Source: an uncultured Gemmatimonadota bacterium
GTDB lineage: Bacteria > Gemmatimonadota > Gemmatimonadetes > Gemmatimonadales > Gemmatimonadaceae
Direction of reading: 5' to 3'
NCBI GenBank assembly: GCA_902826615.1
Contig: CADEFN010000004.1
Location: 186,001 to 250,000 of the forward strand
DNA length: 64,000 nt
Below the pieces are notes generated by a model. The model was given only the letters and a program-made list of their open reading frames with translations. It made no database searches and was not told the DNA's origin. Shown here in pieces: positions 1 to 64,000 of the stretch (position 1 is its first letter; each line of letters starts with the position of its first letter). The translations under genes and the position numbers were made by a program.

Positions 1-658
1 CGCCTCGCGGCTGGAGGCCATGGCGCGGCTGCCAAACAAGCGTCGTCGCCGCCGGGACGGGAAAAACACCGACAAATCCGGTTGCCAGACTTCCGCCGAG
101 GAGGCCGCTCAGGGCCGAGACCACGGCGGGCAGATTCAGCTGCGCGTTTACTCTGGGATGCGCCGCCACGCTGCGGGCCGCCGAGGCCACAACAATTGAG
201 GCGCCGGCAACAGCATAGTGTAGAGGGCGCCTGCCGAGATGGTCGCGACCCAGGATCAGCCGCTCCTTGCCGGGATCCCAACACGCGAATGCGAAGTCGC
301 CCTCGAGGTGCTGGATGCAGTCAGCGCCCCACACGGCGCATGCCTGAACCACAAGGCCACGGTCTGTGACCGCCGTCGAGGCCACGCCTGCTGCGGAGAG
401 TTTGCGCCTCAGGTCCGCCTGGTAGTAGAGGCACCCATCGAGTGCCACGATCACCCCGTTACTGCGCTCCAGCGGCTGCGTCGCACCAAAAACGGCGGGT
501 TCCCAATCGGTCATCGCCCCCGCCAGAGCGCACCCTGGTGCCGCCTCGGTACTGACGGTTCCCCCCCGCGAACGATATCCGCTCGAAAGAAGCGCGGACG
601 CCTGCGCCCGAAGTTCGCCCTCTGGCTCCGGACCGGCGACGACCCCGATCGCCGTCAT
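1..658 (-). CDS. Lasso-peptide-type cyclase (asparagine synthetase-like), N-terminal part, cut by window edge
   Basis: About 219 codons remain open from ATG 658 down to the left edge. The visible part is the N-terminal glutamine-amidotransferase-like domain of the asparagine synthetase B family, recognised by 'LILGRDHLGRRPLHYA' (about residues 132-147) and by 'LEGDFAFACWD' just before it. The catalytic Cys2 needed for glutamine hydrolysis is absent, because the protein begins Met-Thr-Ala. Lasso cyclases (McjC type) have this trait; they adenylate an Asp/Glu side chain of the precursor to close the macrolactam ring. The start overlaps the stop of the B2 gene by 4 nt (ATGA), so translation is probably coupled. 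The ATP-pyrophosphatase domain lies outside the window. Context (B1 and B2 upstream) is the main support for the lasso role; an ordinary asparagine synthase-related protein is the alternative. Confidence 0.75.
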   Translation of the reverse strand, partial: MTAIGVVAGPEPEGELRAQASALLSSGYRSRGGTVSTEAAPGCALAGAMTDWEPAVFGATQPLERSNGVIVALDGCLYYQADLRRKLSAAGVASTAVTDRGLVVQACAVWGADCIQHLEGDFAFACWDPGKERLILGRDHLGRRPLHYAVAGASIVVASAARSVAAHPRVNAQLNLPAVVSALSGLLGGSLATGFVGVFPVPAATTLVWQPRHGLQPRG

Positions 659-1122
659 CGCAGGTCGGAGAGCTTGACTGGAATAGCCTGGTAGCCGGAG
701 ACGTGGGCTTCGTCGTCCCCAAGGATTTCTCCGCAGAGTTCCACCCAGGCGTGTGCGGCAAACTTTCCGTCCTGCCGCGCCACACCAACACGCACGGCCG
801 CTCCCTTCACTCCTTCGGCTTCTAGACGTTGGGTGATTGCCATGGCGCGTACCAGGCACGTTGGGCGAAAGACACCCCTTCGCGATGCCCTCATGACACC
901 CTGCGCAATCAGTCTTGCTCTGCGCCGGTCGTCGGGCTCGAGCGAAGTGACGGCGTCGGCGCTTCCGGGATCAACCAGCCCTCCAACCGGAACAGACCTC
1001 AGGCTCTTTTGCGCCCTCAAGAGCGCCAGCTGGCCAAGAGCGATGGCCTTGAGCTCCGTGAATGAGGCGCGCCGGAGACTACGGAGTGCGTCCAGCATCC
1101 GGTGCCGAGGCCGACCCGCCAT
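655..1122 (-). CDS. Lasso-peptide B2-type leader peptidase (transglutaminase-like)
   Basis: The protein matches the transglutaminase-like cysteine protease family that cuts the leader from lasso precursors. The nucleophile Cys lies in 'RPTCLVRAMAI', followed by 'AHAWVELCGEILGD', which holds the catalytic His and a nearby Asp. The frame is open from 1203, but that start would overlap B1 by 125 nt. ATG 1122 (155 codons) or ATG 1098 is more likely, with a 20-44 nt overlap; neither has a clear Shine-Dalgarno site. The stop overlaps the cyclase start (ATGA at 655-658). Together with the RRE gene before it and the cyclase after it, the order B1-B2-C matches split-B lasso operons. Its exact start is uncertain, but the family call is good. 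Confidence 0.75.
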   Translation of the reverse strand: MAGRPRHRMLDALRSLRRASFTELKAIALGQLALLRAQKSLRSVPVGGLVDPGSADAVTSLEPDDRRRARLIAQGVMRASRRGVFRPTCLVRAMAITQRLEAEGVKGAAVRVGVARQDGKFAAHAWVELCGEILGDDEAHVSGYQAIPVKLSDLR

Positions 1123-1402
1123 CGGCCGCGACGACAAGTCCACTCGCGAGTAAATCGCGGAGGAAGTTGCGCACGTCCTTCGCCAGGACCTCAGGCGCCA
1201 CATCCTTGAAGCGATCCGAAAGCTTGCGGCAGAGCCCCTCCACGGTATCCGCCGTGGGTAAGGCTTCCCAAATGATGGTCCCGACCGGATTCAGGCCGAA
1301 GTAGACCTCGGAGTCACTCGAAAACAACACGCCCCCGTCGGCCATCGCACGGAAGATGGCCGTTGGTGAAGGGCGCGGGAGGGGGGTCTCCGGAGTGGTC
1401 AC
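1079..1402 (-). CDS. RRE / PqqD-like protein (lasso B1)
   Basis: This 107-residue protein has the RiPP recognition element pattern of PqqD and lasso B1 proteins. After a hydrophobic start comes 'GGVLFSSDSEVYFGLNPVG' and then 'IIWEAL', the strand-strand-helix signature that binds leader peptides, followed by a helical half ('LCRKLSDRF...'). Such proteins deliver the precursor to the B2 protease. The start is GTG at 1402-1400. Its first bases overlap the stop of a 42-codon ORF (GTGA), and its 3' end overlaps the B2 gene. Length fits the family (about 80-110 residues). The C-terminal 20 residues are disordered-looking and poor in hydrophobics. Confidence 0.75.
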   Translation of the reverse strand: MTTPETPLPRPSPTAIFRAMADGGVLFSSDSEVYFGLNPVGTIIWEALPTADTVEGLCRKLSDRFKDVAPEVLAKDVRNFLRDLLASGLVVAADGGSASAPDAGRTP

Positions 1403-1527
1403 TTGAGGGATGAGACTAACGCTTCAAAGGAGCGTTTGCGAGAGCGGGAGGAATTATTGAACGCAACATCCTCATGTCGCCTCGGACGCCGGGCTTTCTT
1501 TGGACGGCCCAGCGTTGCCTCCGTCAC
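1399..1527 (-). CDS. Small basic ORF (42 aa) translationally coupled to the RRE gene; possible RiPP precursor or leader ORF
   Basis: A frame from GTG 1527 to TGA 1399 encodes 42 residues. It is rich in Arg/Lys in the N-terminal half ('RPKKARRPRR') and ends in a more hydrophobic 'FEALVSSLK'. Its stop overlaps the GTG start of B1 (GTGA), the same 4-nt spacing used by the next genes, which favours real translation. A GGAG lies about 12 nt upstream, inside the right arm of a hairpin. The usual lasso leader signature (Tyr..Pro..Leu, Gly, Thr at -2) and a Gly/Ala core start with Asp/Glu at 7-9 are not visible, so the precursor assignment is weak. It may be a leader ORF or chance; the true precursor could lie beyond the left edge. 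Confidence 0.35.
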   Translation of the reverse strand: MTEATLGRPKKARRPRRHEDVAFNNSSRSRKRSFEALVSSLK

Positions 1528-1534
1528 GACAACG

Positions 1535-1563
1535 GCCAGCTCCGGGTGACACGCGGAGCTGGC
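1535..1563 (-). terminator. Hairpin after rpsG
   Basis: A 10-bp perfect inverted repeat (GCCAGCTCCG / CGGAGCTGGC) with a 9-nt loop lies 15 nt after the rpsG stop. No T-run follows, so Rho-independent termination is uncertain. It lies directly before the small GTG ORF and could instead control entry into the RiPP genes. Confidence 0.45.
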
Positions 1564-1577
1564 TGGAACAACGACCG

Positions 1578-2048
1578 CTACCAGCGATAGTGCGCGAAGG
1601 CCTTGTTGGCTTCAGCCATGCGGTGCGTGTCTTCCTTCTTCTTGATGGCATTGCCCTCACCCTTCGAGGCAGAGATCACCTCGGCGGCGAGTTTTTCGGC
1701 CATGGACTTCTCGTTCCGATCGCGGGAGTACGAGAGGAGCCAGCGCATGGCGAGTGCGGTCCGGCGTTCCGGGCGAACTTCGACGGGCACCTGGTAGGTT
1801 GCACCACCAACGCGCCGCGACTTGACCTCGATCACCGGCTTGAGGTTCGCCAGGGCCTGCTTGAAAATGTTCACGCCCGGCTGGGCGGTCCGTGACTCGA
1901 CGAGATCCATGGCGCCGTAGAAGATGCGTTCGGCGGTGGACTTCTTTCCCTGGAACATCAGGGAGTTGATGAACTTGGAAACAGTCTGGCTGTCATAGCG
2001 CGCATCAGGCAGAACGGGGCGCTTTACCGATTTCTTTCGACGGCTCAC
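1578..2048 (-). CDS. rpsG: 30S ribosomal protein S7
   Basis: The 156-residue product matches bacterial S7 over its full length: '[20 protein letters not shown]' at the N-terminus, '[20 protein letters not shown]' next, and '[13 protein letters not shown]' at the end. S7 binds the 3' major domain of 16S rRNA and organises the small-subunit head. The ATG overlaps the rpsL stop by 4 nt (ATGA), the expected coupling of the str operon. Unusually, fusA and tuf do not follow; a hairpin and a RiPP-type operon do. Confidence 0.97.
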
Positions 2049-2443
2049 TTCTTCTTACCTCCGGCTGCGCCCGCCTTGGGCTTTTTGGTGCCGTACTTCG
2101 AACGGCTGCGATTGCGGCCGTTCACGCCAGCGGCGTCGAGCGTTCCCCGCACAATGTGATAACGGACGCCCGGCAAGTCCTTCACACGGCCGCCTCGCAC
2201 GAGCACGATCGAGTGCTCCTGCAGGTTGTGGCCTTCCCCGGGGATGTAGGCAATGACCTCGATGCCGTTTGTCAGGCGCACCTTGGCAACTTTGCGCAAA
2301 GCCGAGTTGGGCTTTTTGGGCGTGGTGGTGTACACACGCGTGCAGACGCCGCGGCGGAAGGGATTCGCCTTGAGTGCCGGCGACTTTTCCTTCTTGATGA
2401 CATCCTTGCGGGCTCGGCGAACGAGCTGGTTGATCGTTGGCAT
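2045..2443 (-). CDS. rpsL: 30S ribosomal protein S12
   Basis: The product is a 132-residue S12 with the decoding-centre loops intact: '[20 protein letters not shown]' and '[13 protein letters not shown]'. Both lysines that commonly mutate to streptomycin resistance (in PKKPNS and VKDLPG) are wild type, so the protein predicts sensitivity at this site. The C-terminal tail is Lys/Gly-rich. It is the first gene of a two-gene rpsL-rpsG unit, about 105 nt downstream of the PlsB-like gene on the same strand. Confidence 0.97.
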
Positions 2444-2548
2444 TCTTGGGGATAACGAAAAAACACGCCCCTGGGCCGGGGCGGGGAGACCCGTAAAGTA
2501 GACGGACCCGGAGGATGGCGGAAGGGGGGCACAAGTGATTCCCTGGCC

Positions 2549-4000
2549 TTAATCGAGGTCCAGGAGGGTCATGGCCGGGAGGGAATCACGAGCCCGGATC
2601 CCCTCGGTGAACTGACCCAGAAGGTGCGCCACGGAATTGGCGTAGTAGCTGATGAGGGGTCTTCCCCGCGGGAGGATGACAAAGCCGGCCCCCTGACGGG
2701 CGAGGACGCGCCTCATCCTGAGCATTCGGTACGCCCGATCGAGGAGTTCCTCGGTGCTGCGCTCCTCCTGGAAGTGCGCCGCGCTGACTGCCGAGAGCCC
2801 CCGCCGGATCTCGTCCATTCTGTCGACCAGTTGTGTGCTGGTCACAAAGTCCTCATCAAAGGTCTGCAGGGCGGCGCAGGCCAGAGGCACGGGCGTAACC
2901 GGCACCAGGCTGCCGATCCTCTCCATCGCAGTGTCACAAAGCTGCTGGACGTACGGTAGCCGCTCCGCCCGCGGCAGCTCGAGCGGCTTCACCCCGCCTG
3001 CCTCGAGCCGGGAAACCCATTCGTCCACGCTTTGTGGCGTCCCGATCGTCACCGCTGCGCGTCCGTACCGCTTGAACCGTCCACTCAGCAACCGTCCCGT
3101 ATTGAACGCGGCGTACCGGACGACGTCGCTGAGCTGGGCCAACCGCCGTGGCCGCGGCCGCCCTTCCCTTGTAGCCAGCTCCAGCAGCAGCGTCCGATCC
3201 TCCAGCACCCGATCGTAGTTGATGCCGACCGGCACGACGTACATGCGGGCACGGTATGCGGGATCACGCGCCACGCCTAACGCGTAGTCCAGCAGGCCGA
3301 TCTTCGCCGGACGCAACGTGCCATCCCGCGTGAGTCCGCCTTCGGGGAAAATCCCCTGCGTCACCCCGTTGCGGGTGATGAGCTGCACATAACGAGCAAG
3401 CACCGTATGGTACAGGTTCTCGCGGTACTTTCTCCGGATGAAGTACGATCCGAAACTCTTGAAGAGATACTCGAGCGGAAATGCGCGCGCCCACTCGCCC
3501 ACCGCGTAGGAGAGCGAGACATCGCCGGCCAGGGCATACGCCACGAGGACGTAGTCGGCGTTGGAGCGGTGGTTGATGAGATAGATGACGATCGAATTCC
3601 GGGGCAACCCGCGAAAAGGATCTGGGCGTTCCCAGCTGATCGACACCTTGTAGAAGATGCCCAGGAGTGCCTTGCTCAGGGCGTACCCGAACTTGTAGTA
3701 GGCCAGGACGCTGAAAAACGGCACGATCTCGTCGAGATAGGCGCGGACGCGTTTCCAGGTCGCCGCTTCGGTTGTGCCTTGCTCCTGAACATGGGCACGC
3801 ACCGCGAGGGCAATCTCGGGATCGGCGAGCAATGTTGCGACGATGTGCTTCTTCTGGGTGAGCTTGTAGCGATCCACGCGTGCGCGAAACTTCAGGAGTG
3901 CGCGGCGACCCCAGCGCTTGCCAATCGCCCGCGAACCGGCCCACACCACGGTGAGGGTGGCGAGGACAATGGCAACGGTGACAACGGGGTTGTCGGGCAC
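2549..4000 (-). CDS. PlsB-like glycerol-3-phosphate / lysophospholipid acyltransferase
   Basis: This 483-residue membrane protein carries the PlsC/PlsB acyltransferase blocks in order. Block I is 'INHRSNADYVLVAYAL' (HX4D catalytic dyad), block II 'FGSYFIRRKYRENLYHTVL', block III 'GIFPEGGLTRDGTLRPAKIG' and block IV 'VVPVGINYDRVLEDR'. An N-terminal helix ('VTVAIVLATLTVVWAGSRAI') probably anchors it to the inner membrane. It should acylate glycerol 3-phosphate, the first step of phospholipid synthesis. It is shorter than E. coli PlsB (about 807 aa), so substrate and position (sn-1 or sn-2) are uncertain. It lies behind rpoC after a strong hairpin and before rpsL. glpK and an OPA-type transporter elsewhere in the window would serve the same metabolite. 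Confidence 0.8.
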   Translation of the reverse strand: MPDNPVVTVAIVLATLTVVWAGSRAIGKRWGRRALLKFRARVDRYKLTQKKHIVATLLADPEIALAVRAHVQEQGTTEAATWKRVRAYLDEIVPFFSVLAYYKFGYALSKALLGIFYKVSISWERPDPFRGLPRNSIVIYLINHRSNADYVLVAYALAGDVSLSYAVGEWARAFPLEYLFKSFGSYFIRRKYRENLYHTVLARYVQLITRNGVTQGIFPEGGLTRDGTLRPAKIGLLDYALGVARDPAYRARMYVVPVGINYDRVLEDRTLLLELATREGRPRPRRLAQLSDVVRYAAFNTGRLLSGRFKRYGRAAVTIGTPQSVDEWVSRLEAGGVKPLELPRAERLPYVQQLCDTAMERIGSLVPVTPVPLACAALQTFDEDFVTSTQLVDRMDEIRRGLSAVSAAHFQEERSTEELLDRAYRMLRMRRVLARQGAGFVILPRGRPLISYYANSVAHLLGQFTEGIRARDSLPAMTLLDLD

Positions 4001-4040
4001 AGTCGCGGAAGCTCCGACCGTACGACCGGAGTGTCAAGGA

Positions 4041-4080
4041 AATGCAAAGCGCCCGGGCAAATGCCCGGGCGCTTTGCATT
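4041..4080 (-). terminator. Strong terminator-like hairpin after rpoC
   Basis: An inverted repeat with 19-bp arms and a 2-nt centre (arms beginning AATGCAAAGCGCCCGGGCA) lies 14 nt beyond the rpoC stop. On the minus strand its 3' arm runs into 'TTTGCATTTCC'. It most likely ends the rplKAJL-rpoBC transcript and separates it from the acyltransferase gene. Confidence 0.8.
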
Positions 4081-4093
4081 CGCATGCCGTCGA

Positions 4094-7000
4094 CTACTCG
4101 TCGTCGTTGCCGCCGAACGAGAAGGTGTTCTCCGCAAACGATGCCGAGAAGATGCTCGGGAGCGGTGCTTCGGCCCCGGGCAGGACTTCGGGCTGCGGCA
4201 TCTCCGTTCCCTCGATCTCCACGTTCGAGTACCGGAACTGCCCAGTGCCCGCGGGAATGAGGTGACCGATGATGATGTTCTCCTTGAGCCCCATCAAGTC
4301 GTCGCGGGCACCGCGGATCGCGGCATCCGTGAGGACACGTGTGGTCTCCTGGAAGGACGCTGCGGAGATGAACGACTGCGTGGTCAGACTCGCCTTGGTG
4401 ATACCAAGGAGAAGCGGCTCGGCGGTTGCTGCCTTGTGCTTCTTCTTCTTCGCCTTGTCATTCACTTCGCGGAAATTCTGCTTGTCGGCATGTTCGCCCT
4501 CGAGGAACTCGGTCTCACCGGGCTCCACGATGCGGACCTTCTGCAGCATCTGCTTGACGATCACGCCGATGTGCTTGTCGTTGATTTTCACGCCCTGCAG
4601 GCGATACACCTCCTGCACTTCGTTGAGCAGGTACTCCTGCACCGCGCGTGGTCCCTTGATGCGCAGGATGTCGTGCGGATTCACCGGTCCTTCGGTGAGC
4701 CGGTCGCCTGCGCGCACACGGTCGCCTTCGTGCACTCGCAAGTGTTTACCTGCCGGTACTTCGTACAACTGCGCCTCGGTCGATTCATCGACCACCCACT
4801 GCCCGTTGTCGACCCGGGCGGCGGTGACGTACACCTCGCGCTTGCCGCGCTTGATGTCGCCAAAGCGCACCACGCCATCGATTTCCGAGATGGTCGCCGG
4901 ATCCTTCGGGCGTCGTGCCTCGAAGAGTTCGGCCACGCGCGGCAGACCACCGGTGATGTCACGCGTCTTGTAGGCCTCGCGTGAAATCTTGGCGATGGTG
5001 ACACCGGCGTGGATCTCATGGCCGTCCTCGGCCAGCAGCACCGCGCCGATCGGCATCACGAAGTCGCGGACCTTCTTTTCCTTCCCGCCCTTCGTCTGCC
5101 AGATCTCGATGTGCGGATGGAGCTTTTTCTCGCGGTCTTCGATGATCACGCGCTGACGCAAGCCGGTGAGTTCATCGAGTTCCTCGGAGACCGACTCGCC
5201 TTCCACGATCTCGACAAACTTGAGGGTACCCTCGATGTCGGCGATGATCGGGTTGGTGTACGGGTCCCAGGTGAAGATGACCTGATCCTTCTTGACCTCT
5301 TCGCCATGCTTCACGAAGAGGGTCGCACCGAGCGGCACCGCGAGGCGTGCGCCGATCGCGGCATTCGGATCGGCCGACGTACGGATGGTGAGTTCGCCTT
5401 CGTACGAGGTGACGATCCGTGCCCCGTCAGGATTGGTGACCTCGACGAGACGATCACCAAACTCGATGGTGCCTGCCACCTTGGACTTGCGGGCTGTCTG
5501 TTCCGCGATACGAGCCGCGGTACCACCGATGTGGAAGGTTCGCAGTGTCAGCTGCGTGCCAGGCTCACCGATGGACTGCGCCGCGATGATACCCACGGCT
5601 TCGCCCAGGTCGACCATGGCCATGGTGGCCAGGTTGCGGCCGTAACACATGCGGCACAGTCCGCGCTTGGCTTCGCAGGTGAGCACCGTGCGAATGCGCA
5701 CGGTTTCGATTCCGGATTCCTCGATCACGACCGAGGTCTCCTCGTCGATCATCTGGCCTGCTTCGGCGAGGAGCATGGGACGGCCGGCTTCGTCACGTCC
5801 ATGTGGATCAAAGACGTCCTCCGCCGCCACGTTGCCCACGATGCGCTCGGAGAGCGCCTCGATGACATCTTCGCCTTCCTTCAACGCGCCGATGTCCAGG
5901 CCGAGGATCGTGCCACAGTCCTCTTCCGAGATCGTGACATCCTGCGCGACGTCGACCAGACGACGTGTCAGATAACCGGCATCGGCCGTTTTGAGCGCCG
6001 TGTCGGCCAGACCCTTTCGGGCGCCGTGCGTCGAGATGAAGTACTCGAGCACCGAGAGTCCTTCACGGAAGTTCGACTTGATCGGGCTTTCGATGATTTC
6101 GCCGATACCACCGGTGAGCTTCTTCTGCGGCTTGGCCATCAGGCCGCGCATACCCGCCAGCTGACGGATCTGGTCGCGGCTACCACGTGATCCGGAGTCG
6201 AACATCATGAACACGGGATTGAAGCCCTTGTTCGACTCGCGCATCGCCTTCACCATCGCATCGGCCACATCGGAGTTGGCGTGTGTCCAGGTGTCGATGA
6301 CTTTGTTGTAGCGCTCGCCGTTGGTGATGTTGCCGGTCGCGTAGGCCTTCTGGAAGCGCTCGACGCGTTCCTCGGCTTCCTCGAGCAGCGACTCCTTCTC
6401 GCCCGGGATGTGCAGGTCCTCGACGCCGATCGATACGCCACCACGGGTGGCGTTGGCGAAGCCGAAGTCCTTGAGGCGATCGAGGAACTCGACCGTGCGC
6501 GACAGCCCGCAAGCGCGGAACGTCTCGAACGCCAGTTCGCCTAACGCCTTCTTCTTCATGTCGCGATTCTGGAACCCGACTTCGGGCGGTACGATTGCGT
6601 TGAACAGCACGCGACCGGCCGTGGTGACCACCCACGACGTCTCCCCCTTCGACACGGCGAGATACCGGATCGGCGAGTGGAAGGTGAGCCGATAGGCCGC
6701 GAGGGCCATCTCGACATCCGCTGGCGACGCGAACGACTTGAGGGCCGCCACCGCCTTGGGGTCCTTGGAGATCTTGTCGAAGTCCGACTGTGCCTTGGTG
6801 GCGAAATAGCAACCGAGCACGATGTCCTGCGACGGTTCGGCAATTGGCCGGCCGTCGGAGGGCTTGAGGATGTTGTTCGAGGAGATCATCAGGAGGCGAG
6901 CCTCCAGCTGGGCCTCGAATGACAGCGGCACGTGCACGGCCATCTGGTCACCGTCGAAGTCGGCGTTGAACGCCGCGCACACGAGCGGGTGAATACGAAT

Positions 7001-8416
7001 GGCCTTGCCCTCCACCAGCACCGGCTCGAAGGCCTGGATGCCCAAACGGTGAAGTGTCGGCGCACGGTTGAGCAGTACGGGATGGTCCTTGATGATCTCT
7101 TCAAGGATCTCGTACACCTCCGGGCTCTCGCGCTCCACGATCTTCTTGGCGCGCTTCACCGTCTCCGCGATGCCCTTCTCCACCAGCTTGTGGATGATGA
7201 ACGGCTTGAAGAGTTCGAGCGCCATGGCCTTGGGGAGGCCGCACTGGTGCAGCTTGAGCTCGGGGCCCACGACGATCACCGAACGGCCCGAGTAGTCCAC
7301 GCGCTTTCCGAGCAGGTTCTGACGGAACCGGCCCTGCTTGCCCTTGAGCATGTCGCTCAGCGACTTGAGCGGACGTTTGCCACGGCCACGGATGGCCTTG
7401 GAACGACGTCCGTTGTCGAAGAGCGCGTCCACCGCTTCCTGGAGCATACGCTTTTCGTTGCGCAGGATGACTTCCGGCGCGCGATGCGTTATGAGCTTCT
7501 GGAGGCGGTTGTTGCGGTTGATGACGCGACGATAGAGATCGTTGAGGTCGGACGTGGCGAAACGCCCGCCGTCGAGCGGCACGAGAGGCCGCAGGTCGGG
7601 CGGGATCACCGGCACGACGTCGAGAATCATCCATTCCGGCTTGTTGCGGATGCCACCGGCATCGCCCGAGGTCCGGAAGGCGTCGACGATCTTGAGTCGC
7701 TTGAGCTGCTGCTTCTTGCGGTGCTGCGAAGTCTCCACGGCGACGAGCTTGCGCAGCTGCTCCGCAACCTTGTCCACGTCGATGCGCTTGAGGAGCTCAC
7801 GAACGGCGGGCGCGCCGATATCGGCAAGGAACAGCGTGTCGCCCTCAGCCTTGGCCTTGGCCTTCAGCTCGAGGTAGCGGTCTTCGTCCAGGAGTTCGTT
7901 GGTGCGCACTTCCTGGTTGCCGGGCTCCACCACCACGTAGTTGGAGTAGTAGACCACCTTCTCGAGATCACGCAGGGTGAGGTCGAGGAGGTTGCCCATC
8001 GGCGACGGCAGGGTCTTGAAGAACCAGATGTGCGCCACCGGCACCGAAAGCTCGATGTGGCCCATGCGCTCGCGCCGCACCTTGCTGAGCGTGACTTCCA
8101 CGCCGCAACGATCGCAGATGACGCCGCGATAGCGGATGCGCTTGTACTTGCCGCAATGGCATTCCCAGTCCTTGACGGGACCGAAGATGCGTTCGCAGAA
8201 GAGGCCGTCCTTCTCTGGCTTGAACGAGCGGTAGTTGATGGTCTCGGGTTTGGTGACTTCACCCCACGACCACCAGCTACGCTGGCCCTGCATTTCCTGG
8301 CGCTCGCGCTCCTTGGGATCCTTGGGTCCCCGGATTTCCTCCGGCGACGCAATACGGACCTGGATGAAGTCAAACGCGGAAGCGCGGGTTTCCCGCGCGC
8401 TGCGGAAGTCGATCAT
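4094..8416 (-). CDS. rpoC: DNA-directed RNA polymerase subunit beta'
   Basis: The 1440-residue beta' subunit has the universal active-site motif '[14 protein letters not shown]' near residue 480. The N-terminal zinc site is '[20 protein letters not shown]' (about residues 75-95), and the second zinc site is '[15 protein letters not shown]'. The bridge-helix/trigger-loop region ('[19 protein letters not shown]', '[10 protein letters not shown]') is intact. The start ATG lies 3 nt after the rpoB stop, so the two subunits are co-translated. The C-terminus ends in an acidic 'GGNDDE'. Length is close to that of E. coli (1407). No intein or frameshift is visible. Confidence 0.98.
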
Positions 8417-8419
8417 CGG

Positions 8420-13066
<4,647 letters not shown>

Positions 13067-13096
13067 GGCTCACCCGCGCACAGGCGAAAATCCGAT

Positions 13097-13125
13097 TGTC
13101 CCCGTGGCGGTACGCCGCGGGGACA
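13097..13125 (-). promoter_or_regulatory. Hairpin in the rplL-rpoB leader (possible attenuator)
   Basis: A 13-bp stem with one wobble pair (TGTCCCC...GGGGACA outer arms) and a 3-nt loop sits 31 nt upstream of the rpoB start. On the minus strand it is followed by 'ATCGGATTTT'. The rplL-rpoB gap of E. coli holds an attenuator and an RNase III site; a similar role here is inference from position and structure. Confidence 0.5.
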
Positions 13126-13230
13126 GGACGGAAGGAATAACTACAGGAGTGTTGCGAGAATTTCGATTCACAGCGTGTGATGGAGGGAAGTAAGTCGCGA
13201 CGTCAGTGGCAGGGGCGGTCAGCGACCGCC

Positions 13231-13251
13231 GTCTGCCGTCTGCCGTCTGGC
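13231..13251. repeat. Heptamer repeat GGCAGAC (minus strand), 3 copies
   Basis: Three tandem 7-bp units (GTCTGCC on the plus strand, the last degenerate) lie just past the rplL stop. The same heptamer, as GGCAGAT/GGCAGAC, recurs at 17179-17192 and 18731-18772. Confidence 0.7.
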
Positions 13252-13254
13252 GCC

Positions 13255-13641
<387 letters not shown>

Positions 13642-13684
13642 TGTTGTTTAGTCTCCGTGTCGAACCCAGGCGGTCCTGGGATTG

Positions 13685-13696
13685 TTGTGATCACAA
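13685..13696. promoter_or_regulatory. 12-bp perfect palindrome TTGTGATCACAA between rplJ and rplL
   Basis: TTGTGATCACAA is a perfect dyad, and its half-site resembles the TGTGA of CRP/FNR-family operators. It lies in the rplJ-rplL gap, about 45 nt upstream of rplL. No regulator can be assigned; a chance palindrome is possible. Confidence 0.3.
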
Positions 13697-13747
13697 TTCC
13701 ATGGTGGCCGGTGGCAGGGCACTCGCCCGCACCGTCCGCCTGGCTGG

Positions 13748-14230
13748 TCAGGCACTCTCGAGTTGCGTCTTTCGTCCATCCAGGGCCAGCGCAAACATCA
13801 TCATCACGCTGTTGAGGCAGCCGGCGAACTGGCTGAGCGCCTCATCGCGTGTCGGAAGGGTGGCAATTCGCTTGACCATCGCTTCATCAATCGCATTGCC
13901 TTCCCAGATGCCGCCCTTCGTGGCCGGCCGCTGGTCATTTTCCTTCGCGAAATCCACCAACACCTTGGCAGCGGCAATCGGATCCTTGGCCACCACCACC
14001 CCGGTCGGGCCGCGCAGGCGCGAACCGGTCAGGCCACTTTCGTTGACGGCCTTGAGTGCCAGCGTGTTCTTGATGACGACGTATTCCACACCGGCGCGGC
14101 GGAAGCGGCGACGGAGTTCCGTCATGCGCTTCACGTTGAGTCCGGTGAAGTCCGTGAAATACAGCGCTTTGGCTTCGCCAATCTTGCTTCGCAGCTCGGC
14201 GACCAGCTGCTCCTTGTCTGATCTCTTCAT
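13748..14230 (-). CDS. rplJ: 50S ribosomal protein L10
   Basis: The product is a 160-residue L10: 'MKRSDKEQLVAELRSKIGEA', then 'ALYFTDFTGLNVKRMTELRR', then the RNA-binding fold 'GVEYVVIKNTLALKAV'. The C-terminal helix binds L7/L12 dimers. It starts 5 nt after the rplA stop, so the long L10 leader that mediates L10-L12 autoregulation in E. coli is absent at this position. Any feedback must act elsewhere on the rplK-rplA transcript. Confidence 0.96.
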   Translation of the reverse strand: MKRSDKEQLVAELRSKIGEAKALYFTDFTGLNVKRMTELRRRFRRAGVEYVVIKNTLALKAVNESGLTGSRLRGPTGVVVAKDPIAAAKVLVDFAKENDQRPATKGGIWEGNAIDEAMVKRIATLPTRDEALSQFAGCLNSVMMMFALALDGRKTQLESA

Positions 14231-14235
14231 GGCGG

Positions 14236-14928
14236 CTAGACCCGGTAGAGGGTGGTGTCCACCTTCACACCCGGGCCCATGGTGCTGGACACCGAGACGT
14301 TGCGGACATAGACGCCCTTGGAGGCGGCCGGTTTGGCACGAACGATCTGGTCCATGAAGGCCGTAAAGTTCTGTTCCAGCGCTTCAAGACCAAACGAGAC
14401 CTTGCCGATGGCGGCGTGGACATTGCCCGCCTTGTCGACGCGGAACTCGATCTTGCCAGCCTTCGACTCGCGAACCGCCTGACCAACGTTCATGGTGACC
14501 GTCCCGGCCTTCGGATTCGGCATGAGACCGCGCGGACCGAGGACGCGGCCGAGCTGACCGATCTGTCCCATCTGGTCCGGCGTGGCGATCATGACATCGA
14601 AGTCGAGCCAGCCTTCCTTGATTTTGGCGAGGTACTCATTGCCGACGAAATCAGCGCCCGCCTCGGAGGCCTCGCGGGCCTTTTCGCCAACGGCGATCAC
14701 GAGGACACGCACCGTTTTGCCGGTACCGGCGGGAAGCACCACCGTGCCGCGGACGATCTGATCCGCATGACGCGGATCGACGCCGAGGCGGACAGCAACT
14801 TCCACCGTTTCATCGAACTTTGCGAAGGCGGCACCCTTCACCACTTCCAGCGCCGCACGGGGCTGGTAGCTGGCGGCGATGTCACGCTTCTTCGCGGCTG
14901 CTGTGAACTTCTTGCCGTGGGTTTTCAT
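14236..14928 (-). CDS. rplA: 50S ribosomal protein L1
   Basis: The 230-residue L1 is recognisable from '[16 protein letters not shown]', '[20 protein letters not shown]', '[20 protein letters not shown]' and '[17 protein letters not shown]'. It binds 23S rRNA at the stalk guarding the E site and, in many bacteria, represses its own operon by binding the rplK leader. The ATG shares one base with the rplK stop (TAATG), showing tight coupling. Confidence 0.97.
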
Positions 14929-15353
14929 TACCCCTTGACCTCCACGCCCATCGACCGCGCCGCACCGGCCACCATGGCCATGGCGGATTCGATCGATTCG
15001 CAGTTGAGATCGGGCAACTTCACCTCGGCGATTTTCCTGACCTGCGCTTGTGTCAGCGAGCCCACCTTCACGCGGTTAGGCTGACCCGACCCCTTTTCCA
15101 GTCCGAGCTCCTTCTTGATCAGGATCGCCGCGGGCGGCGTCTTGAGGATGAAGGTGAACGACTTGTCCGAATAGATCGTGATCTCGGCGGGCAGGATCAG
15201 TCCATCTTGGGCTTGCGTGCGGGAGTTGAACTCCTTGCAGAAGGCCATGATGTTGATGCCCTGCGGGCCGAGCGCCGTACCTACCGGAGGAGCCGGATTC
15301 GCACGCCCCGCAGGAATCTGGAGCTTGACGAACCCAGTGACCTTCTTTGCCAT
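14928..15353 (-). CDS. rplK: 50S ribosomal protein L11
   Basis: From ATG 15353 the product is 141 residues, the usual L11 length, beginning '[20 protein letters not shown]' with the Pro-rich thiostrepton-region helix ('[19 protein letters not shown]'). An in-frame extension to 15398 is rejected because it is Arg-rich and lacks homology. L11 forms the GTPase-associated centre with 23S rRNA and is needed for stringent-response sensing by RelA. It heads the rplKAJL unit, 293 nt downstream of nusG. Confidence 0.97.
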
Positions 15354-15646
15354 TGGTCTCCTCGAACGATGATGCGAGACAGGACGCCGGGGACGCACCG
15401 ATGCGAAGACTCCGGAGAGCTCCGCTTCAGGTCGTCGAGACGATATCCAGCGTTGTCACGCGTGATCTCCCACCGTGTGATTTACGTCGTCGTGGTCTGC
15501 CGACGGTGCGCTCCTCGCCGCTTAGCGGCTGCCCCGCGCAAAGGCCGGTGGCTGCTTGACGGGACGAAACAGCACGACTCCCGTCGGTCCTGCCGGACGG
15601 TGCGCTCGCAGCTCCCAACGCGCACCACCCTGACTGCTAGTTCGGT
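15354..15646 (-). other. Leader region between nusG and rplK; no gene seen
   Basis: About 290 nt without a convincing ORF separate the nusG stop from rplK. The spacing suits a separate promoter and the L1-binding leader that controls rplK-rplA in other bacteria. I could not identify a confident -35/-10 pair or an L1-site mimic by eye. Confidence 0.4.
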
Positions 15647-16207
15647 CTAGTATCCCTTCAACTGCAGATAATCGAGTTCCACCGATGTTGGCCGACCGAA
15701 GAGACTCACCGACACGCGAACCTTGCCCTTGTCCGTGAGCACCTCTTCCACCGTTCCGTTGAAGTCCGTGAAGGGTCCTTCGGTAATCGCCACGGCCTGC
15801 CCAACGAGGAACGGAATCTCTTCCATCGGACCTTCTTCTTCCTTTTCGTCTGCGATCCCCAGCAAACGCCGAACTTCATCCTGCCGCAGTGACATCGGCT
15901 CCTTGGCGGCGCCGCCGAGCCCATGCTGCACGAACTTGATGACGCCCTGGATGCTGTTGATGATGTGGGCCGATTCCTGGTTCCACAACATTTCTACCAG
16001 CACATAGCCGGGGTACAACTTGCGGTCGACCGTGACCTTCTTGCCGTTCTTGAGTTCCACCACTTCCTGCGTCGGAACCATGGCCTGACGGATCAGGCGA
16101 TCCTCAGCCGGCCGCGGGTCCTGCTCGATTTTGCGCAGGATGAGCGACTTGACCTTGTTCTCGTGGCCCGCCGTGGTCTGAATGGCGTACCAGCGGTGGA
16201 TTTCCAT
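15647..16207 (-). CDS. nusG: Transcription termination/antitermination protein NusG
   Basis: The 186-residue protein has the NGN domain ('HRWYAIQTTAGHENKVKSLI', 'KLYPGYVLVEMLWNQESAHI') and a C-terminal KOW domain ('GPFTDFNGTVEEVLTDKGKV'). NusG binds the RNA polymerase clamp and links transcription to Rho or ribosomes. It begins 3 nt after secE, the common secE-nusG arrangement, and is followed by the rplK leader. Confidence 0.97.
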   Translation of the reverse strand: MEIHRWYAIQTTAGHENKVKSLILRKIEQDPRPAEDRLIRQAMVPTQEVVELKNGKKVTVDRKLYPGYVLVEMLWNQESAHIINSIQGVIKFVQHGLGGAAKEPMSLRQDEVRRLLGIADEKEEEGPMEEIPFLVGQAVAITEGPFTDFNGTVEEVLTDKGKVRVSVSLFGRPTSVELDYLQLKGY

Positions 16208-16210
16208 CCC

Positions 16211-16441
16211 CTAACCTCCGAACAGCGATGGTAACCAGCGCACCAGCACCGACTGGAGGAGCAGATCCATGAGACCGATCACGGCCCCGATGAGCAGGGA
16301 CAGCACAATCACACCAATCGCCAGCTGCCGCACCTGCGGCACATCGGGCCAGGTGACTTTCTTCATTTCGGCCACCACGTCGTGATAGAACTGCACGACG
16401 CGCTGGGGCAGCGACGGAGAGGCGACGGCCGGCGTGGTCAC
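16211..16441 (-). CDS. secE: Preprotein translocase subunit SecE
   Basis: This 76-residue protein has the short SecE form: an amphipathic stretch 'RVVQFYHDVVAEMKKVTWPD' (the conserved V.W.....EM.KV.WP region), then one transmembrane helix ('LAIGVIVLSLLIGAVIGLMD'). SecE clamps SecY in the Sec channel of the inner membrane. It lies between rpmG and nusG with 1-3 nt gaps, as in many genomes. Confidence 0.95.
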   Translation of the reverse strand: MTTPAVASPSLPQRVVQFYHDVVAEMKKVTWPDVPQVRQLAIGVIVLSLLIGAVIGLMDLLLQSVLVRWLPSLFGG

Positions 16442-16442
16442 G

Positions 16443-16595
16443 TTACTTCGTTTCCTTGTGGACGACGTGTTTGTTGCACCGCGGGCAGAACTTCTTCCAC
16501 TCCACGCGCTCCGGATGGGTGCGCTTGTTCTTGGTCGTGAAGTAGTTGCGGTTTTTGCAATCGCTACACGCGAGGATGATTTTGTCGCGAGCCAT
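16443..16595 (-). CDS. rpmG: 50S ribosomal protein L33
   Basis: A 50-codon gene from ATG 16595 to TAA 16443 encodes L33: '[20 protein letters not shown]' with the second Cys pair in 'FCPRCNKHV'. The two CxxC pairs make this a zinc-binding (C+) L33. It lies directly between the tRNA cluster and secE, the place where tuf is found in E. coli. Confidence 0.95.
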
Positions 16596-16611
16596 GTTAG
16601 TCCGGAAGAAC

Positions 16612-16647
16612 GAGAAGCACGAGAAGCATGAGAAGCACGAGAGGCAC
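16612..16647. repeat. 4 x 9-bp tandem repeat (GAGAAGCAC)
   Basis: Four direct 9-bp units (GAGAAGCAC, GAGAAGCAT, GAGAAGCAC, GAGAGGCAC) fill most of the gap between rpmG and tRNA-Thr(GGT). No function is evident. Confidence 0.8.
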
Positions 16648-16665
16648 GGGGGCCTCTCCCTACAG

Positions 16666-16738
16666 AGCTGACGACCGGGATCGAACCGGTGACCTCATCC
16701 TTACCAAGGATGTGCTCTACCGACTGAGCTACGTCAGC
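16666..16738 (-). tRNA. tRNA-Thr (GGT anticodon)
   Basis: A 73-nt cloverleaf with 5' GCTGACG paired to 3' CGTCAGC, D-arm GCTCAGTCGGTAGAGC, anticodon loop TTGGTAA (GGT), and T-arm GGTTCGATCC. CCA is not encoded. It is the last tRNA of a four-gene cluster and lies just before rpmG. Confidence 0.95.
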
Positions 16739-16771
16739 AAATCCTCCCGACCACTACACCAGCACCTACAG

Positions 16772-16844
16772 AGCGGGAGACGGGGCTCGAACCCGCGACA
16801 TCAAGCTTGGAAGGCTTGCACTCTACCAACTGAGTTACTCCCGC
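16772..16844 (-). tRNA. tRNA-Gly (TCC anticodon)
   Basis: The acceptor stem GCGGGAG pairs with CTCCCGC; the anticodon loop reads CTTCCAA (TCC), and the T-arm holds GGGTTCGAGCC. Length is 73 nt without CCA. Confidence 0.95.
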
Positions 16845-16883
16845 ATGTGCGCCCCTGCCTAACGATCTCCGGGGATCCCGAAA

Positions 16884-16966
16884 TGGTGGGGGAAGGATTC
16901 GAACCTTCGAAGGCTGTCGCCGGCAGATTTACAGTCTGCTCCCGTTGGCCACTTGGGTACCCCACC
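16884..16966 (-). tRNA. tRNA-Tyr (GTA anticodon)
   Basis: An 83-nt class II tRNA with a long variable arm, acceptor GGTGGGG paired to CCCCACC, anticodon loop CTGTAAA (GTA), and T-arm GGTTCGAATCC. Confidence 0.94.
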
Positions 16967-17009
16967 TGCGTCCCACGAAGTCCTTCCCCGCTCCGACATC
17001 CACCGGCAG

Positions 17010-17082
17010 AGCTGACGGTGAGAATCGAACTCACAACCTGCTGATTACAAATCAGCTGCTCTGCCAATTGAGCTACGTCAGC
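17010..17082 (-). tRNA. tRNA-Thr (TGT anticodon)
   Basis: Acceptor GCTGACG pairs with CGTCAGC; the anticodon loop is TTTGTAA (TGT), and the T-arm is AGTTCGATTC. It is the first tRNA in transcription order. The order Thr(TGT)-Tyr-Gly-Thr(GGT) is that of the E. coli thrU-tyrU-glyT-thrT cluster upstream of tufB. Confidence 0.95.
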
Positions 17083-17178
17083 ACAGAAGCCGTTCTTCGC
17101 GAGCTTGGAATCTTAGCCGAGCCGGAAAAACGTGTCAAGCGATTGGAATTGAAAGGCTTACGCGACTCCGATGGCGGT

Positions 17179-17192
17179 GGCAGATGGCAGAC
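17179..17192. repeat. Heptamer repeat GGCAGAY, 2 copies
   Basis: Two tandem units (GGCAGAT, GGCAGAC) lie in the gap between the tRNA cluster and the cysS 3' end. They belong to the same family as 13231-13251 and 18731-18772. Confidence 0.6.
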
Positions 17193-17228
17193 CGGGCCTC
17201 GCTCACCACCTCGCCGTCAAGAAATCCC

Positions 17229-18698
17229 CTACCTCCAACGCTCCAGCCCGGTTCCACCTGGACCATCCTTCACCACAAAGCCGCGCTCCTCCACCTCCCC
17301 GCGGATCGCATCCGCCTGCGCAAAATCCCTGGCCTTTCTGGCCTCCAGCCTGGCCATCAGGCGACCTACGGCCCACTCCATCGCCACCACCTCCTCGGCA
17401 TCGAGCCCGGCTATGGCCCCAACCGCGGGTTCGGCGCCAGAAATACCCACCATGGTCCGGATGGCACGCGGGGCCACATCCAGAACCCCATCCATCAGCC
17501 GATAGACCCGCCGAGCCTCCTCCAGCGCGGCGACGTCCGTCCCCTTACGGTCGAGCTCTGCGTTGGCCCGCTGCAGGAACTTGAACAAGGCAGCCACCGC
17601 TTCGGGAGCATTCAGATCGTCGGCAAGCGCGGCTTGGAATTCGGCCTCAGACTCCCGTGCGGCAACACCGAGCTCGGCTGTACCGCCCCGCGCAGTCTCC
17701 AGTCGGTGCGCCAGCTCCCCGACTCGGCGCACGGCCTCGAGGGAGGCTTCGAGCCCCTCCCCTGAGAGGTTCATCTGCTTGCGGTAGTGCGTGCTGTACA
17801 CAAAGTGCCGAAGGGCTGCCGCCGATATTCCCCGCTCGCGCAGGTCCTTGACGGTCGTGATGTTCCCAAGCCGCTTGGACATCTTGGTGCCGTCGATCTG
17901 CAGAAACTCCCCGTGGCACCAGAAGCGGGAAAAGGTCTTCCCGGTCGCCGCCTCGCTCTGCGCGATTTCGTCCTCGTGATGCGGGAAGACCAGGTCGACG
18001 CCACCTCCATGGATGTCGAGGGTCTCGCCCAGGTACTTCATGGCCATGGCCGAGCACTCGAGATGCCACCCAGGCCGCCCGCGACCAAAGGGAGCATCCC
18101 ATGCCGCCCCGGCTGCTTCGTCTTCTGGCTTCGCGAGTTTCCAGAGGGCGAAGTCCTGCGCGTTCTCCTTTGAGTAGTCCTCCTGGGCGACCCGCGCCCC
18201 GCTCTTGATCTCACGGGTGTCGAGGCGGGACAACTTCCCGTACCCGGGAAAACGGTCGATCCCGAAGTACACGGAGCCATCCTCAGCCACATACGCCACG
18301 CCCTTGTCGAGCAGGGTCTGCACCAGAGCCACCATCTCAGGGATGTGCGTCGTCGCCTTGGGGTACTCCTCGGCGTCCTCGATGCGCAGGTACCGGCGGT
18401 CCTGATGGAAGATCTGCGTGATCGGTTCCGTCACCTCGACGATCGTCTTGCCGGTAGTGTGGGCCCGCTTGATGATCTTGTCGTCGACATCGGTGAGGTT
18501 CTGCACCTGGATGACCTTCCAGCCCTGCAGCCGGAGCGCTCTCCGCATGAGATCGTTGAACAGAAACGTGCGGAAGTTTCCCACATGCGCCGGGTCGTAC
18601 ACGGTCGGGCCGCAGGTGTACATCCTGACGGTATGCCCATCGGCCGGCACGAAGGGCTCGACGCTGCGGGTGAGTGTGTTGTAGAGTCGGAAGGTCAT
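17229..18698 (-). CDS. cysS: Cysteinyl-tRNA synthetase
   Basis: The 489-residue class I synthetase has the zinc/active-site start '[20 protein letters not shown]', where the HIGH motif is the HVGN variant, the central '[20 protein letters not shown]', and the KMSKS loop as 'KMSKRLGN'. It charges tRNA-Cys with cysteine. The C-terminal part carries the DALR anticodon domain, including '[20 protein letters not shown]'. Length is typical (about 460-490). It is transcribed towards the tRNA cluster and diverges from the alkyltransferase-like gene. Confidence 0.96.
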
Positions 18699-18730
18699 GC
18701 TTCAATAGATAGCAAGGGCCTCAAGGCCAC

Positions 18731-18772
18731 GGCAGACGGCAGATGGAAGATGGCAGATGGCAGATGGCGATA
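18731..18772. repeat. Heptamer repeat GGCAGAT, about 5.5 copies
   Basis: Six consecutive 7-bp steps (GGCAGAC, GGCAGAT, GGAAGAT, GGCAGAT, GGCAGAT, GGCGATA) lie in the divergent cysS / alkyltransferase-like intergenic region. They are the longest copy of the dispersed heptamer family in the window. Confidence 0.8.
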
Positions 18773-18823
18773 CGGGGTGTCTCGGCCCCTTCAGAGCGGT
18801 TAATACCATGCAAGGGGTGAGAT

Positions 18824-19264
18824 ATGCGGCGTTCGGCAATCGACAAACGCGACCACTCTCCTGGGCCTGCGGTTCAGGTGATCCGCACCTCGAAGAGCGC
18901 CAACTATCCCGTGGGCAAGATGCTCATCTCGAGCCCGCGCGAAATCGACGTGGTGGTGCGCGGGATCCGGAAGGGGCGGGTGCTGCGGATGGGGGCGCTA
19001 CGGCAGCGACTCGCGGAGCTGCACGGGGCCGACTACACCTGCGCTCTCACGACCGGGATCTTCCTCCGTGTCGTGGCGGAGGCAGCAGAGGAGGAACGTG
19101 CGCTCGGCAAAGTGCGCACAACACCATGGTGGCGTGTGGTGCGCGACGACGGAACCGTCAACGACAAGATGCCCGGGGGGTCAGCGGGTCACGCCAAACG
19201 ACTCAAGGCAGAGGGCGTGGCTCTGGAACCGGCTGGCAAGAAGGGCTGGCGTCTTGCGCAGTGA
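18824..19264 (+). CDS. MGMT/ATL-like alkyltransferase-family protein
   Basis: The 146-residue protein resembles the DNA-binding domain of O6-alkylguanine-DNA alkyltransferases: a helix-turn-helix-like middle ('MGALRQRLAELHGADYTCAL'), then 'TGIFLRVVAEAAEEE', then 'TPWWRVVRDDG', and an 'LKAEGV' end. The active-site Cys of the PCHR motif is replaced (PWWR), as in alkyltransferase-like (ATL) proteins, which flag damage rather than repair it. It could also be an uncharacterised relative of that family. It diverges from cysS across the heptamer repeats and faces the convergent AI-2E-type gene. Confidence 0.45.
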   Translation: MRRSAIDKRDHSPGPAVQVIRTSKSANYPVGKMLISSPREIDVVVRGIRKGRVLRMGALRQRLAELHGADYTCALTTGIFLRVVAEAAEEERALGKVRTTPWWRVVRDDGTVNDKMPGGSAGHAKRLKAEGVALEPAGKKGWRLAQ

Positions 19265-19278
19265 CAAACTGTTTGAAG

Positions 19279-20481
19279 CTATCCGGAGCGCTGGGCTGAA
19301 AAGCGCAGGACATCGATAGGCGGAGCGGCACTGACGATCACCCCGTTGTCGGCGGCCGGTACGCGTAACACGAGCACGCGGTCTTCCCCCGGCCGCAGCA
19401 GACTTTGCCCTTCGTAAATCCGGTTCACGAGGATCCGCCTGACGAGTACGATGCCCACGGCCAGCAGCGGCACGGCCACAGGCAGTCCGGCCGGGCCGAG
19501 GAGGCGCCCCACCAGCAGCACCGACATCATGCTGAGCACGGGGGGAATCTGCACCTGCTGCTGCGTGATGAGGGGAATGACCAGATTGGCTTCGACGATG
19601 TGAATAACGAAGCCGAGTGCAGCCACGGCCACCGCATGCATGCCCGGGTTCATGCCAAACACCCCGTCGCCACCCAGGACAAAGAGCGCGGGAATGGTCG
19701 ACGACACCAGGGTGCCGAAAAACGGGATGATGGCGACGGCTCCGGTGAACACACCGAATGTCAGCCAGTACGGCACCTTCAGCAGATACAGCCCGAACGC
19801 GGTGAGAATGGCGAGAATGGACATGGCCGCCAGCTGCCCGACAATCCACGAACGGAGGGTGTGCCCGAGGTCGTTCAGCACGTCGCGGACGAGGTCACGC
19901 CGCACCGGTGGGAAGAGCGCAATGAGCCACTCGCGATACGTGCCGGGATGCAGCGCGAGGAAGAGCGCCATCACCAGGATCGACACGATGTTCACCACGG
20001 CGTGTCCCAGTCCCACCACCCGCGGGAGGATTTCGCCTAACGCGGCCTCCACTTGCTGGACGAGGGTGCCCACCATCTTGCCCGATTCGTCGGCCCACAC
20101 CTGACGCAATGCAGGATAGCGCGTGAGCAATCGCTCCACCCAGCCTTGCCATGCATCGCGGTATTTGGGGAGATTCGCGACGAGTTGCTGGGTCTGGTCC
20201 ACCACGGGCGGCACCAGAATCCAGAAGAGCCCCACGATCGCAGCGAGGGTCCCGACAAAGCCGAAGGTGAAGGCAAGACCACGCGGCAGGCCGGTCTTGC
20301 GCACAATGAGGTCGGTGACAGCGCCGAGGTACAGCGAAAACAGTACGGCGACAAACAACAGAAGGAAGATGTCGGCGGCCTTTCCCAGCAGCCACAACAG
20401 CAGGACGGTCGCTGCCGTCGCCGCGAGTGCGGGGGCGTAGCGAAAACCGCCCCCGGGTACCGACAGATCGCGCGGGCTCAC
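19279..20481 (-). CDS. AI-2E family transporter (PerM-like membrane protein)
   Basis: The 400-residue protein has the topology of the AI-2E/PerM family. Paired N-terminal helices ('ALAATAATVLLLWLLGKAAD' and 'IFLLLFVAVLFSLYLGAVTD') come first, then a soluble middle region, then the conserved C-terminal membrane block ('LTFGVFTGAVAIIPFFGTLV', 'IHIVEANLVIPLITQQQVQI'). Members act as solute or ion exporters; the AI-2 role is proven for few, so the substrate is unknown. It lies 7 nt downstream of the pspA-like gene and is probably co-transcribed with it. Confidence 0.85.
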   Translation of the reverse strand: MSPRDLSVPGGGFRYAPALAATAATVLLLWLLGKAADIFLLLFVAVLFSLYLGAVTDLIVRKTGLPRGLAFTFGFVGTLAAIVGLFWILVPPVVDQTQQLVANLPKYRDAWQGWVERLLTRYPALRQVWADESGKMVGTLVQQVEAALGEILPRVVGLGHAVVNIVSILVMALFLALHPGTYREWLIALFPPVRRDLVRDVLNDLGHTLRSWIVGQLAAMSILAILTAFGLYLLKVPYWLTFGVFTGAVAIIPFFGTLVSSTIPALFVLGGDGVFGMNPGMHAVAVAALGFVIHIVEANLVIPLITQQQVQIPPVLSMMSVLLVGRLLGPAGLPVAVPLLAVGIVLVRRILVNRIYEGQSLLRPGEDRVLVLRVPAADNGVIVSAAPPIDVLRFSAQRSG

Positions 20482-20488
20482 GCCCGGC

Positions 20489-21268
20489 TCACGCCTTCTC
20501 GTCGAGTGCGTCCTCGATTTCGGCGATCACTTCCTGCGCCGACTTGCCGGCGCCGAGCTGCTTCTTTTCCGCCGCCGGAGCGGCTGGCAACATGCCCATC
20601 TTCTGCTTGAGTGCGAGCAGCTGCGATTCGGCGCTTGCCCCACCAGCAACCTTCTCGAGCTGCTTGAAATCCTGCTGCAGCCGATCACCAGTGAACTCCT
20701 GGTCGATCTCGGTGCTCGCCTTCAGCATGCGCTCGTTCTGCTCGATCTTTTCTTCCATCCGGGCAAAGGCCTCGAACGCCGACTTCTCCGAGAGACCCGA
20801 CATGGTCTCGTGGATGCGCTTCTGGGCCTGTGCGCGCCGCTGCCGCGCGAGAAGGAGGTTCTTCTTGCGTTTGGCCTCTTCGATCTTGTCGTTGAGGTCA
20901 TGCAGCGCCGTCTTGAGCTTCTCGGTTTCGGCCTGGTGGGACTGCCAGGTCTGTTCGAGCTGCTGATAGTGCGTCAGATGTTCGCTCTGCCTGACGAGGG
21001 CCTGCTTGGCCAGGTCGTCGCGATTCTGGCCGATGGCCAGCATGGCCTTCTGTTCCCAGTCCTGTGCCTGCTTGAGCTCCCCGTCCGCCTGATCACGGAG
21101 GCGCTTTTCGTCGGCAATCGCGGCTGCGACCTGCTGCTTGGCCTTGATCAGCTGGTCGCGCATGTCGACAATGATCTGGTTCAGCATCTTCTCCGGATTT
21201 TCGGCGGAGGAGATCATGTCGTTGATGTTCGACTTCATCAACGATGCCAGTCGATCGAAGATGCCCAT
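20489..21268 (-). CDS. PspA/IM30 family envelope-stress protein
   Basis: The 259-residue protein begins 'MGIFDRLASLMKSNINDMIS' and continues as the long PspA coiled coil ('IIVDMRDQLIKAKQQVAAAI', 'QLEQTWQSHQAETEKLKTAL'), which assembles on damaged membranes as ESCRT-III-like rods. The C-terminal extension ('LGAGKSAQEVIAEIEDALDE') resembles the tail of longer, non-enteric PspA/YjfJ proteins. It follows the YbjN-like gene by 3 nt and precedes the AI-2E-type permease, a plausible membrane-stress operon. Confidence 0.88.
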   Translation of the reverse strand: MGIFDRLASLMKSNINDMISSAENPEKMLNQIIVDMRDQLIKAKQQVAAAIADEKRLRDQADGELKQAQDWEQKAMLAIGQNRDDLAKQALVRQSEHLTHYQQLEQTWQSHQAETEKLKTALHDLNDKIEEAKRKKNLLLARQRRAQAQKRIHETMSGLSEKSAFEAFARMEEKIEQNERMLKASTEIDQEFTGDRLQQDFKQLEKVAGGASAESQLLALKQKMGMLPAAPAAEKKQLGAGKSAQEVIAEIEDALDEKA

Positions 21269-21271
21269 GGG

Positions 21272-21676
21272 TTATGCGTCCTCGCGGTACGTCGTCAGCT
21301 CACGCAGGTGGGTGGCAAGCGCGAGGGTCATGCTCTCGTAGCTGGCCAGGAATTCCTCGAAATCCAGATGCGACAGTTCCAGCGCCTCGGTGAGCACGAT
21401 GGACCCATCGCTGATGCCGTACGATCCGTGTACCAGATCATTGGCGTTGAGCTCGAGCAGCCGCCGATTGAGCTCGGCACTCTTGCCGTTCTTGCTGGGG
21501 ACGTTCATCACCTTCACGCGCAACACCATGACGGGCGGGTTGAAGTGGACAACCACGTCCACATCAAGTGACCCCCCAGGGTGCACGATGTAGGTGTTCT
21601 CGCCAGCTTCGAAATAGCTGGCTCCGTCTGCCGAGAGGCGGTCGAGGAACGATTCCAGATCGTCTTTGGTGACCAT
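21272..21676 (-). CDS. YbjN-domain protein
   Basis: From ATG 21676 the product is 134 residues; the longer frame to 21766 adds a basic, non-homologous stretch. It matches the YbjN / type III secretion chaperone-like fold: 'LESFLDRLSADGASYFEAGE', 'VVVHFNPPVMVLRVKVMNVP', and 'HLDFEEFLASYESMTLALAT' in the helical end. Family members are small cytoplasmic stress proteins or chaperone-like sensors with no known reaction. It is the first gene of a three-gene unit with the PspA-like and AI-2E-type genes. Confidence 0.65.
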   Translation of the reverse strand: MVTKDDLESFLDRLSADGASYFEAGENTYIVHPGGSLDVDVVVHFNPPVMVLRVKVMNVPSKNGKSAELNRRLLELNANDLVHGSYGISDGSIVLTEALELSHLDFEEFLASYESMTLALATHLRELTTYREDA

Positions 21677-21804
21677 GTCCGTCCTGTAAGTCGAGTAGTC
21701 TGCTTTCGTTCTACGGCTGGCGGTGACGGGCGGTTTCCGACCGATGCGGTGGGAAGATACCCGCACGACCGGCGACGGGGCGAGGTGGTGGGGGCGCGGG
21801 TCGG

Positions 21805-22842
21805 TCAGTGGGGCGCCGGACCTGCCGCCGGCTTCGCCCCGGCCCTGACAGTATCGAGCACGGCTGAAACGGCTCCAATTACCAGGGCGGGCTGGTCCTT
21901 CTGTATGTAGTGCGCGCTGCTATCGGCCAGTATCCACCTTCCCCGGGAGGAAAGGCCCGTGATTTCCTTGTGCATGGCGACCCACTGCGCGTGGATCGAC
22001 TCGCCAACTTCGGGGGCGACACCGGGCACGGCCATGCGCCCGGCCGTGAGCACCGCCAGGGGAATGTCGCCGAGGGGCTTGGGGTCCGGTCCGTGGGCGC
22101 CGAGAAATGCCTTGAGGTTTGTGGCAATGGCCAGGGTGTTGTCCATCGCCTTGTCGGAGGTGGTCAGGGCACCAGCCAATGCCGCCATGGTGTCCCCGGG
22201 CGCCGGGCGTTGAGCCACCCGGTCGAGTCCCAGGAAATGCACGGCGGGGAGGACCTTGTAGAGACCTTCAATCCAGGTGGGCATGCCGGTCATCCGCTCG
22301 AGCTGGTTTTCGTGCGATCCATCGACGAGCACCAGGCCCGCCACGTCGGCCGGGTACCGCGCGGCGTACCGCCTGACGAGGGGTCCACCTAACGAGTGCC
22401 CGATGAGCACGTAGGGCGAATCCACACCGGCCTTGTGCAGCAGGGTGTGCAGATCGCCGGTGATGCCGTCGAGTGTTGGCCGTTCCCGGGGGACGTCGCT
22501 CCACCCCGTGCCCGCGCGGTCGTATGAGCAGGTTCGGCTGAGGGCCGAGAGCTGCGGCTGCACCGTGTGCCATGACGAGAGCGAGAAGTCGCCCAGTCCC
22601 GCTTCGAGCACCAGGGTCGGAGATCCCGTCCCGGTGCAGTACAGATGCAGCCGGCGGCCATCGCCGACATCCACCAGGTCACCCGGCGCCTTCCACCGTG
22701 CGGCGTCGCGACGGTGGAGGACACGTCCATAGATGGTCGTACCAATCAAGCAGAGGACCACCAGCGCGGCGCCCCACTTTGTTAGGGTCCACACCATGCC
22801 GAACACACGCCGGACCAACGAACGTTGAGGGGCTGCTGTCAT
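21805..22842 (-). CDS. Alpha/beta hydrolase with N-terminal membrane anchor
   Basis: The 345-residue protein has a signal-anchor helix ('WGAALVVLCLIGTTIYGRVL') and an alpha/beta-hydrolase fold. The oxyanion/strand region is 'LVLEAGLGDFSLSSWHTVQP', the nucleophile elbow 'LIGHSLGGPLVRRYA' (GxSxG), and a late 'SSAHYIQKDQPALV' holds the catalytic His. The likely acid is 'LVLVDGSHEN' or a later Asp. The substrate is unknown; esterase or haloperoxidase-like lipase are possible. It overlaps the stop of the serine dehydratase alpha gene by 4 nt on the same strand. Confidence 0.7.
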   Translation of the reverse strand: MTAAPQRSLVRRVFGMVWTLTKWGAALVVLCLIGTTIYGRVLHRRDAARWKAPGDLVDVGDGRRLHLYCTGTGSPTLVLEAGLGDFSLSSWHTVQPQLSALSRTCSYDRAGTGWSDVPRERPTLDGITGDLHTLLHKAGVDSPYVLIGHSLGGPLVRRYAARYPADVAGLVLVDGSHENQLERMTGMPTWIEGLYKVLPAVHFLGLDRVAQRPAPGDTMAALAGALTTSDKAMDNTLAIATNLKAFLGAHGPDPKPLGDIPLAVLTAGRMAVPGVAPEVGESIHAQWVAMHKEITGLSSRGRWILADSSAHYIQKDQPALVIGAVSAVLDTVRAGAKPAAGPAPH

Positions 22843-23723
22843 GGGCTGCTCCGTTTGATCTGGACGAGTCGTTCACGTGCGAGCCGGCGCCCGGTTGGCG
22901 TGGCCGCGAGTCCTCCACCAGCAGTCTCTCGATATCGGACATCCATCGAACGCCCGATTTCTCCCATCACGTCGATGACTTCGTCGGCGGGAATGGCAAA
23001 GGTGATCCCGGCAAGCGCCATCTCCACAGCCGCGAGTGCAATCGCGGAGCCGGTGGCGTTGCGAAATACACAGGGGAGTTCGACCAGGCCGCCTAACGGG
23101 TCGCATACGAGCCCGAGGGTGCCCTGCTGTGCGAGGGCCACGGCGTGCCCGGCCTGCGACGGCGTTCCCCCCAGCATTTCCGTGGCTGCGCCGGCCGCCA
23201 TTCCCGCCGCGGCGCCTGTTTCCGCCTGACAGCCACCTTCGGCCCCGGAGAGCGAGGCCCGCTCTGCGACGATGGCGCCAATCAGCCCGGCGGTCGCCAG
23301 TGCGTCAACGATGGCATCATCAGACAAACCGCGGGCATCAGCCAGGCCGGTGAGCACTGCGGGGAGCACGCCGGCACCACCAGCGGTGGGGGCAGCCACA
23401 ATCACGCCCATGGCCGCATTCACTTCCTGCACGGCAAGAGCTCGCGCCAGCACCTCACGAAATGGGGTACCGCTGAGCGGCCCGGCGGCACCGTGGCGCA
23501 TTTTGGCGGCGTCACCGCCCACCAGCCCCGACGCGGAACGCAAATCTCCGGTGAGACCCTGCGCCACCGCCCCGCGCATGACGACCAGCGCCCGATGCAG
23601 CACACTCCGGATGTCGTCGACGGTGCGGCCCTGATCGCGCGACTCGGCCTCGAGTGCTACGCGGGCGAGGGTGGTACCCTGCGACTCGGCGTCGCGGATG
23701 GCGTCTGCGAGTGCTTTGTACAT
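22839..23723 (-). CDS. sdaAA: L-serine dehydratase, iron-sulfur-dependent, alpha subunit
   Basis: From ATG 23723 the 294-residue product matches the alpha (catalytic) subunit of the two-subunit 4Fe-4S L-serine dehydratase. The motifs are 'GVIVAAPTAGGAGVLPAVLT', the cluster Cys region 'EGGCQAETGAAAGMAAGA', and 'QQGTLGLVCDPLGGLVELPC'. The enzyme deaminates L-serine to pyruvate and ammonia. Its start shares a base with the beta-subunit stop (TGATG), so the two chains are co-translated. An extension to 23765 is not needed. Confidence 0.92.
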   Translation of the reverse strand: MYKALADAIRDAESQGTTLARVALEAESRDQGRTVDDIRSVLHRALVVMRGAVAQGLTGDLRSASGLVGGDAAKMRHGAAGPLSGTPFREVLARALAVQEVNAAMGVIVAAPTAGGAGVLPAVLTGLADARGLSDDAIVDALATAGLIGAIVAERASLSGAEGGCQAETGAAAGMAAGAATEMLGGTPSQAGHAVALAQQGTLGLVCDPLGGLVELPCVFRNATGSAIALAAVEMALAGITFAIPADEVIDVMGEIGRSMDVRYRETAGGGLAATPTGRRLARERLVQIKRSSP

Positions 23724-24424
23724 CAGCCCGCGACCTTGTCGAGACGGTACGCCCACTGTACCCAATCGAGGGCGAGGATGTCATCAAGCGCCTGCTCTTC
23801 GGGCCGGTCGTCAACTTCGATAACCATGAAGGCGTCGCCTCCACGCTGTTTTCTCGTCAGACGCAGGTTGGCGATGTTCACGCCGTCGTCGGCGAGGATT
23901 CCGGAGATCCGTGCAATGGACCCCTTGATGTCCTCCGCTACGAGCACAATGGTGTGATACGCCCCGCTCACCTCCACGGGGTATCCATCCACTTCGTTCA
24001 CCAGCACACGCCCGGCGCCGAGTGAGGCCCCCATCATGACGGCTTTTCGGCTGCCATGTTCGAGGGTGATGCGCACCGTGTTGGGGTGCGTTTCTCCTTC
24101 TTCGCCGAGTTTGGTTTTCTCGAAGGTGTAGACCAGCCCCTCCCGTTCGGCAATATCGAGGGCGTCGCGAATGCGGTCGTCATCCGGGCGGAATCCCATC
24201 AGCCCGCCGGCGATTGCCTTGTCGGTGCCGTGTCCCTCCCCAGTCCGGGCGAACGAACCATGCAGTTCGATGAGCGCTCGTTCGGGCGTGCCGCCCACCA
24301 GCCCTCGGGCGAGAAGACCGAGACGGCACGCCCCAGCCGTATGCGAGGACGAGGGACCGACCATGACCGGCCCGATGATATCCAGGAGAGAGACCACGAT
24401 TCTGCAGGGTAGAGACACCGCCAA
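23723..24424 (-). CDS. sdaAB: L-serine dehydratase, iron-sulfur-dependent, beta subunit
   Basis: The protein has the beta-subunit N-terminus 'LLDIIGPVMVGPSSSHTAGA' and a C-terminal ACT domain ('ARISGILADDGVNIANLRLT') that is presumably regulatory. The frame opens at 24424, but the family usually begins at 'SLLDIIGP', so GTG 24397 is the more probable start. It lies upstream of, and overlapping, sdaAA. Together they form the heterodimeric enzyme that is a single polypeptide in E. coli. Confidence 0.9.
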   Translation of the reverse strand: MAVSLPCRIVVSLLDIIGPVMVGPSSSHTAGACRLGLLARGLVGGTPERALIELHGSFARTGEGHGTDKAIAGGLMGFRPDDDRIRDALDIAEREGLVYTFEKTKLGEEGETHPNTVRITLEHGSRKAVMMGASLGAGRVLVNEVDGYPVEVSGAYHTIVLVAEDIKGSIARISGILADDGVNIANLRLTRKQRGGDAFMVIEVDDRPEEQALDDILALDWVQWAYRLDKVAG

Positions 24425-24433
24425 GATACAACA

Positions 24434-24476
24434 GGGGCGGCGGGCCCCGGAGCTTTCGCTCGCGGCCCGCCGCCCC
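24434..24476 (-). terminator. Terminator-like hairpin after the SusD gene
   Basis: A perfect 13-bp stem (GGGGCGGCGGGCC / GGCCCGCCGCCCC) with a 17-nt loop lies 26 nt past the SusD-type stop. It is followed on the minus strand by 'TGTTGTATCTT'. It probably ends the SusC/SusD transcript. Confidence 0.75.
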
Positions 24477-24501
24477 AGCCGTTCAGATTCGCGGCCTGCG
24501 A

Positions 24502-25770
24502 TTACCCCTTGAAGTTGGGGTTATTCCGCGTCTCGACGTCTGGAAGTGGCACGCAGGTGAGGTCGCTGTAGGTCTGCCCCTTTCGGTTCACACCGGTTTG
24601 GAAGGGGATCTTCTTGCGGAGCATGTCGACGTACCGGTGCCCCTCGCTGAAGAGCTGGCGACGACGCTCCTCGATGACCAGATCCGTGATGTTCGTGCCC
24701 GCCGGCGGCACTGCCATTGGCGCAATGTTGGAAAGCGCGCGCACGCGGTTGATGGCGTCGATCGCCTCCTGCCCACCTCGGGCCTCGGCCAGAATGAGCT
24801 GCGCCTCTGCGTACGTGGCGATCGGGAAGCCTACTGCGCCGCTTCCGGTGAACTTCTGCTGCTGGAAGACCGCGGTGGCGTTGTCCGTTCCCACGCGACG
24901 CATATCGTTGACTCGCACACGGGGATCGGCGACACCATTCACGGTCAGGCCCCGATACGCGGGCGTCACCGAAAGGAAGTCGTTACGCACGGTCAGGTTG
25001 TAGAGATGGTTCTCGCGAGCCGGTGTCGTCTCGGAGAACTCGGCGTTCCTCACGAAACCTGCCGTCACCAGGAGTGCGTCCGACGCGGCCCCGGTGAGAT
25101 TGCCCATGTCGAGCCGCACACGCGCGCGTCCCACCGTCGCCATGTTCCGGAGACTGGCATCATTGATGGTCGTCGCAATCTGGATCGCCGTGGTGAATCG
25201 GGTTTCGGCGATAGCCCAGACCTGTGCCGAGGTCATCTTCGGTCCATTGTCGATGGCCATCTCACACATGCCCTCGCCGAGGAGGGTGTACGTGTACCCG
25301 GCGTACGCGGCAGCCTCCGCGAGCATCCGCTGACGGTTAGGCACCTGGGCATCGGTGAAAGTCCCCAGGCGCTTGGCGAGATCATCCAGCTGGAAGCGTG
25401 CCTGCTGCAGCGGGATGTAAAAGCCCAGGGAGGTGGTGGCCCGCCCGTTGTTGCAGCCACCGGGATTGCCCTTGATCTCGACCACCCCGCGCCATTCCCA
25501 TGGGTGGTTGTTCACAAAACCGTTGGCCGACCAGTACTCGCCGGACAACATGCCAGCGGTTGCAGCAAACTCGACGAAGCCGCACTGCGCGGTCTGCAGC
25601 GCCGCCGCCGACAGGATCGGCATGATGGCGGCATCGGCAAGGGCAGTCTCTTCGACGCGGCCGGGGTTCTCGACGGACAGCAGTGAATCACAGGCCATGA
25701 GGAGGGAAGACATGGCCATCAGCGCAAAGCCGTTGCGGCGGATGCGCGAGGTGGAAATACGGGAAGTCAT
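24502..25770 (-). CDS. SusD/RagB-family surface lipoprotein
   Basis: From ATG 25770 the 422-residue product has a lipoprotein signal with lipobox 'SLLMAC' (about residues 21-26), then 'DSLLSVENPGRVEETALADA', typical of the SusD start. TPR-like helices follow, and the C-terminal motif is 'VIEERRRQLFSEGHRYVDML'. SusD proteins bind nutrients (glycans or peptides) on the cell surface and cap the SusC channel. The frame continues to 26100, but that part overlaps the SusC gene and lacks a signal. It starts 17 nt after the SusC stop. Confidence 0.85.
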   Translation of the reverse strand: MTSRISTSRIRRNGFALMAMSSLLMACDSLLSVENPGRVEETALADAAIMPILSAAALQTAQCGFVEFAATAGMLSGEYWSANGFVNNHPWEWRGVVEIKGNPGGCNNGRATTSLGFYIPLQQARFQLDDLAKRLGTFTDAQVPNRQRMLAEAAAYAGYTYTLLGEGMCEMAIDNGPKMTSAQVWAIAETRFTTAIQIATTINDASLRNMATVGRARVRLDMGNLTGAASDALLVTAGFVRNAEFSETTPARENHLYNLTVRNDFLSVTPAYRGLTVNGVADPRVRVNDMRRVGTDNATAVFQQQKFTGSGAVGFPIATYAEAQLILAEARGGQEAIDAINRVRALSNIAPMAVPPAGTNITDLVIEERRRQLFSEGHRYVDMLRKKIPFQTGVNRKGQTYSDLTCVPLPDVETRNNPNFKG

Positions 25771-25786
25771 GTTCGCGTCTCCGTGG

Positions 25787-28700
25787 TTAGTAGGTGAGGC
25801 GGAACGTGGTGACAAAACTCGCCGTCGGCGGCATGATGGTCTGGAAGCCGTTGGAGAGCTGACCCACGGCGCGGATTTCGGGGTCCCATGCGTGGCGCTC
25901 AGCAACATCGACGTTGATGCGGCCGTTACGCGGCGTGGACCAGCCATGTTGCGCCGTCCAGAGCATGGAGAGGTTGCGTCCGGCGATGCTGAGGGATCCG
26001 CCGGAGGCGCCGAGTCTGCGGGCCCATGCACGATTGATGTTGTATGCGGCTGATACTTCACGCAGTCGCAGGAACCCGGCCTTGTAGGTTCCGGGAGCAT
26101 CCGCTTCGATGGCCCGATAGACCTGGAGGAAGGGATCGTTACGCAGGATGACCGCCCTGGTCGATCCCTGGTTGTGCAGCGCCCGGATTTCGGTGTTGGA
26201 CTGGATGTGCCCGCCGTTGCCGTCTACACGCGCATAGAGCCGCAGGTTGTTGAACAGCGTCACCGTGGAGTTGAGTCCCGCCTGCCAGGTGGGCTGCGAG
26301 TGACCCCAGTACACGCGCGGCGCCACGTTACACGCCGCATCCGCGCCACCTTGCTCCAACCCTTGCTTGCCGGTGCCGCCGTCGCACGTCGACGTGAGCA
26401 CCGCGCCGGTGGACGACAGGGTGGCGCCACGCACCTTGTACATGAAGAAGTCGGCAATCGACCACCCCACACGGTTCTGTGCCTGACCACCTCCACCAAC
26501 CGTGAGGAACTGAGTGCCGCCCATGTCCTCGATGCGGTTGCCGTTGGAGGCGAGCTGCGTGCCAAGCTCCCAGCTGACACGACGCCCTTCGAAGACGCGC
26601 AGGTTGAGGGTGAGCTCGTCGCCCCACCCGGAGACTTTGCCGATGTTGATCACCTGCGAGCCGGGGAAGCCGACCGAGGGTGCAATCGGCGAGTTGACGA
26701 TGGCGTCGGTGATGTTGCGACCATAGTGCGTGTATGATGCGTCCACACGCCCGTTGAGGAGCGTCGCCTCAAAGCCCATTTCCAGTTCGGTACTGCGCTC
26801 GGGCTTGAGCTGCGGATTGCCGAACGAACCCGGCACGAGTCCGGGCTGGTTCTGGTAGCCGACACTCGGATCGTAGAGTCGCGCGGCGTCGAACGTACCG
26901 GGCTGCGTGCCCGCGGCACCCATCGCAAAGCGGAGCCGGAAGGTCTGCAGCGATGGCACCTTGAACCAGGGCTCCTCACTCACGACCCATGATCCGCTCA
27001 GTTTGGGGTAGTACGCCGCCTTGAAGTCCTTGCCGAAGGCGCTGTTGTCATCGCCGCGGATCGCCGCCGTGACAAACACGCGGTTCTTCCAGGCCACCTC
27101 CTGCTGGCCAAAGACGCCGACGGTGGCATTTGCGACGTAGGTCTCGTCACCACTGCGTGTGGCACCACCCGACACGGTAGTGATCGGACCGGCCGGGAAG
27201 GTATTGCCTTGTGCCGTGATGTTGCTGAGTTCGTTGCGATAGTGCTGGAGGCCCACCGATGACGTGAAGCGAAGGTCATCGCGCCAGCCGTACCGCGCAG
27301 ATCCGGCGTAGTCGAGGGTGAGGAAGGTGCGATTGGCGCGATTCACCGTCTTGCTGCCAAGCCCGTTCTGACCCAAAAAGTCGAGGCTGCCGAGTGGCTG
27401 ACGGGGATAGAGGTTCCAGTTGTTCTCTGCGCTCACGTCGAGGCCGGTCACCAGGCGGTGGGTGAACCACTCTTTGGGCGCAAACTGCATGGTGATCGAC
27501 GACGTGGTGCGGTCGTTGTCGGCATGGCTCTCGGCGGTCTCCCATTCCTCAGGCGGCGAGAAGCCGAATCCGCGACGCCCTGTGGTGAGTGTGAGCGGCG
27601 TGCCCCACACCAGATTGCTGAAGGGATCGATGTCGATGGCCTGCTGCGCGAGACGGATGCGGTCGCGAATGTGGCCGATCGATCCGCTGATGCGCAGCGA
27701 CTTGGTCGCGAGCACTTCCACGTTGGCGCGACCCGTGAACTTCTTGTCCCAGTTGTGCTTCACGACGCCGACGTCGTCATCCCATGCTCCGGACAGGTAG
27801 TAGCGACTGGCGTCGGTGCCACCATTGAGAGAGCCGACATAACCCTGGTTCATCCCATTGGTGAAAATCGGCCCCTTGCCGTTCTCTGCTTCGTGTTCGT
27901 AGAGATTGACGCTCACCAACTCGCCGCTCGCCGGATCACGTCCCCAGAGCAGCCCTGCGCGCCCCTCGGGATCCATCATCCAGTTGGTCCCCTGCCGCGT
28001 GGTGAAGTCGAAGGTGGTCTTGCCGGCTTTTCCGCGCTTGGTAATGATCTGGATGACGCCGTTGGAGGCCTCGGTGCCGTACAGGGTTGACGCGGCGGGA
28101 CCCTTGATGACCTCGATGCTTTCGATGTCCTGGGGATTGATGTCATTGAGGCGACTCGCGCCGCCGCCACCGCGCTGGACCGGCCCACGCGAGACGTTCC
28201 CGTCGATGCGAACACCATCGATATAGATGAGCGGCTCGTTGGAGAGCGAGAGGCTGCTCACCCCACGCACCCGCAGCTGCGCCCCGGTGCCCACCTGACC
28301 CGAAGCCGGCAGCACCACCAGCCCTGAGGTGCGCGATCCCATGAGCTGTTCAACACTTCGCGCCGGCGCCAGGGCGAGCACGTCGGTGGCATTGATCGTC
28401 TCGATGACATTGCCCACCGATCGGCGTTGCGCCACACCGGCCGTGCCGGTGACGACCACCTGATCGAGTTTCATCAGGCGCTGCGACAGCGCAAAATCGA
28501 CCGTCGCCGTTTCTCCGGCATTCAGGGTGATCGGGCGCTGCTGTGGCGCATAGCCCACCAGGCGCACGCGCACCGCCATCGCACCCGCAGGCACGTTGGC
28601 AATGGTGTACTGCCCATTGTCACCGACGCGCGCCGAGAGTGACGCGAGCGTCCCATTTGGCCCGGCGAGGGTGATTTCCGCCCCGGCCAGGGGGCGCTGC

Positions 28701-28819
28701 GATGCGGAGTCCACGACCGAACCGCGGATCGTGGCACTCCCCTGGGCCAGCAGCGGCATGGGAAGGGCGAACACCAGCGAGAGCAACAGGCGTCGCTTAA
28801 CTGAGAAACATCCCGACAT
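25787..28819 (-). CDS. SusC/RagA-type TonB-dependent outer-membrane receptor
   Basis: From ATG 28819 the 1010-residue protein has a signal peptide ('LLLSLVFALPMPLLAQG') and a carboxypeptidase-like regulatory domain ('IRGSVVDSASQRPLAGAEIT'). Next comes the TonB plug ('GVSSLSLSNEPLIYIDGVRI', 'DINPQDIESIEVIKGPAAST') and a large beta-barrel ending in an aromatic-rich 'TFRLTY'. It imports ligands captured by the SusD partner using TonB energy. The ligand is unknown; no glycoside hydrolase, sulfatase or sensor sits nearby, unlike a polysaccharide-utilisation locus. Confidence 0.9.
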   Translation of the reverse strand: MSGCFSVKRRLLLSLVFALPMPLLAQGSATIRGSVVDSASQRPLAGAEITLAGPNGTLASLSARVGDNGQYTIANVPAGAMAVRVRLVGYAPQQRPITLNAGETATVDFALSQRLMKLDQVVVTGTAGVAQRRSVGNVIETINATDVLALAPARSVEQLMGSRTSGLVVLPASGQVGTGAQLRVRGVSSLSLSNEPLIYIDGVRIDGNVSRGPVQRGGGGASRLNDINPQDIESIEVIKGPAASTLYGTEASNGVIQIITKRGKAGKTTFDFTTRQGTNWMMDPEGRAGLLWGRDPASGELVSVNLYEHEAENGKGPIFTNGMNQGYVGSLNGGTDASRYYLSGAWDDDVGVVKHNWDKKFTGRANVEVLATKSLRISGSIGHIRDRIRLAQQAIDIDPFSNLVWGTPLTLTTGRRGFGFSPPEEWETAESHADNDRTTSSITMQFAPKEWFTHRLVTGLDVSAENNWNLYPRQPLGSLDFLGQNGLGSKTVNRANRTFLTLDYAGSARYGWRDDLRFTSSVGLQHYRNELSNITAQGNTFPAGPITTVSGGATRSGDETYVANATVGVFGQQEVAWKNRVFVTAAIRGDDNSAFGKDFKAAYYPKLSGSWVVSEEPWFKVPSLQTFRLRFAMGAAGTQPGTFDAARLYDPSVGYQNQPGLVPGSFGNPQLKPERSTELEMGFEATLLNGRVDASYTHYGRNITDAIVNSPIAPSVGFPGSQVINIGKVSGWGDELTLNLRVFEGRRVSWELGTQLASNGNRIEDMGGTQFLTVGGGGQAQNRVGWSIADFFMYKVRGATLSSTGAVLTSTCDGGTGKQGLEQGGADAACNVAPRVYWGHSQPTWQAGLNSTVTLFNNLRLYARVDGNGGHIQSNTEIRALHNQGSTRAVILRNDPFLQVYRAIEADAPGTYKAGFLRLREVSAAYNINRAWARRLGASGGSLSIAGRNLSMLWTAQHGWSTPRNGRINVDVAERHAWDPEIRAVGQLSNGFQTIMPPTASFVTTFRLTY

Positions 28820-28951
28820 GAGTCCTCCAGGCGCAGGGTTGAGGAAAGCCCGCGAAGAGACGCGGGGCTTAAGCTGCGCGGCGATTGTGCAGGCGGGACC
28901 GCATGGCGTCAACGTCCTCCGGTCCGTGCATCACTCCAACAGCCCGGAGAA

Positions 28952-28982
28952 GTGGCGGCGGCGACACCCGTAAGGCCGCCAC
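28952..28982 (-). terminator. Hairpin after uvrA
   Basis: GTGGCGGC and GCCGCCAC form an 8-bp stem with a 15-nt loop, 15 nt past the uvrA stop on the minus strand. Only a weak T-rich tail follows, so termination is tentative. Confidence 0.4.
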
Positions 28983-28996
28983 CATGCTTTTGGTGC

Positions 28997-31837
28997 CTAG
29001 ACCCTGAGCACGGGCTTGAGAAAGCGTCCCGTGTGTGATCCCTTCACCCGCACCACCTGCTCCGGCGTCCCGGCCGCCACGATGGCGCCGCCACCGGTCC
29101 CGCCCTCCGGTCCGAGATCAACAATCCAGTCGGCGGTCTTGATCACGTCGAGGTTGTGCTCGATGACGAGCACGGTATTGCCGCGGTCGACGAGCCGGTG
29201 CAGCACATCGAGCAACATTCGCACATCCTCGAAATGAAGACCCGTAGTCGGCTCATCGAGGATGTATAGCGTGCGCCCCGTGTCCCGCTTGGACAGCTCG
29301 GTGGCGAGCTTGACCCGCTGCGCCTCTCCCCCGGACAGTGTGGTCGCGCTTTGCCCGAGGTGGATGTAGCCGAGCCCGACGTCGTTGAGGGTCTGCAGCT
29401 TCTGTGCGATGCGGGGCTGGTTCTCGAAGAAGGCGAGCCCATCCTCGACGGTCAGGTCGAGCACCTCAGCGATGCTGAGGCCGCGAAAGCGCACTTCGAG
29501 GGTCTCGCGATTGTAGCGCTTTCCCTTGCACACGTCGCACGGGATGTAGACATCGGGCAGGAAGTGCATTTCGATCTTCACCAGGCCATCGCCCTGGCAT
29601 GACTCGCAGCGCCCGCCCTTCACGTTGAAGGAAAAGCGGCCAGGCCCGTACCCGCGAATCTTGGCTTCGGGCATCTCGGCGAAGAGCTCGCGCACCGGTG
29701 TGAAGACACCGGTGTAGGTCGCGGGATTGGAGCGTGGCGTCCGGCCGATGGGCGACTGGTCGATATCGATGACCTTGTCGATGTGCTCGAGACCGGTGAT
29801 GCGATCGTGTGCGCCGGGAATCACACGCGCCCTGAAGAAGTGCCGGGCGAGCGATTTGTGCAGGATGTCCTCGACGAGGGTGGATTTCCCCGACCCCGAC
29901 ACACCGGTCACCGCCACAAAGGTGCCTAACGGGATCTCGACGGTCAGGTCCTGCAGATTGTGCTCCCGCGCCCCAACCACCCGCAGCATCCGGGTGTTGT
30001 CCACCGGTCGCCGCCGGGCCGGCACCACGATCTGACGCTTCCCGGTGAGATATTGCCCGGTCAGCGATCGCTCGACCTTCTGGATGTCGTCGATGCTCCC
30101 TTCGGCGACGACCTCGCCGCCGTGTTTGCCGGCACCGGGCCCCAGATCAATGACATGATCGGCCGCACGAATGGTGTCCTCATCGTGTTCCACCACGATC
30201 ACCGTGTTGCCGAGATCGCGCAGCTGCTTGAGGGTGTCGAGGAGCCGCTCGTTGTCGCGCTGGTGCAACCCGATCGACGGCTCGTCCAGGATGTAGAGCA
30301 CACCCACCAGCCGCGACCCGATTTGCGTCGCAAGCCGAATGCGCTGCGCTTCGCCACCCGAGAGGGACTCAGCCGACCGGCCAAGGGTGAGGTAATCGAG
30401 ACCCACATCATCAAGAAAACGCAGTCGTTCGCGGACCTCCTTGAGGATGGGGCCGGCGATGCCGGGGTCGAGCCCGGGCTTGCCGGGAGCCCGCACCGGC
30501 ACGGCGTCAAAAAACTCGCGCGAGGCATGAATGGACAGCTCGCCCAGTTCGCCAAGATTTTTCCCAGCCACGGTGACCGCGAGACTCTCGGGCTTGAGGC
30601 GCTTGCCACCGCAGGCCTGACAGGGCCGAACGATCATGTAGCCATCCAGTTCCATGCGAATGGCGTCCGAATCTGTCTCCTGGTAGCGCCGCTGGACCGC
30701 CGCCACGATCCCCTCCCACTGCACCTCACTACCCTTCTCGGCTGCCTTGCCCTTCTTGGTCGCCGGTTTGCGCTCCGAGGGGCCGTGCAACAGCACCTGC
30801 TGAACCGCTTTCGGGAGTTTGGCCCATGGCGTGGCCAGATCAAACTTCATCTGCTTGGCGAGGCCAGGCAGGATCACGCGTCGCAGATAGCCATCGGGCT
30901 CGCCCCAGGGAAGCACGACACCTTCGAGGATGGTCAGACTGGGGTCCCCGAGGATGAGATCTTCGCTGACCTCGCGCCGGGTGCCCAATCCACTGCACGA
31001 CGGGCACGCGCCGAAGGGGGAGTTGAAGGAGAAATGACGCGGCTCCATCTCGGGCAACGAGAGCCCGCAATTGGGGCAGCCGTAGCGCTCCGAAAAGAGG
31101 TGCGTGCTCTTGTCACCCGCGTGACGGGTGATCTCGACGAGGCCGTCGGCCAACTTGAGGGCCGTTTCGAGCGAATCCACGAGGCGACCACGGTCTTCGA
31201 TGCGCACCACCGCCCGATCCACCACAATCGACACGTCGTGATTCTGGCGCTTGTTGAGCGCGGGTGGCTTGGCCAGTTCGATCAGGGTGCCATCGACCAT
31301 GGCCCTGACAAAGCCCTGCTTCCGCGCGGCCTCGAAGAGATCTCGGAACTCCCCCTTTCTCCCCCGCACCATCGGGGCGAGGATCTCGATCCGGGTGCCA
31401 CTCGGCCAGGTCAGAAGCACGTCGGCGATCTGGCTTGCTGTCTGCCGTTCCACGGCGCGTCCGCAGTTGGGACAATGCGGGGTGCCGGCGCGCGCATAAA
31501 GCAGACGGAGGTAGTCGTAGATCTCGGTAACCGTCCCCACTGTTGACCGCGGGTTATGCCCGGCGGTTTTCTGCTCAATGGAGATGGCCGGCGACAGCCC
31601 TTCGATGGAGTCGACATCGGGCTTCTCCATGAGCCCCAGAAACTGCCGAGCGTAGGCGGAAAGGGACTCCACGTACCGGCGCTGGCCCTCCGCGTAGATC
31701 GTGTCAAAGGCGAGGGACGACTTCCCGGATCCCGAGAGCCCGGTGATGACGGTGAGGCGGTCGCGAGGGATGGCAACGGAGACGTTGCGGAGGTTGTGCT
31801 CCCTGGCACCTCGGATGATGAGCGCGTCTTCGGACAT
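28997..31837 (-). CDS. uvrA: Excinuclease ABC subunit A
   Basis: The 946-residue protein has the duplicated ABC architecture of UvrA. The first Walker A is '[14 protein letters not shown]' near residue 35 and the second '[14 protein letters not shown]'. Two ABC signatures ('[17 protein letters not shown]' and '[17 protein letters not shown]') and the zinc modules '[18 protein letters not shown]' and 'CESCQGDG...[10 protein letters not shown]' are present. It recognises DNA damage and loads UvrB in nucleotide excision repair. Length is normal. It diverges from the macro-domain gene over a 109-nt gap. Confidence 0.97.
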
Positions 31838-31946
31838 AGACCCGAAACTTCGCCGAAGGTCCCCCCGCCTTCAAGGGTGGAGTTTCCCGTGACCTGCGGG
31901 GGGCGCCAGCGGTCTTGATTCGGATCGTTTCACGCCGGAACCCCTT

Positions 31947-32492
31947 GTGAATTCGTCACTTGCATCCTCGTTACGCGCGCCTAACGCTTCGGCGAGCGTC
32001 CTCGTCGACGATGCCGCCTTTGTGGCGGCTGACGCTGTCGCTCGCCCTACCAACGGATTCCTGCGTGCCACCACGTCGCTGACCAAACGGCTCGAAGATG
32101 CTGCCGGCACTGGCATGCTGGTGCACCTGACGGTGCAGGAACCACATGATGTCGGGGCCGCAGTCGTAAGCGTCGCCGGTGCCGTCACACCACCGCTGAT
32201 GATCCACGCCGTCGTGATGACAGAAGACGAGCCGGTATCGCGTCATGGCGTGCACCGCGCGACCAGCAGTGCATTGCAGCGCGCCGCCGACTGGGGCATT
32301 CGCCGCCTGACGATGGTGCCCTTCGGACTCGGCGCTGGCAATCTCGACATCGACGGCTCGGCGCAGGTGATGGTCAGTGCCCTCCGCGAGCATGGACAAC
32401 GGTGTGCCATGCCACACGAGGTTGTGTTTGTGGTGGAAAGTGATGCCGAGGCTGAAGCCTTTCAGCTGGCGCTCGCCTGGTCGCCCTCATGA
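31947..32492 (+). CDS. Macro-domain-like protein
   Basis: The 181-residue protein has the features of a diverged macro domain: 'AADAVARPTNGFLRATTSLT' in place of the NAAN-type loop, 'RLEDAAGTGMLVHL', and 'ATSSALQRAADWGIRRLTMV' with the following 'FGLGAGNLD' loop. Macro domains bind or remove ADP-ribose; the canonical Asn-Ala-Asn is replaced here, so enzymatic activity is doubtful. The stop overlaps the next gene's start by 4 nt, placing it first in a plus-strand operon with a transglutaminase-fold protein, an ABC exporter and a diguanylate cyclase. Confidence 0.55.
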   Translation: MNSSLASSLRAPNASASVLVDDAAFVAADAVARPTNGFLRATTSLTKRLEDAAGTGMLVHLTVQEPHDVGAAVVSVAGAVTPPLMIHAVVMTEDEPVSRHGVHRATSSALQRAADWGIRRLTMVPFGLGAGNLDIDGSAQVMVSALREHGQRCAMPHEVVFVVESDAEAEAFQLALAWSPS

Positions 32493-34021
32493 GCAGTACC
32501 CGCGGATGGATTGCGGCGGCGATTCTCGCCGCTTGGGGTGCCGGCATTGCCGCACTCGCACAACGTGAACTGACACGCACACCAGCAGAGCGACTGGCGA
32601 TGGCCTCGGTGCGGGTGTCACCGGTCGCCAGCTATTTCACGCTCCGGCGCGGTCCACGCCACGCCGGCTTTTCATCGTTTACTACCGACACGGTTCCTGA
32701 CGGTCTCCTCTTCACCGACTACACGGTGAGTGAAGACGAGCAGGGTCGTCGCGGGGTGCGTCAGGTGGTGGTGCGGTCGTCGCGACTCCTGGCGCTGCGA
32801 GAAATTGTCATCGGGCAGGGTGTGCCAACGGCCACTGTGAGCGTGGGCGACTCGGCCGTCACCATCACCCGCGAGGTCGATGGCGGCCGACAGGAAACAC
32901 GCGCGTCATTCCGGCCACCACTGCTCGTCCCTGCGCTCGTGCCGACCGCCGTGGCACTCAGCGGACCACCCGAAGTGGGCGACAAAGCGGAATTCGATGT
33001 CTTCGACCCGGCGCAGCTTGCCATTCGCCGACTCAACATTCTTGTCCGCGCCGAGTCCACCTGGGTTGTTGTTGACTCCGCCGCGTGGGACGGGAAGACC
33101 CGCCGATGGACGGGAGTCCACGCCGACACCGTGCGCGCATGGCACGTGGTGGATGGTGGCGGGACCGTGAACAGCTGGGTGGATGAACAGGGACGACTGG
33201 TGGCCGGAACGCGCCCGGATGGGATGACGCTGAACCGCACCGCCTACGAAGTGGCATTCGAGAACTGGCGAAGCGCCGGCCGCGACCGACGCGCGCTGGT
33301 GGCCAGCGAAACGGACAGCACCAACGCCCGCAACACCTCACTCACTGATGTTCGCGCGCTCGACACCTTGCGGGTGCGACTCACACGGCTGCCCCTCAGC
33401 CAGCTTGGCGTGGCCAGCGACTGGCAGCGGATCGTTGGGGATACGGTGCTGGTGACGCGGCCTGTGGTGCGCAGCGTCAACCATGGATACTGGATCCCGC
33501 CACAGCGCGACTTCCGGGCGCAACATGCGCACGACCTGCAGGTGACACCCGGGATCGAGGTCGAAGCGCCCCTGATTGCCGCCACCGCCAAGCGGGTGCG
33601 GGGCCGCGACCCGAACCCCATGTCGGTGGCGCGGACGCTCCTGCGCTGGGTCGCCGATTCGATCGTCCGCGATGAGGTCCCGACCCCACCCAGCGCTCTC
33701 GCGACCTTGCGGTCGGGGCGAGGTGGTGCGGCCCACCACACGCACCTCTTTGTCGCGCTCGCGCGGGCGTCGGGGATGCCGGCGCGCCCGGTGCGCGGGC
33801 TCGTGGCCGCCGGACCGTCCCTGCTCTCACACGTTTGGGCCGAGGTCTGGTTGTCGGGTGCCTGGGTTCCCGTCGACCCGACCCTCGGCACCCTCCCGGC
33901 ATCCGCCAGCCATCTGCGTCTCCTGGTCGGCGGCGTCGAGGCCCAGGCCGAACTCGACCGGCTCATCCTGCGCAGCGAACGCACGGTGTTGTCCGCCACT
34001 CCTGCTGCTCACATCCCATGA
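32489..34021 (+). CDS. Membrane-anchored transglutaminase-fold protein lacking the catalytic Cys
   Basis: The 510-residue protein has an N-terminal helix ('WIAAAILAAWGAGIAALAQ'), a long beta-rich extracytoplasmic region, and a C-terminal transglutaminase-like core. The core reads 'GAAHHTHLFVALARASGMPA', then 'LSHVWAEVWLSGAWVPVDPT'. The His (HVWAEVW) and Asp (VDPT) of the triad are present, but the position that is Cys in the usual 'GDC.EH..LF' motif is Ala, so it is probably non-catalytic. Its ATG overlaps the macro gene (ATGA), and its stop overlaps the ABC ATPase start (ATGA), indicating one operon. Confidence 0.7.
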   Translation: MSSTRGWIAAAILAAWGAGIAALAQRELTRTPAERLAMASVRVSPVASYFTLRRGPRHAGFSSFTTDTVPDGLLFTDYTVSEDEQGRRGVRQVVVRSSRLLALREIVIGQGVPTATVSVGDSAVTITREVDGGRQETRASFRPPLLVPALVPTAVALSGPPEVGDKAEFDVFDPAQLAIRRLNILVRAESTWVVVDSAAWDGKTRRWTGVHADTVRAWHVVDGGGTVNSWVDEQGRLVAGTRPDGMTLNRTAYEVAFENWRSAGRDRRALVASETDSTNARNTSLTDVRALDTLRVRLTRLPLSQLGVASDWQRIVGDTVLVTRPVVRSVNHGYWIPPQRDFRAQHAHDLQVTPGIEVEAPLIAATAKRVRGRDPNPMSVARTLLRWVADSIVRDEVPTPPSALATLRSGRGGAAHHTHLFVALARASGMPARPVRGLVAAGPSLLSHVWAEVWLSGAWVPVDPTLGTLPASASHLRLLVGGVEAQAELDRLILRSERTVLSATPAAHIP

Positions 34022-34776
34022 TCGAGATCGTTCAGCTGACCAAGCGCTACGGCACCTTCACCGCCGTGAATGGCATCGATCTGGTGGTGCCACGGGGAGA
34101 ACTCTTCGGCTTTCTCGGACCGAACGGCGCAGGGAAAACCACGACCATGCGGATGGTCGCCGGCATTCTGCGGCCAACGGCCGGCAGCATCCGTATTGCC
34201 GGGATTGACATCGCCCTGGAACCGGTCGCCGCCAAGGCACGTCTGGGTTTCATCCCCGACCGGCCCTTCATCTACGAAAAGCTCACCGGCATCGAGTTTC
34301 TCCGTTTTGTCGCCGGGCTGTACGGGCAGGAAGGATCGGCCATCGAGCGGCGCGCCGACGAACTGATGGAGGCGTTCGACCTCACCGAGTGGCGCGACGA
34401 GCTGGTGGAATCGTACAGCCATGGCATGCGGCAGAAGATCATCATCTCCAGCGCCTTCGTGCATCGGCCGGAGGTCATCGTGGTCGACGAACCGATGGTC
34501 GGGCTGGACCCTAAAGCGGCCAAGACGCTCAAGGACCTCTTTCGCGAATACACACGGCGTGGTCACACCATCATGATGTCCACGCACACCCTCGAGGTGG
34601 CGCAGACGATGTGTGATCGGATCGGCATCATCCAGAAGGGGCAGATCCGTGCCTGCGGGACGATGGATGAACTGCGCGCCAACGCCGAACGTGGCGATGA
34701 AGGGCTCGAGGAAATCTTCCTGCGCCTCACGGGTGACAACGTCGGTCGCGAGCTCGCGGGTGTCCTCGATGGCTGA
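34018..34776 (+). CDS. ABC transporter ATP-binding protein
   Basis: From ATG 34018, which overlaps the previous stop, the 252-residue protein is a drug/ion-export type ABC ATPase. Walker A is 'GFLGPNGAGKTTTMRMVAGI', the signature 'YSHGMRQKIIISSAF' (SHGMRQ in place of LSGGQ), and Walker B 'VIVVDEPMVGLDP', with the H-loop 'TIMMSTHTLE'. It powers the permease encoded next. The substrate is unknown. An upstream in-frame extension to 33835 lies inside the preceding gene and is rejected. Confidence 0.92.
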   Translation: MIEIVQLTKRYGTFTAVNGIDLVVPRGELFGFLGPNGAGKTTTMRMVAGILRPTAGSIRIAGIDIALEPVAAKARLGFIPDRPFIYEKLTGIEFLRFVAGLYGQEGSAIERRADELMEAFDLTEWRDELVESYSHGMRQKIIISSAFVHRPEVIVVDEPMVGLDPKAAKTLKDLFREYTRRGHTIMMSTHTLEVAQTMCDRIGIIQKGQIRACGTMDELRANAERGDEGLEEIFLRLTGDNVGRELAGVLDG

Positions 34777-34809
34777 ACATGCGCTGTGCCTGACGCGGAG
34801 GGCGCGGTA

Positions 34810-36630
34810 ATGGCGTCGTCACTCCCGGTCGGCCCCGATCCCGGTCTCATTGCGCGCCATCGGATGCTGTCCGGTGCCCATGACTCGTTGACCATCGTGC
34901 CACCAGGGTACACACCCTCAGGTGGTCGTATCGTGCCCCCACCGCGCAGCGGTGACGCCTCGCTCTGGCATCTCCTGTCGCCCAAGTGGATGACGGCCCG
35001 CGCCCGCAGCGCACAGGGGGAAAAGGGCCGCGTGGCGCGCTGGCTGCTGTTGTCGTGCATCGGCCTCTTCTTCTGGGCTTTTGCCTTCGGCGCCGTGTAT
35101 CGCGTGCTGTCCTACTTCAAGGGTGTCCCCGAAATCGGACCACTCCTGGCCGGCAAGCTGCTGGGTGTGCTGCTGATGGCCTTTTCGTCCATCCTGTTGT
35201 TGTCGAACATCATCACCTCGCTGTCCAGCTTCTTTCTGGCGCGAGACCTCGACATGCTGGTGTCGGCGCCGGTGGACTGGCTCAAGCTCTATGGCGCCAA
35301 ACTGATGGAAACCACGCTGCACTCGAGCTGGATGGTGCTCCTGCTCTCCATCCCCATCTTTGCGGCCTACGGTCTCGTGTACGACGGGGGCATCGGGTAC
35401 ATCGGTGTGGTGCTGGGCGCCTACATCCCGTTTCTTGTCATTCCCAGCGTGTTAGGCAGCGCCATCACGTTGCTCCTCGTCAACATCTTTCCCGCGCGCC
35501 GCACCCGCGACATCCTGAGCGTGATCACGGTCATCGCCGCCGCTGGTGTGGTGGTGCTCTTCCGCCTGATGCGCCCCGAGCGCCTGGCCAAGCCTGAGGG
35601 CTTTCGGTCACTGGTGGAGTTCATCGCCATTCTGCGCGGGCCGACGGCCCCCGTACTGCCCAGTGAGTGGGTGCAGCAGAGTGTGATGGGGTGGCTCACC
35701 TACGACGTCGATCCGCTGCCGATGTACATGCTCTGGAGCACCGCGGCGGGACTCGTGGTGCTCGGTGCCATGCTGCACCGTGCGCTGTATCCGCAGGGTT
35801 TCAGCAAGGCACAGGAAGGCGCGCAGCGCACCATCCGGACCAAACTCCATCGCTCGGGATGGTTCGACCGGCTCTGGCCCTTTGGCGTCCTCCGTCGCGA
35901 GCTGGTCATGAAGGAAGTGCGCGTCTTCCTTCGCGACACCACGCAATGGTCGCAGCTCATCCTGCTGGCGGTGCTGCTGGTCGTGTATGTGGTCAACATC
36001 AAGTTCCTCCCGCTCAACGGCGAGGGGATGAGCTTCCTGATCGTGAACCTCATACCATTTCTCAACCTGGCACTGGCGGGTTTCGTGCTGGCGTCCATTG
36101 CCGCACGCTTCCTCTTTCCTGGCGTGAGTCTCGAAGGGCGCTCCTGGTGGCTGGTGCGTTCGAGCCCCCTGGAGATGGGTGACCTGCTGTGGGCCAAGTA
36201 CTGGGTGGGTACGATCCCGCTGCTGCTCCTCGCGCTGCTGATTGTCGGTGTGACCAACACACTGCTGCAGGTGAGTGTGTTCATGTTTGCGGTGTCGGTG
36301 GGCACGATCACCCTGATGACCCTTGCGCTGGGCAGCCTGGCCGTCGGCTTCGGGACGTTGTATCCCCGCTTCGAGACCGAAAACGCGGCCCAGATTCCGA
36401 CCTCCTTTGGCGGGTTGATGTTCATGATGACCTCGGTCTGCCTGATCGGGGGCATTCTGATGCTCGAGGCGCGACCCGTGTACAGCTACCTCTACAGCAA
36501 GTCGGTGGCTGGCACGGCAGACCCCACCGAGATGTTCACGGGTTTTGGCCTGGCCGCCCTGCTCTGCCTGACGATGACGTTCCTGCCCCTGCATCTGGCC
36601 AAGAAGCGTCTGGAGGCATTGGAGCGGTGA
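34810..36630 (+). CDS. ABC-2-type exporter permease
   Basis: From ATG 34810, preceded by GGAGG at 8-nt spacing, the product is 606 residues with many hydrophobic segments. Examples are 'RWLLLSCIGLFFWAFAFGAV', 'LLGVLLMAFSSILLLSNIIT', 'VLGAYIPFLVIPSVLGSAIT', 'LIVNLIPFLNLALAGFVLAS' and 'LLLLALLIVGVTNTLLQVSV'. The arrangement resembles two fused six-helix ABC-2 permease halves. It pairs with the ATPase 33 nt upstream. Ligand unknown. Its stop overlaps the GTG start of the cyclase. Confidence 0.75.
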   Translation: MASSLPVGPDPGLIARHRMLSGAHDSLTIVPPGYTPSGGRIVPPPRSGDASLWHLLSPKWMTARARSAQGEKGRVARWLLLSCIGLFFWAFAFGAVYRVLSYFKGVPEIGPLLAGKLLGVLLMAFSSILLLSNIITSLSSFFLARDLDMLVSAPVDWLKLYGAKLMETTLHSSWMVLLLSIPIFAAYGLVYDGGIGYIGVVLGAYIPFLVIPSVLGSAITLLLVNIFPARRTRDILSVITVIAAAGVVVLFRLMRPERLAKPEGFRSLVEFIAILRGPTAPVLPSEWVQQSVMGWLTYDVDPLPMYMLWSTAAGLVVLGAMLHRALYPQGFSKAQEGAQRTIRTKLHRSGWFDRLWPFGVLRRELVMKEVRVFLRDTTQWSQLILLAVLLVVYVVNIKFLPLNGEGMSFLIVNLIPFLNLALAGFVLASIAARFLFPGVSLEGRSWWLVRSSPLEMGDLLWAKYWVGTIPLLLLALLIVGVTNTLLQVSVFMFAVSVGTITLMTLALGSLAVGFGTLYPRFETENAAQIPTSFGGLMFMMTSVCLIGGILMLEARPVYSYLYSKSVAGTADPTEMFTGFGLAALLCLTMTFLPLHLAKKRLEALER

Positions 36631-37793
36631 GTTCGCGGGCGGTCATCCCGTCGCTCGCGACGCTCCGCGCCGCATGGCGGCTGGCGTGGAACGGCGATCC
36701 GCTGGAGTCAGACCTGCCCATGCAGGGCGAGCATCGGGTCGCCCGCTCGCGGGTCATCGTGGTCGGCACCCTGACGCTGCTTTCCCTGATTGTGGTGTCG
36801 CAAGACCCCGGCAACACCGGATACCGGCGCGCCGTGCCCGTGAATCTGGTCTGTCTGGCGCTGGCGCTCGTGGTACTCGTTGCCACTCGGCGGGGCACAC
36901 GGCCGACATGGATTTCGGTCCTGACCAGCATCGGCGACGTGTCGATGGTCTCACTGCTGCACGTGGCCGAGTTGCTGCAGACCACTCCGTCGGCCGCCGT
37001 GAATGGGCGCATCACATTTGCCGGCTACTTCTTTGCGCTGATCGGCACCTGCGTGCGCTGGGATCCTCGTCTGCCCCTGGTGGCCGGGGCGGTGGCGGGC
37101 GCGCAATACGCGCTGATCGCTGCGGCCGGCGCCGCCATGTGGCCCTCGACACCTACACCCGATGTGCTCGCGTACGGAGGCTTTGACTGGGGTGTGCAGA
37201 TCGAACGCGTGGTCACCCTCGTGCTCTTTTCGGTATCGTGTGCGGGCATTGCGCGCTGGTCCGTCCAGCTGCGCGCGTCGTCCACCCACGACGCCCTCAC
37301 CGGGTTGCTGAATCGCGGCACATTCGAGGGGCATCTGCATAACGAGTGGCTCCTGGCGATGCGACGCGGTGCGCCCTTGAGTCTCGCCATCATCGATCTG
37401 GATGAGTTCAAGCAGGTGAATGACCGCTGGGGACATGCGGCTGGCGACACCGTGCTTCGCGAAGTGGCGGCCATTCTCAGGCGTGACGTGCGACGATCCG
37501 ATCTGGTCGCGCGCTGGGGCGGCGAAGAGTTCATGGTCGCACTCCCGGGTGCGTCGCTGCCCGATGCCGCAGACCTCGTGGAGGAGTTGCGCACACGGAT
37601 TGCCGATACACCCGTCACGCTGAGTGGCGGTCGGGACGTGCGAGTCTCCCTCTCCGCCGGTGTCGCCGTGTGGCCCGTAGACGGCGCAACGGCTCAGGAA
37701 GTGATCGCCTGCGCCGACGAGCGACTCCTCATCGCCAAACGCGCCGGGCGCAACCGTGTTGTTACGGCAGTACCGACTGCGGCAGCGGTCTGA
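36627..37793 (+). CDS. Membrane diguanylate cyclase (GGDEF)
   Basis: The start is GTG 36627, overlapping the permease stop (GTGA); the 388-residue product has an N-terminal multi-helix membrane sensor (about residues 35-200) and a C-terminal GGDEF domain. The active site reads 'RWGGEEFMVALPG' (GGEEF, competent), preceded by an 'RRSD' RxxD inhibitory I-site five residues upstream. 'DLDEFKQVNDRWGHAAGD' carries the metal-binding Asp. It makes c-di-GMP from GTP. Its coupling to an ABC exporter and a transglutaminase-fold protein suggests control of a surface or secretion trait; this is inference. Its 3' end overlaps the convergent gene by 32 nt. Confidence 0.9.
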   Translation: MSSRAVIPSLATLRAAWRLAWNGDPLESDLPMQGEHRVARSRVIVVGTLTLLSLIVVSQDPGNTGYRRAVPVNLVCLALALVVLVATRRGTRPTWISVLTSIGDVSMVSLLHVAELLQTTPSAAVNGRITFAGYFFALIGTCVRWDPRLPLVAGAVAGAQYALIAAAGAAMWPSTPTPDVLAYGGFDWGVQIERVVTLVLFSVSCAGIARWSVQLRASSTHDALTGLLNRGTFEGHLHNEWLLAMRRGAPLSLAIIDLDEFKQVNDRWGHAAGDTVLREVAAILRRDVRRSDLVARWGGEEFMVALPGASLPDAADLVEELRTRIADTPVTLSGGRDVRVSLSAGVAVWPVDGATAQEVIACADERLLIAKRAGRNRVVTAVPTAAAV

Positions 37794-39153
37794 CTCGCGA
37801 TCGCCACGACCTAGCGACCGCCTCCAGCACGAGCAGAACGGCCGCGAGCCACCAGCACCACGCGCCCCACTCCACCGACGTCGTCACCCAGACACGGTCT
37901 CCCGTGGCCGCCGAATCGAGCCACACCCGCGTCGTGTTGCGCCATGTGGCAAAGGATGCGGGCGAGGTGAGCACGCCACCAACCACACTCCCACGTGCAT
38001 CGTTGTACTCGCGTTGCTCCGCGCGGTCGAGCTGCAGTGCATTCCCGCGCGACCATTCGAGTGCGAGTGCCAGAACGGCGGCGTCCTGTTCGTCGTAGAC
38101 TGAAATGCCCTGGTGGGCGATGGTCGCGCCCGCCGCGCTGAGCGCGGCACCCGGATCAAGCCGACCATGCTGCTGTCGTGGCGCCAGCGCGAGCGCGACA
38201 AGCACCGACGCGAGGGCTGCAGACACCACACTCCGTTGGCGAGGCCACTTCACTCCGGCTCCCACCAGGAACGCCGAGAGCGACACCACCGCCGCGCTCG
38301 CCAAAAGGACCCACGCCGCCGGTACCCAGGTGCGCCACGAGACGGTGGCCAGCACAAGACTCACCGAAGCCAGCACGAGCGCCAGCGCGGCGGTCACCCG
38401 CACACGCGCGACAAGGGAATCGGCCGTCAAACGCCCGCACAACAGAACCGCCATCAGTACCGCCCAGGCACCGTCCCTTCCCTGCAGCACTGAAAGCGGG
38501 CGCGCCGTCCCGGAGTCCACAATGACCTGATGCGACACCAGCACGGTGGTGAAGAGACACACCGTGGTCCACAGACTCCAGACCCACACCTGCTCCGGCT
38601 CGCTTGTCTCGCCGAGGGCATGAGCCAGGGTGGTGAGCGCCGCCCCCACCGTCAGGGGAAGCACCAACGCGAAGGCGAGCAGGAGAGGCACACGTGCGAC
38701 CGACTCCGCCGGTTGCCCATCGGCAGGGGTCCAGGGAAGCAATGCATGTGGTGCTCCGGCGATGGGAGCGGCCAGGAGCACCAGGGTGGCGGCTGCCATG
38801 GCAGCAACCGGCCATGTCCCGGTCACCCGGCGCGTGAAGAGCAGCCCGATCGCCGGTCCGAGCCCTGCCACCAGCATCCCGGCCCCGGCGGGATCTCCAA
38901 CAATCGAGAGCAGTCGTGTGGCGGTGGGCATCGACCGGAGCACATGACGCGCCACAAAGGTCACACGCAGCTCGGGGGTGCCCAGGTCTCGCAGCAGAAA
39001 GCCCGTCGCCACGAGCGCGAAGAGGGATGCCATGGCTAGCGCACGCCTGCCTTCGGTTTCGCGAATGCTCCCGGGGCCCGGCCGAAAGGCCGACGCCAGC
39101 GAGACCAGGGCAAAGGCCGCAGCGATCCAGAGGGAAAGTGTGCCGGCGCTCAT
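37762..39153 (-). CDS. Polytopic membrane protein, possibly CcmF/CcsA-like
   Basis: From ATG 39153 the 463-residue product is almost all membrane helices ('LSLWIAAAFALVSLASAFRP', 'VAAMAAATLVLLAAPIAGAP', 'VPLLLAFALVLPLTVGAALT', 'AWCWWLAAVLLVLEAVARSW'). The order of helices, the 'ARHVLRSMPTATRLLSI' segment, and a large late periplasmic loop recall CcmF, the haem lyase of cytochrome c maturation. The Trp-rich haem-binding motif (WWD) is not evident, so the assignment is weak. A frame extension to 39285 is rejected as Arg-rich. It is convergent with the diguanylate cyclase (32-nt overlap). Confidence 0.35.
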   Translation of the reverse strand: MSAGTLSLWIAAAFALVSLASAFRPGPGSIRETEGRRALAMASLFALVATGFLLRDLGTPELRVTFVARHVLRSMPTATRLLSIVGDPAGAGMLVAGLGPAIGLLFTRRVTGTWPVAAMAAATLVLLAAPIAGAPHALLPWTPADGQPAESVARVPLLLAFALVLPLTVGAALTTLAHALGETSEPEQVWVWSLWTTVCLFTTVLVSHQVIVDSGTARPLSVLQGRDGAWAVLMAVLLCGRLTADSLVARVRVTAALALVLASVSLVLATVSWRTWVPAAWVLLASAAVVSLSAFLVGAGVKWPRQRSVVSAALASVLVALALAPRQQHGRLDPGAALSAAGATIAHQGISVYDEQDAAVLALALEWSRGNALQLDRAEQREYNDARGSVVGGVLTSPASFATWRNTTRVWLDSAATGDRVWVTTSVEWGAWCWWLAAVLLVLEAVARSWRSRVRPLPQSVLP

Positions 39154-39181
39154 CCGGGCGCCCACCTGCCGTGATCGACCG

Positions 39182-39382
39182 TCAGTCGTTGTTCTTGCGC
39201 AGCGCCTCGGCCCGCACCTGGCCCATGACACGTTCGAGCGTCTCTTCCGCCCGCTCGCGTTCGGTAGAGTCCCAGGGGCCGGCATGCCGCTGCAGGTCGC
39301 GCACCTGATCGAGCATCTCGTTGATGAGCATGCGCAGCAGAAGGTTTTTCCGCGGCTGACGGTCCGATTCGGGCTCGCTCAT
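39182..39382 (-). CDS. Small helical protein, unknown function
   Basis: From ATG 39382 the 66-residue product is charged and helical: 'LLLRMLINEMLDQVRDLQRH' followed by 'ERERAEETLERVMGQVRAEA', ending 'LRKNND'. It has no signal or membrane segment. It lies 28 nt upstream of the CcmF-like gene on the same strand, so co-transcription is likely. The small upstream helical partner of a CcmF-like gene can be a CcmD/CcmH-type protein, but nothing in the sequence shows that. Confidence 0.5.
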   Translation of the reverse strand: MSEPESDRQPRKNLLLRMLINEMLDQVRDLQRHAGPWDSTERERAEETLERVMGQVRAEALRKNND

Positions 39383-39463
39383 GATTGGGAGAGTTGGGGG
39401 CGCACCGGCGCGCGCCCGACCCAACAATGATGTGCTGCGAGCTGCCTGCGCGCCACCATGTGA

Positions 39464-40948
39464 TCACGCCAGATCGCGATCCCGCGCCCACCCTAACGTG
39501 GCCCGCACGGCCCGCTGCCACCCCGAGCGGGCCAGCGCAGCGGCCGTCGGCGAGGGGCCTGGCGTGAAACGCGTGAACTCCCGGGCGGAGAGGAAGGCCT
39601 GTGGCGATGCCCAGACACCGGCGGCGACCCCGGCCAGGCCGGCCGCGCCTAACGCCGTGGTTTCGAGCATGGCCGGCCGCTCCACCGGAATCCCCAGCAC
39701 ATCGGCCTGGAACTGCATGAGCCAGTTGTTGGCAGTTGCACCGCCGTCCACACGCAGCCGGTCGACCACCACACCACCATGGGTCCGCACGGATTCGACT
39801 ACGTCGGCCGTGCTGAACGCCATGGCCTCCAGTGCAGCCCGTGCCAGGTGTGCACGCGAGGTCCCACGAGTCAACCCGACGATCGTTCCCCGCGCCTCGG
39901 TCTCCCAGTGCGGGGCGGCCAGCCCAGCGAGCGCAGGCACAAAGTAGACGCCGTCGTTCGAGCTGAGGGAGCGCGCCATGGCTTCCGTTTCGTCGGCACT
40001 CGCAATGATCTGTAGACCGTCACGCAGCCACTGCACCGCCGCCCCTGCTATGAAAATCGCTGCTTCGAGTGCGTAGGCCGGCTGGCCCACGTCGTCACAT
40101 GCTATGGTCGTCAGGAGTCCGCCACCCCCCGCTGGCCGCGTCTTGCCCGCGTTGAAGAGCAGAAAGGCACCTGTGCCATAGGTGTTCTTGCCCTCCCCCT
40201 TTTGCCAGCAACCCTGACCGTACAGCGCCGACTGCTGGTCACCGACCGCACCGCGAATCGGGATGGAGGCGCCGAGGTGTTCGGGTCGCGTCCATCCGAA
40301 GTTGCCGGACGACGGCCGCACCTCGGGGAGAAGTGTACGCGGCACACCAAAGAGCGAACACAGTTCGTCGCTCCACGCCAGGTGATTGATGTCGTACAAC
40401 ATGGTGCGCGACGCGTTGGTGGGGTCGGTCGCATGCACCTCCCCACCCGTCAGCTTCCAGATGAGCCAGGTGTCGATGGTGCCCACCGCGAGTTCGCCTG
40501 CGGCCGCACGCCGTGCCAGATCCGGCGATGACCGTAACAGCCACTCGATCTTGGTGGCCGAGAAATAGGCGTCGACCACCAGACCAGTGCGTGCGGCGAT
40601 GGCGTCAGCCTGCCCAGCCAGCTCGGCACAACGACCCGAGGTGCGCCGGTCCTGCCACACCAGCGCCCGTCCAACGGGTGTGCCGGTGGCACGGTCCCAC
40701 ATCACGACCGTTTCGCGCTGGTTGGTGATGCCGATGACGTCGGGTACCACACCCGCCGCCGCAATCGCCTCGCGTGCCGCGTCACGTGTCCGCTCGAAGA
40801 TCTCGGTGGCATCGTGCTCCACCCAGCCAGGCTGCGGAAAATGCTGCGTGATCTCGCGATACGCCCGGCCTCGTACGCTGCCGTCCTCACCAATGACTAG
40901 ACATGTACTGCCGGTGGTGCCCTGGTCGATCGCGAGGACGGTGCGCAT
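39464..40948 (-). CDS. glpK: Glycerol kinase
   Basis: From ATG 40948 the 494-residue product is a FGGY kinase of the glycerol kinase type. The N-terminal phosphate loop is 'MRTVLAIDQGTTGSTCLVIG', then 'ITNQRETVVMWDRATGTPVG', 'AVGDQQSALYGQGCWQKGEG', and 'YFVPALAGLAAPHWETEARG'. It phosphorylates glycerol to glycerol 3-phosphate, the substrate of the PlsB-like enzyme at 2.5-4.0 kb and a typical cargo of the OPA-family transporter at 60.5-61.9 kb. A frame extension to 41080 overlaps mtnA and is rejected. Confidence 0.95.
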   Translation of the reverse strand: MRTVLAIDQGTTGSTCLVIGEDGSVRGRAYREITQHFPQPGWVEHDATEIFERTRDAAREAIAAAGVVPDVIGITNQRETVVMWDRATGTPVGRALVWQDRRTSGRCAELAGQADAIAARTGLVVDAYFSATKIEWLLRSSPDLARRAAAGELAVGTIDTWLIWKLTGGEVHATDPTNASRTMLYDINHLAWSDELCSLFGVPRTLLPEVRPSSGNFGWTRPEHLGASIPIRGAVGDQQSALYGQGCWQKGEGKNTYGTGAFLLFNAGKTRPAGGGGLLTTIACDDVGQPAYALEAAIFIAGAAVQWLRDGLQIIASADETEAMARSLSSNDGVYFVPALAGLAAPHWETEARGTIVGLTRGTSRAHLARAALEAMAFSTADVVESVRTHGGVVVDRLRVDGGATANNWLMQFQADVLGIPVERPAMLETTALGAAGLAGVAAGVWASPQAFLSAREFTRFTPGPSPTAAALARSGWQRAVRATLGWARDRDLA

Positions 40949-40982
40949 GACGGTGGCCGGTGAAGAGAATGAGAGTGGAGAG

Positions 40983-42026
40983 TCAGGAATGTGCCGGCGC
41001 CGCGCCGGCAAAATCATACGGGGCGCGGAACACCCCTCGATCCGTGATGATGGCGGTGACCAGTTCGGCGGGGGTAACATCGAACGCCGGATTCAGGACC
41101 GCCGCCTCCGCGGGCGCGGTGGTCACTCCAAAGGGACGCGTCACCTCATGGGCGGGCCGCTGCTCGATGACAATGTCAGCGCCCGTGGCCGTCGCGGGAT
41201 CCACCGTCGATGTAGGGGCCGCCACGTAGAAGGGAATCCCGTGGTGTCGTGCCAGCACCGCCACACCGTAGGTCCCGATCTTGTTGGCCACATCTCCGTT
41301 GGCGGCGATGCGGTCAGCTCCAACGATGCACAGATCCACCCGGCCCTGGCGCATGAGGCTGGCCGCCATGTTGTCCGTGATCACGGTGACTGGAATGCCC
41401 GCACGGGCAAGTTCCCACGCCGTGAGACGGCTCCCCTGCAGCAGCGGGCGGGTTTCGCCGGCAATCACCGCCACGCGACGACCCGCCTCCACCGCCACGT
41501 ACACCGGCGCCAGCGCCGTGCCTATACCACTGGTTGCAAGTGCTCCGGCGTTGCAATGCGTGAGCACGGTCGATCCGTCCGTCACCAGGCTCGCGCCAAA
41601 TGCACCAATCGCACGGCACATACGGCGATCCTCGTGGAAAATCTCCGTCGCCTCCGCCCGCATGGCCGCGATCCCGGCCTCAGCGTCACCGGGGGTAGCG
41701 GCGGCCACACGCATCACCCGGTCGACGGCCCATGCCAGGTTGACCGCCGTGGGACGGGCTTCGCGAATGATGGCAGCAACATCCGCGAGCCGCTGCTGAA
41801 AGTCGGGTTGGCCGCCCAGCGTGCGCTGGGCGACCGTGACCAGCCCCATCGCGCCACATACCCCGATCGCCGGCGCCCCGCGGACCGCCAGCGTCTGAAT
41901 GGCCGACACCACCTCGTCGAGGGTCGCCAGATCCCGCTCGATGAACTTCCCGGGCAGCTCCCGCTGATCAATGATGCGCACGGCCGAGCCGTCCGCACTC
42001 CAGCGCACTGCCTCGACACTTTGCAT
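40983..42026 (-). CDS. mtnA: S-methyl-5-thioribose-1-phosphate isomerase
   Basis: From ATG 42026 the 347-residue product matches MtnA. Motifs are 'LAVRGAPAIGVCGAMGLVTV', the catalytic Cys in 'LTHCNAGALATSGIGTALAP', and the catalytic Asp in 'IVGADRIAANGDVANKIGTY', then 'HGIPFYVAAPTSTVD'. It isomerises methylthioribose 1-phosphate to methylthioribulose 1-phosphate in methionine salvage. It is 34 nt upstream of glpK on the same strand and diverges from the enoyl-CoA hydratase (84-nt gap). No other mtn gene is near. Confidence 0.94.
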   Translation of the reverse strand: MQSVEAVRWSADGSAVRIIDQRELPGKFIERDLATLDEVVSAIQTLAVRGAPAIGVCGAMGLVTVAQRTLGGQPDFQQRLADVAAIIREARPTAVNLAWAVDRVMRVAAATPGDAEAGIAAMRAEATEIFHEDRRMCRAIGAFGASLVTDGSTVLTHCNAGALATSGIGTALAPVYVAVEAGRRVAVIAGETRPLLQGSRLTAWELARAGIPVTVITDNMAASLMRQGRVDLCIVGADRIAANGDVANKIGTYGVAVLARHHGIPFYVAAPTSTVDPATATGADIVIEQRPAHEVTRPFGVTTAPAEAAVLNPAFDVTPAELVTAIITDRGVFRAPYDFAGAAPAHS

Positions 42027-42110
42027 ACCGCAAAGATGTCCCGGCCCCTGTGGTGGTTGGTAGGTGGCCAAAGACCTAGATTGCAGGTTGTCCCTTCTCC
42101 ACACCCGCCG

Positions 42111-42887
42111 ATGTACTCCTGCATCACCCTCGCCGTCTCCGATCGCGTCGCCACCATTACGGTCAATCGCCCGGAGAAACTGAATGCGCTCAACGCAGCG
42201 ACCATTGGCGAGCTCGAGATGGCAATCGATGAGTGCCGGACGCGCGAGGACATCGGCGCGGTTATCCTGACCGGCGCCGGCAAGGGATTCATCGCGGGCG
42301 CCGACATCTCAGAGCTGGCGAATCAGTCGCCCATCGACGCCAAATCACGAGCACTGCGCGGCCAGCGAGTCTTTGCCAAGTTCGAGCGATCGCCCAAGCC
42401 CGTCATCGCGGCGGTGAACGGCTTTGCCCTCGGCGGTGGCTGCGAACTCGCAATGTCGTGTCATTTCCGGCTCGCGTCAGAGTTCGCGAAGTTCGGCCAG
42501 CCCGAAGTGAAGCTCGGCATCTGCCCCGGATACGGTGGCACGCAACGACTCCCCCGTCTCGTGGGTAAAGGGCGCGCCCTACAGCTGTTATTGACTGGCG
42601 AGATGATCGATGCCCAGGAGGCCTACCGCATCGGGCTGGTCAACAAGGTGTATCCCGCTGCCGAGTTGCTCCCAGCCGCCGATGCCATGCTGCGGCAGAT
42701 CCTCGCGAATGGGCCGCTCGCCATCGCCATGTGCATCGAGGCGGTGCAGCACGGGCTCGACGCACAACTCGACGACGCCCTCACACTCGAAGCGAATCAT
42801 TTTGCCATCCTCGCCGGAACCGCCGACATGCGGGAAGGCACAAGCGCCTTCCTGGCCAAGCGTCCCCCCGCGTTCACAGGTCGTTAG
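42111..42887 (+). CDS. Enoyl-CoA hydratase/isomerase family protein
   Basis: From ATG 42111 the 258-residue crotonase-fold protein has 'ATITVNRPEKLNALNAATIG', the oxyanion-hole 'GFIAGADISEL' and 'GFALGGGCELAMSCHFRLAS', and the second catalytic Glu in 'FGQPEVKLGICPGYGGTQRL'. Both catalytic glutamates are in the usual places, so it should hydrate 2-enoyl-CoA thioesters in fatty-acid or butyryl-CoA metabolism. The exact substrate is not decided. It ends 6 nt before recF. Confidence 0.9.
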   Translation: MYSCITLAVSDRVATITVNRPEKLNALNAATIGELEMAIDECRTREDIGAVILTGAGKGFIAGADISELANQSPIDAKSRALRGQRVFAKFERSPKPVIAAVNGFALGGGCELAMSCHFRLASEFAKFGQPEVKLGICPGYGGTQRLPRLVGKGRALQLLLTGEMIDAQEAYRIGLVNKVYPAAELLPAADAMLRQILANGPLAIAMCIEAVQHGLDAQLDDALTLEANHFAILAGTADMREGTSAFLAKRPPAFTGR

Positions 42888-42893
42888 GCGCCC

Positions 42894-44054
42894 ATGACAG
42901 CAGTGTCGCAGGAGACGTCCGGCACCACGCAGGCCCTGCCCGTTTGCGTGCAGCAGGTGACCATCCGCGACTTCCGGAACATCGAACGCGCCGAGGTGGA
43001 AGTGCCTGCGGCTGGCGTGGTGCTCTCGGGGCTCAACGGGCATGGCAAAACCAATGTGCTCGAGGCGCTCCACTACGGACATGCGCTGCGCTCTCTTCGT
43101 GGTGTACGGGACCAGGAGCTGGTGCGCTTCGGGCAGGAAGCCTTTCATCTCGCCTTTACGGCCACAGGTGGGGCGGTCGACTCGCTGGGCATCGGCGTAG
43201 CCCGCACCGGGCGCCGCAAGCGATTGGTGAGCGATGGCGTCGAGGTCACACGGCTTGGCGACGCCTTCGCGGCGATCCCGTCGGTGGTGGTCTCACCGCG
43301 CGATGTGGTGCTCGTGGCGGGCACTCCGCAGGATAGGCGCCGATATCTCGACCTTCTCCTCGCCGCCACGTCGCGCCGGTATCTCTCGGCGCTGCAGCGG
43401 TACCGGGCTGCCCTGGTGCGCCGCAACGCCGTGCTCCGTGATCAGTCTCGCGCCGCCGACGCCGCAGCGCAGGCCGCTGTCTGGGAGCCCGCGCTGGCCG
43501 AAACCGGCGCCACACTCTGGGCCGAGCGGGTGCGTTGGGTCGACTGGGCCGCACGCGTCACCGCCGATCGCTGCGCAGAAATGGGAGAGCCCCAGCGCTT
43601 TGCCATGCGCCTGCAGTCATCCATGAGGGATCTCACCGGCACCGAAGCGGAACTGCACATCGCGCTGGCCGGCGCCCTCGAGCGAGAGCGGCAGAGCGAC
43701 CTGCGGCGGGGCATGACGCAGCATGGGCCGCATCGGGACGACCTCCTCCTGATGCTGGCAGGAAAGATGGCGCGCTCCTTCGGCTCGGGAGGGCAGCAGC
43801 GCACCATCGCGCTGGCCCTTCGGCTGGTCGAGGCGGCGACACTTCGCGAGCATCGTGGCCACGACCCGATTCTGCTTCTGGATGACCCCTTTGCCGAGCT
43901 CGATCGCGAACGGTCGGCGCGGATTCTGGCATTGGTGGCGCAACATGGTCGTGGGCAACGCTTTCTGGCGATTCCGCGCGATGATGAAGTGCCCAGCGGC
44001 TTTGGAGACCTCACCCGCTGGCGTATCGAGGGTGGCGTGATCCGTGGCGCGTAA
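42894..44054 (+). CDS. recF: DNA replication and repair protein RecF
   Basis: The 386-residue SMC-like ATPase has Walker A 'LSGLNGHGKTNVLEALHYGH', the RecF region 'VVVSPRDVVLVAGTPQDRRR' and 'LDLLLAATSRRYLSALQRYR', the signature 'FGSGGQQRTIALALRLVEAA', and Walker B 'PILLLDDPFAELDRERS'. RecF loads RecA at single-strand gaps. It sits in the conserved recF-DciA-gyrB order. The DciA-like gene starts 11 nt before its stop. Confidence 0.95.
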   Translation: MTAVSQETSGTTQALPVCVQQVTIRDFRNIERAEVEVPAAGVVLSGLNGHGKTNVLEALHYGHALRSLRGVRDQELVRFGQEAFHLAFTATGGAVDSLGIGVARTGRRKRLVSDGVEVTRLGDAFAAIPSVVVSPRDVVLVAGTPQDRRRYLDLLLAATSRRYLSALQRYRAALVRRNAVLRDQSRAADAAAQAAVWEPALAETGATLWAERVRWVDWAARVTADRCAEMGEPQRFAMRLQSSMRDLTGTEAELHIALAGALERERQSDLRRGMTQHGPHRDDLLLMLAGKMARSFGSGGQQRTIALALRLVEAATLREHRGHDPILLLDDPFAELDRERSARILALVAQHGRGQRFLAIPRDDEVPSGFGDLTRWRIEGGVIRGA

Positions 44055-44364
44055 GCGGGATGACCGGGGGGGCGAAGCCGAACGACTTGGCTCGGCGCTC
44101 TCTCGTGTGATGACCAGCCGTGGCTACGCTGAGCGCGTCAAACAAACTCAGGTCCTGACCGACTGGGGTGTGCTGGTCGGGCCCGAGATCTCGGCGGTTT
44201 CGCGCGCGGTGTCGATAGGGGCCGACGGCACTCTCTTCGCGGTCGCGCGGACCTCGGCCTGGGTCAACGAGCTCCAGTTGATGGAGGGTGAACTCCTCGC
44301 CTCGGTCAACCGCGTGACTGGAAGCAAGCCGATCCAGCGCATCCGATGGTCGCTCATGCGCTAA
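44044..44364 (+). CDS. DUF721 / DciA-like protein
   Basis: The start is GTG 44044, overlapping recF by 11 nt. The 106-residue product has the DUF721 pattern: 'ALSRVMTSRGYAERVKQTQV', 'LTDWGVLVGPEISAVSRAVS', and 'LFAVARTSAWVNELQLMEGE'. DUF721 includes DciA, which loads the replicative helicase where DnaC/DnaI is absent. Position between recF and gyrB supports the call. Only the DUF721 domain is present. Confidence 0.75.
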   Translation: MARKRDDRGGEAERLGSALSRVMTSRGYAERVKQTQVLTDWGVLVGPEISAVSRAVSIGADGTLFAVARTSAWVNELQLMEGELLASVNRVTGSKPIQRIRWSLMR

Positions 44365-44502
44365 CCCGTTATCGCGGTACGATTTAGCGAGTTGCGGGGC
44401 AGTTGTCTTTGCGGGGCAAATGTGGATAGATTTGGATGTTACGGTCCGGCGTCATTTCGGTGCGTATTCGGGCCAGTCCGGCGTCTCCCCTGCCCCATCT
44501 GA

Positions 44503-46449
<1,947 letters not shown>

Positions 46450-46576
46450 AGGTAGGGCTGCGGCCGATACCAGTTTGTCAGTTCGAAGTCATGACCCGGT
46501 GCCGAGAGGTGCCGGGTTGTTTGTTTTCCGGGGGTTGTTGCGCCGTCGCGGCGCGTGGCGTGGCGGCTGCAGGTGC
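46450..46576. other. Intergenic spacer after gyrB; no gene seen
   Basis: This short stretch lies between the gyrB stop and the first 21-bp repeat unit. It contains a modest inverted repeat (CCCGGTGCCG...) near 46495-46520 that might end gyrB transcription; no ORF or RNA gene is recognisable. Confidence 0.4.
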
Positions 46577-47290
46577 GCAACCGTCTCAGGGAGTGTGAGA
46601 GTCGGACGAGGCGCCGGTGCAACCAGCAGAGGCAAGTGGACAGTCAGCGGAGGCAGTTGCGCAACAGGCAGAGGCAGTGTGCAAGTCCGACGAGGCGACG
46701 GTGCAACCGGCTGAGGCAAGTGGACAGCCAGCCGAGGCAGTTGTGCAACCTGCAGAGGCAGTGTGCAAGTCAGACGAGGCACCGGTGCAACCAGCTGAGG
46801 CAAGTGGACGGTCAGCGGAGGCAGCTGTGCAACCGGCAGAGGCAGTGTGCAAGTCGGACGAGGCGACGGTGCAACCGGCTGAGGCAAGTGGACAGTCAGC
46901 CGAGGCAGTTGTGCAACCGGCAGAGGCGGTGGGAAAGTCAGCCGAGGCAGGTGTGCAACCGTCTGAGGCAGTGTGAAAGTCGGACGAGGCGCCGGTGCAA
47001 CCGGCTGAGGCAATGGGAAAGTCAGCGGAGGCAGGTGTGCAACCGGCAGAGGCAGTGTGCAAGTTGGACGAGGCGCCGGTGCAACCAGCAGAGGCAAGTG
47101 GACAGTCAGCGGAGGCAGGTGTGCAACCGGCAGAGGCAGTGTGCAAGTCGGACGAGGCGACGGTGCAACCGGCTGAGGCAAGTGGAAAGTCAGACGAGGC
47201 GACGGTGCAACCGGCTGAGGCATGTGGAAAGTCAGACGAGGCAGGTGTGCAACCGTCTGAGGCAGTGTGAAAGTCGGACGAGGCGACGGT
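46577..47290. repeat. 21-bp minisatellite, 34 units (17 x 42 bp)
   Basis: I count 34 consecutive 21-bp units, alternating two types: odd units GCAACC.GC.GAGGCA.TG. and even units A(C/A)AGTC.G.CGAGGC..... The alternation gives a 42-bp period with an 84-bp higher-order pattern. Because 21 is a multiple of 3, several frames stay open for hundreds of bases (heptapeptides such as VQPAEAS on the plus strand; Arg-rich and Pro-rich frames in others). None has a recognisable protein or a convincing start, so I treat the ORFs as by-products. Confidence 0.92.
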
Positions 47291-47746
47291 GCGGCCGCTT
47301 CAACCCCCTCCACCCCCTTCCGGCGCCCCGCACCGCTTGGGTAGGGGTGAGGCACTGTGAGTGGACATGCGAGTTTGCAGGCGATGTCGGCGGATATTGC
47401 TGCGTAGCGGTAACTGGCTTTGGGAGGGGATAGGCGGCAAGCGCAACGGCTCGCCTCGCCGCGTCAGCCCGCGGCTATGGCGGATATTGCGGCGAGGTGA
47501 GCTGGATATGCCGGGCGTAGGCTGGCCGGTGGGAAAAGGCCAACTTGTAGCGTGGCAATGGTTTGGCTTCACCGACCCGGAAGTGTGAGCGCCGGCAATA
47601 GGCGGCGGGGCGAGCGTGTTATGCACGCGGGTGCGGGGGCGATAGGCGGCGAGTGAAAGGGGCAAGCAGCCGCACTTTGGGGTGGCGCCTTGGGTGCCTA
47701 CGCAGCACAATACAAAGTTGGGCGGACTCGTCTTCAGCCATCCTTC
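47291..47746. other. Spacer with short repeats before the first cassette gene; possible degraded attC at 47538-47723
   Basis: No gene is recognised. Short motifs recur: GGCGGATATTGC twice and ATAGGCGGC three times. GTTGGGC (GTTRRRY consensus) at 47717-47723 lies 23 nt before the first cassette gene, and GGCCAAC at 47538-47544 could be its degenerate R'' partner (GGCCAACTTGTAG against GCCCAACTTTGTA). The inner stem is weak, so this is either a decayed attC/attI or chance. Confidence 0.35.
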
Positions 47747-48514
47747 ATGTTTGACAAAGAGTCGCTTGGGATCCTGCGAACGCAAACAGCTCAGGATCTC
47801 CTCAAGCTTTCTTCGCTCTACCAAGAGTGTACTTACAGATTGACGGTTTCGTCTGACTTTCGCGTTGCAACGCTGGACTATCTGGTACACAGCCGCGCCA
47901 CCCTGGACTATCTCGCACACGAGATCGTCAGGTACTGCTCATCAACGCCGAAGAAGGTCTACTTCCCGCTCGCGCATCCGGGCCTGAAGCGGGAGGCCTT
48001 CCTTGATCATCTCGATAGCAGGTGGATGCCAGGCCTGAGAGTCGGGCATCCCGGGTTGTTCAATTATATAGATCGATTGCAGTGGTACGCGGCGGGGAAT
48101 GAAACCTTGGTCGGTCTGGTAAAGCTCGTGAACTCAAACAAGCATATCCGACTGAGTCTGATGGAGGTCGCGGATTGTGAGGCGGTGGTGGTGGAGAGTC
48201 CCGGCCACAGTGCGATTCAAGTTGGTGACCGCGGACTGAAGTCAGTTGCAATTGCCGAGGGATGCACACTGAGATTCGAGGGTCCGCCGGGACGCTACCT
48301 TAGCGTCCGAGGACCACAGCTGATTGATCGCGACACGGTCTCACTCCTCGACGCGGATGTCGGCGTGCGACTGCGCCGGATGAACTGGCGTGAGTTCAAG
48401 TTCGATGAGGTTGCGCACACGACTGCCATGGCGTTCCTCGCTCATGTACGCACCGAGGTTGAGCGGATATGCGAGCAAGTGGTGGCACTCGTGTCCACGC
48501 CGGATGGTTCTTAG
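47747..48514 (+). CDS. Cassette gene 1: unknown protein with HEPN-like N-terminal half
   Basis: From ATG 47747 the product is 255 residues; an in-frame start at 47690 would cross the putative cassette boundary. The N-terminal half is helical with 'LVHSRATLDYLAHEIVRYC' and a later 'LVNSNKHIRLSLM', a pattern seen in uncharacterised proteins with HEPN-like 'RSALDYLA...NKH' motifs. The C-terminal half is beta-rich. There is no signal or membrane helix. I do not recognise a characterised family; an RNase-type or defence role is only a suggestion from the helical motif and cassette context. attC1 starts 24 nt after the stop. Confidence 0.7.
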   Translation: MFDKESLGILRTQTAQDLLKLSSLYQECTYRLTVSSDFRVATLDYLVHSRATLDYLAHEIVRYCSSTPKKVYFPLAHPGLKREAFLDHLDSRWMPGLRVGHPGLFNYIDRLQWYAAGNETLVGLVKLVNSNKHIRLSLMEVADCEAVVVESPGHSAIQVGDRGLKSVAIAEGCTLRFEGPPGRYLSVRGPQLIDRDTVSLLDADVGVRLRRMNWREFKFDEVAHTTAMAFLAHVRTEVERICEQVVALVSTPDGS

Positions 48515-48537
48515 TTCGAAGGTTCGACCAGGCCGCC

Positions 48538-48674
48538 GCCCAACAATGGGTTGCTGCAGACGCCGCGTTGGGGCTGGCGGAGTGGGCCGGCGCCTTTCAT
48601 CGTATAGCTGGGGCACGGCGCCGGCCCACTCCGCATTGTTTAGAGGCGGCGCAGCAGAACCCTAGTCGTTATGC
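48538..48674 (+). repeat. attC site 1
   Basis: R'' GCCCAAC (48538-48544) and R' GTTATGC (48668-48674) flank a 137-bp site. The outer arms (GGGTT-GCTGC against GCAGCAGAACCC) pair with bulges. The centre holds a perfect 18-bp inverted repeat, 48577-48594 against 48617-48634. Confidence 0.85.
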
Positions 48675-48706
48675 CGCACACTGCCATCCATCTGTGCCGT
48701 TGAGTC

Positions 48707-50464
48707 ATGAGAATCTCTGAGTTTGCCGTGCGCAACCAACGCGCCGTACGTCTCGCGGCGTGCGCGGAAGTACCGCGCGTAATGGTCATCACTGGTCCCA
48801 ACGGCTGCGGCAAGTCGACTCTGCTAAACGCACTACGAGGGATGGGATCTGGGACCGGACGTACCCTATACGTCAGTCCCCATCGCAATAGCCGGCGCCA
48901 GCAGGTGCAGATGCGGTATTTGGCCCAGACCCGCATTGAGATGAGTTCTCTTCTTTCGACGAATAGTCTTCCCGGGTTTGATGGCGTGAACATTCCGTCC
49001 CGGGAACGGGACGCCTGGAACTTCGATGAAGCGCAGAGTTTCCTGAAGTACAGTCTGTGTCAGATCGAAATCGATCGCCAAACAGCAATTGCGGATCGCT
49101 TTGACTCGACCGGCGCAGTGTTGCGCTCGGACATGCCAGATGTGTGGGCGCCACTCCGCGAGCTTGCACACAATCTCCTGCCTCACCTGCAGTTTCATAG
49201 AATTGACCTTACGAATAGAGACCAGATCAAGTGTCTCTGGCATGTTCACAGCAAGGATGTCCTCGTAGACATCGATGATCTCAGCTCTGGCGAGAAAGCG
49301 ATCATCCAGCTGTTCTTTCCCCTGATTGAGCACCAGGTGAACCGTCACCTTGCCTCGATGCGCGGTGCAGGTGAGGTAGTTGCGCGTGGGCATGTCGCCG
49401 TCCTGATGGATGAACCGGAACTCCACCTGCATCCGAATCTGCAAGCCAAGGTTCTCGACTACATTCGTGCACTCTCCTTGCGCGAGGATGTGCAATTCGT
49501 GCTGGCGACACACTCACCTTCGATGGTTGAGCAGGCCGTCAACGAGGAGCTGTATCTGCTGCGTCCCGCAGAGCTCACTCCAGACGACGGCAATCAACTC
49601 GTACGCATCGCCAGTGATGAGGAGCGGCTAGCAACCTTGCGAACCGTCTTCGGGTCGACGTCAAACGTGACCGCTCTTCGCACGGTTCTCGTCGTCGAGG
49701 GCCGGGGTGCCGACAGGACCAGTCGGCGGCCTACTGACGGACGGATCTACGGTTTCCTGAGCGACCAGTTTGGTCAGCTCACCGTATTGGCTGGCGGCGG
49801 CAAGGCGGAGTGTCAGCGGCTAGTACGGACTCTGAACGACCTCTTGGTCCCAATCGCTCCCCACCTCAAGGCGACGGCCCTATTGGATCGCGACACATTG
49901 GTAGATGAGCCGAGCAGCCCTGGGGTCATGTACCTGCCTGTATCAATGGTTGAGAACCTACTCGTTGATCCTCAGGTGATCTTCAAGGCAATGGAAACGG
50001 TGCGTCACAAAACGTCATTTCAGACACCGGACGACGTTGCCACCTCTATAGACTCGATCCTCGACGAACTAAGCGACCATGAGGTCAGTCGACGGGTGAA
50101 GGCTGCGGTGGCCAGCCGGACATTGCGCATACAGGACCCCGTCGCAGAGGCGCGTCGCCAGGTGGAGGAGTTCGCCGCGGCCGTCGTATCCGAGCTATCG
50201 CAAGAGTACTTCGAGAGGATCGCAGGGCAGGCATCTGAAGCTGTAGCTGGCCTGAAGGCCGCAGTTCGAAGGCGTGAGTTGTACGATGGGAAGAGGATCA
50301 TCGATGAGTTCTTCAAGCGCCACCTTCACGACTCCGGGATGTCAAAGGAAGTGTTCGTCTACTTGTGCGCCAAGGAAGCGAGCTCGCGACACTCCGTAGC
50401 GCAGTTCATCCAAGCGCTGTTCACTACCCTCGGTATCCTGCCTCCTCAACCGGGTGCGGCATAA
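48707..50464 (+). CDS. Cassette gene 2: fused AAA ATPase-DUF4435 (TOPRIM-like) protein, PARIS/OLD-like defence candidate
   Basis: The 585-residue protein has an N-terminal ABC-type AAA ATPase: Walker A 'ITGPNGCGKSTLLNAL' near residue 30, signature 'DDLSSGEKAIIQLFF', Walker B with following His 'VAVLMDEPELHLHPNLQAKV', and 'VLATHSPSMVEQ'. The C-terminal half (from about residue 330) reads as DUF4435/TOPRIM: 'TVLVVEGRGADR', 'ALLDRDTLVDE' and 'VSMVENLLVDP'. Separate proteins of these two kinds form the PARIS anti-phage system (AriA ATPase and AriB DUF4435 effector), and fused versions exist. The stop TAA lies inside the R'' box of attC2. OLD-type nucleases are an alternative. Confidence 0.75.
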   Translation: MRISEFAVRNQRAVRLAACAEVPRVMVITGPNGCGKSTLLNALRGMGSGTGRTLYVSPHRNSRRQQVQMRYLAQTRIEMSSLLSTNSLPGFDGVNIPSRERDAWNFDEAQSFLKYSLCQIEIDRQTAIADRFDSTGAVLRSDMPDVWAPLRELAHNLLPHLQFHRIDLTNRDQIKCLWHVHSKDVLVDIDDLSSGEKAIIQLFFPLIEHQVNRHLASMRGAGEVVARGHVAVLMDEPELHLHPNLQAKVLDYIRALSLREDVQFVLATHSPSMVEQAVNEELYLLRPAELTPDDGNQLVRIASDEERLATLRTVFGSTSNVTALRTVLVVEGRGADRTSRRPTDGRIYGFLSDQFGQLTVLAGGGKAECQRLVRTLNDLLVPIAPHLKATALLDRDTLVDEPSSPGVMYLPVSMVENLLVDPQVIFKAMETVRHKTSFQTPDDVATSIDSILDELSDHEVSRRVKAAVASRTLRIQDPVAEARRQVEEFAAAVVSELSQEYFERIAGQASEAVAGLKAAVRRRELYDGKRIIDEFFKRHLHDSGMSKEVFVYLCAKEASSRHSVAQFIQALFTTLGILPPQPGAA

Positions 50465-50554
50465 CAACACGTTGCAGTTGACAAGCGATCTAATGTCTGC
50501 TCGCTACGCTCGCCCTTTTCTGGTTCGCTTGCAACTGAACGTGGGACGTTAGGC
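50459..50554 (+). repeat. attC site 2
   Basis: R'' GCATAAC (50459-50465) and R' GTTAGGC (50548-50554) bound a 96-bp site. The arms CACGTTGCAGTTGACAAGCGA and TCGCTTGCAACTGAACGTG pair with single extrahelical bases, the attC strand-selection feature. The preceding gene ends inside R''. Confidence 0.9.
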
Positions 50555-50569
50555 ATCCGGAGCGATAGT

Positions 50570-51232
50570 CTGGTTACCATCTGGGATCCCGAATACGAAG
50601 CCACCGCAGCGGTCAAGCTCGGAGCGGCGTCTCCGCCGCCCATCCTCGCCGAGCTGGGGGCGTGGATCGCGCAAGAGTGGCGCGTACCCGTTCTCAATGT
50701 CATCTACGATCGCCTTGAGGACCTCGGTGCTCGGCCGCGGCTTCAAATCATCCTTGAGCATGAGCATGACCTGGAGTCGTTCCGGCAACGAGACGGCAAC
50801 TTCCATGAAGGAAGGCAGAAAGCGATCACACTCCGCTTTCGGGAGCTGCTGCGGACAGCCCCCACCTCGACGTATGTGGCGGACAGGCTGCTTGTGGTGT
50901 TCTCAGCGTTCGCGCCGCTTGCGCTGGAAGAGGCGAACCTCCGGATCACGGACGCCGAGATTGATGCCTTGCACGCACGCCTGTCAAATCCTGCACTCTG
51001 GAAGATTCATCGCCGCTTCGGCCAAGTCGTCTTCATGCTTTACACGGAGCATGAGGCTGCGGAGCACGAGCGCGCGGGACTGCGCAAGACCTACGCGGAC
51101 CTGTACTTTGTGCTCCTGCGGGGGTACGACCGGTTCGACTATTTGCGTCGTGAGGCCTTTGACATCACATTCGGATCAAAGGAAGACTTCGACAAGAACT
51201 ACCAGGGGCACTGGCTCTACTACGATCGGTGA
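50570..51232 (+). CDS. Cassette gene 3: unknown cytosolic protein, apparently CTG-initiated
   Basis: A frame runs without stop from the cassette boundary to TGA 51232, 13 nt before attC3. Up to GTG 50876 no ATG, GTG or TTG occurs in it, but the translation looks genuine over its whole length ('IWDPEYEATAAVKLGA', 'VPVLNVIYDRLEDLGARPRL', 'NFHEGRQKAITLRFRELLRT'). A GGAG at 50559-50562 stands 7 nt before CTG 50570, giving 220 residues. Starting at GTG 50876 would give only 118. No family recognised; the C-terminal half ('LYFVLLRGYDRFDYLRREAF') is aromatic-rich. Confidence 0.6.
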   Translation: MVTIWDPEYEATAAVKLGAASPPPILAELGAWIAQEWRVPVLNVIYDRLEDLGARPRLQIILEHEHDLESFRQRDGNFHEGRQKAITLRFRELLRTAPTSTYVADRLLVVFSAFAPLALEEANLRITDAEIDALHARLSNPALWKIHRRFGQVVFMLYTEHEAAEHERAGLRKTYADLYFVLLRGYDRFDYLRREAFDITFGSKEDFDKNYQGHWLYYDR

Positions 51233-51244
51233 CGCTCATCCGAT

Positions 51245-51349
51245 GCCTAACAACACGTTGCTGCCGCCAAACGCGAGCACTTGTGGAAGCGGCGGCTACG
51301 CCGCCACATTCAGTTAATAGCGTTTGCAGCAGAACGTGGAACGTTAGGC
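51245..51349 (+). repeat. attC site 3
   Basis: R'' GCCTAAC (51245-51251) and R' GTTAGGC (51343-51349) are exact complements. Arms CACGTTGCTGC and GCAGCAGAACGTG pair with a bulge, and an inner GGCGGC/GCCGCC stem tops a 105-bp site. This is the cleanest attC in the window. Confidence 0.93.
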
Positions 51350-51676
51350 GGAAACTCTCTACCAGCCCGATGCATCCCCCGTCAGGGAGGAGTGATATGG
51401 ATGCTGCATTGCCAGGCGCAGTGATATCCAGCGTTGGAGAGTCGGCAAGCGCGTCCGCGTTGGCCGCCTTCCGACGTAGCAAGGCCTCCGTGCGTGGTCC
51501 GGGCACGCACGGGACTCGCCTTGCCAGTGCGACACGCGGAAGGACAGATTCGCATCGGCAGAGGCACCCACACCACCGGCCCCTTGTGCGTGACGAAGGG
51601 CAGAGCCACACGATGGTACGCCGTCCCTCCAGCGCGACGCCCTCGAGCGGGAATGGCCTAAACCTCCTACGAAGAG
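51350..51676 (+). other. First part of cassette 4; no secure gene
   Basis: Between attC3 and the membrane-protein gene lie 327 nt. A strong Shine-Dalgarno (GGGAGGAG) precedes ATG 51397, whose frame of 98 residues to 51693 is low-complexity Ser/Arg-rich. A second overlapping frame (TTG 51434 to 51661, 75 residues) has a more protein-like 'GQIRIGRGTHTTGPLCVT'. Neither is recognisable; one may be a small cassette protein or a decayed gene. Confidence 0.4.
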
Positions 51677-52039
51677 ATGACCCTAGTTCCTGAGGTGTCC
51701 GCCGGCCGACAGGTCCTCGCCTATGTTTCCGCTATAGTTGCGGCATTTGCTACCTCAAGCCTGATGTACCACTTGTTCACCCTGTGGCGACGCGCGGACC
51801 CAATCCGACGGTACATCGCTCGCTTCTGTATCACGAGCTCTTTCGCGTGGGCTTTTGGCGTGACTGAGGTTTTGATTGCCGGTCCCTATTGGGCCGCAGG
51901 TCCGACGCGTTTCGGTGGCTACCGTTCGGCCCCGGAGACTGGCGCCGACATCCTCCGATTCGCGGTTATCGTTGGGGTTGGCTGCGCGACTTTCTGGCCA
52001 TTCCTCCGCTGGCTGAGCCGCTCAGAGCTTGAGATGTAG
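51677..52039 (+). CDS. Cassette gene 4: small membrane protein, unknown
   Basis: The 120-residue product has about three hydrophobic segments: 'VLAYVSAIVAAFATSSLMYH', 'FCITSSFAWAFGVTEVLIAG' and 'FAVIVGVGCATFWPFLRWLS'. A basic loop 'WRRADPIRRY' lies between the first two. No enzymatic motif or known family is seen. It ends 94 nt before attC4, so it is the last gene of its cassette. The ATG overlaps the end of the upstream low-complexity frame. Confidence 0.6.
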   Translation: MTLVPEVSAGRQVLAYVSAIVAAFATSSLMYHLFTLWRRADPIRRYIARFCITSSFAWAFGVTEVLIAGPYWAAGPTRFGGYRSAPETGADILRFAVIVGVGCATFWPFLRWLSRSELEM

Positions 52040-52133
52040 GTTCAAGGGGTCTAGGTTGTCGCTGCCGGACGAGTATGGTGCTCGTGTTGACGTGGCATGA
52101 GATTGCCGTGCCCCGGAAAGCTCCGTCAGTTCC

Positions 52134-52263
52134 GCCTTACATAGCGTTGCACTTGTCGGGCTAATGAGGCTAGCCAACCCGCCCGGGCCGCGGTAGAATG
52201 GGAGGGAGGCGGCCCGGGCGGGTCGGCTTGTATTCAGATAGCCCGCAAGTGAACGCAAACGTT
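52134..52263 (+). repeat. attC site 4, left part, interrupted by IS insertion
   Basis: R'' is a variant GCCTTAC (52134-52140). Arms GCGTTGCACTTG and CAAGTGAACGC pair with bulges, and the centre is a perfect 15-bp repeat (52177-52191 against 52209-52223). The site stops at ...AAACGTT at 52263, where the IS begins; the missing R' remainder is at 54037-54043 (GTTAGGC). Confidence 0.8.
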
Positions 52264-54035
52264 CTAGGTGTAGAAAAAGCCAGTTGTAGACCGTGCACGC
52301 GCGCGGGCGTTGCACCGAGCGCGTTCGGAGGAGCATCGCTTGTTTGGGGGCCTGGCGGAGGGCAGTGAGATCGCCTGGGGCGCGACGCGAGTGGCTGGGC
52401 TTGCCGTTAGGCGGCGTAACCGTGGTGGGCGAGCTTTTCGATGTTGTGCACCAAGCAGAAGAGCCGCCACTGCACCTCGACCTTGCGCCGGCTCCGCAGC
52501 GTGAAGCGGTCGAGCCGCTTGTTGTGCCGCAGATTCGCAAACACGGGCTCCACCGTGCCGAAGCGCTCGGCATAGCGCGCCCGTTCAGCCGGCTGATCAA
52601 TCCGCCGCTTCATCCGCGCGGTGCGGGTCTCGGGCGCCGGGGTCGCTCGACCGCGGAAGAAGGCCACCTGCCGCGGCGTCGCCTGGGTCGGATCCCGCAG
52701 ACACTGGGCGCGGAGCGGACACGGCAGACAGTCGCGCTTGGTGCCGTGGAACTGTTCGGAGACAAACCCGCGCGTGATGTTCGCCTGACCCTTCCGATAG
52801 AGCGACTTGCCCGCCGGGCAGACACACGTCCGCGCGACCGGATCATACTGAAAGTCGCTCGGCTGAAAGCGGCGCGGCCCCTCCGGTGGCGCCGCCTTGT
52901 CATGCAGCGGATCCTTGGTCGTGTGGTGCGCCGCCTGCGTGGCAAAGCGTTCGTCCCGCCGCCGCAACTCGCTGTCGGCAATCAGGGCGTCGACTCCGCG
53001 CTGCTCCAGCGCGGTGAGGTTCGCCTCGCTATGGTAGCCCGCATCCGCGGTGACCAGCGAGTGCGGCGCCAGCACCGGCGCCAAGGCGGTCACGATCGGC
53101 ACGAGCAGCTCGTGCTCCGAGCCCGTGCCATGCGCTTCCGCCACACAAATGATTTGATGCTTAGCGTCGACCGCCGCGACACCGGTATAGCCCTGAATCA
53201 CGCCCTTCCCAGTGGCCATCTTCGCACTCTCGTTGTCCGTGCGATTGCTTTTGCGCACCGCCCCGGTAGGCCCGCGGCGGTCCTCCGGATGCGCCGCCAG
53301 CCAGGCGCGCAGCTGCGTGGCATCCCGCTGCAACCGTCCGAGCCGCGTCGTCTCCTTCGCCGACAGGCTGGGCTCGACCGGCAATGCATCGGTCGCGCGA
53401 TGCCGGGCCACCATCGCGGCGGCGGCCGCCTCCAGTTTGTCCGCCTGTCGTTCGAACTCGGCGCGCGTCCCGCTCCGCTGCTTGGCCGCGTTGCTCGGCA
53501 GCTTGACCCCATCGATGGCGAACATCTCCCGGCCGATCAGCCCCTGCTGGCCACAGATCGCGAGCACGGCGGCAAAGACGCGGGCAATGTCGTCCCCGAG
53601 GGTGCTGACAAAGTGCGCGATGGTGGTGAAGTGCGGCGCCCGGTCGCCACAGAGCGCGATGAAGGTGACATGCTCCTCACAGACCCGCGCGATGCCCCGG
53701 CTCGAGACGATCCCCCGCGCGTACGCGACCAGCACGACCTGCAGCAGCGTGGCCGGCGGATAGGCGGGTGCCCCCGTCGTGTCGTTCTTGAAGCGCGCGT
53801 CGAAGTGGGACAGGTCGATCGCCCCGGTCAGCAAATGATGCACGGCATGTTCGAAGGTGCCCGGCAGCAGCTGCTTGGCGAGATCGACGGGCAGGAAGCG
53901 GGGCTGCGTGTCGATGTGTTTGTAGCGGGCCATTCAGAGACCTCCTCGACGGGGGAGCTGCCACACCCTACGTTCAAGGACCACCCTGCAAAGTCTCGGC
54001 CGGACGCGAGGGCCCGCGGGGTTTTTCTACACCTT
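52264..54035 (-). mobile_element. Complete IS1182-family insertion sequence inside attC4
   Basis: The element is about 1772 bp, with inverted ends GGTGTAGAAAAA (52267-52278) and TTTTTCTACACC (54022-54033). It encodes one DDE transposase on the minus strand. CGTT is present at both junctions (52260-52263 and 54036-54039), compatible with a 3-4 bp target duplication. Removing the element restores ...AAACGTTAGGC, an intact R' box. The exact tip of each end is uncertain by a few bases. Confidence 0.85.
52407..53933 (-). CDS. IS1182-family DDE transposase
   Basis: The 508-residue transposase begins 'MARYKHIDTQPRFLPVDLAK' and has the IS1182 arrangement. The N-terminal DUF772-like region includes 'VLVAYARGIVSSRGIARVCE', the first Asp is in 'GREMFAIDGVKLPSNAAK', the second in 'SLVTADAGYHSEANLTA', and the Glu in 'ERFGTVEPVFANLRHNKRLD'. 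Cys pairs in 'CVCPAGKSLYRK' and 'CLPCPLRAQC' form the zinc-ribbon-like insert. It is full length and looks active. It is transcribed against the cassettes. Confidence 0.92.
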   Translation of the reverse strand: MARYKHIDTQPRFLPVDLAKQLLPGTFEHAVHHLLTGAIDLSHFDARFKNDTTGAPAYPPATLLQVVLVAYARGIVSSRGIARVCEEHVTFIALCGDRAPHFTTIAHFVSTLGDDIARVFAAVLAICGQQGLIGREMFAIDGVKLPSNAAKQRSGTRAEFERQADKLEAAAAAMVARHRATDALPVEPSLSAKETTRLGRLQRDATQLRAWLAAHPEDRRGPTGAVRKSNRTDNESAKMATGKGVIQGYTGVAAVDAKHQIICVAEAHGTGSEHELLVPIVTALAPVLAPHSLVTADAGYHSEANLTALEQRGVDALIADSELRRRDERFATQAAHHTTKDPLHDKAAPPEGPRRFQPSDFQYDPVARTCVCPAGKSLYRKGQANITRGFVSEQFHGTKRDCLPCPLRAQCLRDPTQATPRQVAFFRGRATPAPETRTARMKRRIDQPAERARYAERFGTVEPVFANLRHNKRLDRFTLRSRRKVEVQWRLFCLVHNIEKLAHHGYAA

Positions 54036-54036
54036 C

Positions 54037-54043
54037 GTTAGGC
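54037..54043 (+). repeat. attC4 R' remainder after the IS
   Basis: GTTAGGC directly follows the IS right end. It completes attC4 and marks the cassette boundary 20 nt before the beta-propeller gene. Confidence 0.75.
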
Positions 54044-54056
54044 AACACGGAGAGAG

Positions 54057-55034
54057 ATGCGAGGCTTCTGGTGTGTCCTTGCGTTGACGCGGAGCCTTGG
54101 GGCGCAGACGGTCGACGTGCTTGTGGGCGGCGAGGCTGAGCGCAACGGGGGACTGGGCGATGTGCGGCACGTCCTGGTGCTGCCGCGCCAGTTCGTGGTG
54201 CTTGAGCGGCAGGCGCCCGTGCTCCACGTGTTTGGGCCCGATGGTCGTCGCCTCCAGACGCTGGGGCGTGCCGGGCGGGGGCCCGGCGAATACACCGCGG
54301 CAGCGTCGCTCGCGTTCGATCCGGTGACAGGCTCGGTCCTCGTCTTCGATCCGGCCACCAGCCGTCTCACCCGCTATAGCGTGTCGGACACCCTGATCCT
54401 CCGCGGGATCGAGCGCATCGAGGCGACCGGGGTCAGCGTCGGATGCGTAGCGGGGGAGCGGATGCTGGCGCCGACGCTTGATTCCTTGCTCGTGCACGAT
54501 TTCCGGCTCCGCGGAGGCGTGTGGACGCCGCAGCACGGCTACGGTCGCAAAGGGAGCCGACACCCACTGGCCGCGCATCCGCTGCTACGGCAGCGACTCG
54601 GCGGCGGTCCCTTGGTATGCTCGCGCTCGTTGGACACGGTGGTCGTCGCCTCTCGCGAGTTGGGCGAAGTCATATGGTGGTCGCGCGAGGACACGACGGG
54701 TCGGGTCCTGTCGCTCCCCGGCGCGGTCTTGGCGGAGTTCGCGCCGGAGGGTCGCGGCCTCCGGACCTCGGAGCCGCCGCGCGGGTGGTATGAGCAGGTG
54801 CAGGGGGTCGTGTTGGCCGGCGGCACGTTCCACGTCACGGTGGCGCGTCTGGGTCGGCGGGCGGAGGGGGCCGGCGCCGCCTACCGGGAGTTGGAGGGTA
54901 TCGCGGAGAGAATCCCGGATCGGGTGCGCGCCCAAGCCTGGCAGATGGTGGGCTTCCACGACGGGCGAGCGGTGTGCTATCAGACGGCGCCGGTGCCCGC
55001 GCTCGGAAAGGCGAGCGGGCGGTCGTGCCCGTAG
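54057..55034 (+). CDS. Cassette gene 5: secreted 6-bladed beta-propeller-like protein
   Basis: From ATG 54057, with a GGAGAGAG ribosome site, the 325-residue product has a short signal-like N-terminus ('FWCVLALTRSLGAQT') and repeated beta-hairpins. 'LHVFGPDGRRLQTLGRAGRG' continues into 'GPGEY', the diagnostic blade of the 6-bladed beta-propeller/NHL-like proteins of Bacteroidota and Gemmatimonadota. Function is unknown; such proteins are usually periplasmic or surface binding proteins. A related protein is encoded at 62055-63188. The stop lies 4 nt before attC5. Confidence 0.7.
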   Translation: MRGFWCVLALTRSLGAQTVDVLVGGEAERNGGLGDVRHVLVLPRQFVVLERQAPVLHVFGPDGRRLQTLGRAGRGPGEYTAAASLAFDPVTGSVLVFDPATSRLTRYSVSDTLILRGIERIEATGVSVGCVAGERMLAPTLDSLLVHDFRLRGGVWTPQHGYGRKGSRHPLAAHPLLRQRLGGGPLVCSRSLDTVVVASRELGEVIWWSREDTTGRVLSLPGAVLAEFAPEGRGLRTSEPPRGWYEQVQGVVLAGGTFHVTVARLGRRAEGAGAAYRELEGIAERIPDRVRAQAWQMVGFHDGRAVCYQTAPVPALGKASGRSCP

Positions 55035-55038
55035 TGTT

Positions 55039-55180
55039 GCCTAACAACACGTTGCACTTGGCGGACCCTTGGTTAGGGTCTGGCTGTCCCGCCCGGGCCG
55101 TGGTAGACTATTCAAGGAGCGGCCCGGGCGGGACAGCCTTTTGTTTATCGGGTCCGCAAGTGAACGTGAAAACGTTGGGC
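55039..55180 (+). repeat. attC site 5
   Basis: R'' GCCTAAC (55039-55045) and R' GTTGGGC (55174-55180) bound 142 bp. Arms CACGTTGCACTTG...CGGACCC and GGGTCCGCAAGTGAACGTG pair with bulges. The centre is a perfect 19-bp repeat (55082-55100 against 55120-55138) sharing CCCGCCCGGGCCG with attC4 and attC8. Confidence 0.92.
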
Positions 55181-55202
55181 CGCACCAGACACAAAAGGAC
55201 TT

Positions 55203-55967
55203 GTGCCGAATCTCCAAACGAAGCACCTGGCCGCGTCACTCGATGCAGAGGAAGCCTTGCTTCCGTTCATTCCGCACCTGTTGCAGGACCTCTGGTCGCT
55301 CGGGTTCTCCCCAGAGGCTGCTCTGCGGCTTCTGGAAAGGAATGTCCATGAGGCTCCGTGGCGCATGGTGGATCTCGGATGCGGCAAAGGAGCGCTCCTG
55401 ATCCACCTCGCGAAAAGCTTTGGCTGGCACGGACGAGGCGTCGATCTCGTACCGGAGTTCATTGCGGAGGCTCGCAGGTACGCCAGTGAATGGGGGGTCG
55501 CTGACGCGCTCGACTTTGAGGTCAAGGACATGGGGAAAGAGTTGGCCGATGGCGGAGAATGGAACCTCATCCTCTTCGGCTTCGACTCCGAGGCGCTTGG
55601 CGAACTTCCAGAGGCACTTGCACGCATCGCAGGGCGTGTCGCACTGTCAGGGCTTCTTCTGGTCGATCTTGCATGGGCGCGGTCAGGACGCTCTGTCGAT
55701 TTACCTTCCGAAGCGCGAGTGCTCGAGAGCGCTCATGCGGCGGGACTCCGGTTGGTCGATCGGGAGACGCTGGATCCCGCCTGGGTGACCACCGAAGGGT
55801 CGCGGCATCTTGAGCTGATCCGTGGCCGAGCTACGGAACTTGCCATAAGGTACCCGGAACATTCGGCGGCATTCGAGGCGTATGTGGCGGAGCAGGAAGC
55901 GGAGAACCGGATACTCAGCCAGGAGGCACACTGCGGGTATCTGTTGTTTGCTCGAGCGGAGCGCTAG
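55203..55967 (+). CDS. Cassette gene 6: class I SAM-dependent methyltransferase
   Basis: The GTG start at 55203 gives 254 residues. SAM motif I is 'MVDLGCGKGALLIHLAKSFG', followed by 'GVDLVPEFIAEARRYASEWG' (acidic motif II) and 'DMGKELADGGEWNLILFGFD'. This is a Rossmann methyltransferase of the UbiE/small-molecule type. The late 'ESAHAAGLRLVDRETLDPAW' resembles the C-terminal part of such enzymes. The substrate is unknown. It starts 23 nt after attC5 and ends 18 nt before attC6. Confidence 0.85.
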   Translation: MPNLQTKHLAASLDAEEALLPFIPHLLQDLWSLGFSPEAALRLLERNVHEAPWRMVDLGCGKGALLIHLAKSFGWHGRGVDLVPEFIAEARRYASEWGVADALDFEVKDMGKELADGGEWNLILFGFDSEALGELPEALARIAGRVALSGLLLVDLAWARSGRSVDLPSEARVLESAHAAGLRLVDRETLDPAWVTTEGSRHLELIRGRATELAIRYPEHSAAFEAYVAEQEAENRILSQEAHCGYLLFARAER

Positions 55968-55984
55968 GCGAGGCGAGGTGGTTG

Positions 55985-56043
55985 GTCCAACAACAGCATG
56001 CAGCGGACGGCGCTTCGCACCGCCGCTCATGGTGAGGTTAGGT
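55985..56043 (+). repeat. attC site 6 (59 bp)
   Basis: R'' GTCCAAC (55985-55991) and R' GTTAGGT (56037-56043) bound exactly 59 bp, the classical '59-base element' length. CATGCAGCGG pairs with CCGCTCATG with an extra base, around a short GGCG/CGCC stem. Confidence 0.85.
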
Positions 56044-56076
56044 GGACGAGGCCAAGACTGAATCAAAGGTGAGTCG

Positions 56077-56481
56077 TTCGGCAGTTTGACCCCATAGATG
56101 GCGAACATCTCCTGGCCGATCAGCCCCTGCTGGTCACAGATGGCCAGCACCGCCGCGAAGACGGGGGCGAGGGCGTCGCCGATGCGATGCGAGCAGTGAT
56201 GCGGGGCGCGGCTCCGATCGACGAGTCCGCGTCGGCACTCTTCCTCAAAGCGCGCCAGACGCTTGTAGCCGACGCGCCGGCAGATGCCGAAGCGTGCGCA
56301 CAGCTCGGCCATTGTGAAGCGGTCGCTCCGCGTGCCCTGAATGAAACGCAAGGGTTCGTCCATGGGTGCAGTCTCCAATCAGGGCATCGACGGCCTCGCT
56401 GAGTCGAGTCACGTCGTGCAGTTTGGAAGGAGTGTTACCCATGTTCCCGGACTACTCTGTTACCTATGTCCCCGACTGTAC
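56077..56481 (-). pseudogene. Chimeric IS remnant: IS481-type 5' end joined to an IS1182 fragment
   Basis: Two broken insertion sequences are fused. On the minus strand, from about 56378, the frame encodes an IS481-type N-terminus ('RFTMAELCARFGICRRVGYK', 'LARFEEECRRGLVDRSRAPH') as far as about 56185. It then continues in frame into about 100 nt closely similar to 53496-53600 of the complete IS1182 ('FAAVLAICDQQGLIGQEMFA'). The end repeats TGTTACCCATGTTCCCGGAC and TGTTACCTATGTCCCCGACT at 56433-56476 fit an IS481 terminus. The reading frame runs on to 55701, overlapping the methyltransferase; no function is expected. Confidence 0.75.
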
Positions 56482-56529
56482 AGAGGCCAAACTCTTTCAA
56501 GTACCAGATACAAGGCAGCGATCAGGGCC

Positions 56530-58368
56530 ATGACAAACAGGAACACCAGCCACAGTGCGATAGCTGTTGACGCGGGCGAAGCCAAGAGCCCGTTCGATTG
56601 GGCCGTGGGGGCCACGCTCCTCGCCATCGTGGTCGTGGGCATCGGCCTGAGGACGGTTCAGTCCTTGGCTAACACATCCATGTGGCTGGACGAGATTGCC
56701 TTGGTGAAGGGCATTTGGGGCGCCGATTTGTGGAGCCTGTTGGCTCGCCCCCTTCCCTTTGATCAGGTGGCTCCCAAGGGGTTCTTGCTCGCGCAGAAGC
56801 TGGCCGTCATGGCATTCGGTCCGAGTGACACTGCCTTGCGCCTATTCCCGTTTCTCTGTTCAACCGCCGCGTTGATTGTTTTCGCCCGGCTGGCACGACG
56901 CGCCCTTGCACCCGCCGGGGCAATCAGCGCGACCCTCTTGTTCGCCACTGCCGCGCCCTTCGTCACGTTTGGCGGGTTGGTCAAACAATACTCGACGGAC
57001 GTCTTGGTCACTGTCGTGTTGACGTCGCTGGCGCTTCAGCTCGTTTCGGGGCCTACCAGTGCGCGGAAGGCATGGCGGGTTGCTATTGCGGGCGCACTCC
57101 TTGTGTGGTTCTCCCAGCCTGGCGTGATCGTGGTGGCGGCTTTGGCGACTCCCGTCCTGGCGTGGCTCTCTCCGGATGGGCCAACCAAGCGCTGGCGTTT
57201 GCCTGTGCTCATCGTTTCCATGTGGGGGGCCTCGGCGCTTGCGGCCACGCTTGTGTCCATGGCCAGCATGAGCGACGCGACGAGGAACTACATGCAAGTG
57301 TACTGGGCCGATGGCTTTGCCCCGCCCTCACTCGATCGAGCCATCGCGTTGGCATGGCCGTGGCCAAATATCCGGCTCCTGTTCGCGGGAGGGCCTGGCG
57401 CCCAGGCGGGACTCGGGTACCCGTTGTCGCCCCTCTATCCGGTTCTGGCTGGTATTGGGTTCGTCGCACTCTGGTTTCAACGGAGGCGAGTCGCGGTCGT
57501 TTTGGTGGCGCCGGTCGCGCTCACTCTGGCAGCGGCCATAGTCAGGCAGTATCCGTTCAGGGACAGGCTCATCTTGTTTCTGGTGCCAGCGCTGATACTG
57601 GCTGTCGGTGCTGCCATTCAACTCGCGTACACGCTATTGCGAAGGGTGTCTGTGCCGATGGCGGGCCTTGCTGCTGGCGCTCTTGCCCTGGGTGCAGTCA
57701 TACCCATCATGGCGTCGCCTCCTCCGTACCGAATCGAGGACGTCAAGTCCTTGCTTGCGCAGATCGAGGCCAAGCGCCAGCCGGGTGACGCCACGTACGT
57801 GTTTTACGGTGCGGCACCGGTGATGAGTGTGTATGCCCAGTCCTTTGGGTACCGGCGAGGCGATTACCTCGTCGGCGGATGCCATCGCGCCGACAGCCGT
57901 CGCTATCTGGAGGAACTTGATACCTTCCACGGCACGCCGCGCGTGTGGGTCATCCTTACCCATTCATTCGCCCTGTATCGAGAACGCGAGGACATTCTCG
58001 GGTACCTCGATGCAACGGGAAACCGGCTCGACGAAGTACGGGTTGTGTCTCACGCCATGGGTCGTACCCCCGCGCCTGCAGAGGCCTACCTCTACGACCT
58101 GAGCGGCAATCGGCCAGGCGGCGTCAGCTCCGCGACATTCACGCTGACGGGCACGCAGGTGCTCAATCCAAGAAGCGGGTGCGTGAACGGGCCCCAAGTC
58201 ATGATTCCATCAGACTTTCACTGCGGGCTGCCTAACAAGCGTTGCACCAGACGGCCGAATCCGGGATCGCTGACGGCCGCTGGTGAACGCGGACGCTATG
58301 CGGTCCAGAGGCCGGACGAGCCGCGAGGCATTGGTCAGGAATGGCGGAGCCATCGGTTCGGGGGCTGA
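56530..58368 (+). CDS. Cassette gene 7: GT39/ArnT-like membrane glycosyltransferase
   Basis: From ATG 56530 the product is 612 residues; longer starts would run through the IS481 remnant. It begins with a membrane helix ('WAVGATLLAIVVVGIGLRTV'), then the first-loop motif 'NTSMWLDEIALVKG' with the acidic pair typical of GT-C polyprenyl-phosphate sugar transferases. About ten further helices follow, then a soluble C-terminal domain. It probably transfers sugars from a lipid carrier at the outer face of the inner membrane. The last about 46 codons are encoded by attC7 and the region after it; no stop occurs before the site, so the tail is probably acquired read-through. Confidence 0.75.
   Translation: MTNRNTSHSAIAVDAGEAKSPFDWAVGATLLAIVVVGIGLRTVQSLANTSMWLDEIALVKGIWGADLWSLLARPLPFDQVAPKGFLLAQKLAVMAFGPSDTALRLFPFLCSTAALIVFARLARRALAPAGAISATLLFATAAPFVTFGGLVKQYSTDVLVTVVLTSLALQLVSGPTSARKAWRVAIAGALLVWFSQPGVIVVAALATPVLAWLSPDGPTKRWRLPVLIVSMWGASALAATLVSMASMSDATRNYMQVYWADGFAPPSLDRAIALAWPWPNIRLLFAGGPGAQAGLGYPLSPLYPVLAGIGFVALWFQRRRVAVVLVAPVALTLAAAIVRQYPFRDRLILFLVPALILAVGAAIQLAYTLLRRVSVPMAGLAAGALALGAVIPIMASPPPYRIEDVKSLLAQIEAKRQPGDATYVFYGAAPVMSVYAQSFGYRRGDYLVGGCHRADSRRYLEELDTFHGTPRVWVILTHSFALYREREDILGYLDATGNRLDEVRVVSHAMGRTPAPAEAYLYDLSGNRPGGVSSATFTLTGTQVLNPRSGCVNGPQVMIPSDFHCGLPNKRCTRRPNPGSLTAAGERGRYAVQRPDEPRGIGQEWRSHRFGG
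58230..58301 (+). repeat. attC site 7 with mutated R' box
   Basis: R'' GCCTAAC (58230-58236) and arms GCGTTGCACCAG / CTGGTGAACGC pair with a bulge, with an inner CGGCCG/CGGCCG stem. The R' position reads GCTATGC (58295-58301), which loses the GTT crossover triplet. The site lies inside the reading frame of the GT-C gene. Confidence 0.7.
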
Positions 58369-58546
58369 CGTCGGTGCATGATCTCGAACGCCGTCACCCG
58401 ACTGATTTCCTCAACAGCGGCCGGGCGACACCTAACAGGGCGGTGCATTTTTCAGGCTGGTAGGTCTGGCCTCCCCGCCCGGGCCGTCGTAGAATCCTCA
58501 GGGAGTCGCTTGGACAGGAATCGCCCCCCCCGTACCGTTGTCGAGC
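58302..58546 (+). other. Gene-less remnant cassette and array end
   Basis: No convincing gene lies between attC7 and the truncated attC8, or between attC8 and the outer-membrane-type gene. The beginning of this stretch still encodes the GT-C tail (to 58368). It looks like the decayed last cassette. Confidence 0.5.
58430..58505 (+). repeat. Truncated attC site 8 (left half)
   Basis: R'' ACCTAAC (58430-58436) and the left arm CCCGCCCGGGCCG with the following 'GTAGAAT...GGAG' loop match attC4 and attC5. The right arm and the R' box are missing after 58505. This marks the right boundary of the array. Confidence 0.7.
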
Positions 58547-59683
58547 TCACTGCCCCGCCCTCGCCCCCCGCTTCGAGATCCTCCGCCCGAGACCAAGGCC
58601 GAGCGCTGACCGGTGCGCCAGACCCACCCGCGTGGTCCCATTGGCGTCCGCGACAAGCCAGACTCCGATCGATGACGCCCAGCCAGGCAACACACCTGGA
58701 TAGACGTTCACGATGAGGCGATCCTCGAGTCGCCCGCTCACGTTCACGCTCGCCAGCAGCGAGTTGTTGCGATCCAGCGAGGCCCACAGGGAGTGGACGA
58801 GCGTGACACCTTCATCGAGCGTGACCGGGTCGATGCGGCGAGAGTCCGTTTGGGCCCCATAGGCCACACTGATGTCGAAGTCGCTCCCCACATCCCGCGA
58901 CATCCCGACCTGTGTGCCATATCCAACGCGAGTGAAGAACCTTGTTCGGTCTGCGTGCGGCAATCGCAATTTGTACACCCAGTAGTCGCCCAGATTCGTC
59001 AACTCACTGCCTGGCGTGGCCACCGACACCATGGGCGCCCAGTTGGCCGCGTCGAGTCGCCGGACCATGAAATCCGGTAGGCCGCCGACATGCCCGAACA
59101 CGGCCGCCGCCACATCAAACAGGTACAGGTCAGCCACCGAGGTCGCCGACCCTGTGGAGGCGTTCGGAAACTGCCCACTCTCGTGAAGCACCGATGCCGC
59201 CAGGAATGTCAGACTCCCCAACACCCTGGGCGCAGGCACGCCGTGCGCGTCATACCACTCGGAGAGCATGCGGGTCTGCAGGGCCCCGGAGACAAGATGC
59301 GTGGAATAGTTGGCGACCCACCCGGCGCTGAGGGAAAGTTCGAATGGCAGAATCTCGGAGCCAATCCAGGAGCGCCAGCCACCATAACGCTCCACAGCAG
59401 AAACCGGGTGACGCAGACCGTCCCACACACCACCTAACGCACCGCGGTATGGAAATGACCCGAGTCGGCGATCGCTGCCGGACGAGAGAAAGTCCTCGAA
59501 GCCGACATTCAGGAACATCGTGAGCGGACTGAACGTCGACTGACTGCCAAAAGGCAGCTTGCGGTACAGGATGCCGGCGGTGTCCGCTGCGGGAGCTGGT
59601 GTCTGCGCCCCGGTGCGACATGGTGTCGTGAGGACCACCGCGAGCAGGAGCGCGACGCAGGCGAGACGCCGCCGTCGGCCCAC
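58547..59683 (-). CDS. Outer-membrane-type protein of unknown function
   Basis: The frame opens at 59770, but GTG 59683 (378 codons) has a GAGG at 7-nt spacing and puts a signal peptide at the N-terminus ('RRRRLACVALLLAVVLTTPC'). The mature part reads as a lipid-facing or beta-rich envelope protein: 'GYGTQVGMSRDVGSDFDISV' and 'SLLASVNVSGRLEDRLIVNV' look like amphipathic strands. A helical centre carries 'ASVLHESGQFPNAS'. I do not recognise the family (a DUF3943-like outer-membrane protein is possible). Its 3' end is the first backbone sequence after the cassette array. Confidence 0.6.
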   Translation of the reverse strand: MGRRRRLACVALLLAVVLTTPCRTGAQTPAPAADTAGILYRKLPFGSQSTFSPLTMFLNVGFEDFLSSGSDRRLGSFPYRGALGGVWDGLRHPVSAVERYGGWRSWIGSEILPFELSLSAGWVANYSTHLVSGALQTRMLSEWYDAHGVPAPRVLGSLTFLAASVLHESGQFPNASTGSATSVADLYLFDVAAAVFGHVGGLPDFMVRRLDAANWAPMVSVATPGSELTNLGDYWVYKLRLPHADRTRFFTRVGYGTQVGMSRDVGSDFDISVAYGAQTDSRRIDPVTLDEGVTLVHSLWASLDRNNSLLASVNVSGRLEDRLIVNVYPGVLPGWASSIGVWLVADANGTTRVGLAHRSALGLGLGRRISKRGARAGQ

Positions 59684-59714
59684 GACCAGGCCTCGATGAA
59701 ATGCGGGCAACGAC

Positions 59715-60410
59715 CTAGTGTCTTTTGAAGAGTCCCCTGATGCCAAAGTATGCGACCGCATCCTTGACACTGGAGATGAGTCTCGGAACGACCCCCATGC
59801 GACGATCGGTCACGTACTCCATCGAGAGGACAACGCGGTCTTCCTGTGGACCGCAGGGACTCACCATATGCCAGCATCGATCGCCGTTGAACACCACGAG
59901 TGTGCCAGGCTCGGTGCTGATTCTGACCTCGACATCGTCCCGCTGCGCCTCCTTGTGATGGAGCCGTGCCACGAGCTCACTGCGCGAGCGCTGAATCAGG
60001 CCGAGGAGAACGGTGAATCGCTTGCCGCGATAGAACGAGGTGTCATAGTGCCACCCGATGTGATCGCCTTCCTCGGTATAGTAGTAGAGCGCGCAGGCAT
60101 GCGGGTCGGAGTCGGGACAGGTCTGCAACTGCTCACCGGTCACCGCGCCTAACCAGGCAATGAAATCGGGTGACTGGTACAAATCACGAATCGCCGGGGC
60201 GCTCTTCGCGACGTCGAACCACGACACCGCCCCACCCTTCTTGATGCCAGGGACGTAGTTGCGATTGATGCGCGAGCGAAGCGCATTCGCCTCGTCCACC
60301 ATCGAGGCCACCGGCTCGGCCCCCAGAAAGTCCGGGAGCGCAATGAACTCGTCCTGTGCCTTGTATGTCTCGACAATCGCCGAAGACGGAGCAAAGGGCA
60401 TAGCACTCAT
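59715..60410 (-). CDS. 2OG-Fe(II) oxygenase family protein
   Basis: From ATG 60410 the 231-residue product has the double-stranded beta-helix core of prolyl-4-hydroxylase-like dioxygenases. Iron ligands are His and Asp in 'GDHIGWHYDTSFYRGKRFTV' and the distal His in 'NGDRCWHMVSPC', with the 2-oxoglutarate-binding Arg in 'QEDRVVLSMEYV'. It hydroxylates an unknown substrate. It precedes the outer-membrane-type gene by 31 nt on the same strand. The in-frame extension to 60503 is not supported. Confidence 0.8.
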   Translation of the reverse strand: MSAMPFAPSSAIVETYKAQDEFIALPDFLGAEPVASMVDEANALRSRINRNYVPGIKKGGAVSWFDVAKSAPAIRDLYQSPDFIAWLGAVTGEQLQTCPDSDPHACALYYYTEEGDHIGWHYDTSFYRGKRFTVLLGLIQRSRSELVARLHHKEAQRDDVEVRISTEPGTLVVFNGDRCWHMVSPCGPQEDRVVLSMEYVTDRRMGVVPRLISSVKDAVAYFGIRGLFKRH

Positions 60411-60541
60411 GCGATGCTCTGCATGAAACAGAGAAGCGCGGCCGTTGAGAACATCATGCTGTCCGAGGGGTTCACGGCCCGCAACGTACTCGGGCTGCTG
60501 CACGATTGAAAGCGGGCTCGGCGCTGAAGAACTCGTCTACC

Positions 60542-61867
60542 TCACGACCTCTTCTCCTGCAGCCCCTCGGCTCCCTCGCGCGTTGCCGATGGCAGGCGAT
60601 AGAGCAACACAGAGAGCGCGGCAGATACGCCAGCAAGGCCAGCCAGACAAGCGAAGCCAAGCCTGTACCCACCGATGTCGACGATGCGCCCGAACTGGGC
60701 ACCGGCGAGAATGCCGGCCAGATACCCCACACCATCCACAATGCCCGCGACGGTGGCGACCGATCGCTCGCCCCGCAACTCAACGGACATCACGCCAGCC
60801 AGGAGACTGTAGGGACCATAGACGAGCAGGCCGATGGCTCCGATCCAGACTGCCGCCAGTGCATAGCTGCGCGAGGTGATGTCCGGAAGAGAAGCGACGA
60901 GCGCCGAGAGCGTCAGCAGCATGCCGCAGAGCAACCATCCACGCCTCCGCTTGTCGATCCGCCCGAACATCCATCCCACCGCCAGGATGCCTACCGCTCC
61001 GCAGATGTCAAATGGTGCGGAGAGCAGAGCAGCCTTGCTGATCGACGTCTGGCCGAGGCCCGCCTCCAGAAAGAAGTCGACCGTCCAGACATTGAAGGCT
61101 TCGCGAAGCAGGGTGAGGGTAAAACTCAGCGCGCAGACCACCCGGAAGCGTGGATCGCCCACAATACTCCGCACGTCACGGAGCGTGATGGCGGTACCTG
61201 CAGTGGGCTTGTTGGCGCTGGGCGCCTGAGGCGTGCGAGGAAGGAAGGCTGCGCACACCGCGAGAATGGCAAACATCACGAGCGATGGGCCGCTCATGAT
61301 CCATCGCCAGTTGTTGCCGCTGTGAGAGGAAATCGCACCGGCCAGCACGGTGGCCAACGCCCCGCCAAACACAAAGCTCAGGGACAACACCGCCAGCGCA
61401 ATGGGAACCGACTGGCTCCGAAACCAGCCGGGTACCTGCTTGACCATGGCACCCCACGCCGCCGAGCCGGCAAACCGATTCAGACTGTAGGCGAGCGTGA
61501 ACGCCGAAAGGGTGTTCGCCATGCCGCCCACCACACCGAAGACGCCAACGAAGAAGAGAGAGAGGAGGAATGCCCGTCGGCCCCCGACGCGATCGATCAC
61601 CGGACCGAAGATGAACTTCCCGGCGAGGTACGCGCCGGTACTGATGCTGGCTATCGCACCAACGTCTTCACGTGAGAGCTCGAAAGCATCCCGTATGAGC
61701 GGAGCCGCTACCGCGAAGTTCTTGCGGCAGAGGTAGACACCCACATAGCCGAGTCCAAGGACAGCGATGGCCGACCATGAACGCGAGTCATGCTGCCGCG
61801 GGGTTGTTGCCAGCGGAAGCCCCGTTCCCGGAAGCCACGTCTCTCTCCCGGGCAGGTGCTCGCTCAA
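60542..61867 (-). CDS. OPA-family MFS transporter (GlpT/UhpT-like organophosphate:phosphate antiporter)
   Basis: The 441-residue protein has twelve predicted helices and OPA signatures: 'GLGYVGVYLCRKNFAVAAPL' at the first helix, 'REDVGAIASISTGAYLAGKF' and 'DRVGGRRAFLLSLFFVGVFG' in the loop 2-3 region. GlpT/UhpT-type transporters exchange glycerol 3-phosphate or hexose 6-phosphate for inorganic phosphate; the substrate here is not decided. glpK and a PlsB-like gene elsewhere in the window make glycerol 3-phosphate plausible. It is divergent from the beta-propeller gene over 187 nt with no gene. Confidence 0.8.
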   Translation of the reverse strand: MSEHLPGRETWLPGTGLPLATTPRQHDSRSWSAIAVLGLGYVGVYLCRKNFAVAAPLIRDAFELSREDVGAIASISTGAYLAGKFIFGPVIDRVGGRRAFLLSLFFVGVFGVVGGMANTLSAFTLAYSLNRFAGSAAWGAMVKQVPGWFRSQSVPIALAVLSLSFVFGGALATVLAGAISSHSGNNWRWIMSGPSLVMFAILAVCAAFLPRTPQAPSANKPTAGTAITLRDVRSIVGDPRFRVVCALSFTLTLLREAFNVWTVDFFLEAGLGQTSISKAALLSAPFDICGAVGILAVGWMFGRIDKRRRGWLLCGMLLTLSALVASLPDITSRSYALAAVWIGAIGLLVYGPYSLLAGVMSVELRGERSVATVAGIVDGVGYLAGILAGAQFGRIVDIGGYRLGFACLAGLAGVSAALSVLLYRLPSATREGAEGLQEKRS

Positions 61868-62054
61868 TCAACCCTCTTCATATTCGTTGACTGCAGTATG
61901 CGCTCACCTGCGCATGAAGGGCAATCGCTCACACTGGACTCGGGCCGTTCGGAAGGAAGTCGGCCCCCAGAGAGCTGCTGAATTATCCCTTGGCTCCGCC
62001 TCCAGGTCCGAGCATCACAGCAACCCTTCACCGGGCCTACCGGGACAGAGGGAT

Positions 62055-63188
62055 ATGCTCATTCGCCTGAGATTCCTGCCGACGCTGGCCCTGAGTGCCT
62101 TGTGGCCGATCCCCGCCTCTGCACAGCTGGTCAAACTCGACCAGCCCACCGCGACTCTGGCCGAGCAATTCTCGTTTGTGCGCGGGGCGCGCGAGCTCTC
62201 CTCGGGGCAGGTGATCCTCGTCGACTGGAGCGAGAACCGCGTGGTGATCGCAGACTTCGCAACGAATAGCGTGCGCCGATTGATGCGCGAAGGACCAGGG
62301 CCGCAAGAGGTTCGCCTGCCGAGCGGGCTCGTGCGCCTGCGAGGCGACACCACACTGCTGTACGACGACGGCAACAATCGCTCGCATCTCCTCGCACCGG
62401 ATGGTCGATCGCTGCGCACGATCGTGGCCGATGTCCCGGGTCGGGGCGGAATTCGTGGCCTCGACGCGACTGGTGCCTTCGTGTACGCCATCCCGTCGTG
62501 GTCGGAAGGACCAAAGGCCCTGCCTGATGATTCCGTGCGCATCGTGCGCTGGAATCCTCAGCAGTCCGGAGAGCCGCAGGTGGTCACCGTGGTTCAGGGG
62601 ACGCGTTATCGGAAGGATCGCTCTCCGGCCATGCAACCGCGTTTGCCCATGGTTGGATTTGCCTCGCAGGACAGCTGGCTGATCGCGCCAAATGGCGCAG
62701 TCGCGGTGGTTCGCGCAACGCCGTATCACGTCGAGTTTCTTTCCCCGGGCCAGGCGCGTGTTGTCGGACCGTCTTATGCGGCGTCCACACGAGCGGTCAC
62801 GGCAACCGACAAACTGCGATTCGTTCGCGAGTTTGCCGATGGAAGCGCCGTGAGTGGTCGAGGGCCTGGCGGTGGAATGGGGCACGCGCCTAAGATCTCC
62901 GATGCCGAAGTGAGGCGCATGGCAGGGACAGCCGAATGGGCCGAACGTTTCCCGCCATTCGATGCATCGGCTGTGTTGTCCGGGGCTGACGGACGGATCT
63001 GGGTCGGTGCGGTGGTGCTTCCGGACGTTGCGCCACGATACGACGTCTTAGACAGGTCAGGCACCCGGGTCATGCAGGTGGAGCTGCGCCCTGGTCGACG
63101 GCTCATCCATGTGGGCGCGCGAGGCGTGTACGCCGTCGCCGAAGATGACGATGGCATTCAGACGATCGAGCGATACCGCGTCCCATAA
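62055..63188 (+). CDS. Secreted 6-bladed beta-propeller-like protein
   Basis: From ATG 62055, preceded by AGAGGGAT, the 377-residue product has a clear signal peptide ('FLPTLALSALWPIPASAQ') and propeller repeats including 'VRRLMREGPGPQEVRLPSGL' and 'LLAPDGRSLRTIVADVPGRG'. A C-terminal 'RPGRRLIHVGARGVYAVAED' completes the last blade. It is of the same general family as cassette gene 5. A longer frame from 61767 is rejected. It is convergent with the TonB-receptor gene. Confidence 0.75.
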   Translation: MLIRLRFLPTLALSALWPIPASAQLVKLDQPTATLAEQFSFVRGARELSSGQVILVDWSENRVVIADFATNSVRRLMREGPGPQEVRLPSGLVRLRGDTTLLYDDGNNRSHLLAPDGRSLRTIVADVPGRGGIRGLDATGAFVYAIPSWSEGPKALPDDSVRIVRWNPQQSGEPQVVTVVQGTRYRKDRSPAMQPRLPMVGFASQDSWLIAPNGAVAVVRATPYHVEFLSPGQARVVGPSYAASTRAVTATDKLRFVREFADGSAVSGRGPGGGMGHAPKISDAEVRRMAGTAEWAERFPPFDASAVLSGADGRIWVGAVVLPDVAPRYDVLDRSGTRVMQVELRPGRRLIHVGARGVYAVAEDDDGIQTIERYRVP

Positions 63189-63219
63189 CGCCTCCTGATG
63201 AAAACGCTCAGGAGGGGTG

Positions 63220-64000
63220 CTAGCGCTGGAATTTCCAGTTGTACCCCACGCGAATCACCTGCGTCTCGAGATAGTCCGTGCTTTCGAACTCGAAATCCGT
63301 TCCACGGATCGTTCGGCGGATTTGCATGGTGTTGAGCAGATCCGTGGCGTTCGCCACGATCTCCCCCCTGCCCTTGAGCACACTCTTCCGTAGTCCCACG
63401 TCGAGAGAGTAGCGACTGGCGATGCGGCCCTGCGGCAAGAGATCCGGAGCGAGATAGACACTCGACACCCGGGTATCCCAGTCACGTGGGAGGCGGAACG
63501 ACGCGTTGAGCTTGAGGTTGCCGGACACCAGGCGCTGGCGCTCCGCGGTGTAGGTCACCGGCACGGGATATTGATTGACCACCGTGAACGCATCCACGGT
63601 GTTTCGATACACGTTGGCATTGGCGCTCAGCGACACCGACCTCGCCAGATTCTGCTGCCACACAAACTCCGACCCCGTGCTCCAGCTGCGACCCGCATTC
63701 TGAAAGACGTTGTACAAGAGGACGCTGCCGGGTGCCTGCGTGGCGATGCGCGTGATGGCATCGTCCACCCTCCGGTGATACGCGGCCACGTACGCACTGC
63801 CTTGTGGCCAGCTGGCCTTATAGCCCAGGTCGATCGAGGTGGTGAATTGCGGCCTGAGTGCGGGGTTGCCGACCTTGATCAGCTCCGGCTCGTCGTACTT
63901 TGGGAAAATCCGGATGTCCACTTCATTCGGACGGTCGACTCGCCGATTGAAGAACAATGAGACCTTGTGGTCGTCGTTGAACTTGAAGGCGGCCCGAAGA
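63220..64000 (-). CDS. TonB-dependent outer-membrane receptor, C-terminal part, cut by window edge
   Basis: The frame is open to the right edge (about 260 codons visible). It reads as the C-terminal barrel of a TonB-dependent receptor: 'VSLFFNRRVDRPNEVDIRIF', 'VGNPALRPQFTTSIDLGYKA', 'SSVYLAPDLLPQGRIASRYS', 'EIVANATDLLNTMQIRRTIR' and a final aromatic strand 'VIRVGYNWKFQR'. The pattern resembles the outer-membrane beta-barrel 3 family more than the SusC type. The plug domain and ligand lie beyond the window. The beta-propeller gene converges on it. Confidence 0.8.
   Translation of the reverse strand, partial: LRAAFKFNDDHKVSLFFNRRVDRPNEVDIRIFPKYDEPELIKVGNPALRPQFTTSIDLGYKASWPQGSAYVAAYHRRVDDAITRIATQAPGSVLLYNVFQNAGRSWSTGSEFVWQQNLARSVSLSANANVYRNTVDAFTVVNQYPVPVTYTAERQRLVSGNLKLNASFRLPRDWDTRVSSVYLAPDLLPQGRIASRYSLDVGLRKSVLKGRGEIVANATDLLNTMQIRRTIRGTDFEFESTDYLETQVIRVGYNWKFQR

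What the first reader, a model, noticed from the sequence alone, without database searches (positions are those of the whole stretch)
52260..54043. IS1182-family element inserted exactly at the attC crossover point
The left flank ends ...AAACGTT and the right flank begins CGTTAGGC; deleting the IS restores a normal attC R' box (GTTAGGC) opposite the paired arm of attC4. Insertion at the recombination triplet suggests the transposase favours the folded attC or its R' sequence, as some other IS groups do.
Basis: partly seen in the sequence, partly recalled or inferred. Interest (0 to 1): 0.6.

Follow-up and report, generated by a model that had tools for sequence, protein, structure and literature searches.

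The report
Transposon group homing on integron attC
A jumping gene in this genome sits exactly on the cut point of an integron recombination site, and nearly all of its relatives across several bacterial phyla do the same, so this is a whole branch of the IS1182 transposon family specialised for integron gene-cassette sites.

Summary
Confirmed and extended. The window holds an intact IS1182-family element (52264-54036; 508-aa DDE transposase, minus strand) that splits an attC inside its R' box. The crossover triplet GTT is present on both sides, and joining the flanks gives a normal attC. This is not a one-off. Copies collected by transposase similarity alone (about 42-89% identity; Gemmatimonadota, Pseudomonadota, Thermodesulfobacteriota and others) sit at the same point: 65 of 70 copies with both ends have GTT on both sides, and 47 of 65 empty sites score as attC at p<0.05 against random GTTs in the same loci. 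In 36 of 36 strong cases the extrahelical bases lie on the opposite arm, so the insertion is at R', not R''. Element orientation relative to attC follows the transposase tree, not the target. Remote IS1182 relatives instead use CTAG or the middle of palindromes. Most likely this is an attC-specific branch of IS1182 that grew out of the family's known taste for palindromes. Whether it reads the folded hairpin or double-stranded L'-R' sequence is open; about a dozen sites lack a detectable hairpin. I found no description in the open literature available; ISfinder could not be searched.

The parts
52264..54036 (-). IS1182-family element inserted in attC (1773 bp)
   Evidence: ends read, same ends in relatives
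52407..53933 (-). transposase gene, 508 aa, intact; invariant D141, D297, E462
   Evidence: ORF; NCBIfam NF033551 IS1182 above cut-off; Pfam DDE_Tnp_1_6, DUF772, DDE_Tnp_1; conserved acidic residues
52264..52281 (+). inverted-repeat end next to the attC body (CTAGGTGTAGAAAAAGCC); outermost three bases drifted from the family's GA[GAC]
54018..54036 (+). inverted-repeat end next to the following cassette (GGGGTTTTTCTACACCTTC)
52261..52263 (+). left copy of the duplicated crossover triplet GTT
   Evidence: 65 of 70 related copies have GTT on both sides
54037..54039 (+). right copy of the duplicated triplet GTT
52134..52263 (+). body of the split attC: R'' GCCTTAC, L'', loop, L', and GTT of R'
   Evidence: template score 22, p=0.0004
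54040..54043 (+). rest of the R' box (AGGC) cut off from its attC by the element
48668..48674 (+). R' box of an intact attC of the array
   Evidence: template score 20
50459..50554 (+). intact attC of the array
   Evidence: template score 22; repeats D3 and D6
51245..51349 (+). intact attC of the array
   Evidence: template score 22; repeats D3 and D6
55039..55180 (+). intact attC of the array
   Evidence: template score 21; repeats D2 and D3

Best explanation
The element belongs to a branch of the IS1182 family whose DDE transposase selects integron attC sites and inserts at the R' crossover triplet, duplicating GTT (3 bp) and leaving the attC arms in place. SHOWN from sequence: the target position, the 3-bp duplication, R' rather than R'', and orientation that goes with the transposase lineage. 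INFERRED: the transposase recognises the foot of the extruded or single-stranded attC stem together with a short CGTTR core, as a specialisation of the palindrome targeting seen elsewhere in IS1182, and each lineage docks its two ends in a fixed orientation on the asymmetric site. The element gains landing sites between cassettes; the integron has its R' box parted from the next cassette, which probably alters excision of neighbours. Confidence given is for attC specificity at R'; the hairpin-recognition step alone is about 0.55.
For: 78 loci found by transposase alone plus further copies sit at the same point. Both flanking triplets GTT in 65 of 70 copies. 47 of 65 empty sites pass the attC template at p<0.05 and 36 at p<0.01, Mann-Whitney p=5e-24; arm-pairing energy p=3e-13; odds ratio 16, p=1e-19 against other core-like sites in the same loci. 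In 36 of 36 strong sites the extrahelical bases lie on the R'' arm, so insertion is at R'. Orientation needs 2 changes on an 81-row tree against about 26 when shuffled. L058/L092 and L072 occupy near-identical attCs (97-100% over 40 nt) at the same triplet in opposite orientation. No pair of 64 sites shares both flanks. A second, decayed copy in the same genome is also at an attC R' (C6). Outgroup elements use other targets with homologous termini.
Against: About a dozen of 65 sites show no detectable partner arm, so a hairpin is not proven necessary. The gapless target carries about 17 bits, which might nearly suffice for linear recognition. All evidence is comparative; no transposition was observed. 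Many loci are from metagenome-assembled genomes.
Confidence: 0.88

Rival explanations
1. The transposase reads a linear double-stranded L'-R' half-site (roughly GCC-NN-CTTAA-NN-ACGTTRRRY) and the attC fold is irrelevant.
For: Strong CGTTR core and weak L' conservation; sites with core, some with an L'-like arm, but no detectable partner arm; R' and R'' differ in the base before GTT, so sequence alone could tell them apart.
Against: L' sequences vary widely while the paired architecture holds; core-like sites elsewhere in the same loci are not used; remote family members sit in palindromes of unrelated sequence (PMC5678879).
Confidence: 0.35
2. The integron integrase, not the transposase, places the element: a circular form with GTT between its ends is recombined at G^TT like a cassette.
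For: The duplicated triplet is exactly the IntI crossover triplet, and an integrated cassette is also flanked by GTT.
Against: No attC inside the element; outgroup elements with the same GAG...CTC termini insert at CTAG with a CTAG duplication; opposite orientation in two lineages; catalytic DDE residues kept in all rows; no integrase gene near the window.
Confidence: 0.05
3. Hitchhiking: one ancestral insertion in an attC was spread by cassette exchange.
For: A few copies share near-identical attCs with different next cassettes (L058, L092; L059, L065; L079, L080).
Against: Most attCs and all following sequences differ, elements are as little as 42-57% alike in transposase, and the same attC type is hit in both orientations (L058 and L072).
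Confidence: 0.03
4. Insertion is broad and selection removes copies elsewhere, so survivors are found in silent cassette arrays.
For: Integron arrays are tolerant of insertions (general knowledge).
Against: Survival would not pick one base position in the attC, R' over R'', or a lineage-fixed orientation.
Confidence: 0.02

Closest known systems
IS1182 family (IS1272, ISPpu20 and others)
   Same: Transposase family, DDE residues, end sequence (GAG..CTGT.AAAA), taste for palindromic targets reported in the literature (PMC5678879, PMC4923244).
   Different: IS1272 replaces the stem-loop and makes no duplication; ISPpu20-like copies sit between palindrome arms; G058/G017 copies use CTAG. This branch keeps the attC, inserts at the foot of the stem and duplicates GTT.
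IS1111-attC group (ISKpn4, ISPst6, ISPa25)
   Same: Insertion sequences that home on one end of attC sites (PMC11187229).
   Different: IS1111 elements have a DEDD transposase guided by a seekRNA; this element has a DDE transposase with terminal inverted repeats. Similar target choice, no kinship.
Group IIC-attC introns
   Same: Mobile elements with a preference for attC, where the hairpin serves in recognition.
   Different: Retroelements that insert at R'' in TTGT/T of the bottom strand (PMC7923331); here a DNA transposon inserts at R'.

Membership tests
IS1182 family | Transposase above the curated IS1182 model cut-off | tested here: met
   NF033551.1, 272.7 bits against 270
IS1182 family | DDE catalytic residues | tested here: met
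   D141, D297, E462 invariant over the aligned rows
IS1182 family | Terminal inverted repeats with a short direct repeat (literature range 2-60 bp, PMC7335449) | tested here: met
   3-bp GTT; ends GAG(G/C)CTGTAG...CTACAGC.TC in relatives, drifted at one end of the window copy
attC site (the target) | R''/R' and L''/L' pairing with extrahelical bases on the L'' side | tested here: met
   window site score 22, p=0.0004; the R'' box has one mismatch (GCCTTAC)
attC site (the target) | Recombined by an integron integrase | not testable with these tools
   integrase genes lie on other contigs of the genome
IS1111-attC group | DEDD transposase and seekRNA-encoding non-coding region | tested here: not met
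   transposase matches DDE models only
Group IIC-attC intron | Intron RNA with reverse transcriptase, inserted at R'' | tested here: not met
   element encodes a transposase and sits at R'; no intron family reached the Rfam threshold in the window

The most novel reading that the evidence does not exclude
A branch of DDE transposases recognises the folded attC stem and integrates at its foot, exactly at the integrase crossover, with lineage-fixed polarity. This would be a structure-guided DDE insertion sequence whose relatives use other palindromes, and it would make hairpin recognition by IS1182 transposases directly testable.
Probability: 0.5. Interest if true: 0.75.

Novelty: new variant of a known kind. 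Interest (0 to 1): 0.62.

Why it matters
It adds another unrelated kind of mobile element that has converged on attC, beside IS1111-attC elements and group IIC-attC introns, and it spans several phyla. It links the poorly explained palindrome targeting of IS1182 to a very well studied hairpin whose parts (extrahelical bases, central spacer, R and L boxes) can be altered one by one. Such insertions change which cassettes an integron can move, and their ends give a sequence marker for integron arrays in contigs that lack an integrase gene.

Tried and rejected
First attC scoring schemes had too high a null and were replaced by a template with the two extrahelical bases, with arm-pairing energies as a second measure. 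A covariance model from MAFFT alignments was dropped because the arms were misaligned. The idea that the element ends evolved to mimic the R' box (GTT|GAG reads as GTTRRR) was rejected as an adaptation, because remote relatives that insert at CTAG have the same GAG...CTC ends. The 4-bp CGTT duplication was set aside for 3-bp GTT. Orientation labels of L010 and L012-L014, and of L010 in the tree, were wrong (loci stored unflipped); they were corrected. The viral contig scan gave no relatives.

Full report
Observation. The window sequence shows an element with inverted ends (GGTGTAGAAAAA...TTTTTCTACACC) between AAACGTT and GTTAGGC. Its minus-strand ORF of 508 aa passes the curated IS1182 model, has DDE domains, and keeps the invariant D141, D297 and E462. 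Joining the flanks restores an attC that scores 22 on a template (R''/R' pairing plus L arms with two extrahelical bases 6 bp apart on the R'' side); none of 2748 random GTT sites reached 22. Intact attCs in the same orientation lie on both sides (R' at 48668, 50548, 51343, 55174). The genome has integron integrases on other contigs (C2, C16) but none near the window, so this stretch is an attC cluster without a nearby integrase.

Other copies. A scan of one genome per species with the transposase alone returned 78 loci at 45-71% identity. A search of 395 genomes of the same phylum and of 20 chosen genomes added more. In nearly every copy with readable ends the element abuts an attC-type core. 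Read on the attC top strand the pattern is ...CGTT|GA[GAC]GCTGTAGAAAAA...TTTTTCTACAGC[CGT]TC|GTTR.... Of 70 copies with both ends, 65 have GTT on both sides and 66 have equal triplets. The base before the left GTT is C in 68 of 70; in L078 and L104 it is not, yet the element still ends in C, and in L072 and L073 the element's last base differs. The duplication is therefore best read as 3 bp, with the C belonging to the element end.

Is the target really attC? Three measures agree. Arm-pairing energies of targets are lower than at random GTTs in the same loci (p=3e-13). With the attC template 47 of 65 targets pass p<0.05 and 36 of 65 pass p<0.01. Against sites sharing the CGTT-R core in the same loci (which include other true attCs) the odds ratio is 16, p=1e-19; in the window outside the array 0 of 126 such sites score 18 or more. 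The sites printed have the classical attC layout with many different sequences. These tests treat loci as independent; they are related through their transposases, but no pair of 64 shares both flanks.

R' not R''. Recombination by the integrase occurs only at L'-R', and the extrahelical base is on L'' (PMC2727003). In 36 of 36 strong sites the template with bulges on the upstream arm beats its mirror image, so the insertion is at R', the crossover box. Group IIC-attC introns, in contrast, insert at R'' (PMC7923331).

Orientation. In the window's lineage the transposase reads against the attC top strand; in the lineages of Nitrosomonas, Aromatoleum, Thiothrix and the desulfo-bacteria it reads with it. 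On a tree of 81 proteins this label needs 2 changes, against about 26 when shuffled. The exception inside that tree is L073; L151, a decayed copy left out of it, would add one. L058 and L092 in one orientation and L072 in the other occupy attCs 97-100% alike over 40 nt at the same triplet. Orientation is thus a property of the element, not of the target.

Outside the branch. Copies about 30% identical in two genomes of the same class sit at CTAG, duplicate CTAG, and have the same GAG...CTC termini. Plasmid-borne members at 25-28% identity, including ISPpu20, sit between the arms of palindromes. Published work reports that some IS1182 members target palindromes and that IS1272 replaces stem-loops (PMC5678879, PMC4923244). 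attC specificity therefore looks like a derived specialisation. It reaches down to about 42% identity (Pseudoalteromonas L149).

Mechanism. Shown: position, duplication, box, polarity. Inferred: a DDE transposase docks on the foot of the attC stem, or on an L'-R' half-site, and makes a 3-bp staggered insertion. The core carries about 10.7 bits and the whole gapless target about 17. The core alone would leave thousands of sites per genome, so either the stem or a weak extended L' signal is read as well. About a dozen targets without a detectable partner arm keep the linear reading alive. After insertion the attC side usually reads GTTGAG, GTTGAA or GTTGAC, close to GTTRRR, so the upstream attC may stay partly usable (inference); in the window copy this side has drifted to GTTCTAG.

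Literature. Searches combining IS1182 with attC or integron, and for DDE elements at attC, found nothing describing this group. The library covers open-licence papers only; a primary paper on IS1111-attC was not held and ISfinder could not be searched, so priority is not established.

Verdict. The finding is real and general. It is a new variant of a known kind: an IS1182-family branch specialised for attC, convergent in target with IS1111-attC and group IIC-attC elements.

Noticed in passing
window 55704-56378: Remnants of mobile elements in the next cassette region: an IS481-like start fused to a decayed fragment (56073-56182) 85% identical to this IS1182 transposase gene.
   Followed up: partly
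window 46489-47433: A long low-complexity repeat stretch, open in several frames on both strands (QPAEASGQ-type repeats), just before the attC array.
   Followed up: no
L105, right end of the element: The right GTT is followed directly by what looks like a second element end (GAATCTGTAGGAAAAGG), suggesting repeated insertion at one attC.
   Followed up: no
L158, L159, L160: Remote IS1182 members on Pseudomonas plasmids sit between the arms of palindromes, e.g. AAAATGGGCGCCATGCA|IS|TGCATGGGCGCCCATTTT in L159.
   Followed up: partly
G000 contigs C2 and C6 (L006, L002, L164): Two contigs of the same genome begin inside fragments of related elements; the C6 copy also abuts an attC (TAGCCCGCAAGTGAACGCGGGCGTT), so these arrays seem to break the assembly.
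   Followed up: partly
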